Notes under the pieces: model-generated
What the model saw: the letters and a program-made list of their open reading frames with translations, nothing else
Database searches by the model: none
Told to the model about the DNA's origin: nothing
Source: a virus
Virus record (IMG/VR): IMGVR_UViG_3300050120_000007
Coordinates: 1-48,516 of that record
Strand: one strand, 5' to 3'
Length of the DNA: 48,516 bases
Translations under genes and position numbers: made by a program
In this document: one piece after another, positions 1 through 48,516 of the stretch
Position numbering within the stretch: the first letter of the stretch is position 1
Layout of the letters: each line of letters opens with the position of its first letter

Positions 1-127
1 GCCACCGGGGCTGTCAGAAATGACGGCACCTGTACTGGGTCCGTAGCTGCCGCTGGGGGTTGGAAGTTGATTATGATTGGTTTGGCTGGTTCCACTTTGA
101 GCGGCTTGGTAGCGCAGGAGATTAGTC
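1..127. repeat. Left copy of 127-bp terminal direct repeat
   Basis: Bases 1-127 are identical to bases 48390-48516. The repeat lies inside the spanin reading frame, which continues correctly when the ends are joined. A length of exactly 127 matches a common largest k-mer in short-read assembly, so this is most likely the overlap left on a circular assembly graph and not a biological terminal repeat. The DNA in the capsid is probably circularly permuted or terminally redundant with ends elsewhere. Confidence 0.97.
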
Positions 128-486
128 CGATACTGGCCAAGCAGAGTAGTGTACTGAGCATCAGCTTTGGTTGCACTTGCTTTAGACTCCTTGTCTAGTC
201 TGTCTTTCTCAGCCTGGGCTTGAGCATTAGCGTCCGCCTGGGCTTTCTTGTAACTGGCAATGTCCGCAGCATGAGCTGCCCTTTCGGTCTTCAACAGAGC
301 CGAGGTGTTATGCCACTCATACATTGTACCACAGTTGATCAAGATTAGCAAGACAGGAAGATAGAACATCCAGTACTTCTTGACATTCGCCACGGCACCT
401 GCAAGGAAACCACTAAGAGCCGGCAGGATGGCTGCAAAGTTGAACGCGGGAAGTTTACTTAGTAGGGCTAATAGCCAGGCCACCAT
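1..486 (-). CDS. Rz-like inner-membrane spanin, N-terminal part (continues at the other window end)
   Basis: This is the 5' portion of a 196-residue protein that crosses the contig break. It starts at ATG 486-484, 32 bp inside the end of the endolysin gene, and reaches its stop at 48287-48285 through the circular join. The visible protein has a hydrophobic N-terminus and a clear membrane segment (YLPVLLILI, near residues 42-50). An Ala/Lys/Glu/Asp-rich stretch predicted to form a coiled coil follows. This is the layout of phage i-spanins, which span the periplasm and disrupt the outer membrane after endolysin action. The position after holin and endolysin supports the role. No embedded Rz1 lipoprotein was found in the alternate frame around the membrane segment. 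The family call rests on architecture, not on sequence recognition. Confidence 0.75.
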   Translation of the reverse strand, partial: MVAWLLALLSKLPAFNFAAILPALSGFLAGAVANVKKYWMFYLPVLLILINCGTMYEWHNTSALLKTERAAHAADIASYKKAQADANAQAQAEKDRLDKESKASATKADAQYTTLLGQYRTNLLRYQAAQSGTSQTNHNQLPTPSGSYGPSTGAVISDSPGG

Positions 487-994
487 TGGTGAGTCCTTTG
501 ACAGTTAGGGTTGACGTACAGATCAGATATTCTTGCTGTCTTCGGTTTGCGAGCCCCGCATCGTACTTTCCGTTGACATACGTGTATTTAAGAAGGTTAT
601 TGCACCCACCAGTAAAGTCCCCAGCATTAAAGCTACTAGCCACAGAACTCTTGTCATAAGTACCAACACCGACGTTGTAGCTGAACGACACAAGAGCCGC
701 CAACTGGATCGGATGGTAGAGCATCTGCGGACTCGCTTTGAGAACACCTTGGGCCGCCTTCTGTGCGTCTGATTGAGTTAACGTTGCACACTGTGACTTG
801 TTGTACACTTTACCCACCACTACGTCTGGACCAGTATGACCAGAGCAGACGGTAAGGACTCCGCCAATATCCCGATAGGCGGTACTACGACTACCTTCGA
901 ACACTTGGATTTGAGGGACGACTGTGGTCATTACGAGCGCCATAAGGCTGGCTCCCGCAGCACCCCCGACAGCCATCTTAGGTAAGGTAGCCAT
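455..994 (-). CDS. SAR-type endolysin (phage lysozyme, GH24 family)
   Basis: Muralytic enzyme of 179 residues that cleaves the glycan strands of peptidoglycan. After a short N-terminus (MATLPKMAVGG) comes a weakly hydrophobic Ala/Gly/Val/Met segment to about residue 28, typical of a signal-anchor-release helix. The catalytic region follows: FEG with Glu33, then AYRDIGG, then TVCSGHTG, matching the Glu-Asp/Cys-Thr arrangement of P21-type lysozymes. Several cysteines (in TVCSG, SQCAT, GGCNN and LICTS) could make the disulphide rearrangements typical of SAR endolysins. Its ATG overlaps the stop of the upstream holin-like gene as TAATG. The SAR assignment is inferred from the N-terminal segment. 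Confidence 0.92.
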   Translation of the reverse strand: MATLPKMAVGGAAGASLMALVMTTVVPQIQVFEGSRSTAYRDIGGVLTVCSGHTGPDVVVGKVYNKSQCATLTQSDAQKAAQGVLKASPQMLYHPIQLAALVSFSYNVGVGTYDKSSVASSFNAGDFTGGCNNLLKYTYVNGKYDAGLANRRQQEYLICTSTLTVKGLTNGGLAISPTK

Positions 995-1224
995 TAGAGA
1001 TGCGGTCTACTAAACATGTTAGTCACGAACGCCACCAGACCCAACACACCAGACCCAATGACTAAGGAAACAAGCCAGAAAGCTCCCATCCCCTTAGCCT
1101 TGAGTTCAAGTAGGCTGTCAAGTTTAGTCTCGATGGACTGCAGTGTAATTCGGTCCGCTGACTGGTTCGTCTCTAGGACGGCCACGCGTTCCGATAGTTG
1201 AACGAACAGATCACTTTGTTCCAT
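994..1224 (-). CDS. Probable holin (single transmembrane segment)
   Basis: A 76-residue protein. Residues 1-42 form an amphipathic, probably coiled-coil helix (LSERVAVLETNQ). A strongly hydrophobic segment follows (residues about 49-68, FWLVSLVIGSGVLGLVAFVT) and then a short basic tail. The gene lies directly upstream of the endolysin, overlapping it as TAATG, and overlaps the end of the 1509-codon gene by 14 bp. This topology and position fit a small holin or pinholin working with a SAR endolysin. No family was recognised by sequence, so an antiholin or other membrane accessory is possible. Confidence 0.65.
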   Translation of the reverse strand: MEQSDLFVQLSERVAVLETNQSADRITLQSIETKLDSLLELKAKGMGAFWLVSLVIGSGVLGLVAFVTNMFSRPHL

Positions 1225-4200
1225 AGAGATACTCCTTTACTGCCTTCCTCTGTTCTATTGCTGTTTGATGCAACCACTGTGCTTTGTCCTCGTCTGACAT
1301 CTGAGACCAAGAGGGGCTTGCCATTTCCTGTCTCGTCAGTTCTTTGATCTGGACACCAGTCACATGTTGATAGTGTTCAAACTGCTCTGGAGTAAGGCGA
1401 ACATGACCCGCATCAGTTATCTGCTTCGGATCGAAGTTAGAAGTGTCAACCCCCGAGATAGTCTTCTCAACAGGACCGACAATGGGCTTTGAACTTAAAG
1501 ACCCAAGGCGGCTCATTTCAACTTCAGCAGGATCAGTGGGTTCATCGGTGTGATTACCACCAGTGATATGATTACCCTGAGGAAGCCAGGTGTGGATACC
1601 AGTGGCACCTGTACCAGTTTGTTGGTCGTCTCCGTACACTGTCTGACGAGCGGGAAGCCCTTTAGACGCGAACGGGACGGCAGCTTGTACCTGTTGCAGA
1701 GGACCACCTGAGGTGTCACGCGCAACCGGATCAATCAAGTGAGCCGCTTGGGTAGTGGCATTCGGTAGGAAGCTCTTGGCCTCGTTACCGATGAACTTAC
1801 CCATCTTCTGGGCTCCGGTCTCACCCTTCTTGCTGAATGCGTCCCAGGCCTCGCCAATGTCATTGACAAAGGTTTGAGACACCAGATCATTCATCACAGC
1901 CGACATGGCAAGCTTCAGTCCGAGAATGGCGTCCTTACCTTTGGAACCAGCCTCATACGCCTCTCTCACACCAGCCACAAGACTTGCCGTATTGTTGTGT
2001 AGGTCAAGCGGATTGAAACTGATGTTCAGGTTTGAGTTCCTACTGAACTGTCCATTCTCATGAACAGACCCAGCTTGCCAGCCACCGGCTTCCTTCTCCT
2101 TCATCTTGTTTAAGTTCTCTTCAGGCCCAGTACCAGTCAGCTTCGCATCCTTGTTCTTAGGATCAGCAGCATTCCAGTAGTACGCCAGTAGACCAGAACC
2201 AATCACGGTACGAGCGATGGCCACATCTCTGCGGCTACCACCCGCAACCCAATCAGCTCGGGTCTGAGGATCAAGGAAGGATAAAGGAGACCTGCGGACA
2301 ATCTGGTTCATCAAGGCATTCGACTGAACCCTCACGAAGGGGGTCAAGTAGTTAGCCATGAAAGACCCAAACTGTTCGACGGGGTTCATTCCAGGACGGA
2401 TACGCTTACCACGATCCAGGGCATCATTGAGAGGTGACTTGTTCATCAGCATCGTTTGAGATGCCAACTCCTGAGCCTCATCTAACATCGCCTTGGTGGG
2501 AGCTAAAGCAAGACCACGACCAGCACTAACCTTATCATCAAATGATGCACCCTTGGGTAGGGTCTTAATCGCTTCACGAGTGGCTATTGCATTGAGGTGA
2601 CCGTTAGTCAACACGTTCCTATAGAAGGCGTCTTGAGCAGCGATAGACTTAGTCGGGATCATGGCTGGTTTGAAGATACCAGTCAGTTCAGGACTTTGAA
2701 CACTGTTCGGTCCAAACCGTTGAGTGTTACCATTCTTGAATGCAGTTCTGGCGTCTTTAACAGCAGGAACAATGGAGTGCAATTGACCAAGCATCTGAGC
2801 AGCAATCTCAGCCGCATCAGTACCAGGTTGCACATTCTTAATCCCAACACCACGAGCTATGTCCCGTAGAGGGGCGATAGCCATACTAGCCAGCTTCTCT
2901 TCGTATTCACGACTGGCCGTGGTGGCCATGTCCATAGTGGACTTAAGGTGAGTGGACAGAGCACTGAGCATCATGTTGTTACGCCATGTCAGACCGTACT
3001 GCCACCAATAGGGTTTGTTAACACCCTTGAGCATCTGAGCAGCACCAGCAGGATTGCCATTGTTAGACAGATTGGCAAACTGTTGAAGGTACTTAGTACG
3101 GTTGTCAGGATCAAGCAGGTTGGCCGAACCGTCACCATCATCTTCTAAGGCTTTCTTCAAAGCCAAGATGTTGTTGCGACGGAACTTGATCTGCTTCATA
3201 GCGTTCTGAGCACGAGCGATCTGACCACTGTCATTGTCCAGACGAGCCAGGGCGTACTTGAAGTTGGCAACAGTCTGAAGGAGTTCAACACCCTCTTCAT
3301 CTGTCAGACCACCAGCAGCATCCTTTGCATGGAGGGCCAGGATACGGTTGCTTGCGTCTTCAGCAGCATTGTCATAGACGAACATCTTCCGATCAAGATT
3401 ACCCACACTACGAGTCTTCTTCAGCTCAGAGATGTCCAGAGCAGTGTCTTGAGCGGCCTTCATCGCGTCCGCCTGAGAACGATACTTGGGCGTGTAGCCA
3501 TCACCGTAACGTTCGAAGGTTTCCTCGGCCACGTCCTTGCCCATAGCCGCCAGACGGTCAGGGTCCATGAACTTAGCCTTGTACTCAGTTAGTCGAGCCT
3601 CAGGGGTGAAGTTCTTCCGACGTTCCGTCTCAGCCGCTTCTACCTCACGAGGATCAGACCTGTAGTCATCAAAGTTTGACTGCATGTTGTCTTCACCCGG
3701 CTTGATGTTACCTTCGATATGCTGGATAGCATGTTGGGTTTCATGAAGCGTGGTGGACAGTTTCAGAGGATCAGTGTCGTCCAGGTGAGATGATATATGA
3801 ATGGACGGGTTGTCATTATCGTAACCACCATGAGCATCTTCCATCGGATAGTGATGAACGGGCATGTCAGCTAGTTCAGGATACTGTTCGAAGAGTTCAG
3901 GATGATGAAGGGTCTCACCAAGAGTGGTTTCGGTCTTACCAGCCATCGGACGGAGATACGCTTCGTGATCGCTGATCTCGTTACGGATGTCCTTGTTACG
4001 AGTCATGAAGGCTGTGTCGCTGTCCGCCCTGAAGTCAGTAGCGTGAGGACCAGTAAACATGTACTTGTTACCAGGATCATTCGGGCCTTCGGCTAGAGGA
4101 GACCTGAAGCCGTTGTCCGCAACACTCTTACCGTTGATCACAGCATCGTGAGTCATCGACAAGATGTGAGCCACCTCAGCATCGTTGGTCTTCAACTTCA

Positions 4201-5740
4201 TACCCATGTAACGACCGAACCGACGGATGTGAGCCTCAACAGCATTGCCGATGCTCTTAGGTAGAGGACCATTCTCTGACATCTCGGCGAGGGTTTCTTC
4301 GGCAGACAGAGCACGACTTTCACCGGGGTTGGCAGCTTGACGCTCCGCAACCTTCTTACCGAATTGACTGACATTGCTGTTAGCCAGGCTCTCTAGTGTG
4401 CTGTCTAGACGGGCACCGAACTTATCGGCAAGACCGAAGTGGCCAAGACCTTCATGGAAGAGTAGGGCATTAGCTTGTTCAGGGCTATGTACTTGATCCG
4501 TGAAGATATGAACCTTACCATCAGCTCCGTACAGACCCGGAGGAGTCTTACCGGTCTGAGCGATCTTGTTTTGGACGTCCTGCTTGAGAGGACCTTCCGG
4601 CATATCTTCGACTGAGTTATGGTACTGGATGTCCGGAGCATTCTTCCACCCAGTAGTCTGATCTTCAATATGAGACTGAACAGCCTGTGAACGAGAGCTT
4701 TGGATTTGCTCGTTGACAGCTTGCATTGTATTATCTTGACCCATGAAACCGTCCGGCTGAGCCTGGAGGTTATCACGCATCTGAACCAGTTTATTGACTG
4801 CAGACCAAGACGGCTTGGGGCCTTGTTTGTCAGCTAGGAAGCCTTTGATGTCGTCGACGGAACCAGTCTTCATCAACTCACGGAGCTGACCTTGTTCAGC
4901 AGGAGTGAGGTTAGGTTGATCGGTCGTCAGAGGCGCGTTGGAACCAGTTGGGGTCGCATTGGGGGTTGTGTCTACACCACGGTTGGCGAACAGACCCTTA
5001 ACGAATGCTGGAGTCTCAACAGCACCATGAATGGCACCACCCATGATGGCACCGAACTTGGCATTGTCAATAGACCGCTGGATGTCCCAGTCTTTCTGTT
5101 GACCTTCGGCCATGTCCATGATCTGAGCAGCACCATCTTCGGCACCAGCGATCAGTGCATTGGCACCAGCAGACGCAGCAACACGGGTCGCAATACCACT
5201 AGCAGAACTACCAGCGCCACCGGGCAGCAGGAGGTTTTCAGGGTGAGCGACAACATTGGCAGCAAAGTTACCTACAGCTTCGGTCTTCTTACCACCGTAC
5301 TGATGATTAGCGACATCTGTAGCAGCTTGTTGACGGGCACCTACAAGGGCATTCCCATACACATTATGCTTCATCGAGTCGATCTGGTCTTGGGTCGCAT
5401 TCGGGTATTGCTGCTTCAACTGAGCATCAACATTACCCATATTCGGGGCACCCAGAAGGTTACCGACAGCGTGTTCGACACCACCAGTAACCGGGTTGTC
5501 CAGGTGTTCCATAGCGTACCGAACAGGCTGAGCAAGTACACCGCCCAAAGCACTCTGCTCGTACTGAGCACGGAGACCTTGAGCGGTGTTCATGATCTTC
5601 CCACCTAGAGTAGTGGGAGGCGGATCAGCCGGGGTAAACTTGGAGTAGTCATTAGTCGGTGCACTCGCAGGAGTGAACCTGGAGTAATCATTAGCGGCAG
5701 GTGCACTCGCAGGAGTGAAAGCGCTATAATCATCAGCCAT
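1211..5740 (-). CDS. Giant polyvalent virion protein with two metallopeptidase-like motifs
   Basis: A 1509-residue protein encoded among the virion genes and probably packaged and ejected with the DNA. The N-terminus carries three copies of DYSxFTPA (residues 4-11, 18-25, 31-38). Two zinc-protease-like motifs are visible: HEGLGH at residues 429-434 and HETQH at 666-670. The C-terminal third contains long helical regions and hydrophobic stretches such as ARTVIGSGLLAYYW. This matches the large polyvalent proteins of phages, which chain effector domains to a structural or ejected backbone. The specific domain names (an LPD-type zincin and an LPD38-like C-terminus) are from memory and uncertain. 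The gene begins as TAATG with the upstream gene. An internal-core or ejection role is inferred from size and position. Confidence 0.7.
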   Translation of the reverse strand: MADDYSAFTPASAPAANDYSRFTPASAPTNDYSKFTPADPPPTTLGGKIMNTAQGLRAQYEQSALGGVLAQPVRYAMEHLDNPVTGGVEHAVGNLLGAPNMGNVDAQLKQQYPNATQDQIDSMKHNVYGNALVGARQQAATDVANHQYGGKKTEAVGNFAANVVAHPENLLLPGGAGSSASGIATRVAASAGANALIAGAEDGAAQIMDMAEGQQKDWDIQRSIDNAKFGAIMGGAIHGAVETPAFVKGLFANRGVDTTPNATPTGSNAPLTTDQPNLTPAEQGQLRELMKTGSVDDIKGFLADKQGPKPSWSAVNKLVQMRDNLQAQPDGFMGQDNTMQAVNEQIQSSRSQAVQSHIEDQTTGWKNAPDIQYHNSVEDMPEGPLKQDVQNKIAQTGKTPPGLYGADGKVHIFTDQVHSPEQANALLFHEGLGHFGLADKFGARLDSTLESLANSNVSQFGKKVAERQAANPGESRALSAEETLAEMSENGPLPKSIGNAVEAHIRRFGRYMGMKLKTNDAEVAHILSMTHDAVINGKSVADNGFRSPLAEGPNDPGNKYMFTGPHATDFRADSDTAFMTRNKDIRNEISDHEAYLRPMAGKTETTLGETLHHPELFEQYPELADMPVHHYPMEDAHGGYDNDNPSIHISSHLDDTDPLKLSTTLHETQHAIQHIEGNIKPGEDNMQSNFDDYRSDPREVEAAETERRKNFTPEARLTEYKAKFMDPDRLAAMGKDVAEETFERYGDGYTPKYRSQADAMKAAQDTALDISELKKTRSVGNLDRKMFVYDNAAEDASNRILALHAKDAAGGLTDEEGVELLQTVANFKYALARLDNDSGQIARAQNAMKQIKFRRNNILALKKALEDDGDGSANLLDPDNRTKYLQQFANLSNNGNPAGAAQMLKGVNKPYWWQYGLTWRNNMMLSALSTHLKSTMDMATTASREYEEKLASMAIAPLRDIARGVGIKNVQPGTDAAEIAAQMLGQLHSIVPAVKDARTAFKNGNTQRFGPNSVQSPELTGIFKPAMIPTKSIAAQDAFYRNVLTNGHLNAIATREAIKTLPKGASFDDKVSAGRGLALAPTKAMLDEAQELASQTMLMNKSPLNDALDRGKRIRPGMNPVEQFGSFMANYLTPFVRVQSNALMNQIVRRSPLSFLDPQTRADWVAGGSRRDVAIARTVIGSGLLAYYWNAADPKNKDAKLTGTGPEENLNKMKEKEAGGWQAGSVHENGQFSRNSNLNISFNPLDLHNNTASLVAGVREAYEAGSKGKDAILGLKLAMSAVMNDLVSQTFVNDIGEAWDAFSKKGETGAQKMGKFIGNEAKSFLPNATTQAAHLIDPVARDTSGGPLQQVQAAVPFASKGLPARQTVYGDDQQTGTGATGIHTWLPQGNHITGGNHTDEPTDPAEVEMSRLGSLSSKPIVGPVEKTISGVDTSNFDPKQITDAGHVRLTPEQFEHYQHVTGVQIKELTRQEMASPSWSQMSDEDKAQWLHQTAIEQRKAVKEYLYGTK

Positions 5741-6960
5741 TATCTAATGTACCATTTCCCATCTTGACCTTGGAAGTGAGTTCCCTTGGGTAGTCCAGCC
5801 GCCTGAGCAGCACTGTATTGTTGTTGACCACCAGGGGCCGGCTTAGGGCCATTGGCAGCAGCAGCCTTAGCGGCGTCTGTAAGCGGTACAGCACTACTAG
5901 ACTTCTTAATGTTGGTCTGCTTGTCCCATACAGCTTGGTCGCCAGGACTTAGAGGCTGACCAGAGTTAACCTTCTGACGGATTGCATCAACTTGACTGGC
6001 TTCAGTAGGTAGCTTGGAGCCTGCAGTAATGCCAGCAGCCTGGATGCGGGCCCTATTAGTTGCAGTGTTATTTTGAACACTAACACCACGTTGAGCACCT
6101 TTGTCAGCAGAGTTAAGTTGTTGACCGGCGGTCGTACCTTGAACCATTCCAGGTTTCCAATCGGTCGGATCAACTAGACCGAAATCGGTAGCATGATAAT
6201 CAGGGCCAACTCTCTGAGCAATCTTCTCAGCCTGAGAGTACGCAGTTGCATAGTCTTGGGGTGTCTGAGCACGAGACGCTAGACCACCAATCTGAGGAGT
6301 CAACCTAGCAACTACGTTATCGTTTCGACTCTTCAACGCATCTTGAACTTGTTGTTGACGGATTTGAAGTTGATCGTTACGATATTGGTTCTGTTGAGTG
6401 AGTTGATCTTTGTGAAGTTGAAGATTGTTTTGGTTCTCTTGGAGACCAATAACATCCTTAACAGCATCAGGGGCACCGGTGGCACCGAGCAGACCACGAG
6501 ACAATTCGGGATGCTCATCGTAGTCAGCCATGGCCAGACCTTCTTGCTGTCTTTCCATTCGAGGTTCGTACTGAGCCTGCTTACCGGAACCAACAAGGAA
6601 GGCGTCCCCGAGAGCACCTAGGACATTCCGAAGAGTGCCGTGTTGCATGTTCGGAGGGAGGAGACCCCAGACACCAGGATTAGCACCACCACCTTGAGGT
6701 TGGAAAGCGGAACTATTCATAGCTTGCTTAACACTGTTGGCGCTTGCAGCAAGATCAGGAGCTTGATAGTTCATACCGACTGAACCGTCTGGTTTAGCCT
6801 GAGGAGCTACAGTGATACCTGACACAGCAGTCGGGGCGGCAGGATCAGGAGCAGCCTGAGTGGCGTCCATAGGGGCGGGGGCAGCGTCCGCAGGAGCAGG
6901 GGCACCTTGAAGTACCGACTGCAGGTAGTCATCTGCCGAGGTATCTTGAGGATCAGCCAT
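5740..6960 (-). CDS. Putative internal virion/ejection protein
   Basis: A 406-residue protein. The N-terminal 70 residues are rich in Ala, Pro and Asp and probably disordered. The middle (about residues 170-215) is Gln/Asn-rich and likely coiled coil. The C-terminus ends with a compact LPKGTHFQGQDGKWYIR segment of a kind often seen at the ends of phage ejection or internal proteins. It sits between the 1509-codon gene and a small Gln/Ser-rich virion protein, with stop/start contacts on both sides. No enzymatic motif was seen. Structural function is inferred from context. Confidence 0.55.
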   Translation of the reverse strand: MADPQDTSADDYLQSVLQGAPAPADAAPAPMDATQAAPDPAAPTAVSGITVAPQAKPDGSVGMNYQAPDLAASANSVKQAMNSSAFQPQGGGANPGVWGLLPPNMQHGTLRNVLGALGDAFLVGSGKQAQYEPRMERQQEGLAMADYDEHPELSRGLLGATGAPDAVKDVIGLQENQNNLQLHKDQLTQQNQYRNDQLQIRQQQVQDALKSRNDNVVARLTPQIGGLASRAQTPQDYATAYSQAEKIAQRVGPDYHATDFGLVDPTDWKPGMVQGTTAGQQLNSADKGAQRGVSVQNNTATNRARIQAAGITAGSKLPTEASQVDAIRQKVNSGQPLSPGDQAVWDKQTNIKKSSSAVPLTDAAKAAAANGPKPAPGGQQQYSAAQAAGLPKGTHFQGQDGKWYIR

Positions 6961-7430
6961 TATTTGCTCAATAGACCCCCGATTGCACCGCCAAGTCCAC
7001 CATTATTAGACTGAGACGAACCTTGAGATTGTTGACCAGCTTGGGCAATCGTACCAGCAGCTTGATTGCCACCAGAGATTAGACCCTGAAGTTGATTTGT
7101 GTAGTTGCCATACTGAGTGTTGGCATAGTTCTGACCATACGTGTTGAGCGCTTTAGCAGTCGCTCCACTGTTCAGAAGACCAGTCGCAGCGGCATTACCA
7201 GTGATGGCCTGGCTACCTTGGTTCAGACCGAACTGATAACCGGTACTATTCTGCCAGTTCTGGAAGGCTTGGTTCTGACCCTGGTTACCATTCAGTCCAA
7301 GCATGTTGGACAGTTGGTTTGAACCAGAACTTGCGTTGGACACTTGAGGCGACAGAGCACTAGACAGCATCGGATACGCCTGATTGCTGCTACTATTCTG
7401 TTGCTGAGTACCGCCGAAGATTGAACTCAT
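6960..7430 (-). CDS. Small Gln/Ser/Asn-rich virion protein, possibly DNA-ejection related
   Basis: A 156-residue protein of very low complexity, dominated by Gln, Ser, Asn, Gly and Ala. It has a recognisable central stretch, ATGLLNSGATAKALNTYGQ (about residues 84-102), and a Gly-rich end (GGLGGAIGGLLSK). Similar central segments occur in small podovirus proteins next to ejection proteins. It overlaps the next gene downstream of the GNAT-fold protein by 4 bp (ATGA). It could be an ejection protein or a tail-tip component. No enzyme signature is present. Confidence 0.5.
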   Translation of the reverse strand: MSSIFGGTQQQNSSSNQAYPMLSSALSPQVSNASSGSNQLSNMLGLNGNQGQNQAFQNWQNSTGYQFGLNQGSQAITGNAAATGLLNSGATAKALNTYGQNYANTQYGNYTNQLQGLISGGNQAAGTIAQAGQQSQGSSQSNNGGLGGAIGGLLSK

Positions 7431-7840
7431 TTGGAATTAAATTCCTTCTTAGAGAGAATGAACATCTCGTAATGTTTATCGTTAAGAGTTATAGCACCTT
7501 GAGAGGCGAAGCCGAGACGTCGAGACATCCAACGAGCTGGTAGATTATGTAAGGGTGTCAACCCCATTAATATATCTATATTATAACACGTATTGAACAG
7601 TTCGTCAAGGAAAGCCTTTCCACTGTCAATAGCCTTTCGACCTCGTGACTGGAAATAATAGTGGCCGGAGTAGATGTCCCTGATCCCCTTCTCGAAGAGA
7701 GCAAGATCACCACTATCATTTACCAGTACGATATTGTCCGGGTTCTTGATCCATTCCTTGGGGTCTACCTTCGTGGTGGACTTAAGGAAGAATTCAATGG
7801 CCGGAGCAATGAGGTCAGGGTCATATGAACGAGTTATCAA
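7427..7840 (-). CDS. GNAT-fold phage protein (P22 gp14-like position)
   Basis: A 137-residue protein. The pattern of an N-terminal helical region, a strand pair (NIVLVNDSGDLALF), a helix starting with SRGRKAIDSGKAFLD, and a C-terminal segment (LPARWMSRRLGFASQGAI) resembles the acetyltransferase-like proteins that accompany podovirus tail genes, such as the P22 gp14 family. These are thought to help head or ejection-protein assembly. The start codon is TTG at 7840, overlapping the stop of the tail-fibre gene (TTGA). An acetyl-transfer activity cannot be deduced from the sequence. Confidence 0.55.
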   Translation of the reverse strand: MITRSYDPDLIAPAIEFFLKSTTKVDPKEWIKNPDNIVLVNDSGDLALFEKGIRDIYSGHYYFQSRGRKAIDSGKAFLDELFNTCYNIDILMGLTPLHNLPARWMSRRLGFASQGAITLNDKHYEMFILSKKEFNSK

Positions 7841-9588
7841 GAGAACTTAACCCATCCAGCACCACCAGACACACCTTCAACCACAACAATAGCATCATAG
7901 ATACCACCATTAGATGGAGAAGGGTACGTGAATGTGGCTGTAATTGGTCCAGCACTACCAGGATTACCAGCAGCTAGAACACCAGCACCAGAACTACTAT
8001 TGGTCTGTTGTTGCAATTGAGTACCTTGGTTAACTACAGGTAGACTTGAACCCCGTTGAGACCCGAAGTAGATCACCAGGTCCGACGTGATAGGGCTGCT
8101 TGATGTGATAAGAACATCACTTGGGGTGGACGATCCGCTTCGGTTTGCATTGAAGCCTCGGATACCACCATACGTGGGACCTTCAACAACAAGACAAGCA
8201 GCGTACAGATCGAATGTACCAGCTAGAGTAACTGACACTGATCCAGTAGTAATGTCACCAGAGGTCAAAGTCCTATGAGCAATGAACCCATTGAAGTTTG
8301 AACCAGCTTCATTATCAATCTGCGTCCAACCACTGGGAGCACTAGGAACAGACCAACCACCACCAACAAAGATGAATGCCTCGTCACCAGCTATAGCGGA
8401 ACCTGGGAAGGTGATAACAGCCGGGTTAGCACTCGTAGCTAGACCAGAAGAACCTCGAACTGTAGCGGCAGCAGCCATAGCACCACTTGGGTCTTGTACG
8501 TACCCTTGGTATGGGACTGACGTTGTGTCGAAGTACAGATCACCGTTGGTAGCAAGAGTGGATGGAGCACCAACACCGAAATGACTAACAGCTCCGCTAC
8601 CTCCACCAGCAGCACTAATAACACCACCTGAAGCGGTGATTGAAGTGCCATCGACCTTGACAAGACCGAATTGACTGGAGCTTGCTTTCTGGACTGCGGG
8701 GGCAGCGTCAGAGCGCATGTAGGTGGTTGCACTACCATTGACAGCAGTGTCAGACGCAGTGGCTGTGGGGTTTGCAGGAGTGCCACCACCACCAGATGAA
8801 CTGATCACACCACCAGAGATCGTAATGGTCGTACCATCAGGCTTAACAATACCGAAGGTACTGCCAGTAGCAACTGGAAGGTCTCCAGGTGTAATGAAGC
8901 GGAAGGTCGGAGCAGCCGCACCACCGCTAGTGGGACCAGCAAAGAATAGACCACTACTCTGGGTCGCTAGGGAGACCGCTAGAGTGCCACTCGTAGTGAT
9001 CGGGCTACCCGACACTGAGAGGATACTCGGAACGGTCATAGCGACGCTTGTGACGCCACTAGCAGCAGGTGCAGTCCACGTTGGATTAGCACTGGTGCCA
9101 TGAGTAGTCAGAACGTTACCAGACGTCCCAGGGGTCAGCGTAACCCATCCAGTGGAACTCCTGTAGAGGATGTCACCCTGAGCTGCACCAAGACTGTCCA
9201 ATTTAGCGGACAGGGTAACGAAATCCAGACCGGTAGCGACACTGTTCACTTCAACAAGATCACCACCCTTACTCGTGTAATCGTGGGGAACATCACTGAG
9301 ATCAGTGAACTTGTACACCCCCACCTTGACCCAGTTACCACCCTCGCTGACGTACTCAGTGGGTGGAGTTGTGTCTTCATCAATGTACACCAGCCCGTCT
9401 GATATCGGAATACCAGTGGGCGGTCCATGATCGACAGTGGCACCGATCAGATCGTTATTGTTACGCTGGGTATTCCACCTACGTTGAAACTCCGGAGTCG
9501 GTCGGCCACCACTGTCAGTAATGGCAATACGCCAGTCCAGAGGACCGGTGTCAGTGCTCGTATTGGGGGTCGGGGTTTGGGCTACCAC
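7837..9588 (-). CDS. Tail fibre/receptor-binding protein
   Basis: A 583-residue protein rich in Gly, Ser and Thr. The short N-terminal attachment-like region (PLDWRIAITDSGGRPTPEFQ) recurs in many phage fibres. Two near-identical modules follow, FGIVKPDGTTITISGGVIS and FGLVKVDGTSITASGGVIS, near residues 243-268 and 305-330, separated by a TATASDTAVNGSA linker. A C-terminal beta-rich domain follows (WSVPSAPSGWTQI...). This is the modular layout of phage tail fibres that recognise the cell surface. The start is GTG at 9588, right after the stop of the upstream gene. The receptor cannot be predicted. Confidence 0.75.
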   Translation of the reverse strand: MVAQTPTPNTSTDTGPLDWRIAITDSGGRPTPEFQRRWNTQRNNNDLIGATVDHGPPTGIPISDGLVYIDEDTTPPTEYVSEGGNWVKVGVYKFTDLSDVPHDYTSKGGDLVEVNSVATGLDFVTLSAKLDSLGAAQGDILYRSSTGWVTLTPGTSGNVLTTHGTSANPTWTAPAASGVTSVAMTVPSILSVSGSPITTSGTLAVSLATQSSGLFFAGPTSGGAAAPTFRFITPGDLPVATGSTFGIVKPDGTTITISGGVISSSGGGGTPANPTATASDTAVNGSATTYMRSDAAPAVQKASSSQFGLVKVDGTSITASGGVISAAGGGSGAVSHFGVGAPSTLATNGDLYFDTTSVPYQGYVQDPSGAMAAAATVRGSSGLATSANPAVITFPGSAIAGDEAFIFVGGGWSVPSAPSGWTQIDNEAGSNFNGFIAHRTLTSGDITTGSVSVTLAGTFDLYAACLVVEGPTYGGIRGFNANRSGSSTPSDVLITSSSPITSDLVIYFGSQRGSSLPVVNQGTQLQQQTNSSSGAGVLAAGNPGSAGPITATFTYPSPSNGGIYDAIVVVEGVSGGAGWVKFS

Positions 9589-10419
9589 TTAGCGCCTCTT
9601 CTGGCCTTCTTGATCAGTACCACTATCAGCACCATCGCCAATAGACAGAACAACGTCAGCGCCATCAAAGCGGACAGGGCCGGACATGTCAGTGATCCGG
9701 AAGATACGACCAGGGGCTTCAAAAGACCCAAGCGCATTCCAGATCAGTTGTTGAGAGCCCATATCCGTGAGGGGGAGATTGAACTCTTGACTATACGTCT
9801 CACCATTATCATCGCTGAAGGAGAGACTGATAGGATTACCAATCGAGTTAACATCATCGACTGAGGCAGTCAGAGTGAAGTTAGCAACACCGATAGCATT
9901 TCGTCCACGAGTGGCAATACCACCAGTGACGATACGTTCGATCTGTCTCCACTCTTCATCAAGAGGTTGGGTAGGATCAAACTCATACAGGTACGGGTAC
10001 AGACTATCTCCGCCCATGACTCGAAGACCCCACATAACACCATGAGTGAAATTGAGACCATCAAAGCCAAGGGATTGAAGCTGACACCACTCTTGAGTAG
10101 TCGTGTCATAAGCCCAGTCACCTTCTTCACCAAGAGGTAGGACGTAGAAACGGTGACCATCCATAACGAAGGTCCAAGCGCTTTGACGTGCCACAGCAGG
10201 TTGGTTTGTGGAGTACGCAGCCAGTACGGCTAGTTGAGTAACTTCTGCTGTCACGTTAAATTCTCCCGCGCTTCGAGAAATGAGAGCCGCTGATTGGGTC
10301 TCGCGAACATCCTTGGACGCTGGAGGACCGTACGCCACCTCGGCCACAACCTGAGTGGCGTGAACGCGAGGTAACGTGGCCTTCGAGTAGAGCGCTGATA
10401 CGTGGGTTACGCGTGCCAT
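9589..10419 (-). CDS. C-terminal half of a P22 gp10-like DNA stabilisation/tail hub protein
   Basis: A 276-residue protein. Residues 1-60 form a separate module (RVTHVSALYSK, TQVVAEVAYG). The rest shows features of the second half of gp10-type packaged-DNA stabilisation proteins: GHRFYVLPL followed by WAYDTTTQEWC, a GGDSLYPYLYEFD blade, DDNGETYS, and a closing GRIFRITDMSGPVRFDGADV segment. The N-terminal half of the same family lies 2.2 kb away at 12600-13907, with a LamG-domain gene between. I infer a split protein whose halves assemble in the neck. It could also be a separate hub protein that shares the domain. Confidence 0.6.
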   Translation of the reverse strand: MARVTHVSALYSKATLPRVHATQVVAEVAYGPPASKDVRETQSAALISRSAGEFNVTAEVTQLAVLAAYSTNQPAVARQSAWTFVMDGHRFYVLPLGEEGDWAYDTTTQEWCQLQSLGFDGLNFTHGVMWGLRVMGGDSLYPYLYEFDPTQPLDEEWRQIERIVTGGIATRGRNAIGVANFTLTASVDDVNSIGNPISLSFSDDNGETYSQEFNLPLTDMGSQQLIWNALGSFEAPGRIFRITDMSGPVRFDGADVVLSIGDGADSGTDQEGQKRR

Positions 10420-10422
10420 GCA

Positions 10423-12600
10423 TTAAACTGTCCGATTGATTTTGACTTGACCGTTGATGATCGTAGTCGGGCTGATGGGGCCACCCGTGTCAGGGTCAGC
10501 TTCCATAACATCGTCATAGTAGTTGACAGAGGTCGTCAAAGGGTGGACGATACCGTCAGTGTCACCACCAGAACCACCAATCAAACTCATCTGAATATCA
10601 GCCAAACCAGCATCAGTCTTCAGGGCACGAACGTTCAATTGAAGACCCGAGATGATCGTGGTGTTATTGGGCGGACGTTGAAGACGGAAGTTAGTGGGAC
10701 CAGGGATCGTTGCACCACCTAGAAGAGTAGTGGACGCCCACACAGCAGCGGTACCAGTTGCAGTGGACGGAATGGAGTTACCACCCGTACCAGCAAGGTT
10801 GGCTAAGACCTCAATCTGACCAATGGGAAGTTCAACTGCGTTCACATCGAAGTTGGCAGTCGTCCCAGTACCATAAGCAGTGCCAGAGCCAGGACCACTG
10901 TTCACCGCATTGAAGAAGTTCTGTAGGGTCGTCTGAGCGTCCCCAGTGGCAATCTTCACATCGAATGCAGTGCTGATGGTGTTCTTGAAGGTGTACACAG
11001 CGGGAGTGGTCCCGTCAGTGGTACCCAGAGTGATCGTGTCATTGTTGGCAGGAACAGTCGTCATCGTTAGGATATTCGAGGCGAATGCGTAGCTGGCAGC
11101 AATGAACGTTCCATCATCTGGAACAGCCTTATTGACTGTACTGAAGACACCAATCGCCGACCCATCATTTGGGACAAAGAAGTTGGCATTGTTCCTCAGA
11201 GCAATTGCACGAGCGAAACTTGACTCATCAGCAACAGAACTATCGTACCCCATCAGGAGCACAACATCAGCCCAGTCGGGGTCTGAGGAACCACGAGGGA
11301 ACGCAGCAACCGGGGGACTGAAGGTAGACGTGTAGCGACCCACACCATTGGTGAAGCGGGTCTCATCCATCCTGCCTTGGAAGTCACTACCAGTCGTCCA
11401 CTGGTTCGTGGAGTTCTGTTCAATACCAATGGCCAGGGGTTCAGTACCACCACCGAAGTAGGTGTTTGTGTCTGCAATCGGTAGGCCTTGTTGCTTACCG
11501 TCGATGAACAGGAGTAGCTCACCAGCAGCCCTGACAAGAGCCAAATGATACCACACATTGGTCGAGGGTACCCAAGGGAACTTGATCGGGGTGGCTACAG
11601 TTGCATTCGTACCGTCAGTGGACGTGTCGAACTGAAGGCAGGACGTATTGAAGCTTGGACCACCAAGAACTAGACGGTAAGACCGCTGATTACTAGCGGT
11701 GTCCCATCGACCCCAAATGGTGCTATAGTTCGTACCGGTGGGAAGCTGGTCGAACCTGACCATGGTTTCCAGGGTGAAGTCTGCGTTTCCAATATCCAGG
11801 GATGTGGCAGCGGCAGCTTGAATATACGCATCAGGGTTGTTAACTCCAGGGTTACCAGCAACTAGATAGCCAAGACGCAAGATACCAGAGCCGAACTCAT
11901 GGAAGTATGAAGGCGTCCAGCCAGAAGTGGGGGTGTCAGTATTGGCAAATAGGGTGGCAATACGACGATCACCCAACCAACCATTGTTTACGGAACCACT
12001 AGCATCATGTACCAGTAGATCATCAATCCAGGCTTGGCTAGCTTGAGGTTGTGAGGCGACTTCACCGACAGTAATCTGAGCACAGTTACCACTGAAGCTC
12101 ATACCTGTGGCGCTTAGTACAGGGGTTCCAGTACCAGTAGCATCATCTACACGAAGGGTGAAGGTCTGGTCAGTCTTGTCAAATAGCATTTCCATGAAGT
12201 GCCAGTTCCGAGCCTTGACAACTGGACCAGATGTGGTGGCAAGAATGACAGCGCTATTGGAACCGGTGAGGACAATGTTACCTGTGGTCTGAACATATAG
12301 TACAGCCATGACCGCATTGGAACTATCACGAAAGGTGCAGATTGAGTTGTCCACATTACCATTAGGCAGACCGTCAACACTGAAACCCATGCTCACCCAA
12401 ACCTTGGCGGATGGGGTGGGAAGAACTCTACGAGCAGTGGAACCACATTGGAGAGCACACGGGCCAGTACGAGCACCCCAAGCGGGGGCACCGATACTAT
12501 TCAGGCTTGAGACAGAGGCCCAGGGACCAGAGGCCATGTTAGCCACAGCGTTGGCTCCAGTACCATAGTGGTCGAAGCCGTCCATGAATTGAATTGCCAT
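10423..12600 (-). CDS. LamG/concanavalin-like domain virion protein
   Basis: A 725-residue protein. The N-terminal region (FMDGFDHYG, residues 5-13) looks like a beta-sandwich often found in phage tail proteins. The middle, around residues 250-430, is a convincing LamG/pentraxin-like domain (DFTLETMVRFDQLP, WYHLALVRAAGELLLFIDGKQQG, GRMDETRFTNGVGRY). Around residues 500-630 is a beta-rich module with YTFKN, GTGGNS and LLGGA, which also appears in the adjacent gp10-like N-terminal half. LamG domains usually bind glycans, so decoration or adsorption is plausible. It is flanked tightly by the two gp10-like halves: its ATG overlaps the upstream stop, and 3 bp separate it from the downstream gene. 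Confidence 0.7.
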   Translation of the reverse strand: MAIQFMDGFDHYGTGANAVANMASGPWASVSSLNSIGAPAWGARTGPCALQCGSTARRVLPTPSAKVWVSMGFSVDGLPNGNVDNSICTFRDSSNAVMAVLYVQTTGNIVLTGSNSAVILATTSGPVVKARNWHFMEMLFDKTDQTFTLRVDDATGTGTPVLSATGMSFSGNCAQITVGEVASQPQASQAWIDDLLVHDASGSVNNGWLGDRRIATLFANTDTPTSGWTPSYFHEFGSGILRLGYLVAGNPGVNNPDAYIQAAAATSLDIGNADFTLETMVRFDQLPTGTNYSTIWGRWDTASNQRSYRLVLGGPSFNTSCLQFDTSTDGTNATVATPIKFPWVPSTNVWYHLALVRAAGELLLFIDGKQQGLPIADTNTYFGGGTEPLAIGIEQNSTNQWTTGSDFQGRMDETRFTNGVGRYTSTFSPPVAAFPRGSSDPDWADVVLLMGYDSSVADESSFARAIALRNNANFFVPNDGSAIGVFSTVNKAVPDDGTFIAASYAFASNILTMTTVPANNDTITLGTTDGTTPAVYTFKNTISTAFDVKIATGDAQTTLQNFFNAVNSGPGSGTAYGTGTTANFDVNAVELPIGQIEVLANLAGTGGNSIPSTATGTAAVWASTTLLGGATIPGPTNFRLQRPPNNTTIISGLQLNVRALKTDAGLADIQMSLIGGSGGDTDGIVHPLTTSVNYYDDVMEADPDTGGPISPTTIINGQVKINRTV

Positions 12601-13907
12601 TAAGGGCTTAGTCCTTCTTCTCGTCTAAGTTGTCGGCGAATACGTTCTTCGATGCCATTGTTTGAGATACGTGTGACACCCCAACCGGCATCTGTAGCGT
12701 CTCCTGATTGGAAACCGATGGAGTAAACACGCCCATCGTCACCCACGAGTAAGACCCCATCATCAATAACGACGGGTGTTCCTGTAATAGCTCCACGGGC
12801 GTAGACCCGTCCTTCGATAGGGGCAAAGGGGGTTGCGATATTTCCAGTTGCATACCAGTTCTCCGTAGACTTTTCACCGACGATCAAAACTTGGTCGCCC
12901 ACAGCTCGAAGCTGGGTGATGTTGTCTGGGCTGCTTTCCTTCGAGGCGAAGTTAAGCGGATCGATAGTTAGTTCACCAGGATTGACCCAGTAGAATTGTT
13001 GAGTGTTGGCGATGCTCAAGAGCACGTAGCCAGACACCTGAGACAGGCTTAGTGGTACTTGACCACCAGGAACTTCTACACCTTCCAGAGCATCAATACC
13101 ACCATTGGCAAGATGAGTCCCGGAAGCTACCAGAACTGAAGATGAGCCAATTGAAAGGGTGATAGAGTTACCACCAGTACCAACAGTACGGGCCGTAAGG
13201 GTCAAGATCGTGGAGGGAAGTGCCCCATCAGCGGTAGCTCCAACTGCCACGTTCTGACCACCGATGGTCGAACTGTAGTCCACACCACTCTCACCACTGT
13301 CCATGATCGCAAGGACCATCTGAGCAATTGGATCGAGAAGACTACCGGTAGACGTTGGATTGACTACGAATGGGTTACTGACTGTACCTGCGTCACTGGG
13401 AGAAAACGTTGTCCCCCAGGTGTAGTAGACACCCCCGACTTGGATCGTATCGACGTTATCGGTGACCGCCCCAGTAAGAGTGATAGTGCCAGTTGCCGCC
13501 GTGGTTCCGGAGTAGACTTGGAGGGTCTGACCGTCCGCGATCCATAGGCGTTCATATCCAGCACCTTTCTGCCAAGCAAACTCGGGAAAACCCGTACCAG
13601 CTATTATACCACTAATTACTGTGTCTGTCATGTCTTGATTTATACGGTGTAGCTTTTGGCCAGCAACAACGAACAGACTATCGTCGAATAGTCCGCTGAG
13701 GGCAGCATTACCACGCATTGAAGCGAAGTTACCGAAGTCTCCCGCATTAAGGGGCATGATGACCGTGGTACCTGGACGAGCCAGCACAGACACGCCTTCA
13801 CGCAGGTTGGCGGGGTTAGCTTCCAGCCACCTGTTGAGGAGCTTGACTTCAGGCGTACCGCCATACAGTCGCTTGTATGCACCTCTACCGAGGGGGACTT
13901 CAGTCAT
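12600..13907 (-). CDS. N-terminal half of a P22 gp10-like DNA stabilisation protein
   Basis: A 435-residue protein. It begins as podovirus stabilisation proteins do (a short segment, then a residue on lost or kept genes such as LLNRWLEANPANLREGVS and ARPGTTVIMPL), with propeller-like repeats. It ends with LRAVGDQVLIVGEKSTENWYATG and GVTRISNNGIEERIRR, which match the middle of gp10-type proteins. It stops at the point where such proteins normally continue into the GH-FYVL blade, found instead at 9589-10419. A roughly 130-residue beta module (VDTIQVGGVYYTWG ... GTGGNSITL ... LANGG) is inserted in the propeller. The inference is a split hub protein that closes the head after DNA packaging. Confidence 0.65.
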   Translation of the reverse strand: MTEVPLGRGAYKRLYGGTPEVKLLNRWLEANPANLREGVSVLARPGTTVIMPLNAGDFGNFASMRGNAALSGLFDDSLFVVAGQKLHRINQDMTDTVISGIIAGTGFPEFAWQKGAGYERLWIADGQTLQVYSGTTAATGTITLTGAVTDNVDTIQVGGVYYTWGTTFSPSDAGTVSNPFVVNPTSTGSLLDPIAQMVLAIMDSGESGVDYSSTIGGQNVAVGATADGALPSTILTLTARTVGTGGNSITLSIGSSSVLVASGTHLANGGIDALEGVEVPGGQVPLSLSQVSGYVLLSIANTQQFYWVNPGELTIDPLNFASKESSPDNITQLRAVGDQVLIVGEKSTENWYATGNIATPFAPIEGRVYARGAITGTPVVIDDGVLLVGDDGRVYSIGFQSGDATDAGWGVTRISNNGIEERIRRQLRREEGLSP

Positions 13908-14145
13908 TTAACACCTTTACCATGTGAGCTGCGCCCCACCGAGGATCGACAGTGACACCCTTTGCTTCTAGTTGAGCTGTCAGCAGAGCCTTGTCATACC
14001 CTTGTGGTTCGCGAGGAACATACGGAACCGGCTTTCTACGGGCCCAACCATCCGGTACTTCCTCTGGGGTCTTGCAGATAATGCCCTCGCCAGTAGGGCT
14101 GTAGAACCAAGCTGGCCATATATTACCTGATCTACGTTCTCTCAT
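13900..14145 (-). CDS. Small virion-operon protein with a SAP/HeH-like C-terminus
   Basis: An 81-residue protein between the head-to-tail joining protein and the gp10-like N-terminal half, overlapping the latter by 8 bp. The N-terminal half (FYSPTGEGIICKTPEEVPDGW) resembles short phage segments that precede a small helical motif. The C-terminal LLTAQLEAKGVTVDPRWGAA is like the helix-extended-loop-helix or SAP-like motif seen in small phage head or tail proteins. Its role is unknown. It is probably a virion or assembly component. Confidence 0.5.
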   Translation of the reverse strand: MRERRSGNIWPAWFYSPTGEGIICKTPEEVPDGWARRKPVPYVPREPQGYDKALLTAQLEAKGVTVDPRWGAAHMVKVLND

Positions 14146-14927
14146 TAGTAGGGATACCCACTATCGAAGTACGCATTAGGGTCGCCGTAAGCTCTCTGAC
14201 TACCAGCGTAGCCCCAGTAGCGACTGAAGTGAGTCATATACAGTAGACCATCTTCAGAGGGCATCGGGGTCGTGGACTGACCGTAACGAGCTGCGAACTT
14301 GGTGGTGGCAATTTTACCAGCCTCGGCACTGGCGGGGTGGATAACCTGACCGTACCTAGGATTTAGACGGTAAGCCAACATGATGATAAACATGTCGTCA
14401 AATTCAGGAGGCCACGGCATGTCACCAGCAGGATCGAGTGGCAAGACCGTAACCCAGTTACCGAGGTCTTCACGGTAGAGCCACTGCTTAATCAAGCCAG
14501 CAGTGTCGTAGGTCATCTCATCTTCACCTTCGATGGAGCGTCCATTACCTTTGATGGTAAGGGGGAACAGATCGAAGTTCTGACTAACGTCGACGACACC
14601 CATACGAGCACCGTCATGAGGACGAGGATGTAGGTTGACTGTACCTTCACCCGTCAGATTACACATGATACGAGTGTTAAAAGGTACATACTGGTTACCT
14701 GGAAGTTGGTTGTTCCACCACGGATAACCACGAGGACTGTTGATGTCATTCTGACCTAACGGGAACGGATGTAGGTTCTCGCCAGCCTCGTTACCAAGCA
14801 CGCCAGCAACGATAGTAGACAGCAAGCCGAAAGCCTCATCGATCTGGTCTTGTGCCGGAGTGACACCTAGAGGGATGAGGTTCGTCTCACGAAGAGCGCT
14901 TTTGATGATTGAGGCTACAGCGGTCAT
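14145..14927 (-). CDS. Head-to-tail joining protein (P22 gp4-like)
   Basis: A 260-residue protein. The N-terminus (IIKSALRETNLIPLGVTPAQDQIDEAF) has the helical pattern of podovirus tail accessory factors that bind below the portal. The remainder has the tryptophan/proline-rich pattern of such adaptors (GYPWWNNQLPGNQYVPF, EFDDMFIIMLAYRLNPRYG). It lies between the small head proteins and the gp10-like gene, in the same order as in P22-type head modules. Adjacent genes overlap at TAATG junctions. The exact family is inferred. Confidence 0.65.
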   Translation of the reverse strand: MTAVASIIKSALRETNLIPLGVTPAQDQIDEAFGLLSTIVAGVLGNEAGENLHPFPLGQNDINSPRGYPWWNNQLPGNQYVPFNTRIMCNLTGEGTVNLHPRPHDGARMGVVDVSQNFDLFPLTIKGNGRSIEGEDEMTYDTAGLIKQWLYREDLGNWVTVLPLDPAGDMPWPPEFDDMFIIMLAYRLNPRYGQVIHPASAEAGKIATTKFAARYGQSTTPMPSEDGLLYMTHFSRYWGYAGSQRAYGDPNAYFDSGYPY

Positions 14928-15247
14928 TAGCTCAGGGTACCTGCAACGGTGAGGACGTCGAAACGAACACGACCATCAGCGGTCTTAGAGTCAGCCATTG
15001 GGTTGACTACCCGAATGTACCAGTTAGACGTGTCAGCAGTGTCAGTATGCATAGAGAAAGGTTTATGACAGACCTTTATACCGGTGGGATCAGGAGTAGT
15101 TGGAGCTGCGGAACCAGCATAAATATAGAACTGATGAGTGTGAGGGTCAGCACTAACACGAAAAAAGGTCCCAGCGGCGGAGGCAATTTGCTTCCAACCG
15201 TCTTGAGGACCAATTTGATAGTTCTTAGTAGAGGCATTGGCGGCCAT
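14927..15247 (-). CDS. Small head protein, possibly decoration
   Basis: A 106-residue protein in the head gene cluster after the coat gene. I chose ATG 15247 (MAANASTKN), which has an AAGGA motif upstream, over an in-frame TTG at 15256. The sequence looks beta-rich (FFRVSADPHTHQFYIYAG, NWYIRVVNP) without known motifs. Position and size suggest a decoration or head-completion protein, but I do not recognise the family. Confidence 0.5.
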   Translation of the reverse strand: MAANASTKNYQIGPQDGWKQIASAAGTFFRVSADPHTHQFYIYAGSAAPTTPDPTGIKVCHKPFSMHTDTADTSNWYIRVVNPMADSKTADGRVRFDVLTVAGTLS

Positions 15248-15276
15248 TGATTTCAATATCCTTTGGCTTGGAAAGT

Positions 15277-15302
15277 GGGGGAGACCAGAATTAGCCTCCC
15301 CC
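15277..15302 (-). other. GC-rich hairpin between head genes
   Basis: A 7-bp perfect stem (GGGGGAG at 15277-15283 with CTCCCCC at 15296-15302) and a 12-nt loop lie in the gap between the 65-residue and 106-residue head protein genes. No U-tract follows in the leftward transcript. It is therefore more likely an mRNA-stability or processing hairpin, or a weak attenuator, than a classical terminator. Confidence 0.55.
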
Positions 15303-15309
15303 TAGTTAG

Positions 15310-15507
15310 TTAGCTGATGACACCCCGAGTACGGAGATCATCAATAAGTTGGCCCAGAGCGGCACCAATTTGAGCAGCGGTAGCAGTCGAGGTTACTTGA
15401 GTTACCTTCGACTTAGTACCAGTCCAAGCTGCGACAGACGGAATAGCACCATGCTTGAGCTTGCCTTCGAAGTAAGGCGTATTGTATTTGATCGTGACAG
15501 TAGCCAT
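15310..15507 (-). CDS. Small protein downstream of coat gene
   Basis: A 65-residue protein with a good AAGGAG ribosome binding site 6 nt before the ATG. The N-terminal half is beta-like (VTIKYNTPYFEGK). The C-terminal half is a helix (AQIGAALGQLIDDLRTRGVIS). The gene is isolated by GC-rich hairpins on both sides, directly after the major coat gene, which suggests high and separately tuned expression. Function is not recognised. A decoration or assembly protein is possible. Confidence 0.5.
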   Translation of the reverse strand: MATVTIKYNTPYFEGKLKHGAIPSVAAWTGTKSKVTQVTSTATAAQIGAALGQLIDDLRTRGVIS

Positions 15508-15535
15508 GTAGTTCTCCTTTCGTACAATGGCGGTA

Positions 15536-15568
15536 CCCCGGGAGCTTCAGTGAGAGGCCGACCCGGGG
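15536..15568 (-). other. GC-rich hairpin after the coat gene
   Basis: An inverted repeat of CCCCGGG (15536-15542) and CCCGGGG (15562-15568) with a 19-nt loop starts 11 bp downstream of the coat stop codon. There is no U-run in the leftward transcript. Such structures after phage coat genes often protect mRNA ends or give partial termination. Here the role is inferred from position only. Confidence 0.55.
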
Positions 15569-15578
15569 CTTAGTTCAA

Positions 15579-16904
15579 TTACGAACCGTTGATACGAACG
15601 ATCCGACGACGGTCAACCACGTTCGCAGCCAGGGCCACGTCGAAGCGGACTTGGTGTTCGCCGGTGTTGAACACGGAGTTCTGCCACATACGGACCGACA
15701 GCGGAACCTTGGTCAGCGACTTGCGCGAACCGATACCGGTGGCGGGCATGATCAGGTCAGCCGTGTTAACCACGATGGCAGACTTGTTCAGGATCGCACG
15801 AGGCTTCACCGAACCCGAAGTCGGGGTGATGAAGGTAACCGTCGCACCGTCGGTCGGAGCAGCGGTGACAGTCGCGTGAGCGGTGTCAACGTTGACGTTC
15901 GGGGTGTTGCTGAAGGCAGACGGGATGATCATCGCCGGGAAGATACGGACGTTAGTGAACGAGCCGCTAGCAGCGGTGTACGGACCACCAATGACCCGGA
16001 ACTCTTGCAGACGAGCCAGGCTGGCTTGCAGACGGTTGTCGTAGGCGTTAACACCAGCGATGGTGAACACTTCACCGTCAACCAGGGTTTCAGTACCCGA
16101 ACCAGCCGCCAGGGTGACAGTCTGAGTCATATACTGACCCGGAGCCGGACTGACAGCGACGTCCGCATAGTGGACCGAAGTACCGCCGGAAGCGGTGAAG
16201 GTACCAGTCGCAGCGTGCGAACCAGTGGCCAGCGTCGGAAGTTGCTGAGTGAACAACGTCGGGATACCAGCGATCTTACCTTCCCAACCGTCACGATACA
16301 CACCAGCACCGATGTCGGCGAGGGACGCGTTGTCGGACACAACCAGCGAGCCGAGAGCTTGCTTGTCGCCGTAGGTCAGAACTGCACGAAGGTCTTGGTC
16401 GGTGACGCCTTCTTCCTTAAGACGGGTGTAGCCGGAAGCCACGTCGTCATAAGCTTGAACCGCGTTACCAGCCGTACCCAGCCAGTTGTTGGAAGCGTTC
16501 ACAGCGAAGCCCAGGATGTAGGCGTCAATCTGCTCAGCCAGGTTGAGGGCCGCACTCTTGAGCGCTTCGCTTTCACGAGCCGCACCCAAGTCACGAATTT
16601 TCACGAAGTCCTGCCAGCCCATCGAGCTACCGAAGATCGTATCGACCTTGTATTGCTCGGAGCCGAACACGCTGGACTGCGTACCCGGGTTGGTGAGGTC
16701 TTGGACCGGACCACCGGAGGCGGAACGGGTGACAACGTAACGGGGCACGACTTGCTCGACAACAGTCAAAGCATTTCGGTCGTTCATTTCGTTGTCGAAT
16801 TTACGCCAAGTTACCAGCTCGGCAGAAGTGAGGTTGTTTTGGAAGATGGCGGCAAACGAGTTAAGGACAAGTTTGGCCTGATCAACTGTAACTACACCAG
16901 ACAT
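15579..16904 (-). CDS. Major capsid (coat) protein, P22-like
   Basis: A 441-residue HK97-fold coat protein of the P22 gp5 type, similar in length to P22 coat (430 residues). Supporting features are the position directly after scaffold and portal, the N-terminal helical region (DQAKLVLNSFAAIFQNNL), and the central segment (AAILNLAEQ-like LNLAEQIDAYILG). The WEGKIAGIPTLFTQQLP stretch, shared by this coat group, and a C-terminus rich in strands (LSVRMWQNSVFNTGEHQVRFDVA) add support. The RBS is AGGAG before the ATG at 16904. Codon use is GC-richer than its neighbours, as expected for the most abundant protein. Confidence 0.85.
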   Translation of the reverse strand: MSGVVTVDQAKLVLNSFAAIFQNNLTSAELVTWRKFDNEMNDRNALTVVEQVVPRYVVTRSASGGPVQDLTNPGTQSSVFGSEQYKVDTIFGSSMGWQDFVKIRDLGAARESEALKSAALNLAEQIDAYILGFAVNASNNWLGTAGNAVQAYDDVASGYTRLKEEGVTDQDLRAVLTYGDKQALGSLVVSDNASLADIGAGVYRDGWEGKIAGIPTLFTQQLPTLATGSHAATGTFTASGGTSVHYADVAVSPAPGQYMTQTVTLAAGSGTETLVDGEVFTIAGVNAYDNRLQASLARLQEFRVIGGPYTAASGSFTNVRIFPAMIIPSAFSNTPNVNVDTAHATVTAAPTDGATVTFITPTSGSVKPRAILNKSAIVVNTADLIMPATGIGSRKSLTKVPLSVRMWQNSVFNTGEHQVRFDVALAANVVDRRRIVRINGS

Positions 16905-16923
16905 TTAGTACTCCTAATGAGGA

Positions 16924-17892
16924 TTATTTAGCCTTCCGAAAGAACTCTCCCGAGAAGGCGTCGAGATCGTCGGTGTCAGGCGCGACAGCAACAAATGCAC
17001 CATTAGTACCGCGTGCCCGAACGGGCGGAGGCGGCGGAGCATTACTTACTTTCGGCTTAGCCAACTGTTTCTGGGCGTCCGCATCCGCAAACTTCGCAGA
17101 TATCCGACCTAGCGCGAGGGTCGCTTTGAGTGCACCGCTATTTACGATATCTTTAGCTTCTGTCGGATTGTTGGACAAGTAGTACAGAACGTCCGTGCCA
17201 TGTGGCATAGACATCAACGTGGTTGCAAGATACTGGGCGTAACCTTGATCCAGACTACCAAATCCATCCAGGAGTTGCTGACCCTTTTCATTGAAATCCG
17301 GATAGGTTTCCTTGGCGGTCTCCACTCGGGTATTCCAATCGGTAGCAAGCTCTGCGCGAGCAGCGGTCTCTTGGGTTTGCTTGGCAGCTTGTTCAGCCCT
17401 CTTCGCGGTCTCTGCGTTCTCCTGAGCAACAGCGAACTTGGTAAGGTCCTTGATGTATTGGACATCAAACTCACCTAGTTCATATTTCGGAGTACCGTCT
17501 TCATTGAGATCGGTCGGAAGGGGTTCTCCCCCAGTCTTTACAGTAGCAGTTGGTGCTTTCTCTGCAAGCTTCGCCTCAAGGGCAGTGAGCTTGGCTTCGA
17601 ATTCACGACGCTGTTCTTCACGTTGTCGTACTACTTCATCGATCCTGTCTTGAACGGTTTGTTTCTTCTTCGGAGCTTCTTTGAACTCCGCGTCAGCATC
17701 TTCGTTCGGATCGACTTCGTCTTTTTGAGCTTCGGCGGCTACTTCACCAGCCTCATCGTCATTGTCTTGTTCCGCTTCCTGCTTGGCGGCAGGGGCTGCT
17801 TCTTTCTTCTCGCCAAAGAAGTCCGAAGCAAAGGCGTCAAGATCATCGGTGTCGATGGATTGGTTCTCAGTAGATACTTGGGTCTCACTCAT
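16924..17892 (-). CDS. Scaffolding protein
   Basis: A 322-residue, highly charged, mostly helical protein between portal and coat genes, the standard position for scaffold. The N-terminal half is acidic (Glu/Asp/Ala/Lys-rich). Residues about 90-115 are a likely coiled coil (VRQREEQRREFEAKLTALEA). The C-terminus is basic-ended, as in P22 scaffold, where the C-terminal helix binds coat. Residues 14-30 and 306-322 carry near-copies of DTDDLDAF followed by an FF-containing segment, so the same short motif caps both ends. Confidence 0.8.
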   Translation of the reverse strand: MSETQVSTENQSIDTDDLDAFASDFFGEKKEAAPAAKQEAEQDNDDEAGEVAAEAQKDEVDPNEDADAEFKEAPKKKQTVQDRIDEVVRQREEQRREFEAKLTALEAKLAEKAPTATVKTGGEPLPTDLNEDGTPKYELGEFDVQYIKDLTKFAVAQENAETAKRAEQAAKQTQETAARAELATDWNTRVETAKETYPDFNEKGQQLLDGFGSLDQGYAQYLATTLMSMPHGTDVLYYLSNNPTEAKDIVNSGALKATLALGRISAKFADADAQKQLAKPKVSNAPPPPPVRARGTNGAFVAVAPDTDDLDAFSGEFFRKAK

Positions 17893-17931
17893 TTAGGTTT
17901 ATGCGGTCCTTTAACCGATTGCACACGTCAC

Positions 17932-20172
17932 TTATTGCGCCGTGGGAGAGCTAGTAGACTGTGCATTGGCACTAGCTTTGGCGGATAGGCTTTTCAGCGC
18001 GAGGTCTTGAGACGCCTCGGCTTGATCTTGGTCATGTTGATGTTTGATGACGTCCATCTTCATAGAGTGGTGATCTTTGGCCATATTATGGGCCAACTGA
18101 GCACGTTGGATATCATGTTCATCAAGTTTCTGAGCGCCGTCTAGGAGCAATTTCAAGGCGTCAAGGTCATTCGGGGTTTCAGTCCCGCGATCTTGGTTGA
18201 GCGCCGTGATACGCTTCGTTTCAGCGTCATAAGATTGAATTTCGAGCTTCTTGAACTCAATAGTCTTGTCTTGCTTGAGTGCTTGGTTTTCTTGCGTCAG
18301 CTGCTGGATAGTTGCAGCAGCCTGAGCGGCAGCTTGTTGAGCCTGGATAGCAGGCACCGGAGGCGGTGCGCCGTCTTTTTCATCAAGCAGTTGGGGCGGA
18401 ATGGTCTTCTTAAGACGTTCAGCCAGCTCTTCAGCGCCCGGCCAGTCTTGAGCTTTAACAACCAGGTCACCAGCGACTTGCATCAGTTCTGGGAAGACCT
18501 GAATGGCATCCATCATAGCCTGAGCAGCCTCAACCCGACGGGTCGTATAAGACGTACCAGTACTGAGGGCGACATCGAAGACACCAGCACCCAAATCGAC
18601 TGAATGAGGGTCCATTGGATCGTTGATGCGTTGGAACTTCACAGCCTCGTCAGCCCCGATCAGACGGATAACACGAGTGCCATCGTAGATTTGGGGGATC
18701 AGTTGGTTGATGACGTCCCCACCCTCAAGAAGAGCAGCGTCCGCATTGTCATAGTAGGTCTGAGATGCGACGTCGCCTTCATGTTGGCGGTTCATGATTG
18801 CCTTACCGGACGTCTCGTTAGAGCGCATACCGAGGCTGGCGTCTTGAATGCCGGACACATCTTTCATGTCCTGCGTGTTCATACCAACTTCTTGGAAGAT
18901 GGCATTCTGAGCTGCAGGAGGTTCGATCCGTTGGATGTTCTGCCCGATTATCGCTTCATCATTCACGATGAGCAAGGGGTCCCGGGTCAGGTGAGCCTTA
19001 CGGAAGGCCTCCTGCCTGCCTTCAACGGCAGATTGGGTGGCCAGCCACTGCGCCTTAGGGGCGTAACCTAACTGTTCAGCGGCGATAGACCGCCAGAAGT
19101 TCTTAAGACGAGCAGGGTCTTTCATGAACCTGACGAGCCCATAACGAACACGGCGGCCAGCAACGTTAACGATGCGACCTGACATCCGAATAATCGGAAG
19201 CCTGTTCAAGCGGTATTCGTAAGGGCCCGCCAGGATTTCGGTACCAGTGCAATAGTGCATCTGAGCATATTTGCACCAGACCAAACGCGTCTTAGTGGGA
19301 GCACCATGAGTCTCAATCATCTTGTCGATGTTGGTCTCATCGATCTCGTACATCTGACCAGACTCGAATAGAGCCAAGGTCTTCTGACGTTCGATCATCC
19401 TCCAGTACTCGGTGACTCGATAGGACTCTTCATCCTGCCAGCCGGCCAGAGTAACACGGTCGATCTTATCAGTCTCAAGGAGGTTAGAGCCACCAGCAGC
19501 CTGAGGCCACTTACGACTGAACTCATCCTTGGGAATACGGTCATCAACAAAGACACGCTTGGCGTCTCTGCCGGTGGGGTCAACCGAGAAGCGGTCCCAG
19601 ACGGTCGCCATCACGTCCTCGATGGGACGGATGAAGATGTCTTGATCGAACACGTCGTCTCTAGCGTACTCCACTGTAACTTTGTAAGCGCCGTCCCCGC
19701 ATTGGATCATGCTTTCAAAGGCCTGATCATAAGACCGAGACGCACGACTTTGCATCTCAATACCACGAACTAGGTCTTCCCGCACATCGGCTACGTCGGT
19801 GTCACCATCATTAGACGGAACGACCTTGATGGCCTTCTGTGACTCACGCCAGTCACCCACGAGTTGGGCAGTGAACTGGGGAATAGTATTGATAACCAGG
19901 CAGGGAAGGCCTTTCCGTTGCTGCAGAACCACAGGGTCCCATTGCTCTCCAGCAGCGAAGCGAAGATCGTCAATTGCTTCGTAGCGGTTGATACGGTCAA
20001 AGTCGACGTCAGCTTGATATTGTTCGCGCATGTCAAGGATGAACTGCTCAGCACTGTCGAAGCCTTCCGGTACATAGTCTTTCTTTACCGGTGTGGCTTC
20101 AATCAGCTCCGGTCGACGAAGGTTCTGCTTTTCAGGGCTCACCTTCTTAGTGTCGAAGTCAGTTATTGACAT
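17932..20172 (-). CDS. Portal protein (P22 gp1-like)
   Basis: A 746-residue portal that forms the dodecameric DNA entry ring. Length is close to P22 portal (725). A family-type segment, GIQDASLGMRSNETSGKAI, occurs in the middle. The C-terminus is a Gln/Ala-rich helix (AIQAQQAAAQAAATIQQLT) resembling the portal barrel. I chose ATG 20172, which overlaps the terminase stop as TAATG, over an in-frame ATG at 20184. The gene lies between large terminase and scaffold. Confidence 0.88.
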   Translation of the reverse strand: MSITDFDTKKVSPEKQNLRRPELIEATPVKKDYVPEGFDSAEQFILDMREQYQADVDFDRINRYEAIDDLRFAAGEQWDPVVLQQRKGLPCLVINTIPQFTAQLVGDWRESQKAIKVVPSNDGDTDVADVREDLVRGIEMQSRASRSYDQAFESMIQCGDGAYKVTVEYARDDVFDQDIFIRPIEDVMATVWDRFSVDPTGRDAKRVFVDDRIPKDEFSRKWPQAAGGSNLLETDKIDRVTLAGWQDEESYRVTEYWRMIERQKTLALFESGQMYEIDETNIDKMIETHGAPTKTRLVWCKYAQMHYCTGTEILAGPYEYRLNRLPIIRMSGRIVNVAGRRVRYGLVRFMKDPARLKNFWRSIAAEQLGYAPKAQWLATQSAVEGRQEAFRKAHLTRDPLLIVNDEAIIGQNIQRIEPPAAQNAIFQEVGMNTQDMKDVSGIQDASLGMRSNETSGKAIMNRQHEGDVASQTYYDNADAALLEGGDVINQLIPQIYDGTRVIRLIGADEAVKFQRINDPMDPHSVDLGAGVFDVALSTGTSYTTRRVEAAQAMMDAIQVFPELMQVAGDLVVKAQDWPGAEELAERLKKTIPPQLLDEKDGAPPPVPAIQAQQAAAQAAATIQQLTQENQALKQDKTIEFKKLEIQSYDAETKRITALNQDRGTETPNDLDALKLLLDGAQKLDEHDIQRAQLAHNMAKDHHSMKMDVIKHQHDQDQAEASQDLALKSLSAKASANAQSTSSPTAQ

Positions 20173-21581
20173 TAAGCCATCCATCCTGTTGGTGTGTCGC
20201 GGACAGACTCAAACGATGAGTACTCGTCCTGTTTGGTTTTGTCGATCACGTCTGGGTCTGTTCGTTGGATACGTCGTCCAGCGATCTTGTCAAAAAGCTT
20301 GGTGAGACCCCAAACCAAGGCATCGACTCGGTCTGGACTTCCATTGGATATGGATCGTAGGTTGTCGATGGAGAACATACACATTTGATCTTCGAGCTTG
20401 TCGAATTGTCCAACGTGATGTACCCGACCTTGCTCGTAGAGAGCTGAGATCGGTTCCGCTCTGACCACCTTACCACGGCTTGCATGTACTAGCTCCACTG
20501 GGACGGATCGATCAACCGCCTTGATTGTGCTAAGGACCATGTCACCGCCCTGATTTTTCTCGGCGATGATTTTGTCCGCTGCCCAAGACCGGAAGAGCGA
20601 GACTGCTTTACGGGCCCAGTCCTCAGGGCTGCCACGAATTGTTCCATCCTCAAGGACATAACCTCTGGCGTAACCATCTTTGTCACGGGCTAGACCGACA
20701 ACGACAATACCATGCTCGTCACTTCCCTCATTATTTGAGACCGCAGGGTCGACGGCAACGTAGACTCGTTCAAGATCGATAGTAAGTTCAGTAAGCCGAC
20801 CCTTATCGATTGTCTCTCGGTTCCAGAGAGCGCCTGGGATGTCTTCGAGGATTTCTCCTGCGAGTTCTTGTCGTCCAAGGCGAGTACCCCCGTACTGTTC
20901 ATAGAGCTGCTTGATTGTGTTAGACGCCAAGTTAGCCTTGTTGTCCATCGTGGCACCCATGGTGACCACTGTGTCAACGTCAGCTCTTAGCTTCTTAATG
21001 AGTGGTAGTGGACGCGGGGTCGTCGTGACCAGCGCCTGTGGGTGAAGACCCAAACGTAAGCCGAATTGAAGCTGGTTCCAAGTCTCCTGCATGTAGCGAA
21101 ACTTGGCAAGCTCGTCAACCCAGGCGAAGTGATGTTGAGGACCACGCAACTGATCAGGCTCAGTAGCATTGTAGCACCAGGCCGTACTGCCGTTGGGCCA
21201 TGACAGTCGACGGTTTGTAGGTGACCAGTTATCTGGAGTTAGGGTCGGATCGCAATTGATGATACCGCTGTCGCCCAGGATCATAACATCGCGGGCATCG
21301 GCTGCGGTCTCGGCAACGAGGGCAATACGGCAACCTGGGAACTCCAGGGCTTTCTGTCTGATCCACTCGGCCCCCATTCGGGTCTTCCCAAAACCGCGGC
21401 CGGCCATGACTAGCCAGGTATTCCACTCGCGGTCGGTTGGGGCCTTTTGGTTCTCGCGGGCCCAGAAATCCCAGTCCCACTTAAGCTGTGCCTTCTCCGC
21501 GTCCGTTAGGGAACTCAACAACGTTTCCCGCTCCTGCTCGCTTAGCGAGCTGAGATATTCTGCTGGTGAAATCAGTTGCAT
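20172..21581 (-). CDS. Terminase large subunit (packaging ATPase/nuclease)
   Basis: A 469-residue motor protein. The Walker A motif is GRGFGKT (residues 61-67). HHFAWVDELAKF is the likely Walker B plus catalytic acid. The C-terminal nuclease domain contains VAVDPAVSNN (first acidic residue) and KIIAEKNQGG (second). Function: ATP-driven packaging and cutting of concatemeric DNA into the portal. The start ATG at 21581 lies 101 bp inside the small-terminase gene. No later in-frame ATG would preserve the Walker motif. Confidence 0.95.
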   Translation of the reverse strand: MQLISPAEYLSSLSEQERETLLSSLTDAEKAQLKWDWDFWARENQKAPTDREWNTWLVMAGRGFGKTRMGAEWIRQKALEFPGCRIALVAETAADARDVMILGDSGIINCDPTLTPDNWSPTNRRLSWPNGSTAWCYNATEPDQLRGPQHHFAWVDELAKFRYMQETWNQLQFGLRLGLHPQALVTTTPRPLPLIKKLRADVDTVVTMGATMDNKANLASNTIKQLYEQYGGTRLGRQELAGEILEDIPGALWNRETIDKGRLTELTIDLERVYVAVDPAVSNNEGSDEHGIVVVGLARDKDGYARGYVLEDGTIRGSPEDWARKAVSLFRSWAADKIIAEKNQGGDMVLSTIKAVDRSVPVELVHASRGKVVRAEPISALYEQGRVHHVGQFDKLEDQMCMFSIDNLRSISNGSPDRVDALVWGLTKLFDKIAGRRIQRTDPDVIDKTKQDEYSSFESVRDTPTGWMA

Positions 21582-22002
21582 GTTCCTTCGTTAGTTGTTC
21601 AGTGCGAATGGCCTCACCATCCGGGCCAGAGATTTCCTGGCGGTCTTTGAAGATGCCGATTGTCTTACCGGCCAGTTCGATTGCCCTCAAGCGGTCTGGA
21701 GTCTTCTCATCACCTTCGATGATCTCCACCAACTTGTTCACAATGTAGTCTGCCTTGATCTCGGCTTTCTTTGTACGTTCTTCCATTCGACGACTGATCT
21801 CTTCACGAATGAGGGGATGTTGGGACAGACGGTTACCCAACTTCTGTGGATTGTCTGTAATGTAGGTTGACTGTCTGGCCGCTTCAGTGTATGACATGCA
21901 CATCATGTACTTGTCGATGAAGTCACGCATCTTGTGGGTTAGTTCTTTACCCTTATTGTTGGTGCCCTTACTGGGCTCCTTGTACACGTTAGCGAAGGGC
22001 AT
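21481..22002 (-). CDS. Terminase small subunit
   Basis: A 173-residue DNA-recognition subunit for packaging. The N-terminal half has a helix-turn-helix-like region (FIDKYMMCMSYTEAARQS) and KLGNRLSQHPLIREEISRRM, a pattern common in small terminases. The middle is helical (YIVNKLVEIIEGDEKTPDRLRAIELAGKTIG). It overlaps the large subunit by 101 bp in another frame. It probably selects the packaging start site. No cos or pac site could be identified by eye. Confidence 0.85.
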   Translation of the reverse strand: MPFANVYKEPSKGTNNKGKELTHKMRDFIDKYMMCMSYTEAARQSTYITDNPQKLGNRLSQHPLIREEISRRMEERTKKAEIKADYIVNKLVEIIEGDEKTPDRLRAIELAGKTIGIFKDRQEISGPDGEAIRTEQLTKEHATDFTSRISQLAKRAGAGNVVEFPNGRGEGTA

Positions 22003-22005
22003 CTA

Positions 22006-22194
22006 CTATGCAAACTCCCCTATGTACGTTGCATTGCACGTAACCGATCCCCGGTTGAGGTGATTAGACACCAAATCATTAGTGACTATCGCAGCCGCCT
22101 TTTCACACTGTGCTTGAGACTCGAAGCCTCCTACAATCTCAGCATGAGGACCGCTAGCTGTTAAGACACAAACGATCAGTAACCAGATGGGCAT
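22006..22194 (-). CDS. Small exported protein
   Basis: A 62-residue protein that starts the late leftward operon. An AGGAG motif lies 6 nt before ATG 22194; a second ATG at 22197 is too close to it. The N-terminal segment (PIWLLIVCVLTASG) is a signal peptide or membrane anchor. The mature part (VGGFESQAQCEKAAAIV ... GSVTCNATYIG) has two cysteines that could form a disulphide in the periplasm. No family was recognised. It ends 4 bp before the small-terminase start. Confidence 0.55.
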   Translation of the reverse strand: MPIWLLIVCVLTASGPHAEIVGGFESQAQCEKAAAIVTNDLVSNHLNRGSVTCNATYIGEFA

Positions 22195-22222
22195 CATGCA
22201 CTCCTATTGGGGTCAATTCACT

Positions 22223-22251
22223 ATTATACCATTTATTAAGACACAATGCAA
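22223..22251 (-). promoter_or_regulatory. Leftward extended -10 promoter for the late operon
   Basis: On the minus strand TATAAT (22228-22223) is preceded by TGG, giving the extended -10 form TGnTATAAT. A weak -35 (TTGCAT, 22251-22246) sits 17 nt upstream. It lies just before the small exported protein and terminase genes, so it could drive late transcription directly. Confidence 0.55.
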
Positions 22252-22278
22252 TCTAAATCGTACTTTGGTGTCTTGGAA

Positions 22279-22293
22279 AGGCGCGAAGCGCCT
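22279..22293. other. Short GC hairpin between leftward promoters
   Basis: The inverted repeat AGGCGC-GAA-GCGCCT makes a 6-bp stem. In the leftward transcript it is followed by TTTCC, a very weak U-run. Placed between the two leftward promoters, it could attenuate transcripts from the distal one. Confidence 0.4.
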
Positions 22294-22389
22294 ATGTACA
22301 TCTTAAAGACTCTTAAAGAGACACATATTGATAATGTATTTTATAAGGAACATTGTTTATAATGTAACTCTCTAACACTCTATAGAGAT

Positions 22390-22418
22390 ATTATACTATT
22401 TCCCGCGACCTTTGTCAA
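22390..22418 (-). promoter_or_regulatory. Consensus sigma70 leftward promoter with operator-like palindrome
   Basis: On the minus strand TTGACA (22418-22413) and TATAAT (22395-22390) are both perfect consensus with a 17-nt spacer. The predicted start lies near 22383, inside the 10-bp palindrome CTCTATAGAG (22378-22387). A perfect promoter with a symmetric site over the start point suggests a strong but repressible leftward promoter. Confidence 0.75.
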
Positions 22419-22720
22419 CATAAAAATGCAACTCAGGCGAGATTATTTGCAATGACACTACCCCATCCGTTGATTTTTTATGTAGAGATTGAGATGGCCT
22501 TACACTCACGCGCACGTCAACTCGATTTCATGCACCCCCCGCACCCACCCCCGTTCATATACCGCGAGGGGGAGAGTGTTCACGCTTTCGTGATCGAATG
22601 TTGCAACACTGCAATACATTGCAATCAACGTGCAACAATACCAGGGCATTGTCGGGGGGTCGGCAACGGAACCGACCTCATAGCCCAGTGTCCTTCGGGA
22701 CCTATCAGGAGACTAGCCTA

Positions 22721-22966
22721 ATGGCTCGCTTAAACCCTAAGCGTCGCCGCATGGTCAAGCAAGCCGCGCTGTTTAACAGCATCGTGGCGGAACATGGCCC
22801 TGCGCATGACGATAGTTCTAAGCTGCAACGCGGAAGCCCTCGCACCTCGCAAGAGAAGATGGCCAACCGACTGCACATGAGAGCGCCTAGCTTTTCCAAT
22901 ATCGACGTTAAAGCTCCCGCTTGGATCAAGATTGGCGCCAAAAGCGTCTATCAAGGTCACAAATAG
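22721..22966 (+). CDS. Small basic protein, first rightward early gene
   Basis: An 81-residue protein, very basic at its N-terminus (MARLNPKRRRMVKQAA) and at the end. AGGAG lies 9 nt before ATG 22721. The leader holds two hairpins, including a UUCG tetraloop stem just upstream of the ribosome site. A basic early protein could bind nucleic acid or a host target. No family was recognised. Confidence 0.6.
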   Translation: MARLNPKRRRMVKQAALFNSIVAEHGPAHDDSSKLQRGSPRTSQEKMANRLHMRAPSFSNIDVKAPAWIKIGAKSVYQGHK

Positions 22967-23456
22967 ACTAGTCCCTGATCACGTAACTGTGACCGGGCTT
23001 CAGATTGACAATACCCTGTAACCCAAGGGAATATGGGTCCATAGCTAACTGTGTGTCCGAAAGGACCCGACCTAGTTCCAATCGGAACAGGTGTCACGTC
23101 TTTGGACGGGGCGAGACCCCAACGCTCACTCTATGTGGGCTGAACGGTCTTACCTCTACTCGCCAATGGTGACAACTGGACTAGGTGTGCACCGATAAGG
23201 TAGTCGTCAGGATTGCCGTTCCCAAATGGGTCAATTTCGGATCGCGGACTAAATCCGTCTCAACTGCGTGGGGGAACCCCGGAGTTCAGGGATTTAGCGA
23301 CCGTTGCAATGCGCTTGCGAGACTAGCAATCTCAATGGGCGACACACATTGCACGGTTCGCAGGAAGCCGCACAACAAGGTATGGGCCATAAGCTCCCCG
23401 TGCCGAATGTGCAACACGTTTAGTGTTGCTCTGACGGGATGCTCTTGGAGCGTCCC
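22967..23456 (+). ncRNA. Hairpin-rich non-coding stretch (possible structured RNA/leader)
   Basis: About 490 nt with no convincing gene but many compact hairpins on the plus strand. These include GTCC-GAAA-GGAC (23055-23066, GNRA-type loop), GTTCC-AATC-GGAAC (23075-23088), GGGG-CGAGA-CCCC (23108-23120), GGGG-GAA-CCCC (23270-23280) and GCAACAC-GTTTA-GTGTTGC (23411-23429). A final hairpin covers the next ribosome site. Short tetraloop stems at this density are typical of transcribed structured RNA. Parts resemble segments in the stretches at 24726-25182 and 26578-26939. It is unknown whether it acts as a leader, a stable RNA or an RNA decoy. Confidence 0.4.
23436..23456 (+). promoter_or_regulatory. 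Hairpin masking a ribosome binding site
   Basis: GGGATGCT (23436-23443) pairs with AGCGTCCC (23449-23456), with one T-G wobble and the loop CTTGG. The stem and loop contain the GGAG Shine-Dalgarno (23447-23450) and end exactly at the ATG of the next gene (23457). Folding would block initiation, so translation may be conditional or coupled. Confidence 0.6.
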
Positions 23457-23645
23457 ATGATCAGACAACAATTCCAACAAATCATCAAAGACTATGACCG
23501 TGGCCTGATCAGTCGGGCCTTCGCTGTCTATGGCTTAACCGTGCTATTGCTTGAAACGGCTGAGGAGGGTCTAGCGCCCTCTGATGTCGCGTTCATGCTT
23601 GGCCATCATCCCGCGCTGATACAGCGTTCTGAGGCCCTTCATTGA
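23457..23645 (+). CDS. Small helical early protein
   Basis: A 62-residue protein starting at ATG 23457, 6 nt after GGAG. An in-frame upstream ATG at 23439 lacks a ribosome site. Sequence features: amphipathic helices (MIRQQFQQIIKDYDRG), a hydrophobic middle (VYGLTVLLLETA) and a helix-turn-helix-like end (LAPSDVAFMLGHHPALIQRS). DNA binding is possible but unproven. Its translation start is folded into a hairpin. Confidence 0.55.
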   Translation: MIRQQFQQIIKDYDRGLISRAFAVYGLTVLLLETAEEGLAPSDVAFMLGHHPALIQRSEALH

Positions 23646-23866
23646 AGCCTCAACAATACATCGTGTGTTACAGTGACGCCAAGGGCACAAAGGTTCACAT
23701 CTATGGACCGTTTGTGTCTGACAGCATCGCTGCGGACTTTTGCGATGACCTTCCCGAGCCCGTCTCGGGACATAAGGGTATTAAGCCTCTGTCCACATAC
23801 ACACAACACGAAGTCCTTTTAGCGGCTGGTGAGATACTTCAAGCCCGCCAATCACAACCCGTATAA
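23642..23866 (+). CDS. Small hypothetical early protein
   Basis: A 74-residue protein beginning at TTG 23642, overlapping the previous stop as TTGA, which suggests translational coupling. It begins KPQQYIVCYSDAKGTKVHIYGPF, with a beta-like start, and ends in a helix (HEVLLAAGEILQARQSQ). No family was recognised. Confidence 0.5.
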   Translation: MKPQQYIVCYSDAKGTKVHIYGPFVSDSIAADFCDDLPEPVSGHKGIKPLSTYTQHEVLLAAGEILQARQSQPV

Positions 23867-23957
23867 CAATTACGGGCATCCCGTTAGACCAGCACTAAAC
23901 GTGACTGGAGCACATACCATAATGGTGTGTGTTTGGAACCTATTCGGGAACCTACAA

Positions 23958-24725
23958 ATGACCAAAGTTATCACTTCAGCCGCTGGTCTCGTTCTCCTTG
24001 ACAAGGATGAACAGATTGCGAACCAAGACGCCGTTCGGACGCACCTTCTGTCTGCGGACACGATGGTCCATTCTGCTGGCGTCCAAGCCCTGTTCCACGC
24101 CTCAATCCACGGTAACACGGGTTTGATGCGTCGTCTGCTGATCGACGTGATCAGCGACACCATGGGCTATCGTCGTCAAGGTCTCATCTCGTGGATGCGC
24201 AAGCACTCCCCGATGGAACTCGTCGGCAAGGAGATCAAGCTCACCGGCATGATCGAGAGCGAAGCTCAGCGCAAGCTGATGCTCGAAATGTTCCCCAACG
24301 AAGACCCGGCCCTATTCGTGGTCGGCGAACGTCGTCCGTTCCTCGTGGACGCGGCGAACGCTCAGTTCTTCGGCAAGGACAAGGCCAACGCCGAACAAGT
24401 CAAGCCGGTGTTCCAAGCCACCCTCCTGAGCCCCGTTTTCGCGGTGCAGAAGAAGTTCAACTCGGCTATCGAGAACACCGTCAACGGCAAGCCCGTGGAC
24501 ACCAGCAAGCCCTACTATGCGGGCAAGTACGGTGATCAGGTGGCCAAGGCCATGGAAGACATCAAGGCGATCCTTGACACGCTTCCGGCCGACGTGACCA
24601 AGGACGTGATCGAGGCGCAAGCCCGCATCAAGACCGACACCGAGTTCCTGGCGGCTGCTGCTGCGGCCCAAGAACCGGCCAACAAGGAAGATGACGGCGA
24701 ACCCAAAGAACGCCTCGTCGGCTAA
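23958..24725 (+). CDS. Highly codon-biased early protein, unrecognised family
   Basis: A 255-residue protein (ATG 23958, MTKVITSAAGLVLLDKDEQ). Several in-frame upstream starts exist but lack good ribosome sites. The coding region uses GC-ending codons heavily compared with neighbours (runs of AAG, GCC, GAC), a sign of strong expression. The protein looks helical, with a C-terminal Ala-rich, acidic end (FLAAAAAAQEPANKEDDGEPKE). It stands between two long structured non-coding stretches. No motif identifies its role. A DNA-binding or structural early protein is one option. Confidence 0.6.
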   Translation: MTKVITSAAGLVLLDKDEQIANQDAVRTHLLSADTMVHSAGVQALFHASIHGNTGLMRRLLIDVISDTMGYRRQGLISWMRKHSPMELVGKEIKLTGMIESEAQRKLMLEMFPNEDPALFVVGERRPFLVDAANAQFFGKDKANAEQVKPVFQATLLSPVFAVQKKFNSAIENTVNGKPVDTSKPYYAGKYGDQVAKAMEDIKAILDTLPADVTKDVIEAQARIKTDTEFLAAAAAAQEPANKEDDGEPKERLVG

Positions 24726-25182
24726 CTAGCGTGTTGCACCCCTGGTCGATTTCCCGCAACCTTTTGACTGGGGGTGCAGCATGTTCGCTTACTCTTACAC
24801 GACTACATGCGTGCGTGACGTTCGCCAACCTTTTCATACAGCATGTAGTCTTGTGAGCGCAAGCGGTACGCCCCCCAGCTTGCTTGCTGCTCAACGGCCC
24901 CCTCCCGGTTTTTACCGAATGACCCCAAGTCCCCCGACAGTGGGTCACGGCTGCTTTGGGAGGGGGCCACCCATGAGGCCATATCATTAGATGACTACAC
25001 AATCCTATCACATATCTAAACGCATCGGCTCACAGGCTGCGGTGCTGCAACGTGTGATTTGTGTCTGCAACGGCTCGTGACTGTGACCCAGCGCCAGATC
25101 AGACTAACGAAACCAGTGGTTTAGCGGCCACGGACGGACCTTCGTAATGTTGTGTGGTCTTCTAATCATATGGGAGGCTATG
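24726..25182 (+). ncRNA. Structured non-coding stretch with long stems and a three-way junction
   Basis: About 457 nt without a believable gene. There are three nested or successive stems on the plus strand. The first is TGCACCCC/GGGGTGCA (24735-24742/24771-24778). The second is GACTACATGC/GCATGTAGTC (24801-24810/24841-24850). The third is an 11-bp GGCCCCCTCCC/GGGAGGGGGCC (24896-24906/24958-24968), which encloses CGGT-TTTT-ACCG (24906-24917) and TGACCC/GGGTCA (24920-24925/24942-24947). Both early loops contain CAACCTTTT. The stretch after 24990 has only weaker pairing (AAACC-AGT-GGTTT near 25109). It is a candidate stable RNA or complex leader for the genes at 25183-26094. Confidence 0.5.
24896..24968 (+). 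ncRNA. Three-way-junction RNA-like fold
   Basis: An 11-bp perfect GC-rich outer stem encloses two further stems: CGGT-TTTT-ACCG directly after the outer 5' strand, and TGACCC/GGGTCA later. The 73-nt element has no long open frame of plausible sequence. The probability of such nested perfect pairing by chance is low, but it was assessed by eye only. Confidence 0.5.
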
Positions 25183-25395
25183 ATGAATGTTAGTCACTTG
25201 ACTAATGCTGAACTCTGTAAAGCTCTGGCCGACGCGGCTGAGTTTAATGAGGAGAAGGTCAGGGTCAAGCGTGAAATGTCAAGCATGTTCTCAGCACGCA
25301 ACAAGGCTCGTGTGGATGAGGTCATTGGCACACACGCTAGGTTCGCTCTTCTGTGCCGTGGAGAGTGCAGGCGTTTGCAAAAGGGAGGGGCGTGA
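25183..25395 (+). CDS. Small helical early protein
   Basis: A 70-residue protein. GGAGG lies 5 nt before ATG 25183; an ATG 3 nt earlier is too close. The sequence is helical (LTNAELCKALADAAEFNEEKVRVKREMS) with a basic end (CRRLQKGGA). Its stop overlaps the next ATG as TGATG. Part of a run of coupled small genes after the structured stretch. No family was recognised. Confidence 0.55.
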   Translation: MNVSHLTNAELCKALADAAEFNEEKVRVKREMSSMFSARNKARVDEVIGTHARFALLCRGECRRLQKGGA

Positions 25396-25625
25396 TGATC
25401 AAGGTTGTTGTTGACTATGGCGACAAGCAGAACCTCACGTTCTCCTGTCATTCATTCGCCCTCGGCATGGCTCGTTTCAAGTACGAGTGTGCTGTCTTCC
25501 GTCTCAACATGATGATGGGCGGTAGTCCCGTTCAAAGTGTTGAATTGATTGAAGAAGATGGCAAGGCCATTCACAAGGTTGTGTGGTCTCCTGAGAAGGG
25601 CGACGTTACAGCGTCGTTAGATTGA
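25395..25625 (+). CDS. Small hypothetical early protein
   Basis: A 76-residue protein beginning MIKVVVDYGDKQN at ATG 25395, coupled to both neighbours by TGATG overlaps. GGAGG lies in the end of the previous gene. It is probably a small mixed alpha/beta protein (ALGMARFKYECAVFRLNMMMGG, SVELIEEDGKAIHKVVW). Function unknown. Confidence 0.55.
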   Translation: MIKVVVDYGDKQNLTFSCHSFALGMARFKYECAVFRLNMMMGGSPVQSVELIEEDGKAIHKVVWSPEKGDVTASLD

Positions 25626-25831
25626 TGTCAGATCGCATCGGTCTGGTTGGTGAACCTGAGTTTGAGACTGTTCGTGAACATGGGGGCGATTGTCCTCATG
25701 GTTACGTGACCGTTTGCAAGGCTGAGGGTTCAGGAATTGTGGGTTACGTTCCCTATGATGAGGTTGAGCGTGACACTCACGGTTTCTACATCAAGTCAAG
25801 CACAAAGTTCATTGACTCTGGAGGGCGTTAA
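25625..25831 (+). CDS. Small hypothetical early protein
   Basis: A 68-residue protein (ATG 25625, TGATG overlap). The sequence MSDRIGLVGEPEFETVREHG looks like a small beta-rich fold (GYVTVCKAEGSGIVGYVPYD). It precedes the KTSC-domain gene by 2 bp. No known family. Confidence 0.5.
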   Translation: MSDRIGLVGEPEFETVREHGGDCPHGYVTVCKAEGSGIVGYVPYDEVERDTHGFYIKSSTKFIDSGGR

Positions 25832-25833
25832 CA

Positions 25834-26094
25834 ATGGCACAAGTTGCATTAGTGTGGACTGACACCGATAGCTCAAATGTGAGTGCGGTGGCTTATGACA
25901 CCCCTACCAAGACCCTGTGCGTTAAGTTTGGGTCTGGTGGCATTTACACCTACAAAGGTGTTGACAATGAGATTTACGTCGACTTGGTCCACGCGGAAAG
26001 CGTTGGCCGGTACCTGAACCAGGTCGTCAAACCGAACTACCCTTATGAACGGTTCGAGTCTGAGGCTGATTTGCTTCACGACCTGGGGGGCTAA
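25834..26094 (+). CDS. KTSC-domain protein
   Basis: An 86-residue protein. SSNVSAVAYDTPTKTLCVKF followed by GGIYTYKGV and AESVGRYLNQVVKPNYPYE matches the KTSC domain, a small domain named for its relation to the lysyl-tRNA synthetase C-terminus and common in phage and bacterial single-domain proteins. GGAGGG precedes the ATG by about 8 nt. The molecular role of lone KTSC proteins is not established. RNA or nucleic-acid binding has been suggested from the name-giving relation. Confidence 0.8.
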   Translation: MAQVALVWTDTDSSNVSAVAYDTPTKTLCVKFGSGGIYTYKGVDNEIYVDLVHAESVGRYLNQVVKPNYPYERFESEADLLHDLGG

Positions 26095-26289
26095 TCATAG
26101 GGGATTGCGGACGGTTCACCGCTATTTTAACGAACCGGGGTACTACACACACCTTCTCCATTTTTAGACTTGCCTTTACTTTGGGTGTCTTGCTAGATGC
26201 TCGATCTTTACTCTGTGTCTACTTAACCTGTGGCGGAATGATCGCAGGAATGACCTTAACATCATCATCGTGAATGAAAGCAACCCCAA
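26095..26289 (+). other. Non-coding leader with hairpin and direct repeat
   Basis: A 195-nt gap. CGGTTC pairs with GAACCG near 26111-26137. Two similar segments, CTTTACTTTGGGTGTCT and CTTTACTCTGTGTCT, lie near 26172 and 26207 as an imperfect direct repeat, possibly two protein-binding or recombination footprints. No promoter of good quality was found here. Confidence 0.35.
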
Positions 26290-26577
26290 ATGTCAAAGCA
26301 AGTCGATCAAAAGCCCTCCACAGTTGCGGCTGAGCCCGCTGCGGAGCGCAATCTCTATGTGCAGGTCACGACGACCAACGACGCCGGCAAGGTGATCGGA
26401 ACGCGGATCGTCGACCTCTATCACTTCGGCACCCGCAACTGGCTGCACAATCACGCCTGGTGGGCGATGCACAACGGTCACAGCATCGAGACCGAAGTGG
26501 CTCACCCCGACGACGTCAGCGCCTATCTCGCCGAAGGCAAGGCGAAGCTGGCCGAGAAGTTCAACAAAGCCGCGTAA
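26290..26577 (+). CDS. Hypothetical early protein, GC-rich codons
   Basis: A 95-residue protein (ATG 26290). The N-terminus is probably disordered (KPSTVAAEPAAERN). Then comes a beta/alpha domain (NLYVQVTTTNDAGKVIGTRIVDL, NWLHNHAWWAMHNGHSIE) ending in a helix. The local base composition is GC-richer than in the flanking non-coding DNA, suggesting strong expression or a different origin. The ribosome site is weak. No family was recognised. Confidence 0.55.
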   Translation: MSKQVDQKPSTVAAEPAAERNLYVQVTTTNDAGKVIGTRIVDLYHFGTRNWLHNHAWWAMHNGHSIETEVAHPDDVSAYLAEGKAKLAEKFNKAA

Positions 26578-26939
26578 TAAGTTTCTCCGTCCCGGGCCAT
26601 CGCGAGACTCTTAAGTCCGTGATCTGAGGCGGTGTAATTCGTTACGTCGTCTCTTATGTGCGGTAACCGGAGGAAGGATTACGCCCGGAGACCTGAGAGG
26701 CAACCAGGGTAGCGCCCTGGCCAACGTCCAGCGTAGGCGTGACAGGCGGGGAGAGACCCGCACACTCATTCGATTTCACCGTCGTTACAATCATAGTCAG
26801 GGAGGCTTTGAGCCGTTGATCTGTCTAGTCCACTGTACTTATGTGGTTACGAAATGATGAGTACGACCTGTGAGACCCAAACGTCCAGGGTTAGGGCGTG
26901 GCACCAGGGAGAGACCGGACCAACAGAGGGACTACGAAT
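26578..26939 (+). ncRNA. Structured non-coding stretch upstream of lipoprotein gene
   Basis: About 362 nt with no plausible gene. Hairpins include CCAGGG-TAGCG-CCCTGG (26704-26720) and GCGGG-GAGAGA-CCCGC (26746-26761). The second hairpin plus its 3' flank resembles the GGGG-CGAGA-CCCC element at 23104-23131 (about 21 of 28 positions alike). This suggests a repeated structured element in the early non-coding regions. Confidence 0.4.
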
Positions 26940-27224
26940 ATGAAGATCATGATGATCGCCGCACTTGCGGCTATAACAGCGTTGTGTGCCTGTTCGGCGG
27001 CTGATCAAGCCGACACGTTCAACTACGGCCAACAAGGGCGCGTGACGTGTTACGCGTCTGGGGTTCCGTACTTCGACGACTTCAGCACCGGCAAGGTCGA
27101 GCACCACGACGGCGGCGCTTCGTACTTCGTGTCTGCGTCCACCAACCGCCTGACCGAGGTGTACGGCAACTGTGTGGTCGATTTCGGCGCCACACCACAG
27201 CCGGGTTTCAAACCAATTCGCTGA
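26940..27224 (+). CDS. Phage-encoded lipoprotein
   Basis: A 94-residue protein with a short basic-hydrophobic signal (MKIMMIAALAAITALCAC). The lipobox LCAC puts the lipidated cysteine near residue 18. The mature part (GRVTCYASGVPYFDDFSTGKV ... VYGNCVVDF) has two cysteines likely to form a disulphide. GAGGG lies 11 nt before the ATG. Early, membrane-directed phage lipoproteins often block superinfection. An outer-membrane spanin is the alternative, since none was seen beside the spanin gene. Confidence 0.65.
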   Translation: MKIMMIAALAAITALCACSAADQADTFNYGQQGRVTCYASGVPYFDDFSTGKVEHHDGGASYFVSASTNRLTEVYGNCVVDFGATPQPGFKPIR

Positions 27225-27265
27225 AAATAAACCATTTGACTTTTAAAACTGGGAGGTAATTCAAT

Positions 27266-27466
27266 ATGTTAGTTCAAATGATGCCACGTCGGAAGATCAA
27301 CTGGACTGCCACGGTCTTCTGGGTGACCTACCTCTTGGTCATGGTCTTGGGCTGTTGGTTTCTTGCCAATCGCTTCATGCACCCTCCAATGCGTGAGGTT
27401 CAGGTTGTGAACACTTGCCCACGCCTGCCACAATCCTATCAACAACAACGGATCATGATCACATGA
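27266..27466 (+). CDS. Single-span membrane protein
   Basis: A 66-residue protein with a strong GGGAGGT ribosome site before ATG 27266. Short basic N-terminus (PRRKINW), then one transmembrane helix (residues about 17-35, TVFWVTYLLVMVLGCWFL), then an outside or periplasmic tail. The next gene starts within it by an ATGA overlap, so the two membrane proteins are likely made together. Confidence 0.6.
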   Translation: MLVQMMPRRKINWTATVFWVTYLLVMVLGCWFLANRFMHPPMREVQVVNTCPRLPQSYQQQRIMIT

Positions 27467-27891
27467 ACCCACTATCGAAGCTCCTGTACTTCGGGAACGT
27501 CGCCGGCAACCTGGGAGGATTTTGTGTCTTCCTGGGTATTGTCTTCCTCATCGTCGCTGTCGTGACGTTCATCGTTCACAACGTGATGATGGGCGAGATA
27601 CTCGAAAAGTTGAAGTACAGCCGTGGCGACGACAACGAGCTGGTCAAGAAGGCGATGAAATACCACATCATCCCTTTCTGGTCGCCATTCTTCCTGTTCC
27701 TGTCGGTGGTCGTGTGGACCCTCGCGGCGTTCACCCCATCGCAGGACACCGTCTACGCCATTGCGGCGTCTGAGGTCGTCGGGAAGGCTCTGGCAAGCCC
27801 CCTGGCGACCAAGACCGAGCAGGCGTTGGAAGCGTGGCTTGACAGCAAGATCAAGGCTGTCCAGGCACCTCCACCGACGGACAGTAAGTAG
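27463..27891 (+). CDS. Two-span membrane protein
   Basis: A 142-residue protein beginning at ATG 27463 (ATGA overlap). Two hydrophobic segments: residues about 19-42 (FCVFLGIVFLIVAVVTFIVH) and about 68-88 (FWSPFFLFLSVVVWTLAAF). A cytosolic helical loop (EKLKYSRGDDNELVKKAMK) lies between, and an amphipathic C-terminal helix follows. It groups with the lipoprotein and the single-span protein in an envelope-directed early module. No family was recognised. Confidence 0.6.
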   Translation: MNPLSKLLYFGNVAGNLGGFCVFLGIVFLIVAVVTFIVHNVMMGEILEKLKYSRGDDNELVKKAMKYHIIPFWSPFFLFLSVVVWTLAAFTPSQDTVYAIAASEVVGKALASPLATKTEQALEAWLDSKIKAVQAPPPTDSK

Positions 27892-28091
27892 TGCGTTACC
27901 GCGCTATCAAGACTTCTCACGGTCGCAACATCGTTCAGAAGTCGCCACTCTGGTTCGTTTGGCTTTTCGTGTCTGCTCATTCGTCTCCGGACGAGGCTAT
28001 AGGTACCGCTGTGAGTCTCTCACATCAGGGCAAGCTTGATAGTCGTGAGTACCGCATGTACGATATCTGGCCTGAAGACTATGGCTGGTAA
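27891..28091 (+). CDS. Small hypothetical early protein
   Basis: A 66-residue protein, GTG start at 27891 immediately after the previous stop region. The sequence (RYRAIKTSHGRNIVQK, WFVWLFVSAHSSPDEAI) has a modest hydrophobic core, but no motif was recognised. It overlaps the next gene by 11 bp. Confidence 0.45.
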   Translation: MRYRAIKTSHGRNIVQKSPLWFVWLFVSAHSSPDEAIGTAVSLSHQGKLDSREYRMYDIWPEDYGW

Positions 28092-28296
28092 TCGTAGGTG
28101 TATCCCTCCGTGGTCGGGGAAGGTTGTAGGACGGTTCAAAGTCCAAATCTTCCCCGATAACCCCGAGAACCCTATCAATGTGACTGACACAACGGTCACA
28201 ACAATTGGTCTCAATCTTTCTATTGATGACCTGGACGACCTGATTTACGCACTCACCAAAGCCAAGTGGCGGGTGTTGAAACCAGAAAACTGTTGA
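28081..28296 (+). CDS. Small hypothetical early protein
   Basis: A 71-residue protein (ATG 28081, MAGNRRCIPPWSGK). The C-terminal two thirds look like a small beta/alpha unit (VGRFKVQIFPDN, TTVTTIGLNLSIDDLDDLIYAL). It is the last gene before the strong promoter at 28293, which starts inside its final codons. Function unknown. Confidence 0.5.
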   Translation: MAGNRRCIPPWSGKVVGRFKVQIFPDNPENPINVTDTTVTTIGLNLSIDDLDDLIYALTKAKWRVLKPENC

Positions 28297-28320
28297 CAAA
28301 GCCTTATTTTAGTGTACAAT
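28293..28320 (+). promoter_or_regulatory. Strong sigma70 promoter for the amidoligase operon
   Basis: TTGACA (28293-28298) and TACAAT (28315-28320) with a 16-nt spacer. The -35 is followed by AA, as at the promoters near 22413 and 40133 (shared TTGACAAA). It begins within the end of the preceding gene and drives a leader of about 95 nt and then the operon starting at 28423. Confidence 0.75.
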
Positions 28321-28347
28321 CCTTATAAGGCGTTGGTAATACCCCTT

Positions 28348-28371
28348 AGTCAGTAGAGCTTGCTCCTGACT
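28348..28371 (+). other. Leader hairpin upstream of amidoligase operon
   Basis: AGTCAG (28348-28353) pairs with CTGACT (28366-28371), extended by GAG-CTTG-CTC inside. It sits about 25 nt after the promoter in the untranslated leader, so it may act in attenuation, mRNA stability or as a binding site. Confidence 0.5.
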
Positions 28372-28422
28372 TGTGTTCACTCGTTTGAACCCCTTTTAAT
28401 CTCCCCGAACTAAGAGGCCATA

Positions 28423-29499
28423 TTGGCTGCTAAGAAAAAGGAAGTCCCGGCTGTAGTTGCCCCGATCAAGGACAACCCGGCTGAGAAGAAGGTCATCGAC
28501 ATTGTCGTGGCCCGTTATCGGTTTATGAACGGAGGCAACCCGTGTGCCTTTGGTGTCTTTTCAAACGACGGCAATAGACACACTGAACATCCTACGGCCC
28601 CCTGTCACGCTCAACTCCAATATTGGGGTGCGAAGATCGGTAGCTCGTATTATGGTCAAGGTGCCTGTGAGTTCGACCAACTGATCACGTCCTATTGGGC
28701 AGTGGAACCACTTGAGTTCCGCTACTTCGACTTCCTTAAGAATCGTTTGTTCAAGAACTGGTCTGATCTGATCACTCTTGAAGCGTCGGAGCATCACATT
28801 GACTTCGACAAGAAGAAGGACGGCGCTGTCCATGTGCCTCCTCACGTTGCTGGGTTGGACAAGGAGAAGTATCAGGATCAACCCTGGTATTTCATTCGTG
28901 TGTCTGACCTCTCTAAAATCCCTGCCAATGTCCTGTACAACTTCTGCATTGCCACTCGTGTCACTGTTGAGTACAGGGAGTTCCTGAAGACTTGGGGCAG
29001 GCTGTGTGAGGCTGGCGTGGACCCTGGTGTGGCATTTCTATTGGCCAACACCGGAACAGTCTGGCCCGTCAAAGCGGCGGACATCATGAACACCAAGACC
29101 AGTGCCAACTACGGGGCACGAGGCCATTGGGCTTATGACAACGACCCCGATCTTGAACGTTTCGTGAGGGGCAATCCCGACTCCACGAAGTTCGGCAAGA
29201 TGTACAAGGAAAAGACCGGTGACTGCCGGCCTGCCAATGTCATCTGGGGTAATCTTGGACGTGCCAGCCAGGCTCAATACCTGGGCAAGACGCCGAAGGA
29301 GATCATGCAATCTTTCGGTCTGATACCGGCGGAGCCGACTCCACCAGACGCCAAAGACAATCCAAATCGGATGGAAGCCGTGAAGGAAATTCCGATGGAA
29401 GATGACGATGACGATCTGTTGGATGAGGACTTTGACGACGACGATAACTTTGATGATTTTGATGATGACGAACGAGACGAGGACGATGACGACTTCTAA
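28423..29499 (+). CDS. Acidic-tailed protein opening the amidoligase operon (possible ssDNA-binding type)
   Basis: A 358-residue protein with TTG start 28423 (AGAGG 5 nt before). The N-terminus is Lys-rich (AAKKKEVPAVVAP). The body is a compact alpha/beta domain without recognised motifs. The final 35 or so residues are almost only Asp and Glu and end in Phe (DDERDEDDDDF). An acidic tail ending in Phe is known from T7 gp2.5 and E. coli SSB, where it docks partner proteins. Here it could do the same or be the substrate of the downstream ligases. A separate ssDNA-binding protein is encoded at 40240. Function remains open. Confidence 0.55.
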   Translation: MAAKKKEVPAVVAPIKDNPAEKKVIDIVVARYRFMNGGNPCAFGVFSNDGNRHTEHPTAPCHAQLQYWGAKIGSSYYGQGACEFDQLITSYWAVEPLEFRYFDFLKNRLFKNWSDLITLEASEHHIDFDKKKDGAVHVPPHVAGLDKEKYQDQPWYFIRVSDLSKIPANVLYNFCIATRVTVEYREFLKTWGRLCEAGVDPGVAFLLANTGTVWPVKAADIMNTKTSANYGARGHWAYDNDPDLERFVRGNPDSTKFGKMYKEKTGDCRPANVIWGNLGRASQAQYLGKTPKEIMQSFGLIPAEPTPPDAKDNPNRMEAVKEIPMEDDDDDLLDEDFDDDDNFDDFDDDERDEDDDDF

Positions 29500-30163
29500 T
29501 AAGCGTGTGCTTACCGTTTATAGCCATCGCGACTGGGGTGGTGAGGACAGCACTACAAGGCTATTCGCCGGCTACGGTTTCAAACCCGTGGTTCACCCTG
29601 ACGGCGCTGATATTATTGTGTTCAATGGCGGCGAAGACATCGCCACGTCCATCTATGGGGAGCGGCCCATCTCCGCGTACATCCCCGAACATCCGAGCCA
29701 CCGTGATCGGACCGAGATGCAACTGTTTGACGAGTACAAAGATCGTTCTGACAAGATGATCGTTGGCATTTGTCGTGGTGCGCAGCTCCTCAACTGCCTC
29801 AACGGCGGCAAACTCTTTCAAGACGTGAACAACCATACCAGGTCCCACGATATGTTGGACATCAAGACCGGTAAAGTTTTCCGGGCCACGTCTACTCACC
29901 ATCAGCAGATGATCCCGGGCGCCCATGGCGAGATCGTGGCCATCGCGTCTGAAAGCACGGTCAAACACAACGAAGCTAACAGGCAGAACATCAATCCTGG
30001 TGACATCCAACTCGGCGCCGACATGGAAATCATGTGGTACCCTGGTCACCGCACGTTGTGTATCCAAGGGCACCCCGAGTATGTTCCGGGTTCCGCATTC
30101 GCCGACTATTGTATCGGCCTCATCCATGGTTATTTTAAGGAGAGTGTCACATTTGCGGCTTAG
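29486..30163 (+). CDS. Class I glutamine amidotransferase-like (peptidase C26 type) enzyme
   Basis: A 225-residue protein. The nucleophile elbow is GICRGAQ with Cys96, and the His-Glu pair is in QGHPEY (His196, Glu198), giving the class I triad. The fold matches gamma-glutamyl hydrolase/peptidase C26 proteins, which remove glutamyl or similar amides. ATG 29486 overlaps the acidic-tailed gene by 14 bp with GAGG upstream. In an operon with ligases it could hydrolyse an intermediate or recycle a gamma-glutamyl product. Confidence 0.85.
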   Translation: MTTSNKRVLTVYSHRDWGGEDSTTRLFAGYGFKPVVHPDGADIIVFNGGEDIATSIYGERPISAYIPEHPSHRDRTEMQLFDEYKDRSDKMIVGICRGAQLLNCLNGGKLFQDVNNHTRSHDMLDIKTGKVFRATSTHHQQMIPGAHGEIVAIASESTVKHNEANRQNINPGDIQLGADMEIMWYPGHRTLCIQGHPEYVPGSAFADYCIGLIHGYFKESVTFAA

Positions 30164-31308
30164 TCGGCATGGCAGGCGATCTCAGCGGGGTCCAAACCCG
30201 AGACGCCTTCACTGAACTTCTTCTCGTGGACGTAGTCCGAGGTCATCACTCTACGGGTGTGGCGGGGGTCTTGCGTAACCACGAGAATGAAACCAATCTG
30301 GTCAAAGCGCCAGTTCCAAGCTTCGAACTCATTCTGCAGGATGAATATAAGAAGCTCATCAAAGACAAGCCGCTCAAGGCTCTCATCGGTCACAATCGGT
30401 GGGCTACAATTGGGGACTTGTCTGAAGCGAACGCCCATCCGTTCGACTTCGACGGTCTGGTCGGTGCTCACAACGGCACCATCGACCGGCACACCTTGAA
30501 GGACCTGCACCAGAACGCCATGTTCGACACGGACAGCCAGGCCCTCTATTCCAATCTCAACCATCACGGTCTCCAAGACACCATTGACAAGGTAACAGGG
30601 GCCTGGGCGTTGACTTGGTTCGACAAGAACGCCAACACCATCAACTTCCTCCGGAACGACAAACGGCCCCTCTACTACACCTACAGCTACGACCACTGCA
30701 CCCTCTTCTGGGCGTCTGAGCTGGAGATGTTGAAGTGGGTCCTGTCCCGTAACCGTGTTCGGGTTATGACTGAGAAGGTCGCCGGCAAGGAAGTTGAACG
30801 TTGGTTCGTTGTTGAAGCAGACATGCACACATCCTGGAAAGTCCCGGACGGCATCAACAAGAAGTTCGATGGTCCGAGGCTAAAAGAATGTAAGCATACC
30901 TTTCCTGTTTACAAGTATGAGCCGCGCAACGCGGCCGGCTACATGGGTCAGAGTGCCATCCCTTTTCTCCCCAGGAACGGTGGGACTACTGGGCAGGGGT
31001 CAACAAACCAGGATTTCCGTTCGTCAGGGAAGACGACGAAGAACTCGGGGCCTTTTGGTGAAAACAAAATAGACACGACAAAGTTCCGTCCGCCTTATAA
31101 GGACGCGAACGGCCTGACGTTTGGCAAGAAAGCTTTTGAGGCTCTGGTGTCTAATGGGTGTGTCTTTTGCGAGGACAACACTCAGAAGTGGGGTGACTTC
31201 ATCATGCCTATGCGTGACGACCTCACCGGCAAGAAGATTTTTCTTTGTGAGGAATGTTACAACGAAGACGAAACCCGTGAGTTGTGTACTCACATCATGA
31301 TTTCCTGA
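30151..31308 (+). CDS. Class II glutamine amidotransferase with C-terminal zinc ribbon, ATT start
   Basis: A 385-residue N-terminal-nucleophile enzyme that would supply ammonia from glutamine. Reading from ATT 30151 the protein begins M-C-G-L-V-G, placing Cys2 as the required N-terminal nucleophile. The first in-frame ATG (30169) would lose that cysteine. AAGGAG (30137-30142) precedes ATT by 8 nt. Later motifs are HNRWAT, AHNGTI (oxyanion-type Asn-Gly) and DTDSQAL. The C-terminal part carries CVFC and CEEC pairs, a probable zinc ribbon, which is unusual for the family. It overlaps the class I enzyme gene by 13 bp. It likely feeds the ATP-grasp or amidoligase enzymes. Confidence 0.88.
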   Translation: MCGLVGMAGDLSGVQTRDAFTELLLVDVVRGHHSTGVAGVLRNHENETNLVKAPVPSFELILQDEYKKLIKDKPLKALIGHNRWATIGDLSEANAHPFDFDGLVGAHNGTIDRHTLKDLHQNAMFDTDSQALYSNLNHHGLQDTIDKVTGAWALTWFDKNANTINFLRNDKRPLYYTYSYDHCTLFWASELEMLKWVLSRNRVRVMTEKVAGKEVERWFVVEADMHTSWKVPDGINKKFDGPRLKECKHTFPVYKYEPRNAAGYMGQSAIPFLPRNGGTTGQGSTNQDFRSSGKTTKNSGPFGENKIDTTKFRPPYKDANGLTFGKKAFEALVSNGCVFCEDNTQKWGDFIMPMRDDLTGKKIFLCEECYNEDETRELCTHIMIS

Positions 31309-31316
31309 GGACAAAC

Positions 31317-32129
31317 ATGAAGAACATGATCCTGGTCGGCGCTGACCCTGAACTGTTTATGCGTCACCCCGACTCCAACGACTTCATCTCGGCTCATGGT
31401 CGAGTTCCTGGAACGAAGAGCGAGCCCTTCAAGGTCCCGTTCGGCGCCATCCAGGTCGACGGCACAGCTCTGGAATTCAACATTGATCCGGCCAAGACGG
31501 TGGAAGAGTTCGTTCACAACATCAAGGCGGTGAAGACCACCCTGGAGAACTATGTGCCGGGCTACAACGTGGTCGCCGAGCCGGTGGCCATCTACGACGA
31601 AGACTACTTCAAGTGGGACGTGCCGGCGTCCGCTCAGGAACTCGGGTGTGATCCCGACTTCAACGGCTGGACTGGTCTGGTCAATCCTCGGCCCGACCCG
31701 AATGGCAAGCCCATGCGCACCGCCAGCGGCCACATCCACATCGGCTGGGGCGAAGGCTTCGATCCGCACAGTCCCGCTCACTTTGAGCAGTGCTGCCGGG
31801 TGGCTCGCCAGATGGACTACTATCTCGGCATCCAGTCTCTTCTCTGGGACAAGGACGGCACTCGTCGTGAACTCTACGGCAAGGCCGGCGCCTTCAGACC
31901 CAAACCCTACGGCATGGAATATCGTGTTCTGTCTAACCGCTGGCTGGCCAACGACGCCCTCACTGCTTGGGTGTACAAGGCTGTTCAGCTCGGCATGGAA
32001 CACGCTGCACTCGGTCGCTGGGCCGAGAACGTTTATGGCGACAGTGCCATGAAGATCATCGACCAAAACCAGGTCGACTGGAAGGACAAGTTTCTCATCT
32101 CTTTGGACTTGGAGAAGGTTCCGGCCTAA
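31317..32129 (+). CDS. Amidoligase of the phage COOH-NH2 ligase type (phiEco32-like)
   Basis: A 270-residue protein. LVGADPELFMRHP near the N-terminus, AIQVDGTALEFNIDPA (about residues 43-58), GCDPDFNGW and RTASGHIHIGW fit the glutamine-synthetase-fold COOH-NH2 ligase family predicted in phage operons. The acidic and His residues would bind ATP-magnesium and the carboxylate. GAGG precedes ATG 31317. The predicted reaction is ATP-dependent joining of a carboxyl and an amine. The substrate is unknown. Confidence 0.82.
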   Translation: MKNMILVGADPELFMRHPDSNDFISAHGRVPGTKSEPFKVPFGAIQVDGTALEFNIDPAKTVEEFVHNIKAVKTTLENYVPGYNVVAEPVAIYDEDYFKWDVPASAQELGCDPDFNGWTGLVNPRPDPNGKPMRTASGHIHIGWGEGFDPHSPAHFEQCCRVARQMDYYLGIQSLLWDKDGTRRELYGKAGAFRPKPYGMEYRVLSNRWLANDALTAWVYKAVQLGMEHAALGRWAENVYGDSAMKIIDQNQVDWKDKFLISLDLEKVPA

Positions 32130-32732
32130 GTGAAGACCAAATTCGACAATCTGGACGACGCCCGCGCAAAGCTCGTGGGCACCTACGGGTATATGGGCGG
32201 CAAGGCTGTCTATATCAAAGACGTCCAACATCATGAAGGCAATGCGGAGAAGTTCTCTGCGTTGGTCTCCACGATGAATGGCGGAAGGAAGCATCTGATC
32301 ATGTTGGAAGATGAGCAGTTCAACTGCACTGATTTCAACATCGGTTATGTGAACTTCCTACAGGGTTGCGTGTGGTACTATCGTGTCCCTCAAAAGCAAT
32401 ATCGTCAAGGTCTGCACCCCAACCAGGTGAAGGCTAAGATGTCTAAGCGGGAACATGCTGCCGGCGTTAACTTCAATGCTGGCAAACCTGTTGCCGACAT
32501 GCTTGAGAACACCTATCCGAAACCTGCCCAGGCCATCGACCTGATCAAGACCGGAGCGGCTGTTGTCGTGGCATTTCATCGTGACTTCGCTATTAGTCTT
32601 GACAGAATTCACGCCGATTACATCGTCGAACATAAGGGCACCTTGATTGGTCACACTGCGGACCTTAAGGACTTCCGCCTGATGGAAGAGTTTCAACATC
32701 TTACCGAAAAACTTATGGAGTGCGTGGCCTGA
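32130..32732 (+). CDS. Amidoligase-operon associated protein, unknown
   Basis: A 200-residue protein (GTG 32130, directly after the previous stop). It begins with a small domain (KLVGTYGYMGGKAVYIKDVQ) and continues FNIGYVNFLQGCVWYYRVPQKQYRQGL, a pattern I associate with proteins encoded next to phage amidoligases, without known activity. The C-terminal half is helical. It could be a partner or substrate carrier of the ligases. Confidence 0.55.
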   Translation: MKTKFDNLDDARAKLVGTYGYMGGKAVYIKDVQHHEGNAEKFSALVSTMNGGRKHLIMLEDEQFNCTDFNIGYVNFLQGCVWYYRVPQKQYRQGLHPNQVKAKMSKREHAAGVNFNAGKPVADMLENTYPKPAQAIDLIKTGAAVVVAFHRDFAISLDRIHADYIVEHKGTLIGHTADLKDFRLMEEFQHLTEKLMECVA

Positions 32733-34066
32733 TGCGAACGAAGCCTATGCATCTTGACACCAAGTTCTTTAACTATCTGGGTCACAACCAGAACCCTGCG
32801 CAAATCCCAGAGGATGCGTTCGGTGTGGAAGTTGAGCTGGAAGGTCGGAACATTATTACCGACGATCCACGAATTTTGAAATTGTGGGGAGCGCATCGTG
32901 ACGGATCGCTTCGTGTCGTTAATCCTGGTGATCAGTCGACCGAATACACTTTCAACGGCGCCTATGATCTGAAGACGACCGAGAACGCTATCAATCTTCT
33001 CTTCGACTATCTGACTGGGCCCAATGCTCGCGTCAACGAGAGCTATCGGACTTCCATCCACGTCCATGTCAACTGCATGAACGAAACTTATCGCACGATC
33101 TATAACTATATCACTCTTGCCATCATTCTGGATGAACTACTTGTCAGTCAGAACGGCGACCATCGGATCGGCAATAATTTCTGTCTTCGGGCGAAGGACG
33201 CGGAAGGTCAGATCGACGCTCTGATCGGCTCTATTGACGGCTTCGGGGACGCATTCCACGGTCTCGGCGAGAACCATCGTTACTCGTCAACCAATCTGGC
33301 ATCCTTGACCAAGTTCGGCACTGTCGAGTTTCGGTCTTTGGAATGCACGATGGATCGTGATCGTCTCATGCACTGGATCAAGACCCTCCAGACCATCAAG
33401 GAAAGCGCACGTAGGTACACCAATCCGAAGGAGGTTATCGGTCTGTTCAGCAAGCTTGGTCCTCGTCTGTTTCTCGGAACCATTCTCGGTCCTCAAGCTG
33501 CCAAATACGTGGCTGTCCCGAACTTCGACAAGATGCTCATCAACGGGATGCGCTTGGCCCAGGACTTCGCTTATTGCGCCGAATGGAAGGCGTACAAGGT
33601 GGGGGAGCCGCAGGTCAAGGAACTCAAGAAGATGCCCGCTGGTGGAGGGCATGAATTTGCTGGACAGGAGCTTGAATTCCTCCGTGAACAAGCTGGTCGT
33701 CTGGCTCCTCAACCTTTGAACCGCCGCCCCGGTGGTATCCAGTTCGGTGATGCTCAAGCACTCGCCGGCTGGGGTGAACGTCCGGCTCGTCCGGCACCAG
33801 CTCCTCGTCGACGCAACCGTGATGGTCAGTTCGCTGCCATGGCGGAAGCTGCTGAAGCTGTTCCTGTTCCTGATCCTCGTCAAGCTCCTCAGCCTGATGT
33901 CAACCCTGCTCAAGACGCCATGGCTCGGTGGATACGCATCCAAGAGGCTGATCTGGCAAATCAGCGTCGAATGGAAGCTGCGCAAAACATGATGGGCGGC
34001 AATTGGGTCGCTCAGGGACAACACGTCCAAGTTCCACTCCCCAACAACAATGAAGAGGACTTCTAA
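32732..34066 (+). CDS. Second amidoligase (Amidoligase_2-like) with Pro/Ala-rich tail
   Basis: A 444-residue protein (ATG 32732, TGATG overlap). FGVEVELEGRN near residue 30, WGAHRDGSLR, STEYTF, and RTSIHVHVN (about residues 108-117) match the other phage amidoligase family, a different branch of the glutamine-synthetase fold. Residues about 305-444 form a long Pro/Ala/Gln-rich disordered region ending in NNEEDF, an acidic-Phe end like that of the first operon protein. Probably makes an isopeptide or amide bond using ATP. Confidence 0.8.
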   Translation: MRTKPMHLDTKFFNYLGHNQNPAQIPEDAFGVEVELEGRNIITDDPRILKLWGAHRDGSLRVVNPGDQSTEYTFNGAYDLKTTENAINLLFDYLTGPNARVNESYRTSIHVHVNCMNETYRTIYNYITLAIILDELLVSQNGDHRIGNNFCLRAKDAEGQIDALIGSIDGFGDAFHGLGENHRYSSTNLASLTKFGTVEFRSLECTMDRDRLMHWIKTLQTIKESARRYTNPKEVIGLFSKLGPRLFLGTILGPQAAKYVAVPNFDKMLINGMRLAQDFAYCAEWKAYKVGEPQVKELKKMPAGGGHEFAGQELEFLREQAGRLAPQPLNRRPGGIQFGDAQALAGWGERPARPAPAPRRRNRDGQFAAMAEAAEAVPVPDPRQAPQPDVNPAQDAMARWIRIQEADLANQRRMEAAQNMMGGNWVAQGQHVQVPLPNNNEEDF

Positions 34067-34067
34067 C

Positions 34068-34829
34068 GTGACCAAGTGGCTGTACACTGGCGGCAGACCG
34101 TCAGACGGGGCAAAGCTTCTTGCCGAACACCCCGGCTTCAAGCGCTGTATCACAGGCCGGGACCTGAAACCCGGTGACACTATCATCAACTGGGGCTCTT
34201 CGGCGGACATCAATCCCGCCAAGGTCAAGCCTGGCGTCATGGAACGCTGCACGGTCCTCAATATTCCCCGGGCCGTGGCGCAAGCAGCTAATAAGCTGTT
34301 GGCCTTCCAAGGCATGGACGAGAAGGCGCAACTCGTTCCCTGGACGGCCGATCAGAAGGTCGCCCAGGCATGGTCGGACGACGGCAAGACGGTGGTTGTC
34401 AGAAATAAGTTGACAGGCCACTCAGGAGAGGGTATTATTATCGTGGAGCCTCATGCTCCTGTTCCGGCTGCCCCTCTCTACACTCGGTACATCTTCAAGC
34501 AGAAGGAATTCCGGGTTCACGTCGTGGCCGGCAAGGTGGTCGACACCCAACGGAAGATCAGGGACCCAGCTCGGGAACCCGCCAACTGGAAGGTTCGCAG
34601 CCACGAGAACGGGTTCATCTATGCCCGTGATGGTGTGGAAGCGGACGCCAATCGGAACTTCCAAGCCATCGAAGCCTGCAAGGCCTTGAAGCTGGACTTC
34701 GGCGCCGTCGACATCGTTCAAGACAAGAACGGGGCGTACTTCGTCCTTGAAATCAATACCGGCCCTGGCCTCGAAGGTCAGACCGTGGAGAACTACGCGG
34801 AGGCGTTCGCCAATGGCGGCAACCGTTAG
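34068..34829 (+). CDS. ATP-grasp ligase
   Basis: A 253-residue protein read from GTG 34068 (GAGG nearby). ATP-grasp features: VVVRNKLTGHSGEGIIIVE (nucleotide Lys and Gly-rich loop), KEFRVHVVAGKVVD (binding strand), FGAVDIVQD and YFVLEINTGPGL (metal-binding Glu-Asn pair). These enzymes activate a carboxylate as acyl phosphate and join it to an amine. With the two amidoligases and amidotransferases it completes a three-ligase set. The substrate cannot be predicted. Confidence 0.88.
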   Translation: MTKWLYTGGRPSDGAKLLAEHPGFKRCITGRDLKPGDTIINWGSSADINPAKVKPGVMERCTVLNIPRAVAQAANKLLAFQGMDEKAQLVPWTADQKVAQAWSDDGKTVVVRNKLTGHSGEGIIIVEPHAPVPAAPLYTRYIFKQKEFRVHVVAGKVVDTQRKIRDPAREPANWKVRSHENGFIYARDGVEADANRNFQAIEACKALKLDFGAVDIVQDKNGAYFVLEINTGPGLEGQTVENYAEAFANGGNR

Positions 34830-35169
34830 GCTTCGGTTCCGAGACGATCTTCCGGACCACCTGGAAGAACGACTTATCAACCGTTGTGGCTTTCGGGTCT
34901 ACGCTCGGAAGCGGTATGAGTATCTCATTGTTGAGAAGGTACCACCCTATACGTGCTTCGAAGCTCTCGTCAATGGAGAGTTGCCTGAGCACATCCAACT
35001 AGCTTTGCGGAAACGCATGAACAACGTGATCAGTCTCTATGTTGACCCTGACGCCAATGAAATGGAGATCAGGGGTCGTCTCGAACGTATCGCGCAAACA
35101 CTGCCGACGTTCCAAAGGAAGTTCGTCCGCCAGTGGATTGACGACAACGTAGGGAAGTATGGCGAATGA
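34813..35169 (+). CDS. Hypothetical protein in the amidoligase operon
   Basis: A 118-residue protein (ATG 34813, GGAGG upstream), overlapping the ATP-grasp gene by 17 bp. The sequence has a short basic start (AATVRLRFRDDL) and a helical C-terminal half (ERIAQTLPTFQRKFVRQWID). No family was recognised. Coupled translation suggests a role with the ligases. Confidence 0.5.
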   Translation: MAATVRLRFRDDLPDHLEERLINRCGFRVYARKRYEYLIVEKVPPYTCFEALVNGELPEHIQLALRKRMNNVISLYVDPDANEMEIRGRLERIAQTLPTFQRKFVRQWIDDNVGKYGE

Positions 35170-35327
35170 GATGCTACATCTGTGATGCAGACAGTGAAAC
35201 TGTTCAGTTTGAGCACGGCGAGTACGGTCCGTGTGCTGATTGCCAAGCGGCGATCTTCGAGTGCCTTCAAGGGTACCCGGACGTAACCAATGACCCGGAC
35301 GATGAGTTCGTCTTGATGGAGGACTAA
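35166..35327 (+). CDS. Zinc-ribbon mini-protein
   Basis: A 53-residue protein, ATG 35166 overlapping the previous stop (ATGA) and ending as TAATG with the next gene. CYIC (residues 3-6) and CADC (about 23-26) are two Cys pairs typical of a zinc ribbon. The remainder is acidic (NDPDDEFVLMED). It resembles the zinc-ribbon end of the class II amidotransferase in style. Confidence 0.6.
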   Translation: MRCYICDADSETVQFEHGEYGPCADCQAAIFECLQGYPDVTNDPDDEFVLMED

Positions 35328-35824
35328 TGGCTGAACGCGTAATCTTCTTGGACCTAGATGGTCCTATGATCCCTGGGAGAGCCTATCAAATGGCCTCCCA
35401 GACTCGACCTATTGTGAAGACCTTTGATCCGTGTGCCGTAGGGATGCTCAATGAGCTGTGCAAATTCCGGGACTACAAGATCGTCCTACACTCGTCTTGG
35501 ATTAAGATATTTGGAGGCGAGGACACGTACAAGCACTGCATTGAACAGGGGATCAAAGCGGAGTTCTTTCACAAGGACGCTTGGTGCGACGAGCGAATTG
35601 GGTGGCGCTACACTCGCGTTGCCAAGTGGCTCCGAGAACATCCGGGAGTGGAGGAGTACTTTGTTGTCGATGATGAGCCCTACAAGGCCGACATGGACGA
35701 AGCCAATCCCCATCCAGTTGACCTCGCCGACCATCTCATCCTCGTCGATTTCAATGACGGACTCCTCATGAAGCACACCGCCAAGATGTATGGAGATAAC
35801 CATGTCCTCCGCCAGCTCAATTAA
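35327..35824 (+). CDS. HAD-superfamily phosphatase-like protein
   Basis: A 165-residue protein. FLDLDGPMIP supplies the DxD nucleophile motif (Asp9, Asp11). VLHSSW is motif II (Ser/Thr), and FVVDDEP is the acidic metal-binding motif IV. It is small, like C0-type phage HAD proteins, which often act on nucleotides or phosphorylated ends. TAATG overlap with the zinc-ribbon gene. Confidence 0.75.
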   Translation: MAERVIFLDLDGPMIPGRAYQMASQTRPIVKTFDPCAVGMLNELCKFRDYKIVLHSSWIKIFGGEDTYKHCIEQGIKAEFFHKDAWCDERIGWRYTRVAKWLREHPGVEEYFVVDDEPYKADMDEANPHPVDLADHLILVDFNDGLLMKHTAKMYGDNHVLRQLN

Positions 35825-35993
35825 CAAGTTCGAGTACGGCTATCTTAAGGGAGACAAGGTTATGTGGCCCGGCTGGGGTGCAGCTTTTGGTGTTGTTATG
35901 GAGTTCTGTGAGAGCCGGGGCTATGGTGGCTTCGGTACGCCAACAGAACGTGGACTGAAGGCTATGGAAGAGTATGAACAACAAACGCATTAA
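35802..35993 (+). CDS. Small hypothetical protein
   Basis: A 63-residue protein from ATG 35802 (GGAG 7 nt upstream), overlapping the HAD gene by 23 bp. The sequence MSSASSINKFEYGYLKGDK ... WPGWGAAFGVVMEFCESRG has an aromatic-rich core and a helical end. No recognised family. Confidence 0.45.
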   Translation: MSSASSINKFEYGYLKGDKVMWPGWGAAFGVVMEFCESRGYGGFGTPTERGLKAMEEYEQQTH

Positions 35994-36138
35994 GCACCTG
36001 CAAAGCGTCGCTCATGACGAAGCTGTTCGACTTCAATCTGCCGCAGACAACGGGAAGATCATACTCAATCTGGCGTCTGCTGTTGGTATCTGTAAGCTGA
36101 TCGAGGAGCTGTGTAAGTGTCTGGCCGAACCTGGGTAG
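35974..36138 (+). CDS. Small helical protein
   Basis: A 54-residue protein (ATG 35974, GGAAGAG just upstream), overlapping the previous gene by 20 bp and the next by 22 bp. Almost entirely helical (RIKHLQSVAHDEAVRLQSAA, LNLASAVGICKLIEELCKCL). It was kept because of tight overlaps and a ribosome site on both this and the next gene. Function unknown. Confidence 0.4.
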   Translation: MNNKRIKHLQSVAHDEAVRLQSAADNGKIILNLASAVGICKLIEELCKCLAEPG

Positions 36139-36647
36139 CTGCTGACCACCATTTCGGTCATCGTAATATCCTCAATTTTCTAGACGCTGACGGGGACCGC
36201 ATTCGTGGTTCTGTCTTCGCTGACATAGAGGCACATGATGATGGACTTGTTGAGCGCCACAATGCTGTGGTTGCTGATAACGACCGTGTATATCTGTTGG
36301 GTGATGTCGCTATTAATCGGCGTGCTCTTAGCACTTTACATCGTCTCAAAGGCCGCCTTGTATTGGTCAAGGGGAACCACGATATCTTCAATCTTAAGGA
36401 CTATCTTCCTTTCTTCGATGACATCAGATCGTGTGTCGTACAAAAAGACCACGACGGTAACAAAGTAATTCTAACCCATATTCCTGTCCATCCCGACTGT
36501 CTGGGTCGGTTTGGTACAAACATTCATGGGCACTTACACCAGAATAAACTGCAGGACCCAAATTATATTTGCGTGAGCCTGGAGCACACTAATTACCAAC
36601 CCATCGAAATTCACGAAGCACTTAAGCTGCGAGGCCTGCGGGTCTAG
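36117..36647 (+). CDS. Calcineurin-like metallophosphoesterase
   Basis: A 176-residue protein, GTG start 36117 with GAGGAG 8-9 nt upstream. All family motifs are present: ADHHFGH, LLGDVA, VKGNHD, THIPVH and HGHLHQ, giving the two-metal site. Likely a nucleotide or DNA/RNA end phosphatase. Its last 56 bp overlap the primase-helicase frame. Confidence 0.85.
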   Translation: MSGRTWVAADHHFGHRNILNFLDADGDRIRGSVFADIEAHDDGLVERHNAVVADNDRVYLLGDVAINRRALSTLHRLKGRLVLVKGNHDIFNLKDYLPFFDDIRSCVVQKDHDGNKVILTHIPVHPDCLGRFGTNIHGHLHQNKLQDPNYICVSLEHTNYQPIEIHEALKLRGLRV

Positions 36648-38208
36648 CGACGCTAATGGGCTTTACACGGATGGTCACACGTATTGCTTTTCATGCGGCG
36701 CAACAACCTTTCCAGAAGGGAAGGACGACGCTATCGTTACTGACATCCGTAAGGACTACGCCAATCTAACAGACCGCAAGATCAGCCGCGTGAGTGCTGA
36801 GAAATATCAAGTCTGGCGAGACACAGAGAATGGCAAGACATACTTTCCGTACTTCGCGACGGATGGACGGAACCATCTTTCTAATAAGGTGCGATACCCA
36901 GACAAAGAATTTTCTGTTGAGGGTGATCTTAAGCACTCAGGACTTTTCGGACAGCAACTTTTCCCAGCAGGAAGTGCTAAATTCATTACCATCGTCGAAG
37001 GTGAATACGACGCACTTGCTGGTTACGAGCTTATGGGATCGCGATGGCCTGTCGTTTCTGTCCGTAACGGAGCTGATGGAGCTGCTCGTGATATTGCGGA
37101 CAATTTTGAGTACCTTAATAGCTTCCAGAACATCGTCGTCTGCTTCGACCGGGACGAAGGCAAGCTAAATGAGAGAACGGGCCAGATACGTTATCCCGGT
37201 CAAGAGGCGGCCATAGCGGTTGCCGGCATGTTCCCTATCGGCAAGGTTAAAGTTCTTACTCTTGCAGAAGCCAAAGACCCGAATGACTATCTTAAGCAGG
37301 GGTTTAGGGAACAATTTAACCGTGAGTGGTGGGCTGCCCCTACCTTTACTCCTTCTGGTCTTAAACTCGGAAGGGAAATGTGGGACGAAATCTCTTCCCC
37401 GAAGAACTATGAGACCGTTCCATATCCATGGAAGGGACTTAACGATCAGACTTATGGCATACGACTTTCCGAGCTTGTCGTGGTCACAGCCGAAACCGGA
37501 GTGGGCAAAACTTCGGTTCTCAAAGAGATCGAGTTTCATCTACTCAAGACTCATGAGTCGGCAGGTATCGGCCTTCTACACTTGGAAGAACCTAACTCGG
37601 ACACGGCACTCGGGCTCATGTCTATCGAGGCCAATAGGCCGCTCCATCTTCCAGATGTTAGGGAAGCTACGAGTCAGGACGAACTAAGGGATTTTTATGA
37701 TAAGGTCGTTAACACTGATCGCCTTGTTGTGTACGATCACTTTGGCAGTAATTCTATTCAAGAAATCCTCAATAAAGTACGCCATATGCACAACTTGGGG
37801 TGCAAGTACATTATTCTCGATCACCTTTCTATTGTTGTTTCTGATCAGTCTGGTGATGAAAGAAAACAGCTAGACGAAATTTCGACCAAGCTCAAGACTC
37901 TCTGTATGGAATTGAATATCGCAGTCATCTGTGTCATTCACCAGAACAGACAGGGCCAAATTCGTGGCACTGCGGGTGTTGAGCAACTAGCCAATATTGT
38001 CATGAAACTTTACAGAGAGCGACTGTCAGAAGACCCCTGGCGTCGCAATGTTACCAAAGTAACCATTGAAAAGAACCGTTTCTGTGGCCGCACTGGCCCC
38101 GCAGTTTACCTGCATTACAACGAGTTCACGGGTCGTCTCAACGAACTAAACGACGAACAGATCAAGGTGTACAATAGCGGTGGTGCCGCAGACATCGAGG
38201 TCTGGTGA
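36592..38208 (+). CDS. T7-type primase-helicase, ATT start
   Basis: A 538-residue bifunctional replication enzyme (T7 gp4 has 566). Read from ATT 36592 (GGAG 7 nt upstream), it has the primase zinc motif with Cys13, Cys16, Cys32, Cys35, the same spacing as T7 gp4. This region is absent if the first GTG (36790, codon 67) is used. Then comes a TOPRIM region (IVEGEYDALAG, VVCFDRDEGK). The helicase Walker A is ETGVGKTS (Lys306), with YIILDHLSIVV and VCVIHQNRQGQ later. The internal GTG at codon 67 resembles the position of the T7 short-form start. No ATG, GTG, TTG or CTG lies between the upstream stop (36574) and the zinc motif. The stop overlaps the polymerase start (GTGA). Confidence 0.9.
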   Translation: MTNPSKFTKHLSCEACGSSDANGLYTDGHTYCFSCGATTFPEGKDDAIVTDIRKDYANLTDRKISRVSAEKYQVWRDTENGKTYFPYFATDGRNHLSNKVRYPDKEFSVEGDLKHSGLFGQQLFPAGSAKFITIVEGEYDALAGYELMGSRWPVVSVRNGADGAARDIADNFEYLNSFQNIVVCFDRDEGKLNERTGQIRYPGQEAAIAVAGMFPIGKVKVLTLAEAKDPNDYLKQGFREQFNREWWAAPTFTPSGLKLGREMWDEISSPKNYETVPYPWKGLNDQTYGIRLSELVVVTAETGVGKTSVLKEIEFHLLKTHESAGIGLLHLEEPNSDTALGLMSIEANRPLHLPDVREATSQDELRDFYDKVVNTDRLVVYDHFGSNSIQEILNKVRHMHNLGCKYIILDHLSIVVSDQSGDERKQLDEISTKLKTLCMELNIAVICVIHQNRQGQIRGTAGVEQLANIVMKLYRERLSEDPWRRNVTKVTIEKNRFCGRTGPAVYLHYNEFTGRLNELNDEQIKVYNSGGAADIEVW

Positions 38209-40049
38209 AATACCTACCCAGTCCAGTAGACTATCACAAGTACTGGTACATTGACGTGGAAGCAGACAGCCTGACACCCACAAGGCTGTGGTGCATGTGC
38301 GCCTCTAGGATGGACTCCGATGAGGTTATTGAGTTTGTGGGACATGACGAAATCCGCCGGTTCTTTGACGGATTGAAAGGAGAAGAAGTATATTATGTTG
38401 GGCATAATGCTCTTAGCTACGATAGTGGCGCTCTTAGGAAGTGCGTATCTCGCGGTCCGACGGTTGACCAAACAGTTGATACCCTCATTCTCTCTTATCT
38501 CTATGATCCGGCAATGCCTGGTGGCCATTCATTGGCCGCTTGGGGCGAAAGACTAAAAGACCCCAAAGGTGAATGGAACGACTTTAGCCGCTACACCCCC
38601 GAAATGGGTAAGTACTGTGCTCAAGATGTGAAACTAGGCAAGAAGGTCTTCAAGGCCCTGGTCCAGCGGATGCTTCGCATGGGATTTAGTGAACTGTCAT
38701 GCCAGATCGAGCATGAGATCAGAGAGGTAATTGATGAACAACAAGCCAACGGATGGTACTTTGACATCCCTGGAGCACAAGCTCTTGTTGCTCAACTCAG
38801 AAGTGAGCAAGGTGGACTCGAAGGAGTTATTCGCGATCTCTTCCCGGATCGTCTCGAAGACATCCGCACTTACAACCGACGATCTAAAGCGGATGGCAGC
38901 GATTATGAAAGCTATCTCCGACATTGTCGAGAGTATCCCGAAATCCGCCACAACGACGACGGAACATACACCGTCCTCGATTGGAAAGAGTTCAACATTG
39001 GGAGTCCAAGTCAACGGACTACTCGGCTTCTCGAACTAGGATACGTTCCAACTAACTTCACACCCAAGACAGAAAAAGGTGGTGGAGGCAACCCAAAGGT
39101 AGATGAGGAGACGCTCCTGGCATATGCCGAGGAGTCTCAGCAACCCGCTGTGAAGGCCATTGCAGAATGGCTTGTACTGCAGGGTAGAGCTACGATGGTT
39201 GAAGGTTGGCTGAACAACGTCAACTATGACGATCACTGCATGCATGGCAGGGTAATGACCTGTGCTGCCACAACCCGACGGATGATCCACAACTCACCCA
39301 ATACGGCGAACATCCCTAAGGCGAAGAAAAAGGTGAAGTATGGGATCGAATGTAGACGGCTATGGCAAGCGCGACCTGGACGTATTGAAGTTGGATACGA
39401 TGCCAGCGGTCTGGAAATGCGCATGTTTGCTGAATATCTTAAGAACGATGAAGCTACTCTCCTGTTCACCACCGGGGACCCGCATATGCTCAATACTCGA
39501 AACCTCGGATTTGAGGATATCATGCGAGACCTCACCGTCAAGAACGGATTTTACGCTTATCTTTACGGAGCGCAAGACCCAAAGTTGGGTGTCACGCTTA
39601 AACCAGAGCTTCAAGGGAATGCCGCTAGAGAATTTGGCAAGTGGGCTCGTGGAGTCCTTGAACAAGGGACGCCCGGACTTGCGCGACTTGTTGCTCAAAT
39701 CCAAGATGAATTCCGAGGGTCGGGCGGGATATTGTCTACAATTGATGGGGGATTTGTGCGATGCCCCAGTCAACATGCGGCACTCAATTACAAGCTCCAA
39801 TCTGCTGGCGCAATTGTAATGAAGCAGACTGCCATTCTCGCTCGGAAGGAGATTATCCGTTTGGGTCTGGACAGCATGCTCGTGGGAACAATCCATGATG
39901 AAGGACAACATGACAGTAAAGTCGAAGACGCCCAAGAAGTTGGACGGGTCTGTGTTCAAGCCATTGCGGACGCCGGGGAAAGCCTTGGTTTTAGAGTACC
40001 CCTCACGGGAGACTTCAAGACCGGAGCCAACTGGGCCGAGTGCCACTAA
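38205..40049 (+). CDS. Family A DNA polymerase with 3'-5' exonuclease
   Basis: A 614-residue replicative polymerase of the T7 gp5 type (T7: 704). GTG start, GTGA overlap with the helicase. The exonuclease begins YIDVEAD (Asp17, Glu19) with VGHNALSYD and YCAQDV later. Polymerase motif A is VGYDASGLEMRMF (Asp399). Motif B is in KNGFYAYLYGAQ, and motif C is TIHDEGQHD (His564-Asp-Glu). All catalytic residues are visible. It works with the primase-helicase and ssDNA-binding protein. Confidence 0.93.
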   Translation: MKYLPSPVDYHKYWYIDVEADSLTPTRLWCMCASRMDSDEVIEFVGHDEIRRFFDGLKGEEVYYVGHNALSYDSGALRKCVSRGPTVDQTVDTLILSYLYDPAMPGGHSLAAWGERLKDPKGEWNDFSRYTPEMGKYCAQDVKLGKKVFKALVQRMLRMGFSELSCQIEHEIREVIDEQQANGWYFDIPGAQALVAQLRSEQGGLEGVIRDLFPDRLEDIRTYNRRSKADGSDYESYLRHCREYPEIRHNDDGTYTVLDWKEFNIGSPSQRTTRLLELGYVPTNFTPKTEKGGGGNPKVDEETLLAYAEESQQPAVKAIAEWLVLQGRATMVEGWLNNVNYDDHCMHGRVMTCAATTRRMIHNSPNTANIPKAKKKVKYGIECRRLWQARPGRIEVGYDASGLEMRMFAEYLKNDEATLLFTTGDPHMLNTRNLGFEDIMRDLTVKNGFYAYLYGAQDPKLGVTLKPELQGNAAREFGKWARGVLEQGTPGLARLVAQIQDEFRGSGGILSTIDGGFVRCPSQHAALNYKLQSAGAIVMKQTAILARKEIIRLGLDSMLVGTIHDEGQHDSKVEDAQEVGRVCVQAIADAGESLGFRVPLTGDFKTGANWAECH

Positions 40050-40125
40050 GACCTGTAACTACTGCGGTGGTCCTAACTTTAATGTGTACGGAACTATGTG
40101 CACAGAATGTGATCATGATCGTTAG
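39910..40125 (+). CDS. Zinc-ribbon protein overlapping the polymerase gene
   Basis: A 71-residue protein from ATG 39910 (AAGGA just upstream), in a different frame over the last 140 bp of the polymerase gene. The non-overlapping C-terminus is a clear zinc ribbon (CNYCGG ... CTECDHDR). The overlapping part is basic (TVKSKTPKKLDGS). The start is uncertain: a TTG in the same frame nearer the polymerase stop would give a protein with little more than the ribbon. Function unknown. Confidence 0.5.
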   Translation: MTVKSKTPKKLDGSVFKPLRTPGKALVLEYPSRETSRPEPTGPSATKTCNYCGGPNFNVYGTMCTECDHDR

Positions 40126-40132
40126 TTTTACG

Positions 40133-40161
40133 TTGACAAACCCTACTGATTAGGGTATTAT
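40133..40161 (+). promoter_or_regulatory. Sigma70 promoter with palindromic spacer
   Basis: TTGACA (40133-40138) and TATTAT (40156-40161) with a 17-nt spacer; an overlapping TATAAT follows at 40159-40164. The spacer contains CCCTA-CTGAT-TAGGG, a symmetric site between the boxes, as in regulated promoters. It drives the ssDNA-binding protein and the recombination/nucleotide operon. Confidence 0.75.
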
Positions 40162-40239
40162 AATAGAGTAAGGTGTTTGGAAGTGATACAAACAACAAGA
40201 ACTATAGTACTAAAATCCATATAGGAATACAAACTTATA

Positions 40240-40689
40240 ATGCTAATTCAAGGCAAAGCCAAGTGGGCTAAGATTACCGGTAAGCCGCATCCCGGTTACG
40301 AGAACAAGTTCAATGAGTGGTCGATTGACGTCTATGTCGATGATGCCACTGTTGAGCGTCTCAAGGCGGAGGGTCTTGGTGACAAGATCAAGGACAAGGG
40401 TAACGGCGAGTACATCACCTTCAAGCGTAAAGAACTGAAGAAGGACGGTACGCCGAACCAACCCATTCGTGTCGTCGACCATCGTGGCGAAGCTTGGGGT
40501 AATCAGAAGATCGGCAATGGTTCGACTGTGAATGTGAACTTTGCGATCAATGAATTCAAGCCCAAGCAGTTCAATGCCAACATCCTTTCTCTTCAGGTCT
40601 GGGACCTCGTCGCCTACGAAGGTGGTGAATTTCCTGTCCGTGAAGACGGTGCCCAAGTTGAGGGTGACTGGGATAAGGAAGTCGCATAA
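40240..40689 (+). CDS. Single-stranded DNA-binding protein (phage type)
   Basis: A 149-residue protein. AKWAKITGKPHPGYENKFNEWSIDV, the YITFKRKE strand, RVVDHRGEAWGNQKIGNGSTV and ILSLQVWDLVAYEGG fit the OB-fold ssDNA-binding proteins of T7-like and related podoviruses. It is the first gene after the promoter, with a 75-nt AT-rich leader. Its stop overlaps the next start as ATAA. The C-terminus is mildly acidic (EDGAQVEGDWDKEVA) without a terminal Phe. Confidence 0.8.
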   Translation: MLIQGKAKWAKITGKPHPGYENKFNEWSIDVYVDDATVERLKAEGLGDKIKDKGNGEYITFKRKELKKDGTPNQPIRVVDHRGEAWGNQKIGNGSTVNVNFAINEFKPKQFNANILSLQVWDLVAYEGGEFPVREDGAQVEGDWDKEVA

Positions 40690-41528
40690 GACACCCAATA
40701 GTTGACGACATCTATAAGGTCGTCCAGAACGGCGCAAAGGTCACTAAGGAGCAAGCCGAGGAATTCGGTAAGACCCTAAGTGACCTTATCGTCGACCGCT
40801 TGAAAGAGCGTACCGGAGAGAAGAAGCCCTTCACACTCCGGATGAGTAACATCGGAAAGGGTGCCAGACAACTATGGTACGACAAGAACTATCCCAATGA
40901 CGAAGTTCTCCCGGGTCACACGCTTGTTAAGTTCATGTTCGGTGATATCATTGAACAACTCATTCTCTTCCTTGCAGAGGTCTCTGGCCACACTGTCACG
41001 AGTAAGCAGGCTGAGGTTAATAGAGGCTCGATTAAGGGCCATATCGACGCGGACATCGACGGAGTCACAGTAGATGTTAAGTCCACAAGCAGTTTCGGAT
41101 TTAAGAAATTCGAGAATGGAACACTTGCTGAGAATGACCCTTTCGGCTACATCGAGCAAATCGCGGGGTACGCGAAGGCTAGGGAAACGGATGGAGCGTT
41201 TATTGCTGTCGATAAGCAAAACGGCTACATCGCCTACGACTTCTACCCAAAAGAAGAACTCGACGTCTTCGATGTTGATGGTCGTATCGAATACATTAAG
41301 GAAGCGGTCGAGGCGGTGGAACCTCCTGAGCGCTGTTACCCCGATGAGAAGTTTGGGGAGTCTGGTAACAGGAAACTAGGTGTGAACTGTGGTTACTGTG
41401 CGCATAACCGTCGCTGTTGGGCGGACTCAAATGGTGGCTTAGGTCTTCGGGTCTTTAGCTACTCAACTGGACCTGTATTCCTAACGGAAGTCAAGGTCGA
41501 ACCCAAAGTACACGAAATCACATTCTAG
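40686..41528 (+). CDS. RecB/Cas4-like PD-(D/E)XK exonuclease, ATA start
   Basis: A 280-residue nuclease. The coding sequence is clear from 40698 onward (IVDDIYKVVQNGAKVTKEQ) but has no ATG, GTG or TTG between the upstream stop (40674) and that helix. The best start is ATA 40686, overlapping the SSB stop as ATAA, with AAGGA 6 nt upstream. Starting at the TTG at 40800 would drop a 38-residue helical domain. Nuclease core: GHIDADIDG then VDVKSTSS. A C-terminal Cys group (CGYCAHNRRCW) may hold metal or an iron-sulphur cluster. Role: recombination or host DNA degradation. Confidence 0.8.
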   Translation: MRHPIVDDIYKVVQNGAKVTKEQAEEFGKTLSDLIVDRLKERTGEKKPFTLRMSNIGKGARQLWYDKNYPNDEVLPGHTLVKFMFGDIIEQLILFLAEVSGHTVTSKQAEVNRGSIKGHIDADIDGVTVDVKSTSSFGFKKFENGTLAENDPFGYIEQIAGYAKARETDGAFIAVDKQNGYIAYDFYPKEELDVFDVDGRIEYIKEAVEAVEPPERCYPDEKFGESGNRKLGVNCGYCAHNRRCWADSNGGLGLRVFSYSTGPVFLTEVKVEPKVHEITF

Positions 41529-41537
41529 GAGTACAGA

Positions 41538-41819
41538 ATGAACGACAAGCCTACCGAAGACAACGTAATTCGTATCATCGCGTCTAACGATGAACCCGCC
41601 GTTGCTCCCGAGAGCACCATTCCACAATATGAATATGAGATCGTTCACTTCGATGGTTCGTCCTCGAAGGCTCATGGCTTTCTACTCTTCACGTCTCAGC
41701 ATGTAGCTGTGATGCGTGACAATGGTGAAGGTGCGATCCCGGTCCTCGTCTATCCCTTGGACAAGGTGAAGTACGCCACTATTGTTGAAGACAACCAAGC
41801 CGATGAGCTGCCCTTCTAA
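41538..41819 (+). CDS. Small protein with SSB-like C-terminal tip
   Basis: A 93-residue protein (AGGAG before ATG 41538). The N-terminus is disordered and acidic. A beta-like domain follows (EYEIVHFDGSSSKAHGFLLF, AVMRDNGEGAIPVLVYPLDKVKY). It ends NQADELPF, close to the DDIPF-type tip by which bacterial SSB recruits repair proteins. It lies between two nucleases, so it may dock replication or repair enzymes. The family is not recognised. Confidence 0.55.
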   Translation: MNDKPTEDNVIRIIASNDEPAVAPESTIPQYEYEIVHFDGSSSKAHGFLLFTSQHVAVMRDNGEGAIPVLVYPLDKVKYATIVEDNQADELPF

Positions 41820-42167
41820 GTGGCATTTAAGAGTGGGTTCGAACGAGCAATTGATGCGAACCTAAAGATGCGCAAGGTGAAGTTCACGTATGAGACCCTA
41901 CAAGTAACATACATACTTGAGGGTACGTACAATCCGGACTTCATCTTGAGCAACGGCGTTATAGTTGAAGCTAAGGGCTTACTCGACCGCGACTCAAAGC
42001 GGAAGATGGTGGCCGTAAAGAAACAGCATCCGGAGCTGGACATCCGCTTCCTATTCATGGACGCGAGTAAACGTATTCCGGGCTCAAAACAATCCCATGG
42101 AGAGTGGGCCGACAAGAACGGCTTCCCGTGGGCTGAACGAGAGGTACCTGACGAATGGCTAACGTAA
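41820..42167 (+). CDS. Endonuclease I (Holliday junction resolvase, T7 gp3-like)
   Basis: A 115-residue protein (GTG 41820). FKSGFERAIDANL, KVKFTYETLQVTYIL, YNPDFILSNGVIVEAKG and QHPELDIRFLFM match T7 endonuclease I closely, with the catalytic Glu near the N-terminus and the PDF plus EAKG acid/lysine group. Resolves branched DNA before packaging and degrades host DNA. Confidence 0.92.
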   Translation: MAFKSGFERAIDANLKMRKVKFTYETLQVTYILEGTYNPDFILSNGVIVEAKGLLDRDSKRKMVAVKKQHPELDIRFLFMDASKRIPGSKQSHGEWADKNGFPWAEREVPDEWLT

Positions 42168-42388
42168 CCATTTCTGATATTGAACATGAAGTTTTGGTCT
42201 TTGGTGCGAAGCTGCTAGCTGCACTTAAGGCGGAAGGCATCGAACTGTGGGACGGTTTTGAACGGGCTGTGGCTCGTGTTGAGGGTTCTGCCCCTGTGGT
42301 CGCCGTTGAGGCGGACGCCAAGGTTGCTGAGGCTGATGTCGCTACTGACGTTGCCGCTGCCACCGCTGCTGTGAGTTCTATTGTCTAA
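42155..42388 (+). CDS. Small Ala/Val-rich protein
   Basis: A 77-residue protein (ATG 42155), overlapping endonuclease I by 13 bp. An N-terminal helical part (ISDIEHEVLVFGAKLLAALK) is followed by a long Ala/Val/Glu repeat-like tail (VAVEADAKVAEADVATDVAA), probably an extended helix. No family was recognised. Overlaps suggest co-expression with the exonuclease. Confidence 0.5.
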   Translation: MANVTISDIEHEVLVFGAKLLAALKAEGIELWDGFERAVARVEGSAPVVAVEADAKVAEADVATDVAAATAAVSSIV

Positions 42389-43088
42389 GATACTTCATAT
42401 TGATATTGAGTGGGCGCCAGCTCTCGCTTACGTTTGGAAGATGTGGGATGAGAATATCTCCCCTGACCAACTCGTAAACGAGGGCGGCCTGCTCTGCTTC
42501 TGCGCCCATTGGGACGGCAAGAAGGAGTACATGTTTTTCTCTGATTGGGATGATGGCCAACAGGTCATGGCCCAGGCTGCATTGGATTTGCTAAATGAAG
42601 CGGACGCGGTGGTCACGTACAACGGTGATAAATACGATCTACCTAAGCTTCGCGGGTGCATTATTCTGGCTGGCCTTAATCCTCCTGCCCCTCCTTCCTC
42701 TATTGATCTTATCAAGACGGTTAAGAAACTCGGATTTGTAATGAACCGACTGGCTTACATCGGCCCCCTTCTGAAGGTTGGCGGGAAAATGAAACACGAG
42801 GGCTTCCGTCTTTGGCGGTCTGTTCTCGAAGGCGATGCTAAAGCCCGTGATCGGATGCGCAAGTACTGTATCCAAGACGTGAAGGTCTTGGTGGCTCTGT
42901 ACAACCGTGTCAAGCCATTCATCCTCAATCACCCTCACTTGGGCGATGACAAGGGTGCCTGTGGTTCTTGTGGGTCTAACCACGTTCAGTCTCGTGGGTT
43001 CCGTCGTACTAAGTTCTTCAAGGTGCGTCGTATCCAATGTCAAGACTGTGGTTCGTGGTCTGAAGGTACGAGAACCAAAATTGCTTGA
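42381..43088 (+). CDS. DEDD 3'-5' exonuclease with zinc ribbon
   Basis: A 235-residue protein (TTG 42381). HIDIEWAP (first acidic pair), VVTYNGDKYDLPKL and YCIQDVKVL (DEDD-type motif III) give a RNase H-like exonuclease. The C-terminal CGSCGSN and CQDCGSW pairs form a zinc ribbon. Probably acts in DNA degradation or recombination next to endonuclease I. Confidence 0.8.
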   Translation: MSKILHIDIEWAPALAYVWKMWDENISPDQLVNEGGLLCFCAHWDGKKEYMFFSDWDDGQQVMAQAALDLLNEADAVVTYNGDKYDLPKLRGCIILAGLNPPAPPSSIDLIKTVKKLGFVMNRLAYIGPLLKVGGKMKHEGFRLWRSVLEGDAKARDRMRKYCIQDVKVLVALYNRVKPFILNHPHLGDDKGACGSCGSNHVQSRGFRRTKFFKVRRIQCQDCGSWSEGTRTKIA

Positions 43089-43236
43089 TCAGACCGTAGT
43101 TGATGAATTGAAGGCGGCCCTGTGTGACCGCTACACCCCCGAGGAGCTTATCGAAATCCTCGGGGTGAACAGCGAGACAGTATTCGATAAGTTCCTGGAT
43201 GAGTTCCTGGAACTGGACCTAGAAGAGGTACTATGA
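43081..43236 (+). CDS. Small helix-turn-helix-like protein
   Basis: A 51-residue protein (TTG 43081, overlapping the exonuclease stop by 8 bp). DELKAALCDRYTPEELIEIL followed by GVNSETVFDKFLDEF resembles a small HTH. It ends with the ATGA overlap of the next gene. It could regulate the nucleotide operon, but no DNA target is known. Confidence 0.45.
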   Translation: MLDQTVVDELKAALCDRYTPEELIEILGVNSETVFDKFLDEFLELDLEEVL

Positions 43237-43568
43237 CTCAAAAGGAAATAGACATTGCGGGAGCACGCAAGGATGACAAAGGAAAGTCCCCAGTCCTTAA
43301 GGGTGCAGTTGCTTACTTCCCAAGAGCAATTGAAGGCGTTGCTGCCGTCAGTGCTTTCGGAGCAACTAAGTATGCTTGGGGCGGATGGCGCTATGTCCCC
43401 GACGGACTTGATCGCTACTCTGATGCAATGGTACGACACGTTACCAGCGAAGCAAAAGGCGAAGTGGTGGACCCTGAGTCTGGACTTCTTCACGCTGCTC
43501 ACGCCGCATGGAACGCCCTCGCGAGGCTTGAACTCATGATCATGGATCAAGAGAAGAATGTCACCTAA
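43233..43568 (+). CDS. DUF5664 dATP/dGTP diphosphohydrolase-like protein
   Basis: A 111-residue protein (ATG 43233, AGAGG upstream). ARKDDKGKSPVL, FGATKYAWGGWRYVP, RYSDAMVRHVTSE and GEVVDPESGLLHAAHAAWN match the DUF5664 family, annotated as dATP/dGTP pyrophosphohydrolase in many phages. It would trim purine deoxynucleotides and adjust the dNTP pool with the adjacent dCMP deaminase and reductase. Confidence 0.8.
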   Translation: MTQKEIDIAGARKDDKGKSPVLKGAVAYFPRAIEGVAAVSAFGATKYAWGGWRYVPDGLDRYSDAMVRHVTSEAKGEVVDPESGLLHAAHAAWNALARLELMIMDQEKNVT

Positions 43569-43989
43569 ATGGACTGAGAGGTTTTTGGAACGGGCCAAGC
43601 AAGTTGCTTCCTGGTCTAAAGACCCCTCAACCCAAGTGGGAGCCGTTATAGTCAGACCTGACATCCTCAAGGTTGTTGGTGAAGGTTATAACGGCTTCCC
43701 TCGTGGTGTACATGATCACCCAGATCGCTATGCAAACCGAGAGCTGAAGTACAGCTTGGTGGTCCATGCAGAGGCCAACGCCATCATTGATGCTGGTCGA
43801 GACGCAGAAGGGTGCACCATATTCGTGTGGCCTCTGTTCACCTGTAATGAATGTGCCAAGTTGATCATTCAGTCTGGCATCAAGAAGGTTGTGTCTCCTA
43901 AGCCTGATAGCTCAAGGTGGGCATCTTCCTACGACACGGCCATGCTCATGTATGAAGAAGCGGGTATTGAAGTTGAGTGGACTGAATAA
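43558..43989 (+). CDS. dCMP deaminase
   Basis: A 143-residue zinc deaminase. VVHAEANAI (zinc His and catalytic Glu) and PLFTCNECAK (zinc Cys pair) are the diagnostic motifs. VGAVIVRPD and GYNGFPRGV mark the dCMP deaminase type. Converts dCMP to dUMP for ThyX. ATG 43558 overlaps the previous gene by 11 bp. Confidence 0.92.
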   Translation: MSPKWTERFLERAKQVASWSKDPSTQVGAVIVRPDILKVVGEGYNGFPRGVHDHPDRYANRELKYSLVVHAEANAIIDAGRDAEGCTIFVWPLFTCNECAKLIIQSGIKKVVSPKPDSSRWASSYDTAMLMYEEAGIEVEWTE

Positions 43990-44149
43990 GTACGACGACA
44001 AGCTTAAAAGACAAGAGCGGCGGAGAAATCACGTCGCTTTTGATCTCGCTACGGTTAAGTACCGTCAGCGAACTATCCCCAACAAACGCAAACGCGATGA
44101 ACAAGAAGACGAAGATGAACCTGACGAATTCACTACAGACCTGGAATGA
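43973..44149 (+). CDS. Small charged protein, start uncertain
   Basis: A protein of about 58 residues rich in Lys, Arg, Glu and Asp (KYDDKLKRQERRRNHVAF, KRKRDEQEDEDEPDEF). No ATG is present in frame; TTG 43973 is the best candidate, with another TTG at 43967 and CTG at 43982. It lies in the overlap zone of dCMP deaminase and the nucleotidyltransferase-like gene. Weakly supported. Confidence 0.4.
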   Translation: MSGLNKYDDKLKRQERRRNHVAFDLATVKYRQRTIPNKRKRDEQEDEDEPDEFTTDLE

Positions 44150-44657
44150 ACTACTTGATGCGGCTCCTCAGGGGGCCGTTCTTATGGGCGGAGCAATCCG
44201 TGACTGGGCGTGCAACCACGAGGCGAAAGACTATGACATCTTCTACAACTATCGACCGGGTGTGCATGAGGCGCCGAACTGGGAGTACATCCCCCGGAAC
44301 TACGACCCAGGACTGTTCGATCAACGAGCGCATGATGCAGACTATAATGACCGCGCAATTGGCTCTGTATACGACTATGATGTTCGGGTCAGCAATGGTC
44401 AGAGTGTCCGGGTACAACTCATCGGGGTACATTTCAATGACCCCCGTGAACATTTTCGAAGCTTCGATCACACCCTGACCTTAGGTCGCTACGGCGCTAA
44501 GGGGCTGTACATCGATAAGCGGATGTCAGACGCACTTGTTACACGCACCGTGACGTGGCTTCACGGAGACAAAGATAAGGCTCTCGAAAGGGCTCAACGT
44601 GCTGTGTCCCGGGTTGATCCGGGTGAAGAGGCTGAATGGAACTACCAGGGATTTTAA
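44115..44657 (+). CDS. Nucleotidyltransferase-like protein
   Basis: A 180-residue protein. LMGGAIRDWACNHEAKDYDIFY contains the GG and DxD signature of the pol-beta-type nucleotidyltransferases, as in the head domain of CCA-adding enzymes. The rest (DYDVRVSNGQSVRVQLIGVHF, FDHTLTLGRYG) is compatible with the short phage versions. ATG 44115 is chosen; ATG 44097 is an alternative. It might modify an RNA or small molecule. The acceptor is unknown. Confidence 0.65.
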   Translation: MNLTNSLQTWNELLDAAPQGAVLMGGAIRDWACNHEAKDYDIFYNYRPGVHEAPNWEYIPRNYDPGLFDQRAHDADYNDRAIGSVYDYDVRVSNGQSVRVQLIGVHFNDPREHFRSFDHTLTLGRYGAKGLYIDKRMSDALVTRTVTWLHGDKDKALERAQRAVSRVDPGEEAEWNYQGF

Positions 44658-45712
44658 CACCAAGTGTCGGCTACAAGCCGTTTCGCTATCCACAATTCTA
44701 TGACAAGTGGCAAACTCAACAACGCATCCACTGGCTGCCCGAAGAGGTGCCGCTGGCTGAAGACGTGAAGGACTGGGCGATCAACCTCACAGATGAGGAA
44801 CGATCCCTGCTCACCCACATCTTCAGGTTCTTTACTCAGTCTGACATCGAAGTCCAAGACAACTATATGACTCGTCTGGGTCAACTGTCCTGGCCGACTG
44901 AAGTGAAGATGATGCTTGCCAGCTTTGCAAATATGGAAACAGTTCACATCGCTGCGTACTCCAATCTGATCGAGACGGTCGGAATGCCGGAGACAACGTA
45001 CAGCCAATTCCTGGAGTACGACGAATTAAAGGCAAAGCACGAGACGTATCAGAGGTTCGATGTTTCTACTTCCGAGGGTATTGCAAAAACGTTGGCCATG
45101 TTTGGGGGTTTTGTCGAGGGTGTACAGCTCTTCGCCTCCTTCGCCGTGCTGATGAATTTCCCACGAAGAAACCGAATGAAGGGGATGGGTCAGATTGTTA
45201 GTTGGTCTGTTCGAGATGAAAGTCTTCATTGTGATGGTATTACTGATCTGTTCAAGACATACGCCGCCGAGTCAGGGTGCCTAACCCGTGGACTCAAGGG
45301 TGAGATTTATGACATTGCGGAATTGGTGGTCAACCAGGAAGACAGGTTTGTTGACTTGGCTTTTGATCGCGGTAGTGTCGAAGGTATTTCTGTAGACGAG
45401 ATGAAGCACTACATCCGTTTCATGACGGATTACAGACTTCGCAACCTAGGATTGAAGTCGATCTTCAAGTCTGGACGGAAGCACCCTCTACCGTGGCTGA
45501 CACCTTTGTTGTCTGGCCATGAACATGCAAACTTCTTCGAGACCCGTGCCACAGAGTACAGCAAGGCGGCCACTCGTGGTTCCTGGTCTGATGTCTGGGC
45601 GGACCTAGACAAGACAGGATATGAATTTACAACTCAAGATGATCCGACAGTGACAGCAGCATTTGCAAGCGAACCCGAACAGAATTCGTGGGGGCATGTA
45701 GATGTCCGTTAA
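44636..45712 (+). CDS. nrdB: Ribonucleotide reductase beta subunit, class I
   Basis: A 358-residue radical-generating subunit. The iron ligands and radical Tyr are visible. The ETVHIAAY segment supplies Glu, His and the Tyr four residues after His, as in E. coli NrdB. SDIEVQDNY carries the first acidic ligand, FVEGVQLF the next Glu, and VRDESLHCDG Glu and His. Works with the alpha subunit encoded after thyX. GAGG precedes ATG 44636. Confidence 0.93.
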   Translation: MELPGILTPSVGYKPFRYPQFYDKWQTQQRIHWLPEEVPLAEDVKDWAINLTDEERSLLTHIFRFFTQSDIEVQDNYMTRLGQLSWPTEVKMMLASFANMETVHIAAYSNLIETVGMPETTYSQFLEYDELKAKHETYQRFDVSTSEGIAKTLAMFGGFVEGVQLFASFAVLMNFPRRNRMKGMGQIVSWSVRDESLHCDGITDLFKTYAAESGCLTRGLKGEIYDIAELVVNQEDRFVDLAFDRGSVEGISVDEMKHYIRFMTDYRLRNLGLKSIFKSGRKHPLPWLTPLLSGHEHANFFETRATEYSKAATRGSWSDVWADLDKTGYEFTTQDDPTVTAAFASEPEQNSWGHVDVR

Positions 45713-46346
45713 CCTCGAATGGATCACCCCTGAGGCCGATCAACGCATCGCCTGGATGGCCAGGGTGTCGAACGTTAAAGCGCGGCCTGACGACCCCTCT
45801 GAACGTCTTATAGCGTACCTTATTAATCACAAGCACTGGTCTCCATTTGAGATGGCAGCTATGTGTGTGAAGATTGAAACCACCCGGGACATTGGACGAC
45901 AAATCCTACGTCACCGTTCCTTCCACTTCCAGGAGTTCAGTCAGCGATATGCAGAAGTTGACGACCACATGGTCTACTCTAAAGTCAGACTCCAAGACAC
46001 CAAAAACCGACAGAACTCTATTATCACAGATGATACGGAACTGCAGGAAGAATGGGATTTTGCCCAGCATTGGGTCTTTAACACAGCTTACGAGGCGTAC
46101 AAGAGTTCTCTTGCTAAGGGGATTGCCAAGGAGGTTGCGAGAAAGCTACTGCCTGAAGGACTTACTCCCACGACGCTCTACATGTCAGGGACACTACGTG
46201 ATTGGCTCCACTACATCGCCATTCGAACTGACCCTGCGACACAACTCGAACACAGAGACGTGGCGATTGCAGCCCTACGGGTACTGGAAGCTAACGCACC
46301 TCTCATAATCAAAGCAGCCCGGGAGGCGGAACTCATTGTTAACTGA
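45702..46346 (+). CDS. thyX: FAD-dependent thymidylate synthase ThyX
   Basis: A 214-residue enzyme with the ThyX motif in RHRSFHFQEFSQRY (RHR, then S and R at the expected places). Makes dTMP from dUMP using folate and FAD. It lies between the two reductase genes, overlapping nrdB by 11 bp and nrdA by 11 bp. Confidence 0.95.
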   Translation: MSVNLEWITPEADQRIAWMARVSNVKARPDDPSERLIAYLINHKHWSPFEMAAMCVKIETTRDIGRQILRHRSFHFQEFSQRYAEVDDHMVYSKVRLQDTKNRQNSIITDDTELQEEWDFAQHWVFNTAYEAYKSSLAKGIAKEVARKLLPEGLTPTTLYMSGTLRDWLHYIAIRTDPATQLEHRDVAIAALRVLEANAPLIIKAAREAELIVN

Positions 46347-48024
46347 TTTTGGAATTGCAACTCTAGCAGACAGGTACTACTGGCAGAATGAAAAGACGCC
46401 TGATGATCTATTCAGACGAGTCGCTAAGGCTTACGGTTCCAACAAAGCTCACTCTGAGCGTATGTTTGGGTACCTTAGCAAGCTTTGGTTTATGCCCGCC
46501 ACCCCTATTCTTAGCAATGGCGGTACTGATCGTGGGCTTCCCATATCCTGTTTCCTCAACGCCGTCCCAGACTCGATGGACGGAATTCGTGGGACGTGGA
46601 ACGAGAACGTGGAACTATCTAAGAACGGTGGGGGTCTCGGTACCTACTGGGGTGGAGTACGTTCCATCGGTGAGAGAATTGGATCGACTGGAAGTACTTC
46701 AGGAGTTATCCCGTTCATCAAAGTTATGGACTCGCTCACCCTTGCCATCAGCCAGGGTTCTCTTCGGCGGGGCGCTGCGGCAGTATATCTAGATGTCTGG
46801 CACCCAGAGATTGAAGAATTCTTGGAGATACGTAAGCCTACTGGTGATGTTAATAGGCGATCTCTTAATATCCATCATGGGGTTAACGTTTCTGACGCGT
46901 TCATGTGGGCCGTCAAGACGGGTGCTCCATGGTACCTCTTCAGTCCGAAGACTAATGAGGTCGTTAAGACGGTCAGTGCTCGTGAGATATGGCAGAGGAT
47001 ATTGGAACTACGCCTGGAGACAGGTGAACCCTATATCAATTTCATCGATCATGTCAACGAAGCACTCCCCCAAGCTCAGAAGGATTTGGGTCTAATTGTC
47101 CGACAGTCTAATCTCTGTACCGAAATTACTCTCCCAACTGATGATAGCCGCACCGCTGTTTGTTGCCTTGGAAGTCTCAACGTTGCTCGTTGGTTCGAGT
47201 TTGCGGATGAGATCGACCAGGTTACTCGTGACTGTTGTGAGTTTCTCGATAACGTTCTTACTGATTTCGCAGCTCGTACAACTGTTGATAAGGCACGATA
47301 TAGTGCTCTGAGAGAGCGAGCAATTGGGTTGGGGATCATGGGTCTCCACACCTTCCTACAACAGCAGAACATTCCGTTCGGCTCAGTGATGGCAAAGATA
47401 TGGAACAAGAAACTCTTCAAGCAATTAAGGAAGTCAGCCGACAAGGCCAGCAAGGAGTTGGCCGTTGAGCGCGGTTCTTGCTTCGACGTCCCGGGTGAAC
47501 GTTTCTCACACAAACTGGCTGTCGCACCAACTGCTAACATCTCCGTTATTTGCGGCGGAGTTTCTGCTGGTATTGAGCCTATTCCTGCTAATGTGTATAT
47601 ACACAAAACTCTATCGGGTTCCTTTGTGGTTCGTAATCCAGAGCTGGAACGGATCATTGGAACTGATCAAGACCTTTGGGATGACATTCTTAAGCATGAT
47701 GGCTCGGTGCAGCACCTCGAAGTTCTCTCCGATCTGCATAAGGACGTCTTCAAGACCGCGTTCGAAATCGACCAACGATGGGTGGTGGAGCTTGCCGCAG
47801 ACAGAGCGCCTGATATTTGTCAGTCTCAAAGCGTCAACCTCTTCCTACCGGCGGACATTCACAAGCAAGCACTTCACGATCTACACTGGAAAGCTTGGCT
47901 CTCCGGTGTCAAGTCGCTCTACTATGTCCGATCAAGAACAGTCCAGCGAGCCACTAACACCGTTATGGACGGCTACTTGGCCGGAGTGATACCAGACGAC
48001 GATGAGTGTCTAGCCTGTCAATAA
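46336..48024 (+). CDS. nrdA: Ribonucleotide reductase alpha subunit without ATP-cone
   Basis: A 562-residue catalytic subunit. TTG start 46336 with GGGAGG 9 nt before. It starts directly with the catalytic barrel; there is no N-terminal ATP-cone, so activity control by ATP/dATP is absent. Active-site features: SCFLN (the first redox Cys), SNLCTEI (radical Cys), APTANIS and the C-terminal CLACQ pair for reduction. Supplies deoxynucleotides from host ribonucleotides. Confidence 0.93.
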   Translation: MLTDFGIATLADRYYWQNEKTPDDLFRRVAKAYGSNKAHSERMFGYLSKLWFMPATPILSNGGTDRGLPISCFLNAVPDSMDGIRGTWNENVELSKNGGGLGTYWGGVRSIGERIGSTGSTSGVIPFIKVMDSLTLAISQGSLRRGAAAVYLDVWHPEIEEFLEIRKPTGDVNRRSLNIHHGVNVSDAFMWAVKTGAPWYLFSPKTNEVVKTVSAREIWQRILELRLETGEPYINFIDHVNEALPQAQKDLGLIVRQSNLCTEITLPTDDSRTAVCCLGSLNVARWFEFADEIDQVTRDCCEFLDNVLTDFAARTTVDKARYSALRERAIGLGIMGLHTFLQQQNIPFGSVMAKIWNKKLFKQLRKSADKASKELAVERGSCFDVPGERFSHKLAVAPTANISVICGGVSAGIEPIPANVYIHKTLSGSFVVRNPELERIIGTDQDLWDDILKHDGSVQHLEVLSDLHKDVFKTAFEIDQRWVVELAADRAPDICQSQSVNLFLPADIHKQALHDLHWKAWLSGVKSLYYVRSRTVQRATNTVMDGYLAGVIPDDDECLACQ

Positions 48025-48031
48025 GACACAG

Positions 48032-48071
48032 AAAAGGCCACCTAGAGGGGAACCTCCGGGTGGCCTTTTTT
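48032..48071. terminator. Bidirectional rho-independent terminator
   Basis: Stem GGCCACC/GGTGGCC (48036-48042/48059-48065) with an inner GAGG/CCTC pairing. It is flanked by AAAA on the left and a six-T run on the right (48066-48071). It ends rightward transcription after nrdA and leftward transcription after the last late gene. Confidence 0.9.
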
Positions 48072-48087
48072 ATACGCGCGGGTGCAC

Positions 48088-48285
48088 TTAGAAGCGCTTG
48101 TTCGTGAGTCCAGGTGCACTGGTTACGTTCTTAGTTCGTAGAACACCCTTGGGTTGAACATACCTTGGAGGGCCACCAGGATCAGGACCAGTCTGTGGAC
48201 CTGCCGGATTGTAGACCGTAGACGCACCGCCCAGTGTGGGAGCAGCGTCTGAGAAGGCTAGATGATTAACGATATGCTTAGCCAT
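48088..48285 (-). CDS. Small hypothetical protein, last gene of the late operon
   Basis: A 65-residue protein whose ATG overlaps the spanin stop (TAATG). It is rich in Pro, Gly, Thr and Asn (AAPTLGGASTVYNPAGPQT, PGGPPRYVQPKGV) with a basic end. It is probably unstructured. The gene closes the late operon just before the terminator. Function unknown. Confidence 0.5.
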   Translation of the reverse strand: MAKHIVNHLAFSDAAPTLGGASTVYNPAGPQTGPDPGGPPRYVQPKGVLRTKNVTSAPGLTNKRF

Positions 48286-48516
48286 TACTTAGCTTCCTTC
48301 GGAAGGGCGAGCGCCCAATCATGAACAGCAGAGAGACGAGCAGTGTTGATCGCACAGACATTGGCATCGTCTAGGGAGATGCTGATGGTGCCACCGGGGC
48401 TGTCAGAAATGACGGCACCTGTACTGGGTCCGTAGCTGCCGCTGGGGGTTGGAAGTTGATTATGATTGGTTTGGCTGGTTCCACTTTGAGCGGCTTGGTA
48501 GCGCAGGAGATTAGTC
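48285..48516 (-). CDS. Rz-like spanin, C-terminal part (continuation of the gene at 1-486)
   Basis: This is the 3' portion of the spanin gene; positions 48390-48516 duplicate 1-127. It encodes the end of the coiled coil, a low-complexity Ser/Gly/Thr/Asn linker, and a C-terminal segment with one cysteine (DDANVCAIN) ending in EAK. Its stop codon overlaps the ATG of the next leftward gene as TAATG at 48287-48283, which suggests translational coupling. Confidence 0.75.
   Translation of the reverse strand, partial: TNLLRYQAAQSGTSQTNHNQLPTPSGSYGPSTGAVISDSPGGTISISLDDANVCAINTARLSAVHDWALALPKEAK
48390..48516. repeat. Right copy of 127-bp terminal direct repeat
   Basis: Exact second copy of bases 1-127. 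Removing one copy leaves a 48,389-base circle in which the spanin gene is intact, at 197 codons including the stop. See the left copy for interpretation. Confidence 0.97.

Follow-up and report, generated by a model that had tools for sequence, protein, structure and literature searches.

A conserved phage amide-ligation cassette with three ATP-dependent ligases, a class II amidotransferase and a probable gamma-glutamyl hydrolase

The window analyzed here is the whole 48,516-nucleotide stretch of IMG/VR virus record IMGVR_UViG_3300050120_000007, and it carries at positions 28423-35327 an amide-ligation cassette of nine genes (g1-g9), all on the + strand. The cassette encodes three ATP-dependent amide ligases (COOH-NH2_lig, Amidoligase_2 and RimK-type ATP-grasp), a zinc-ribbon class II amidotransferase, a C26/class I protein, the conserved proteins g1 and g5, and smaller genes. 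Pfam matches, all above the curated cut-offs, were obtained for g2 (Peptidase_C26, 1.6e-15), g3 (GATase_6, 7.5e-18), g4 (COOH-NH2_lig, 4.4e-9), g6 (Amidoligase_2, 1.5e-12) and g7 (RimK, 1.9e-5), and the operon proteins matched phrog_7218, 4736, 3815, 7469 and 2599. All of the domains named in a preliminary description of the locus are thus present, as is the nearly continuous gene overlap noted there, the nine genes being joined by overlaps of 1-17 nt or gaps of 0-8 nt. A candidate sigma-70-type promoter (TTGACA-16-TACAAT, 11/12 matches) is positioned upstream of g1 at 28293..28320 (+ strand). The site is plausible as the single promoter proposed in that description, but promoter-like sites are not enriched in the region (4 versus 5.7 in shuffled sequences), and a second, equally good site lies inside g7 at 34410.

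The uninterrupted order g1-g2-g3-g4-g5-g6-g7 was found in 19 of the 43 loci compared, with the neighbor pairs g3-g4, g4-g5 and g5-g6 kept in 35, 36 and 37 of them, respectively. Because gene order and neighbor pairs are kept across these loci, a chance origin of the operon is excluded. The catalytic residues of the cassette enzymes are nearly invariant among relatives and intact in the window, contrary to the inactivation that the preliminary description had allowed for. The operon is a real, intact and widely conserved amino-acid amide-ligation set. With PF14395, PF12224, a class II glutamine amidotransferase and an ATP-grasp enzyme all in one operon, it is a variant of the phiEco32/LUZ24/Zobellviridae amidoligase cassette.

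The conserved neighborhood occurs in Zobellviridae-like, LUZ24-like, Kuravirus, Vibrio, Rhizobium, cyanobacterial and crAss-like phages, spanning phages of Pseudomonadota, Bacteroidota and cyanobacteria. The phiEco32-like (Kuravirus), LUZ24-like (Bruynoghevirus) and Zobellviridae phages (O4/PA11, CW02, CVT22, GP100) share the ligase families, the class II amidotransferase and the ATP-grasp enzyme with the window, and the Zobellviridae also share the gene order, including g1 and g5, upstream of primase/helicase. The window differs in having a C26 protein where Kuravirus and LUZ24 have a gamma-glutamyl cyclotransferase (GGCT), and in the acidic tail of g1 and the extra genes g8-g9. Against GenBank phages, protein identity does not exceed about 54% (g4), no DNA-level match of the window was found, and the longer relatives showed no extra domain that would indicate a fusion.

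The class II (Ntn) glutamine amidotransferase g3 (30151..31308) retains Cys2, Arg83, Asn108-Gly109 and Asp128, followed by a C-terminal zinc ribbon (C337-C340/C366-C369). Its start is an ATT at 30151, giving a protein that begins ICGLVG; the ATG-based open reading frame at 30169 consequently lacks the nucleophile Cys2. ATT or ATC starts of the class II amidotransferase recur in several lineages, so that several public annotations lose the catalytic cysteine. Compared with GlmS, only the amidotransferase half is present before the zinc ribbon, and the sugar isomerase domains were not matched in Pfam or NCBIfam. Lacking a synthase domain, g3 must deliver its ammonia to a different enzyme.

Two ligases flank a small protein downstream. 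The phiEco32-type COOH-NH2 ligase g4 (31317..32129), assigned by Pfam (PF14395, 36.4 bits against a cut-off of 25), PHROGs (phrog_3815, 3e-82) and motifs, has the glutamine-synthetase-like elements D10-x-E12, E53, H139-x-H141 and E201-x-R203. Relatives of g4 were found in 316 GenBank phage records; among bacterial genomes, close relatives were limited to 7 MAG contigs, which are taken to be viral. The Amidoligase_2 protein g6 (32732..34066; PF12224, 48.4 bits against a cut-off of 22), whose ATG overlaps the g5 stop codon (TGATG), contains E28-x-E30, E66, H105-x-H107, R140 and E194-x-R196, numbered from the Met at 32747. Profile comparison of g4 with g6 gave no usable alignment, and their placement in one superfamily is therefore based on Pfam, the layout of the motifs and the literature. 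Between them lies g5 (32130..32732, GTG start), a small beta-rich protein found directly 3' of g4 in 36 of 43 loci and 5' of g6 in 37 of 43. Its model (pTM 0.87) matched nothing significant in the PDB, and a resemblance to eIF5A/EF-P/Tudor-like proteins was too weak to use (E 0.01, TM about 0.2). This conserved placement marks g5 as a core member of the cassette.

The third ligase, g7 (34068..34829, GTG start), is a RimK-type ATP-grasp enzyme with invariant K76, E147, R149, K163, D215, E228 and N230. It passes the Pfam RimK cut-off (24.8 bits versus 21), and its closest solved relatives are RimK alpha-L-glutamate ligases (best PDB matches 7qyr, 7qys, 4iwx and 5zct). It shares their fold family and ATP-grasp motifs but falls far below the curated cut-off of NCBIfam rimK_fam (TIGR00768; 44.1 versus 143.4 bits) and sits inside a multi-ligase operon. 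The R2K clade of CDC123-like phage ligases also scored under cut-off (R2K_2, 21.8 versus 26.3; R2K_3, 18.3 versus 26.2).

The first gene, g1 (28423..29499, TTG start), encodes a 358-residue protein of unassigned function with no Pfam match. Neither its sequence nor its fold (AlphaFold model, pTM 0.77) had a match in the PDB, and the named matches in a fold search of BFVD were all proteins of amidoligase-cassette phages. A DNA-pattern scan of viral contigs returned no g1 relatives, the sequences being too divergent; the relatives came from a profile search in the loci brought in by g4. Cys61 and Arg179 are kept family-wide and His235 is near-invariant. To judge from this conservation, the Cys/Arg/His core is the conserved part of g1 and integral to the cassette. 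Profile-profile comparison with two upstream proteins of Kuravirus and LUZ24 was weak (E 0.056 and 0.024) and anchored on the same motifs; these proteins are likely g1 relatives. The preliminary description had left g1 and g5 as two unknowns; both are conserved core members of the cassette.

The second gene, g2 (29486..30163), has the Peptidase C26/class I amidotransferase fold (PF07722) with the triad Cys96-His196-Glu198, whose residues are invariant in 28 sequences. The closest PDB relatives are Lin1909, probable glutamine amidotransferases and PuuD (profile match 2.4e-12). In NCBIfam, g2 weakly matches gamma-glutamyl-CDP-amidate hydrolase (2.2e-6) and scores far under every equivalog cut-off. 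In two phages (L047 and L048), GGCT occupies the g2 slot, between g3 and the gene in the g1 position, which was identified as g1 by profile in L048 (E 2e-19) and by position only in L047. The 30 near-complete records comprise 10 with C26 only, 11 with both, 9 with GGCT only and none with neither (Fisher p 0.013, a post hoc value that ignores shared ancestry). GGCT beside the cassette is thus frequent but not universal, being absent from 10 of 30 relatives, and GGCT (PF06094) had no match anywhere in the 48.5-kb record, where C26 is present instead. Control comparisons showed GGCT-fold and C26 proteins among ordinary cellular enzymes as well, so the replacement could be coincidental; the 11 genomes with both enzymes likewise count against it. 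Given that GGCT takes the place of g2 in two phages and that none of the 30 records lacks both C26 and GGCT, g2 is probably a gamma-glutamyl hydrolase and not an ammonia supplier. Of the two amidotransferases originally proposed, the class II enzyme g3 therefore stands, whereas g2 is better read as a hydrolase.

Two known pathways combine glutamyl attachment with later removal. In the Puu pathway, PuuA is a glutamine-synthetase-like gamma-glutamylputrescine ligase and PuuD a C26 hydrolase that subsequently cleaves the gamma-glutamyl bond. The window likewise pairs a glutamine-synthetase-like ligase with a C26 protein, but it adds two other ligases, the class II amidotransferase, g1 and g5, and has no PuuB/PuuC oxidoreductases in the operon; the polyamine link is an analogy. 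In assembly of the butirosin side chain, the ATP-grasp ligase BtrJ attaches glutamyl units and the gamma-glutamyl cyclotransferase BtrG later removes them, an arrangement resembling that of the GGCT-bearing relatives. The window differs in using C26 rather than GGCT, and neither an acyl carrier protein nor a PLP decarboxylase was seen.

Our preferred model, held at about even confidence, is a phage-specific pathway, active in mid-infection, in which amide bonds form in a glutamine/glutamate-dependent manner and a gamma-glutamyl group is attached and later removed. Gene content, synteny, intact catalytic residues, the replacement and complementarity of C26 and GGCT, and the core status of g1 and g5 are observed, to which the model adds a reaction order, gamma-glutamyl chemistry and an ammonia hand-over. 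In it, g7 and the glutamine-synthetase-like g4 and g6 would activate carboxylates with ATP and couple them to amines, with g5 as a probable partner of g4 and g6. The amidotransferase g3 would split glutamine and pass ammonia to a glutamine-synthetase-like ligase, turning a carboxylate into an amide, and g2 (GGCT in other phages) would later cut the gamma-glutamyl bond, in the manner of PuuD following PuuA and BtrG following BtrJ. g1 is an integral component, its cysteine a candidate catalytic or carrier residue. The end product may be a small amide or peptide, or a modified macromolecule. The amide or peptide modification pathway akin to phiEco32-like operons, with product undefined, that was first proposed for this locus is thereby supported. 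More tentatively, the cassettes could represent a previously unrecognized seven-component phage machine (g1, g5, three ligases, an ammonia donor and an interchangeable gamma-glutamyl remover), found across many bacterial phyla, that uses gamma-glutamyl protection and deprotection to make an amidated product in mid-infection, the donor being held down by its AUU/AUC start in several lineages.

An alternative that we consider unlikely is envelope or peptidoglycan modification blocking superinfection, with g2 and g3 both supplying ammonia. Later work (PMC10580990) reports this as what Iyer et al. 2009 proposed for phiEco32, and in bacteria an amidotransferase-ligase pair, MurT/GatD, is known to amidate peptidoglycan glutamate (PMC3267633). 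Since GGCT is no amidotransferase, its presence in place of g2 argues against this reading, as do the lack of any membrane or wall-binding domain matched by Pfam in the core enzymes and a host range spanning three bacterial groups. In the relative PaP3, the cassette region belongs to the middle gene class (PMC4707531; genes mapped through PMC3890496 by gene numbers only), which is late for exclusion though still compatible with it. The same assignment underlies the mid-infection timing in the preferred model.

Quite improbable, in our estimate, is protein tagging, in which g1 or its acidic tail would accept amino acids by polyglutamylation of the RimK/tubulin-ligase type. The RimK ligases closest to g7 add Glu at a protein C-terminus, and g1 is adjacent, conserved and of orphan fold. 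The Asp/Glu tail noted in the preliminary description does exist (about 29370-29496, + strand, ending DDDDF), but it is common only to the window and its nearest relative, L002; L003, L004 and every other g1 relative have unrelated C-termini. The tail is therefore not a general substrate, and the conserved Cys/Arg/His of g1 look catalytic, unlike an acceptor tail. Identification of g1 as a single-stranded DNA-binding protein from its DDDDF end was likewise rejected: the tail is unconserved, and a separate SSB-like open reading frame, recognized by eye, lies at 40240-40689, so an SSB role need not be assumed for the g1 tail. We rate as very improbable a third alternative, production of a modified nucleotide or DNA base. 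It is suggested by the placement of the cassette, in most annotated genomes, upstream of the genes for primase/helicase and polymerase, and by its middle-class expression in PaP3. Against it, the window genes searched yielded no hydroxymethylase, base kinase, glycosyltransferase or DNA-modification gene, and the cassette also occurs in relatives whose replication modules are quite different.

Predicted in 2009, this cassette type is carried by hundreds of sequenced phages, some of them well-studied phages of E. coli and Pseudomonas aeruginosa. The open literature searched, whose scope did not extend to Iyer et al. 2009, contained no biochemical characterization of such cassettes, and ten proteins of the region gave no match to PADLOC models of known or candidate anti-phage defense. 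The comparison narrows the question of the product to testable chemistry, namely gamma-glutamyl or amide products and the action of g2 or GGCT on gamma-glutamyl-amines. It also names two neglected core proteins, g1 and g5, and corrects public gene models that lack the amidotransferase catalytic cysteine, which is relevant to anyone cloning g3.

Beyond the window, g8 (34813..35169), a gene of unassigned function, occurs only in the three nearest relatives, L002-L004. The first gene past the cassette, g10 (35327..35824, + strand), is HAD_SAK_2 phosphatase-like by Pfam and is not kept with the cassette beyond L002-L004. The 53-residue CxxC/CxxC protein g9 (35166..35327) is present in L002-L004 and also in L031.

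The operon comprises nine consecutive genes, g1 (28423-29499), g2 (29486-30163), g3 (30151-31308), g4 (31317-32129), g5 (32130-32732), g6 (32732-34066), g7 (34068-34829), g8 (34813-35169) and g9 (35166-35327), joined by overlaps of 1-17 nt or gaps of 0-8 nt. The enzymes named in the preliminary description were recovered with Pfam and PHROGs: a protein of the Peptidase C26/class I GATase fold (g2), a class II GATase (g3), a COOH-NH2 ligase (g4, PF14395), an Amidoligase_2 protein (g6) and a RimK-type ATP-grasp ligase (g7). When 28-39 relatives were aligned, the catalytic residues of all five proved nearly invariant, and all are present in the window. These are C96/H196/E198 in g2; C2/R83/N108-G109/D128 and four zinc-ribbon cysteines in g3; D10-x-E12, E53, H139-x-H141 and E201-x-R203 in g4; E28-x-E30, E66, H105-x-H107, R140 and E194-x-R196 in g6; and K76, E147, R149, K163, D215, E228 and N230 in g7. 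Read from the alignments, g4 and g6 have a common layout (ExE or DxE, E, HxH, R, ExR), as in glutamine-synthetase (GS)-like ligases; profile-profile comparison of the two yielded no alignment. One promoter for the operon is plausible: a TTGACA-16-TACAAT site lies upstream of g1, but promoter-like sites in the region are not enriched over shuffles and an equally good one (TTGACA-17-TATTAT, 11/12, 34410-34438) lies inside g7.

g2, previously taken for a second amidotransferase, is probably a gamma-glutamyl hydrolase, judging from the replacement of C26 by a gamma-glutamyl cyclotransferase (GGCT) in relatives. In Vibrio phage 1.293.O a GGCT occupies the same slot, between g3 and a gene identified as g1 by profile (E 2e-19); a Melvirus likewise has a GGCT between g3 and the gene in the g1 position, whose profile match to g1 is not significant and which has only a CFG motif in common with it. 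When 30 near-complete records (45 kb or longer, or listed as complete in GenBank) were searched over their whole length, 10, including the window, had C26 only, 11 had both, 9 had GGCT only and none had neither (Fisher's exact p 0.013, in a post hoc test that ignores shared ancestry). Records with neither protein are fragments or L028, a 39.5 kb record of odd arrangement. Both families include enzymes that cleave gamma-glutamyl amides, PuuD among the C26 proteins and GGACT and BtrG among the GGCT proteins, though their chemistry differs; since the two replace each other, the pathway would appear to contain a gamma-glutamyl bond. Among solved structures, g2 is closest to Lin1909, probable glutamine amidotransferases and PuuD. 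Its top hit in NCBIfam, gamma-glutamyl-CDP-amidate hydrolase, is weak and scores far under the cut-off.

Of the 43 loci in which the operon is not truncated, all have g3, g4 and g6, 42 have g7, 37 have g5, 30 have C26 and 21 have GGCT; g1 was recognised in 31. The uninterrupted order g1 to g7 occurs in 19/43, and the g4-g5-g6 block is kept through rearrangements that shift g3 and g7. g1 and g5 are core parts of the cassette. g5 is predicted to be compact and beta-rich (pTM 0.87), is encoded between the two GS-like ligases, and gave no significant match in a fold search. For g1, sequence searches of Pfam and PDB gave no relative, nor did a fold search of PDB; its viral fold matches at E < 0.01 include proteins of CVT22, CW02, Cronobacter phage GAP52 and Aeromonas phages 4_4572 and LAh_6, besides several listed without name. 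The cassette or its PF14395 ligase is carried by the first four of these phages, and the cassette by LAh_8, a near relative of LAh_6. C61 and R179 of g1 are invariant and H235 is found in 27/29 aligned sequences. The acidic tail of g1, earlier considered a plausible ligase substrate, is restricted to the window and its nearest relative, L002, and is absent from L003 and L004 (66% and 60% identical in g4), which removes the main support for that role. A long Pro/Ala/Gln-rich stretch extends the C-terminus of g6; it ends in NNNEEDF, and its last residues resemble the DDDDF end of g1.

The start of g3 was placed directly before the nucleophile cysteine because this residue is needed at position 2. 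In the window the codon is ATT (30151-30153), preceded by AAGGAG; reading upstream from the cysteine, an in-frame stop is reached before any ATG, GTG or TTG. ATT is also the g3 start in L006, L010, Kuravirus Paul and XT18, ECBP2, Bas88 and Paundecimvirus FBPa8; O4 has ATC, and its close relative TC6 has TTG. The loci noted for ATT or ATC besides the window are L006, L010, L034, L036, L057, L058, L060 and L063. Public annotations of Paul, XT18, ECBP2, O4 and FBPa8 begin g3 downstream and so drop the catalytic cysteine; the Bas88 record has the ATT start.

This analysis establishes which parts the cassette has, that they are intact and that they are conserved; from this a pathway may be proposed. 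g3 would release ammonia from glutamine and, since it lacks a synthase domain, would need another enzyme to accept that ammonia, the simplest candidate being a GS-like ligase. g7 would add an amino acid, probably glutamate, and g1 may act as a catalytic or carrier partner. A gamma-glutamyl group would be attached first and later taken off by g2 or GGCT, for which the Puu and butirosin pathways offer precedent. In the LUZ24-like phage PaP3, ORFs 32-48, including the primase/helicase ORF40, are middle genes peaking at 10-30 min (PMC4707531); they take in p44 and p47, which are cassette genes by the homologies listed for UFV-P2 (PMC3890496), placing these in the middle class.

This kind of cassette had already been predicted, and the literature names its enzymes in genome descriptions; the proposal, made in 2009, that it modifies the cell wall to prevent superinfection was repeated later (PMC10580990). 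No experimental work on it was found in the openly accessible literature searched. Relative to that literature, this analysis adds a probable gamma-glutamyl role for g2, the recognition of g1 and g5 as core members, and the recurrence of AUU or AUC as the g3 start.

Of the GenBank phage records, 316 encode the PF14395 ligase. By our scan, g4 relatives among 84,980 bacterial and archaeal species genomes were confined to seven contigs, all in metagenome-assembled genomes, so the close g4 family looks phage-specific. At the DNA level the operon matched none of 50,697 GenBank phage records. The window itself, a 48,516-base IMG/VR record, is a tailed phage whose head and terminase genes lie on the minus strand and whose early/replication genes lie on the plus strand. 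Its closest terminase relatives (about 50% identity) include Brevundimonas and Roseobacter phages, so the host may be an alphaproteobacterium.

Several relatives have unusual cassettes. In L028 (6170-9710) a minus-strand g5-g6 pair precedes a plus-strand g4-g5-g6 block, with g3 and g7 not recognised; this cassette is duplicated or misassembled. L009 has two COOH-NH2 ligase copies (454 and 7965), of which the additional one lies some 7.5 kb upstream of the main cassette. The record of Leptolyngbya phage Lbo-JY46 encodes three C26 and two GGCT proteins, and its expanded cassette adjoins genes for nicotinate phosphoribosyltransferase and PRPP synthetase. In the window, the nick consensus TACTRTGMC of the LUZ24-like phage tf has four matches (10513, 18748, 41064 and 43229) versus 1.3 expected, a weak excess that 3/100 shuffles reach. 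The cassette is followed by an RNA-repair-type HAD protein (HAD_SAK_2, 35327-35824) and a calcineurin-like phosphoesterase (36117-36647), possibly a small repair or nucleotide module.
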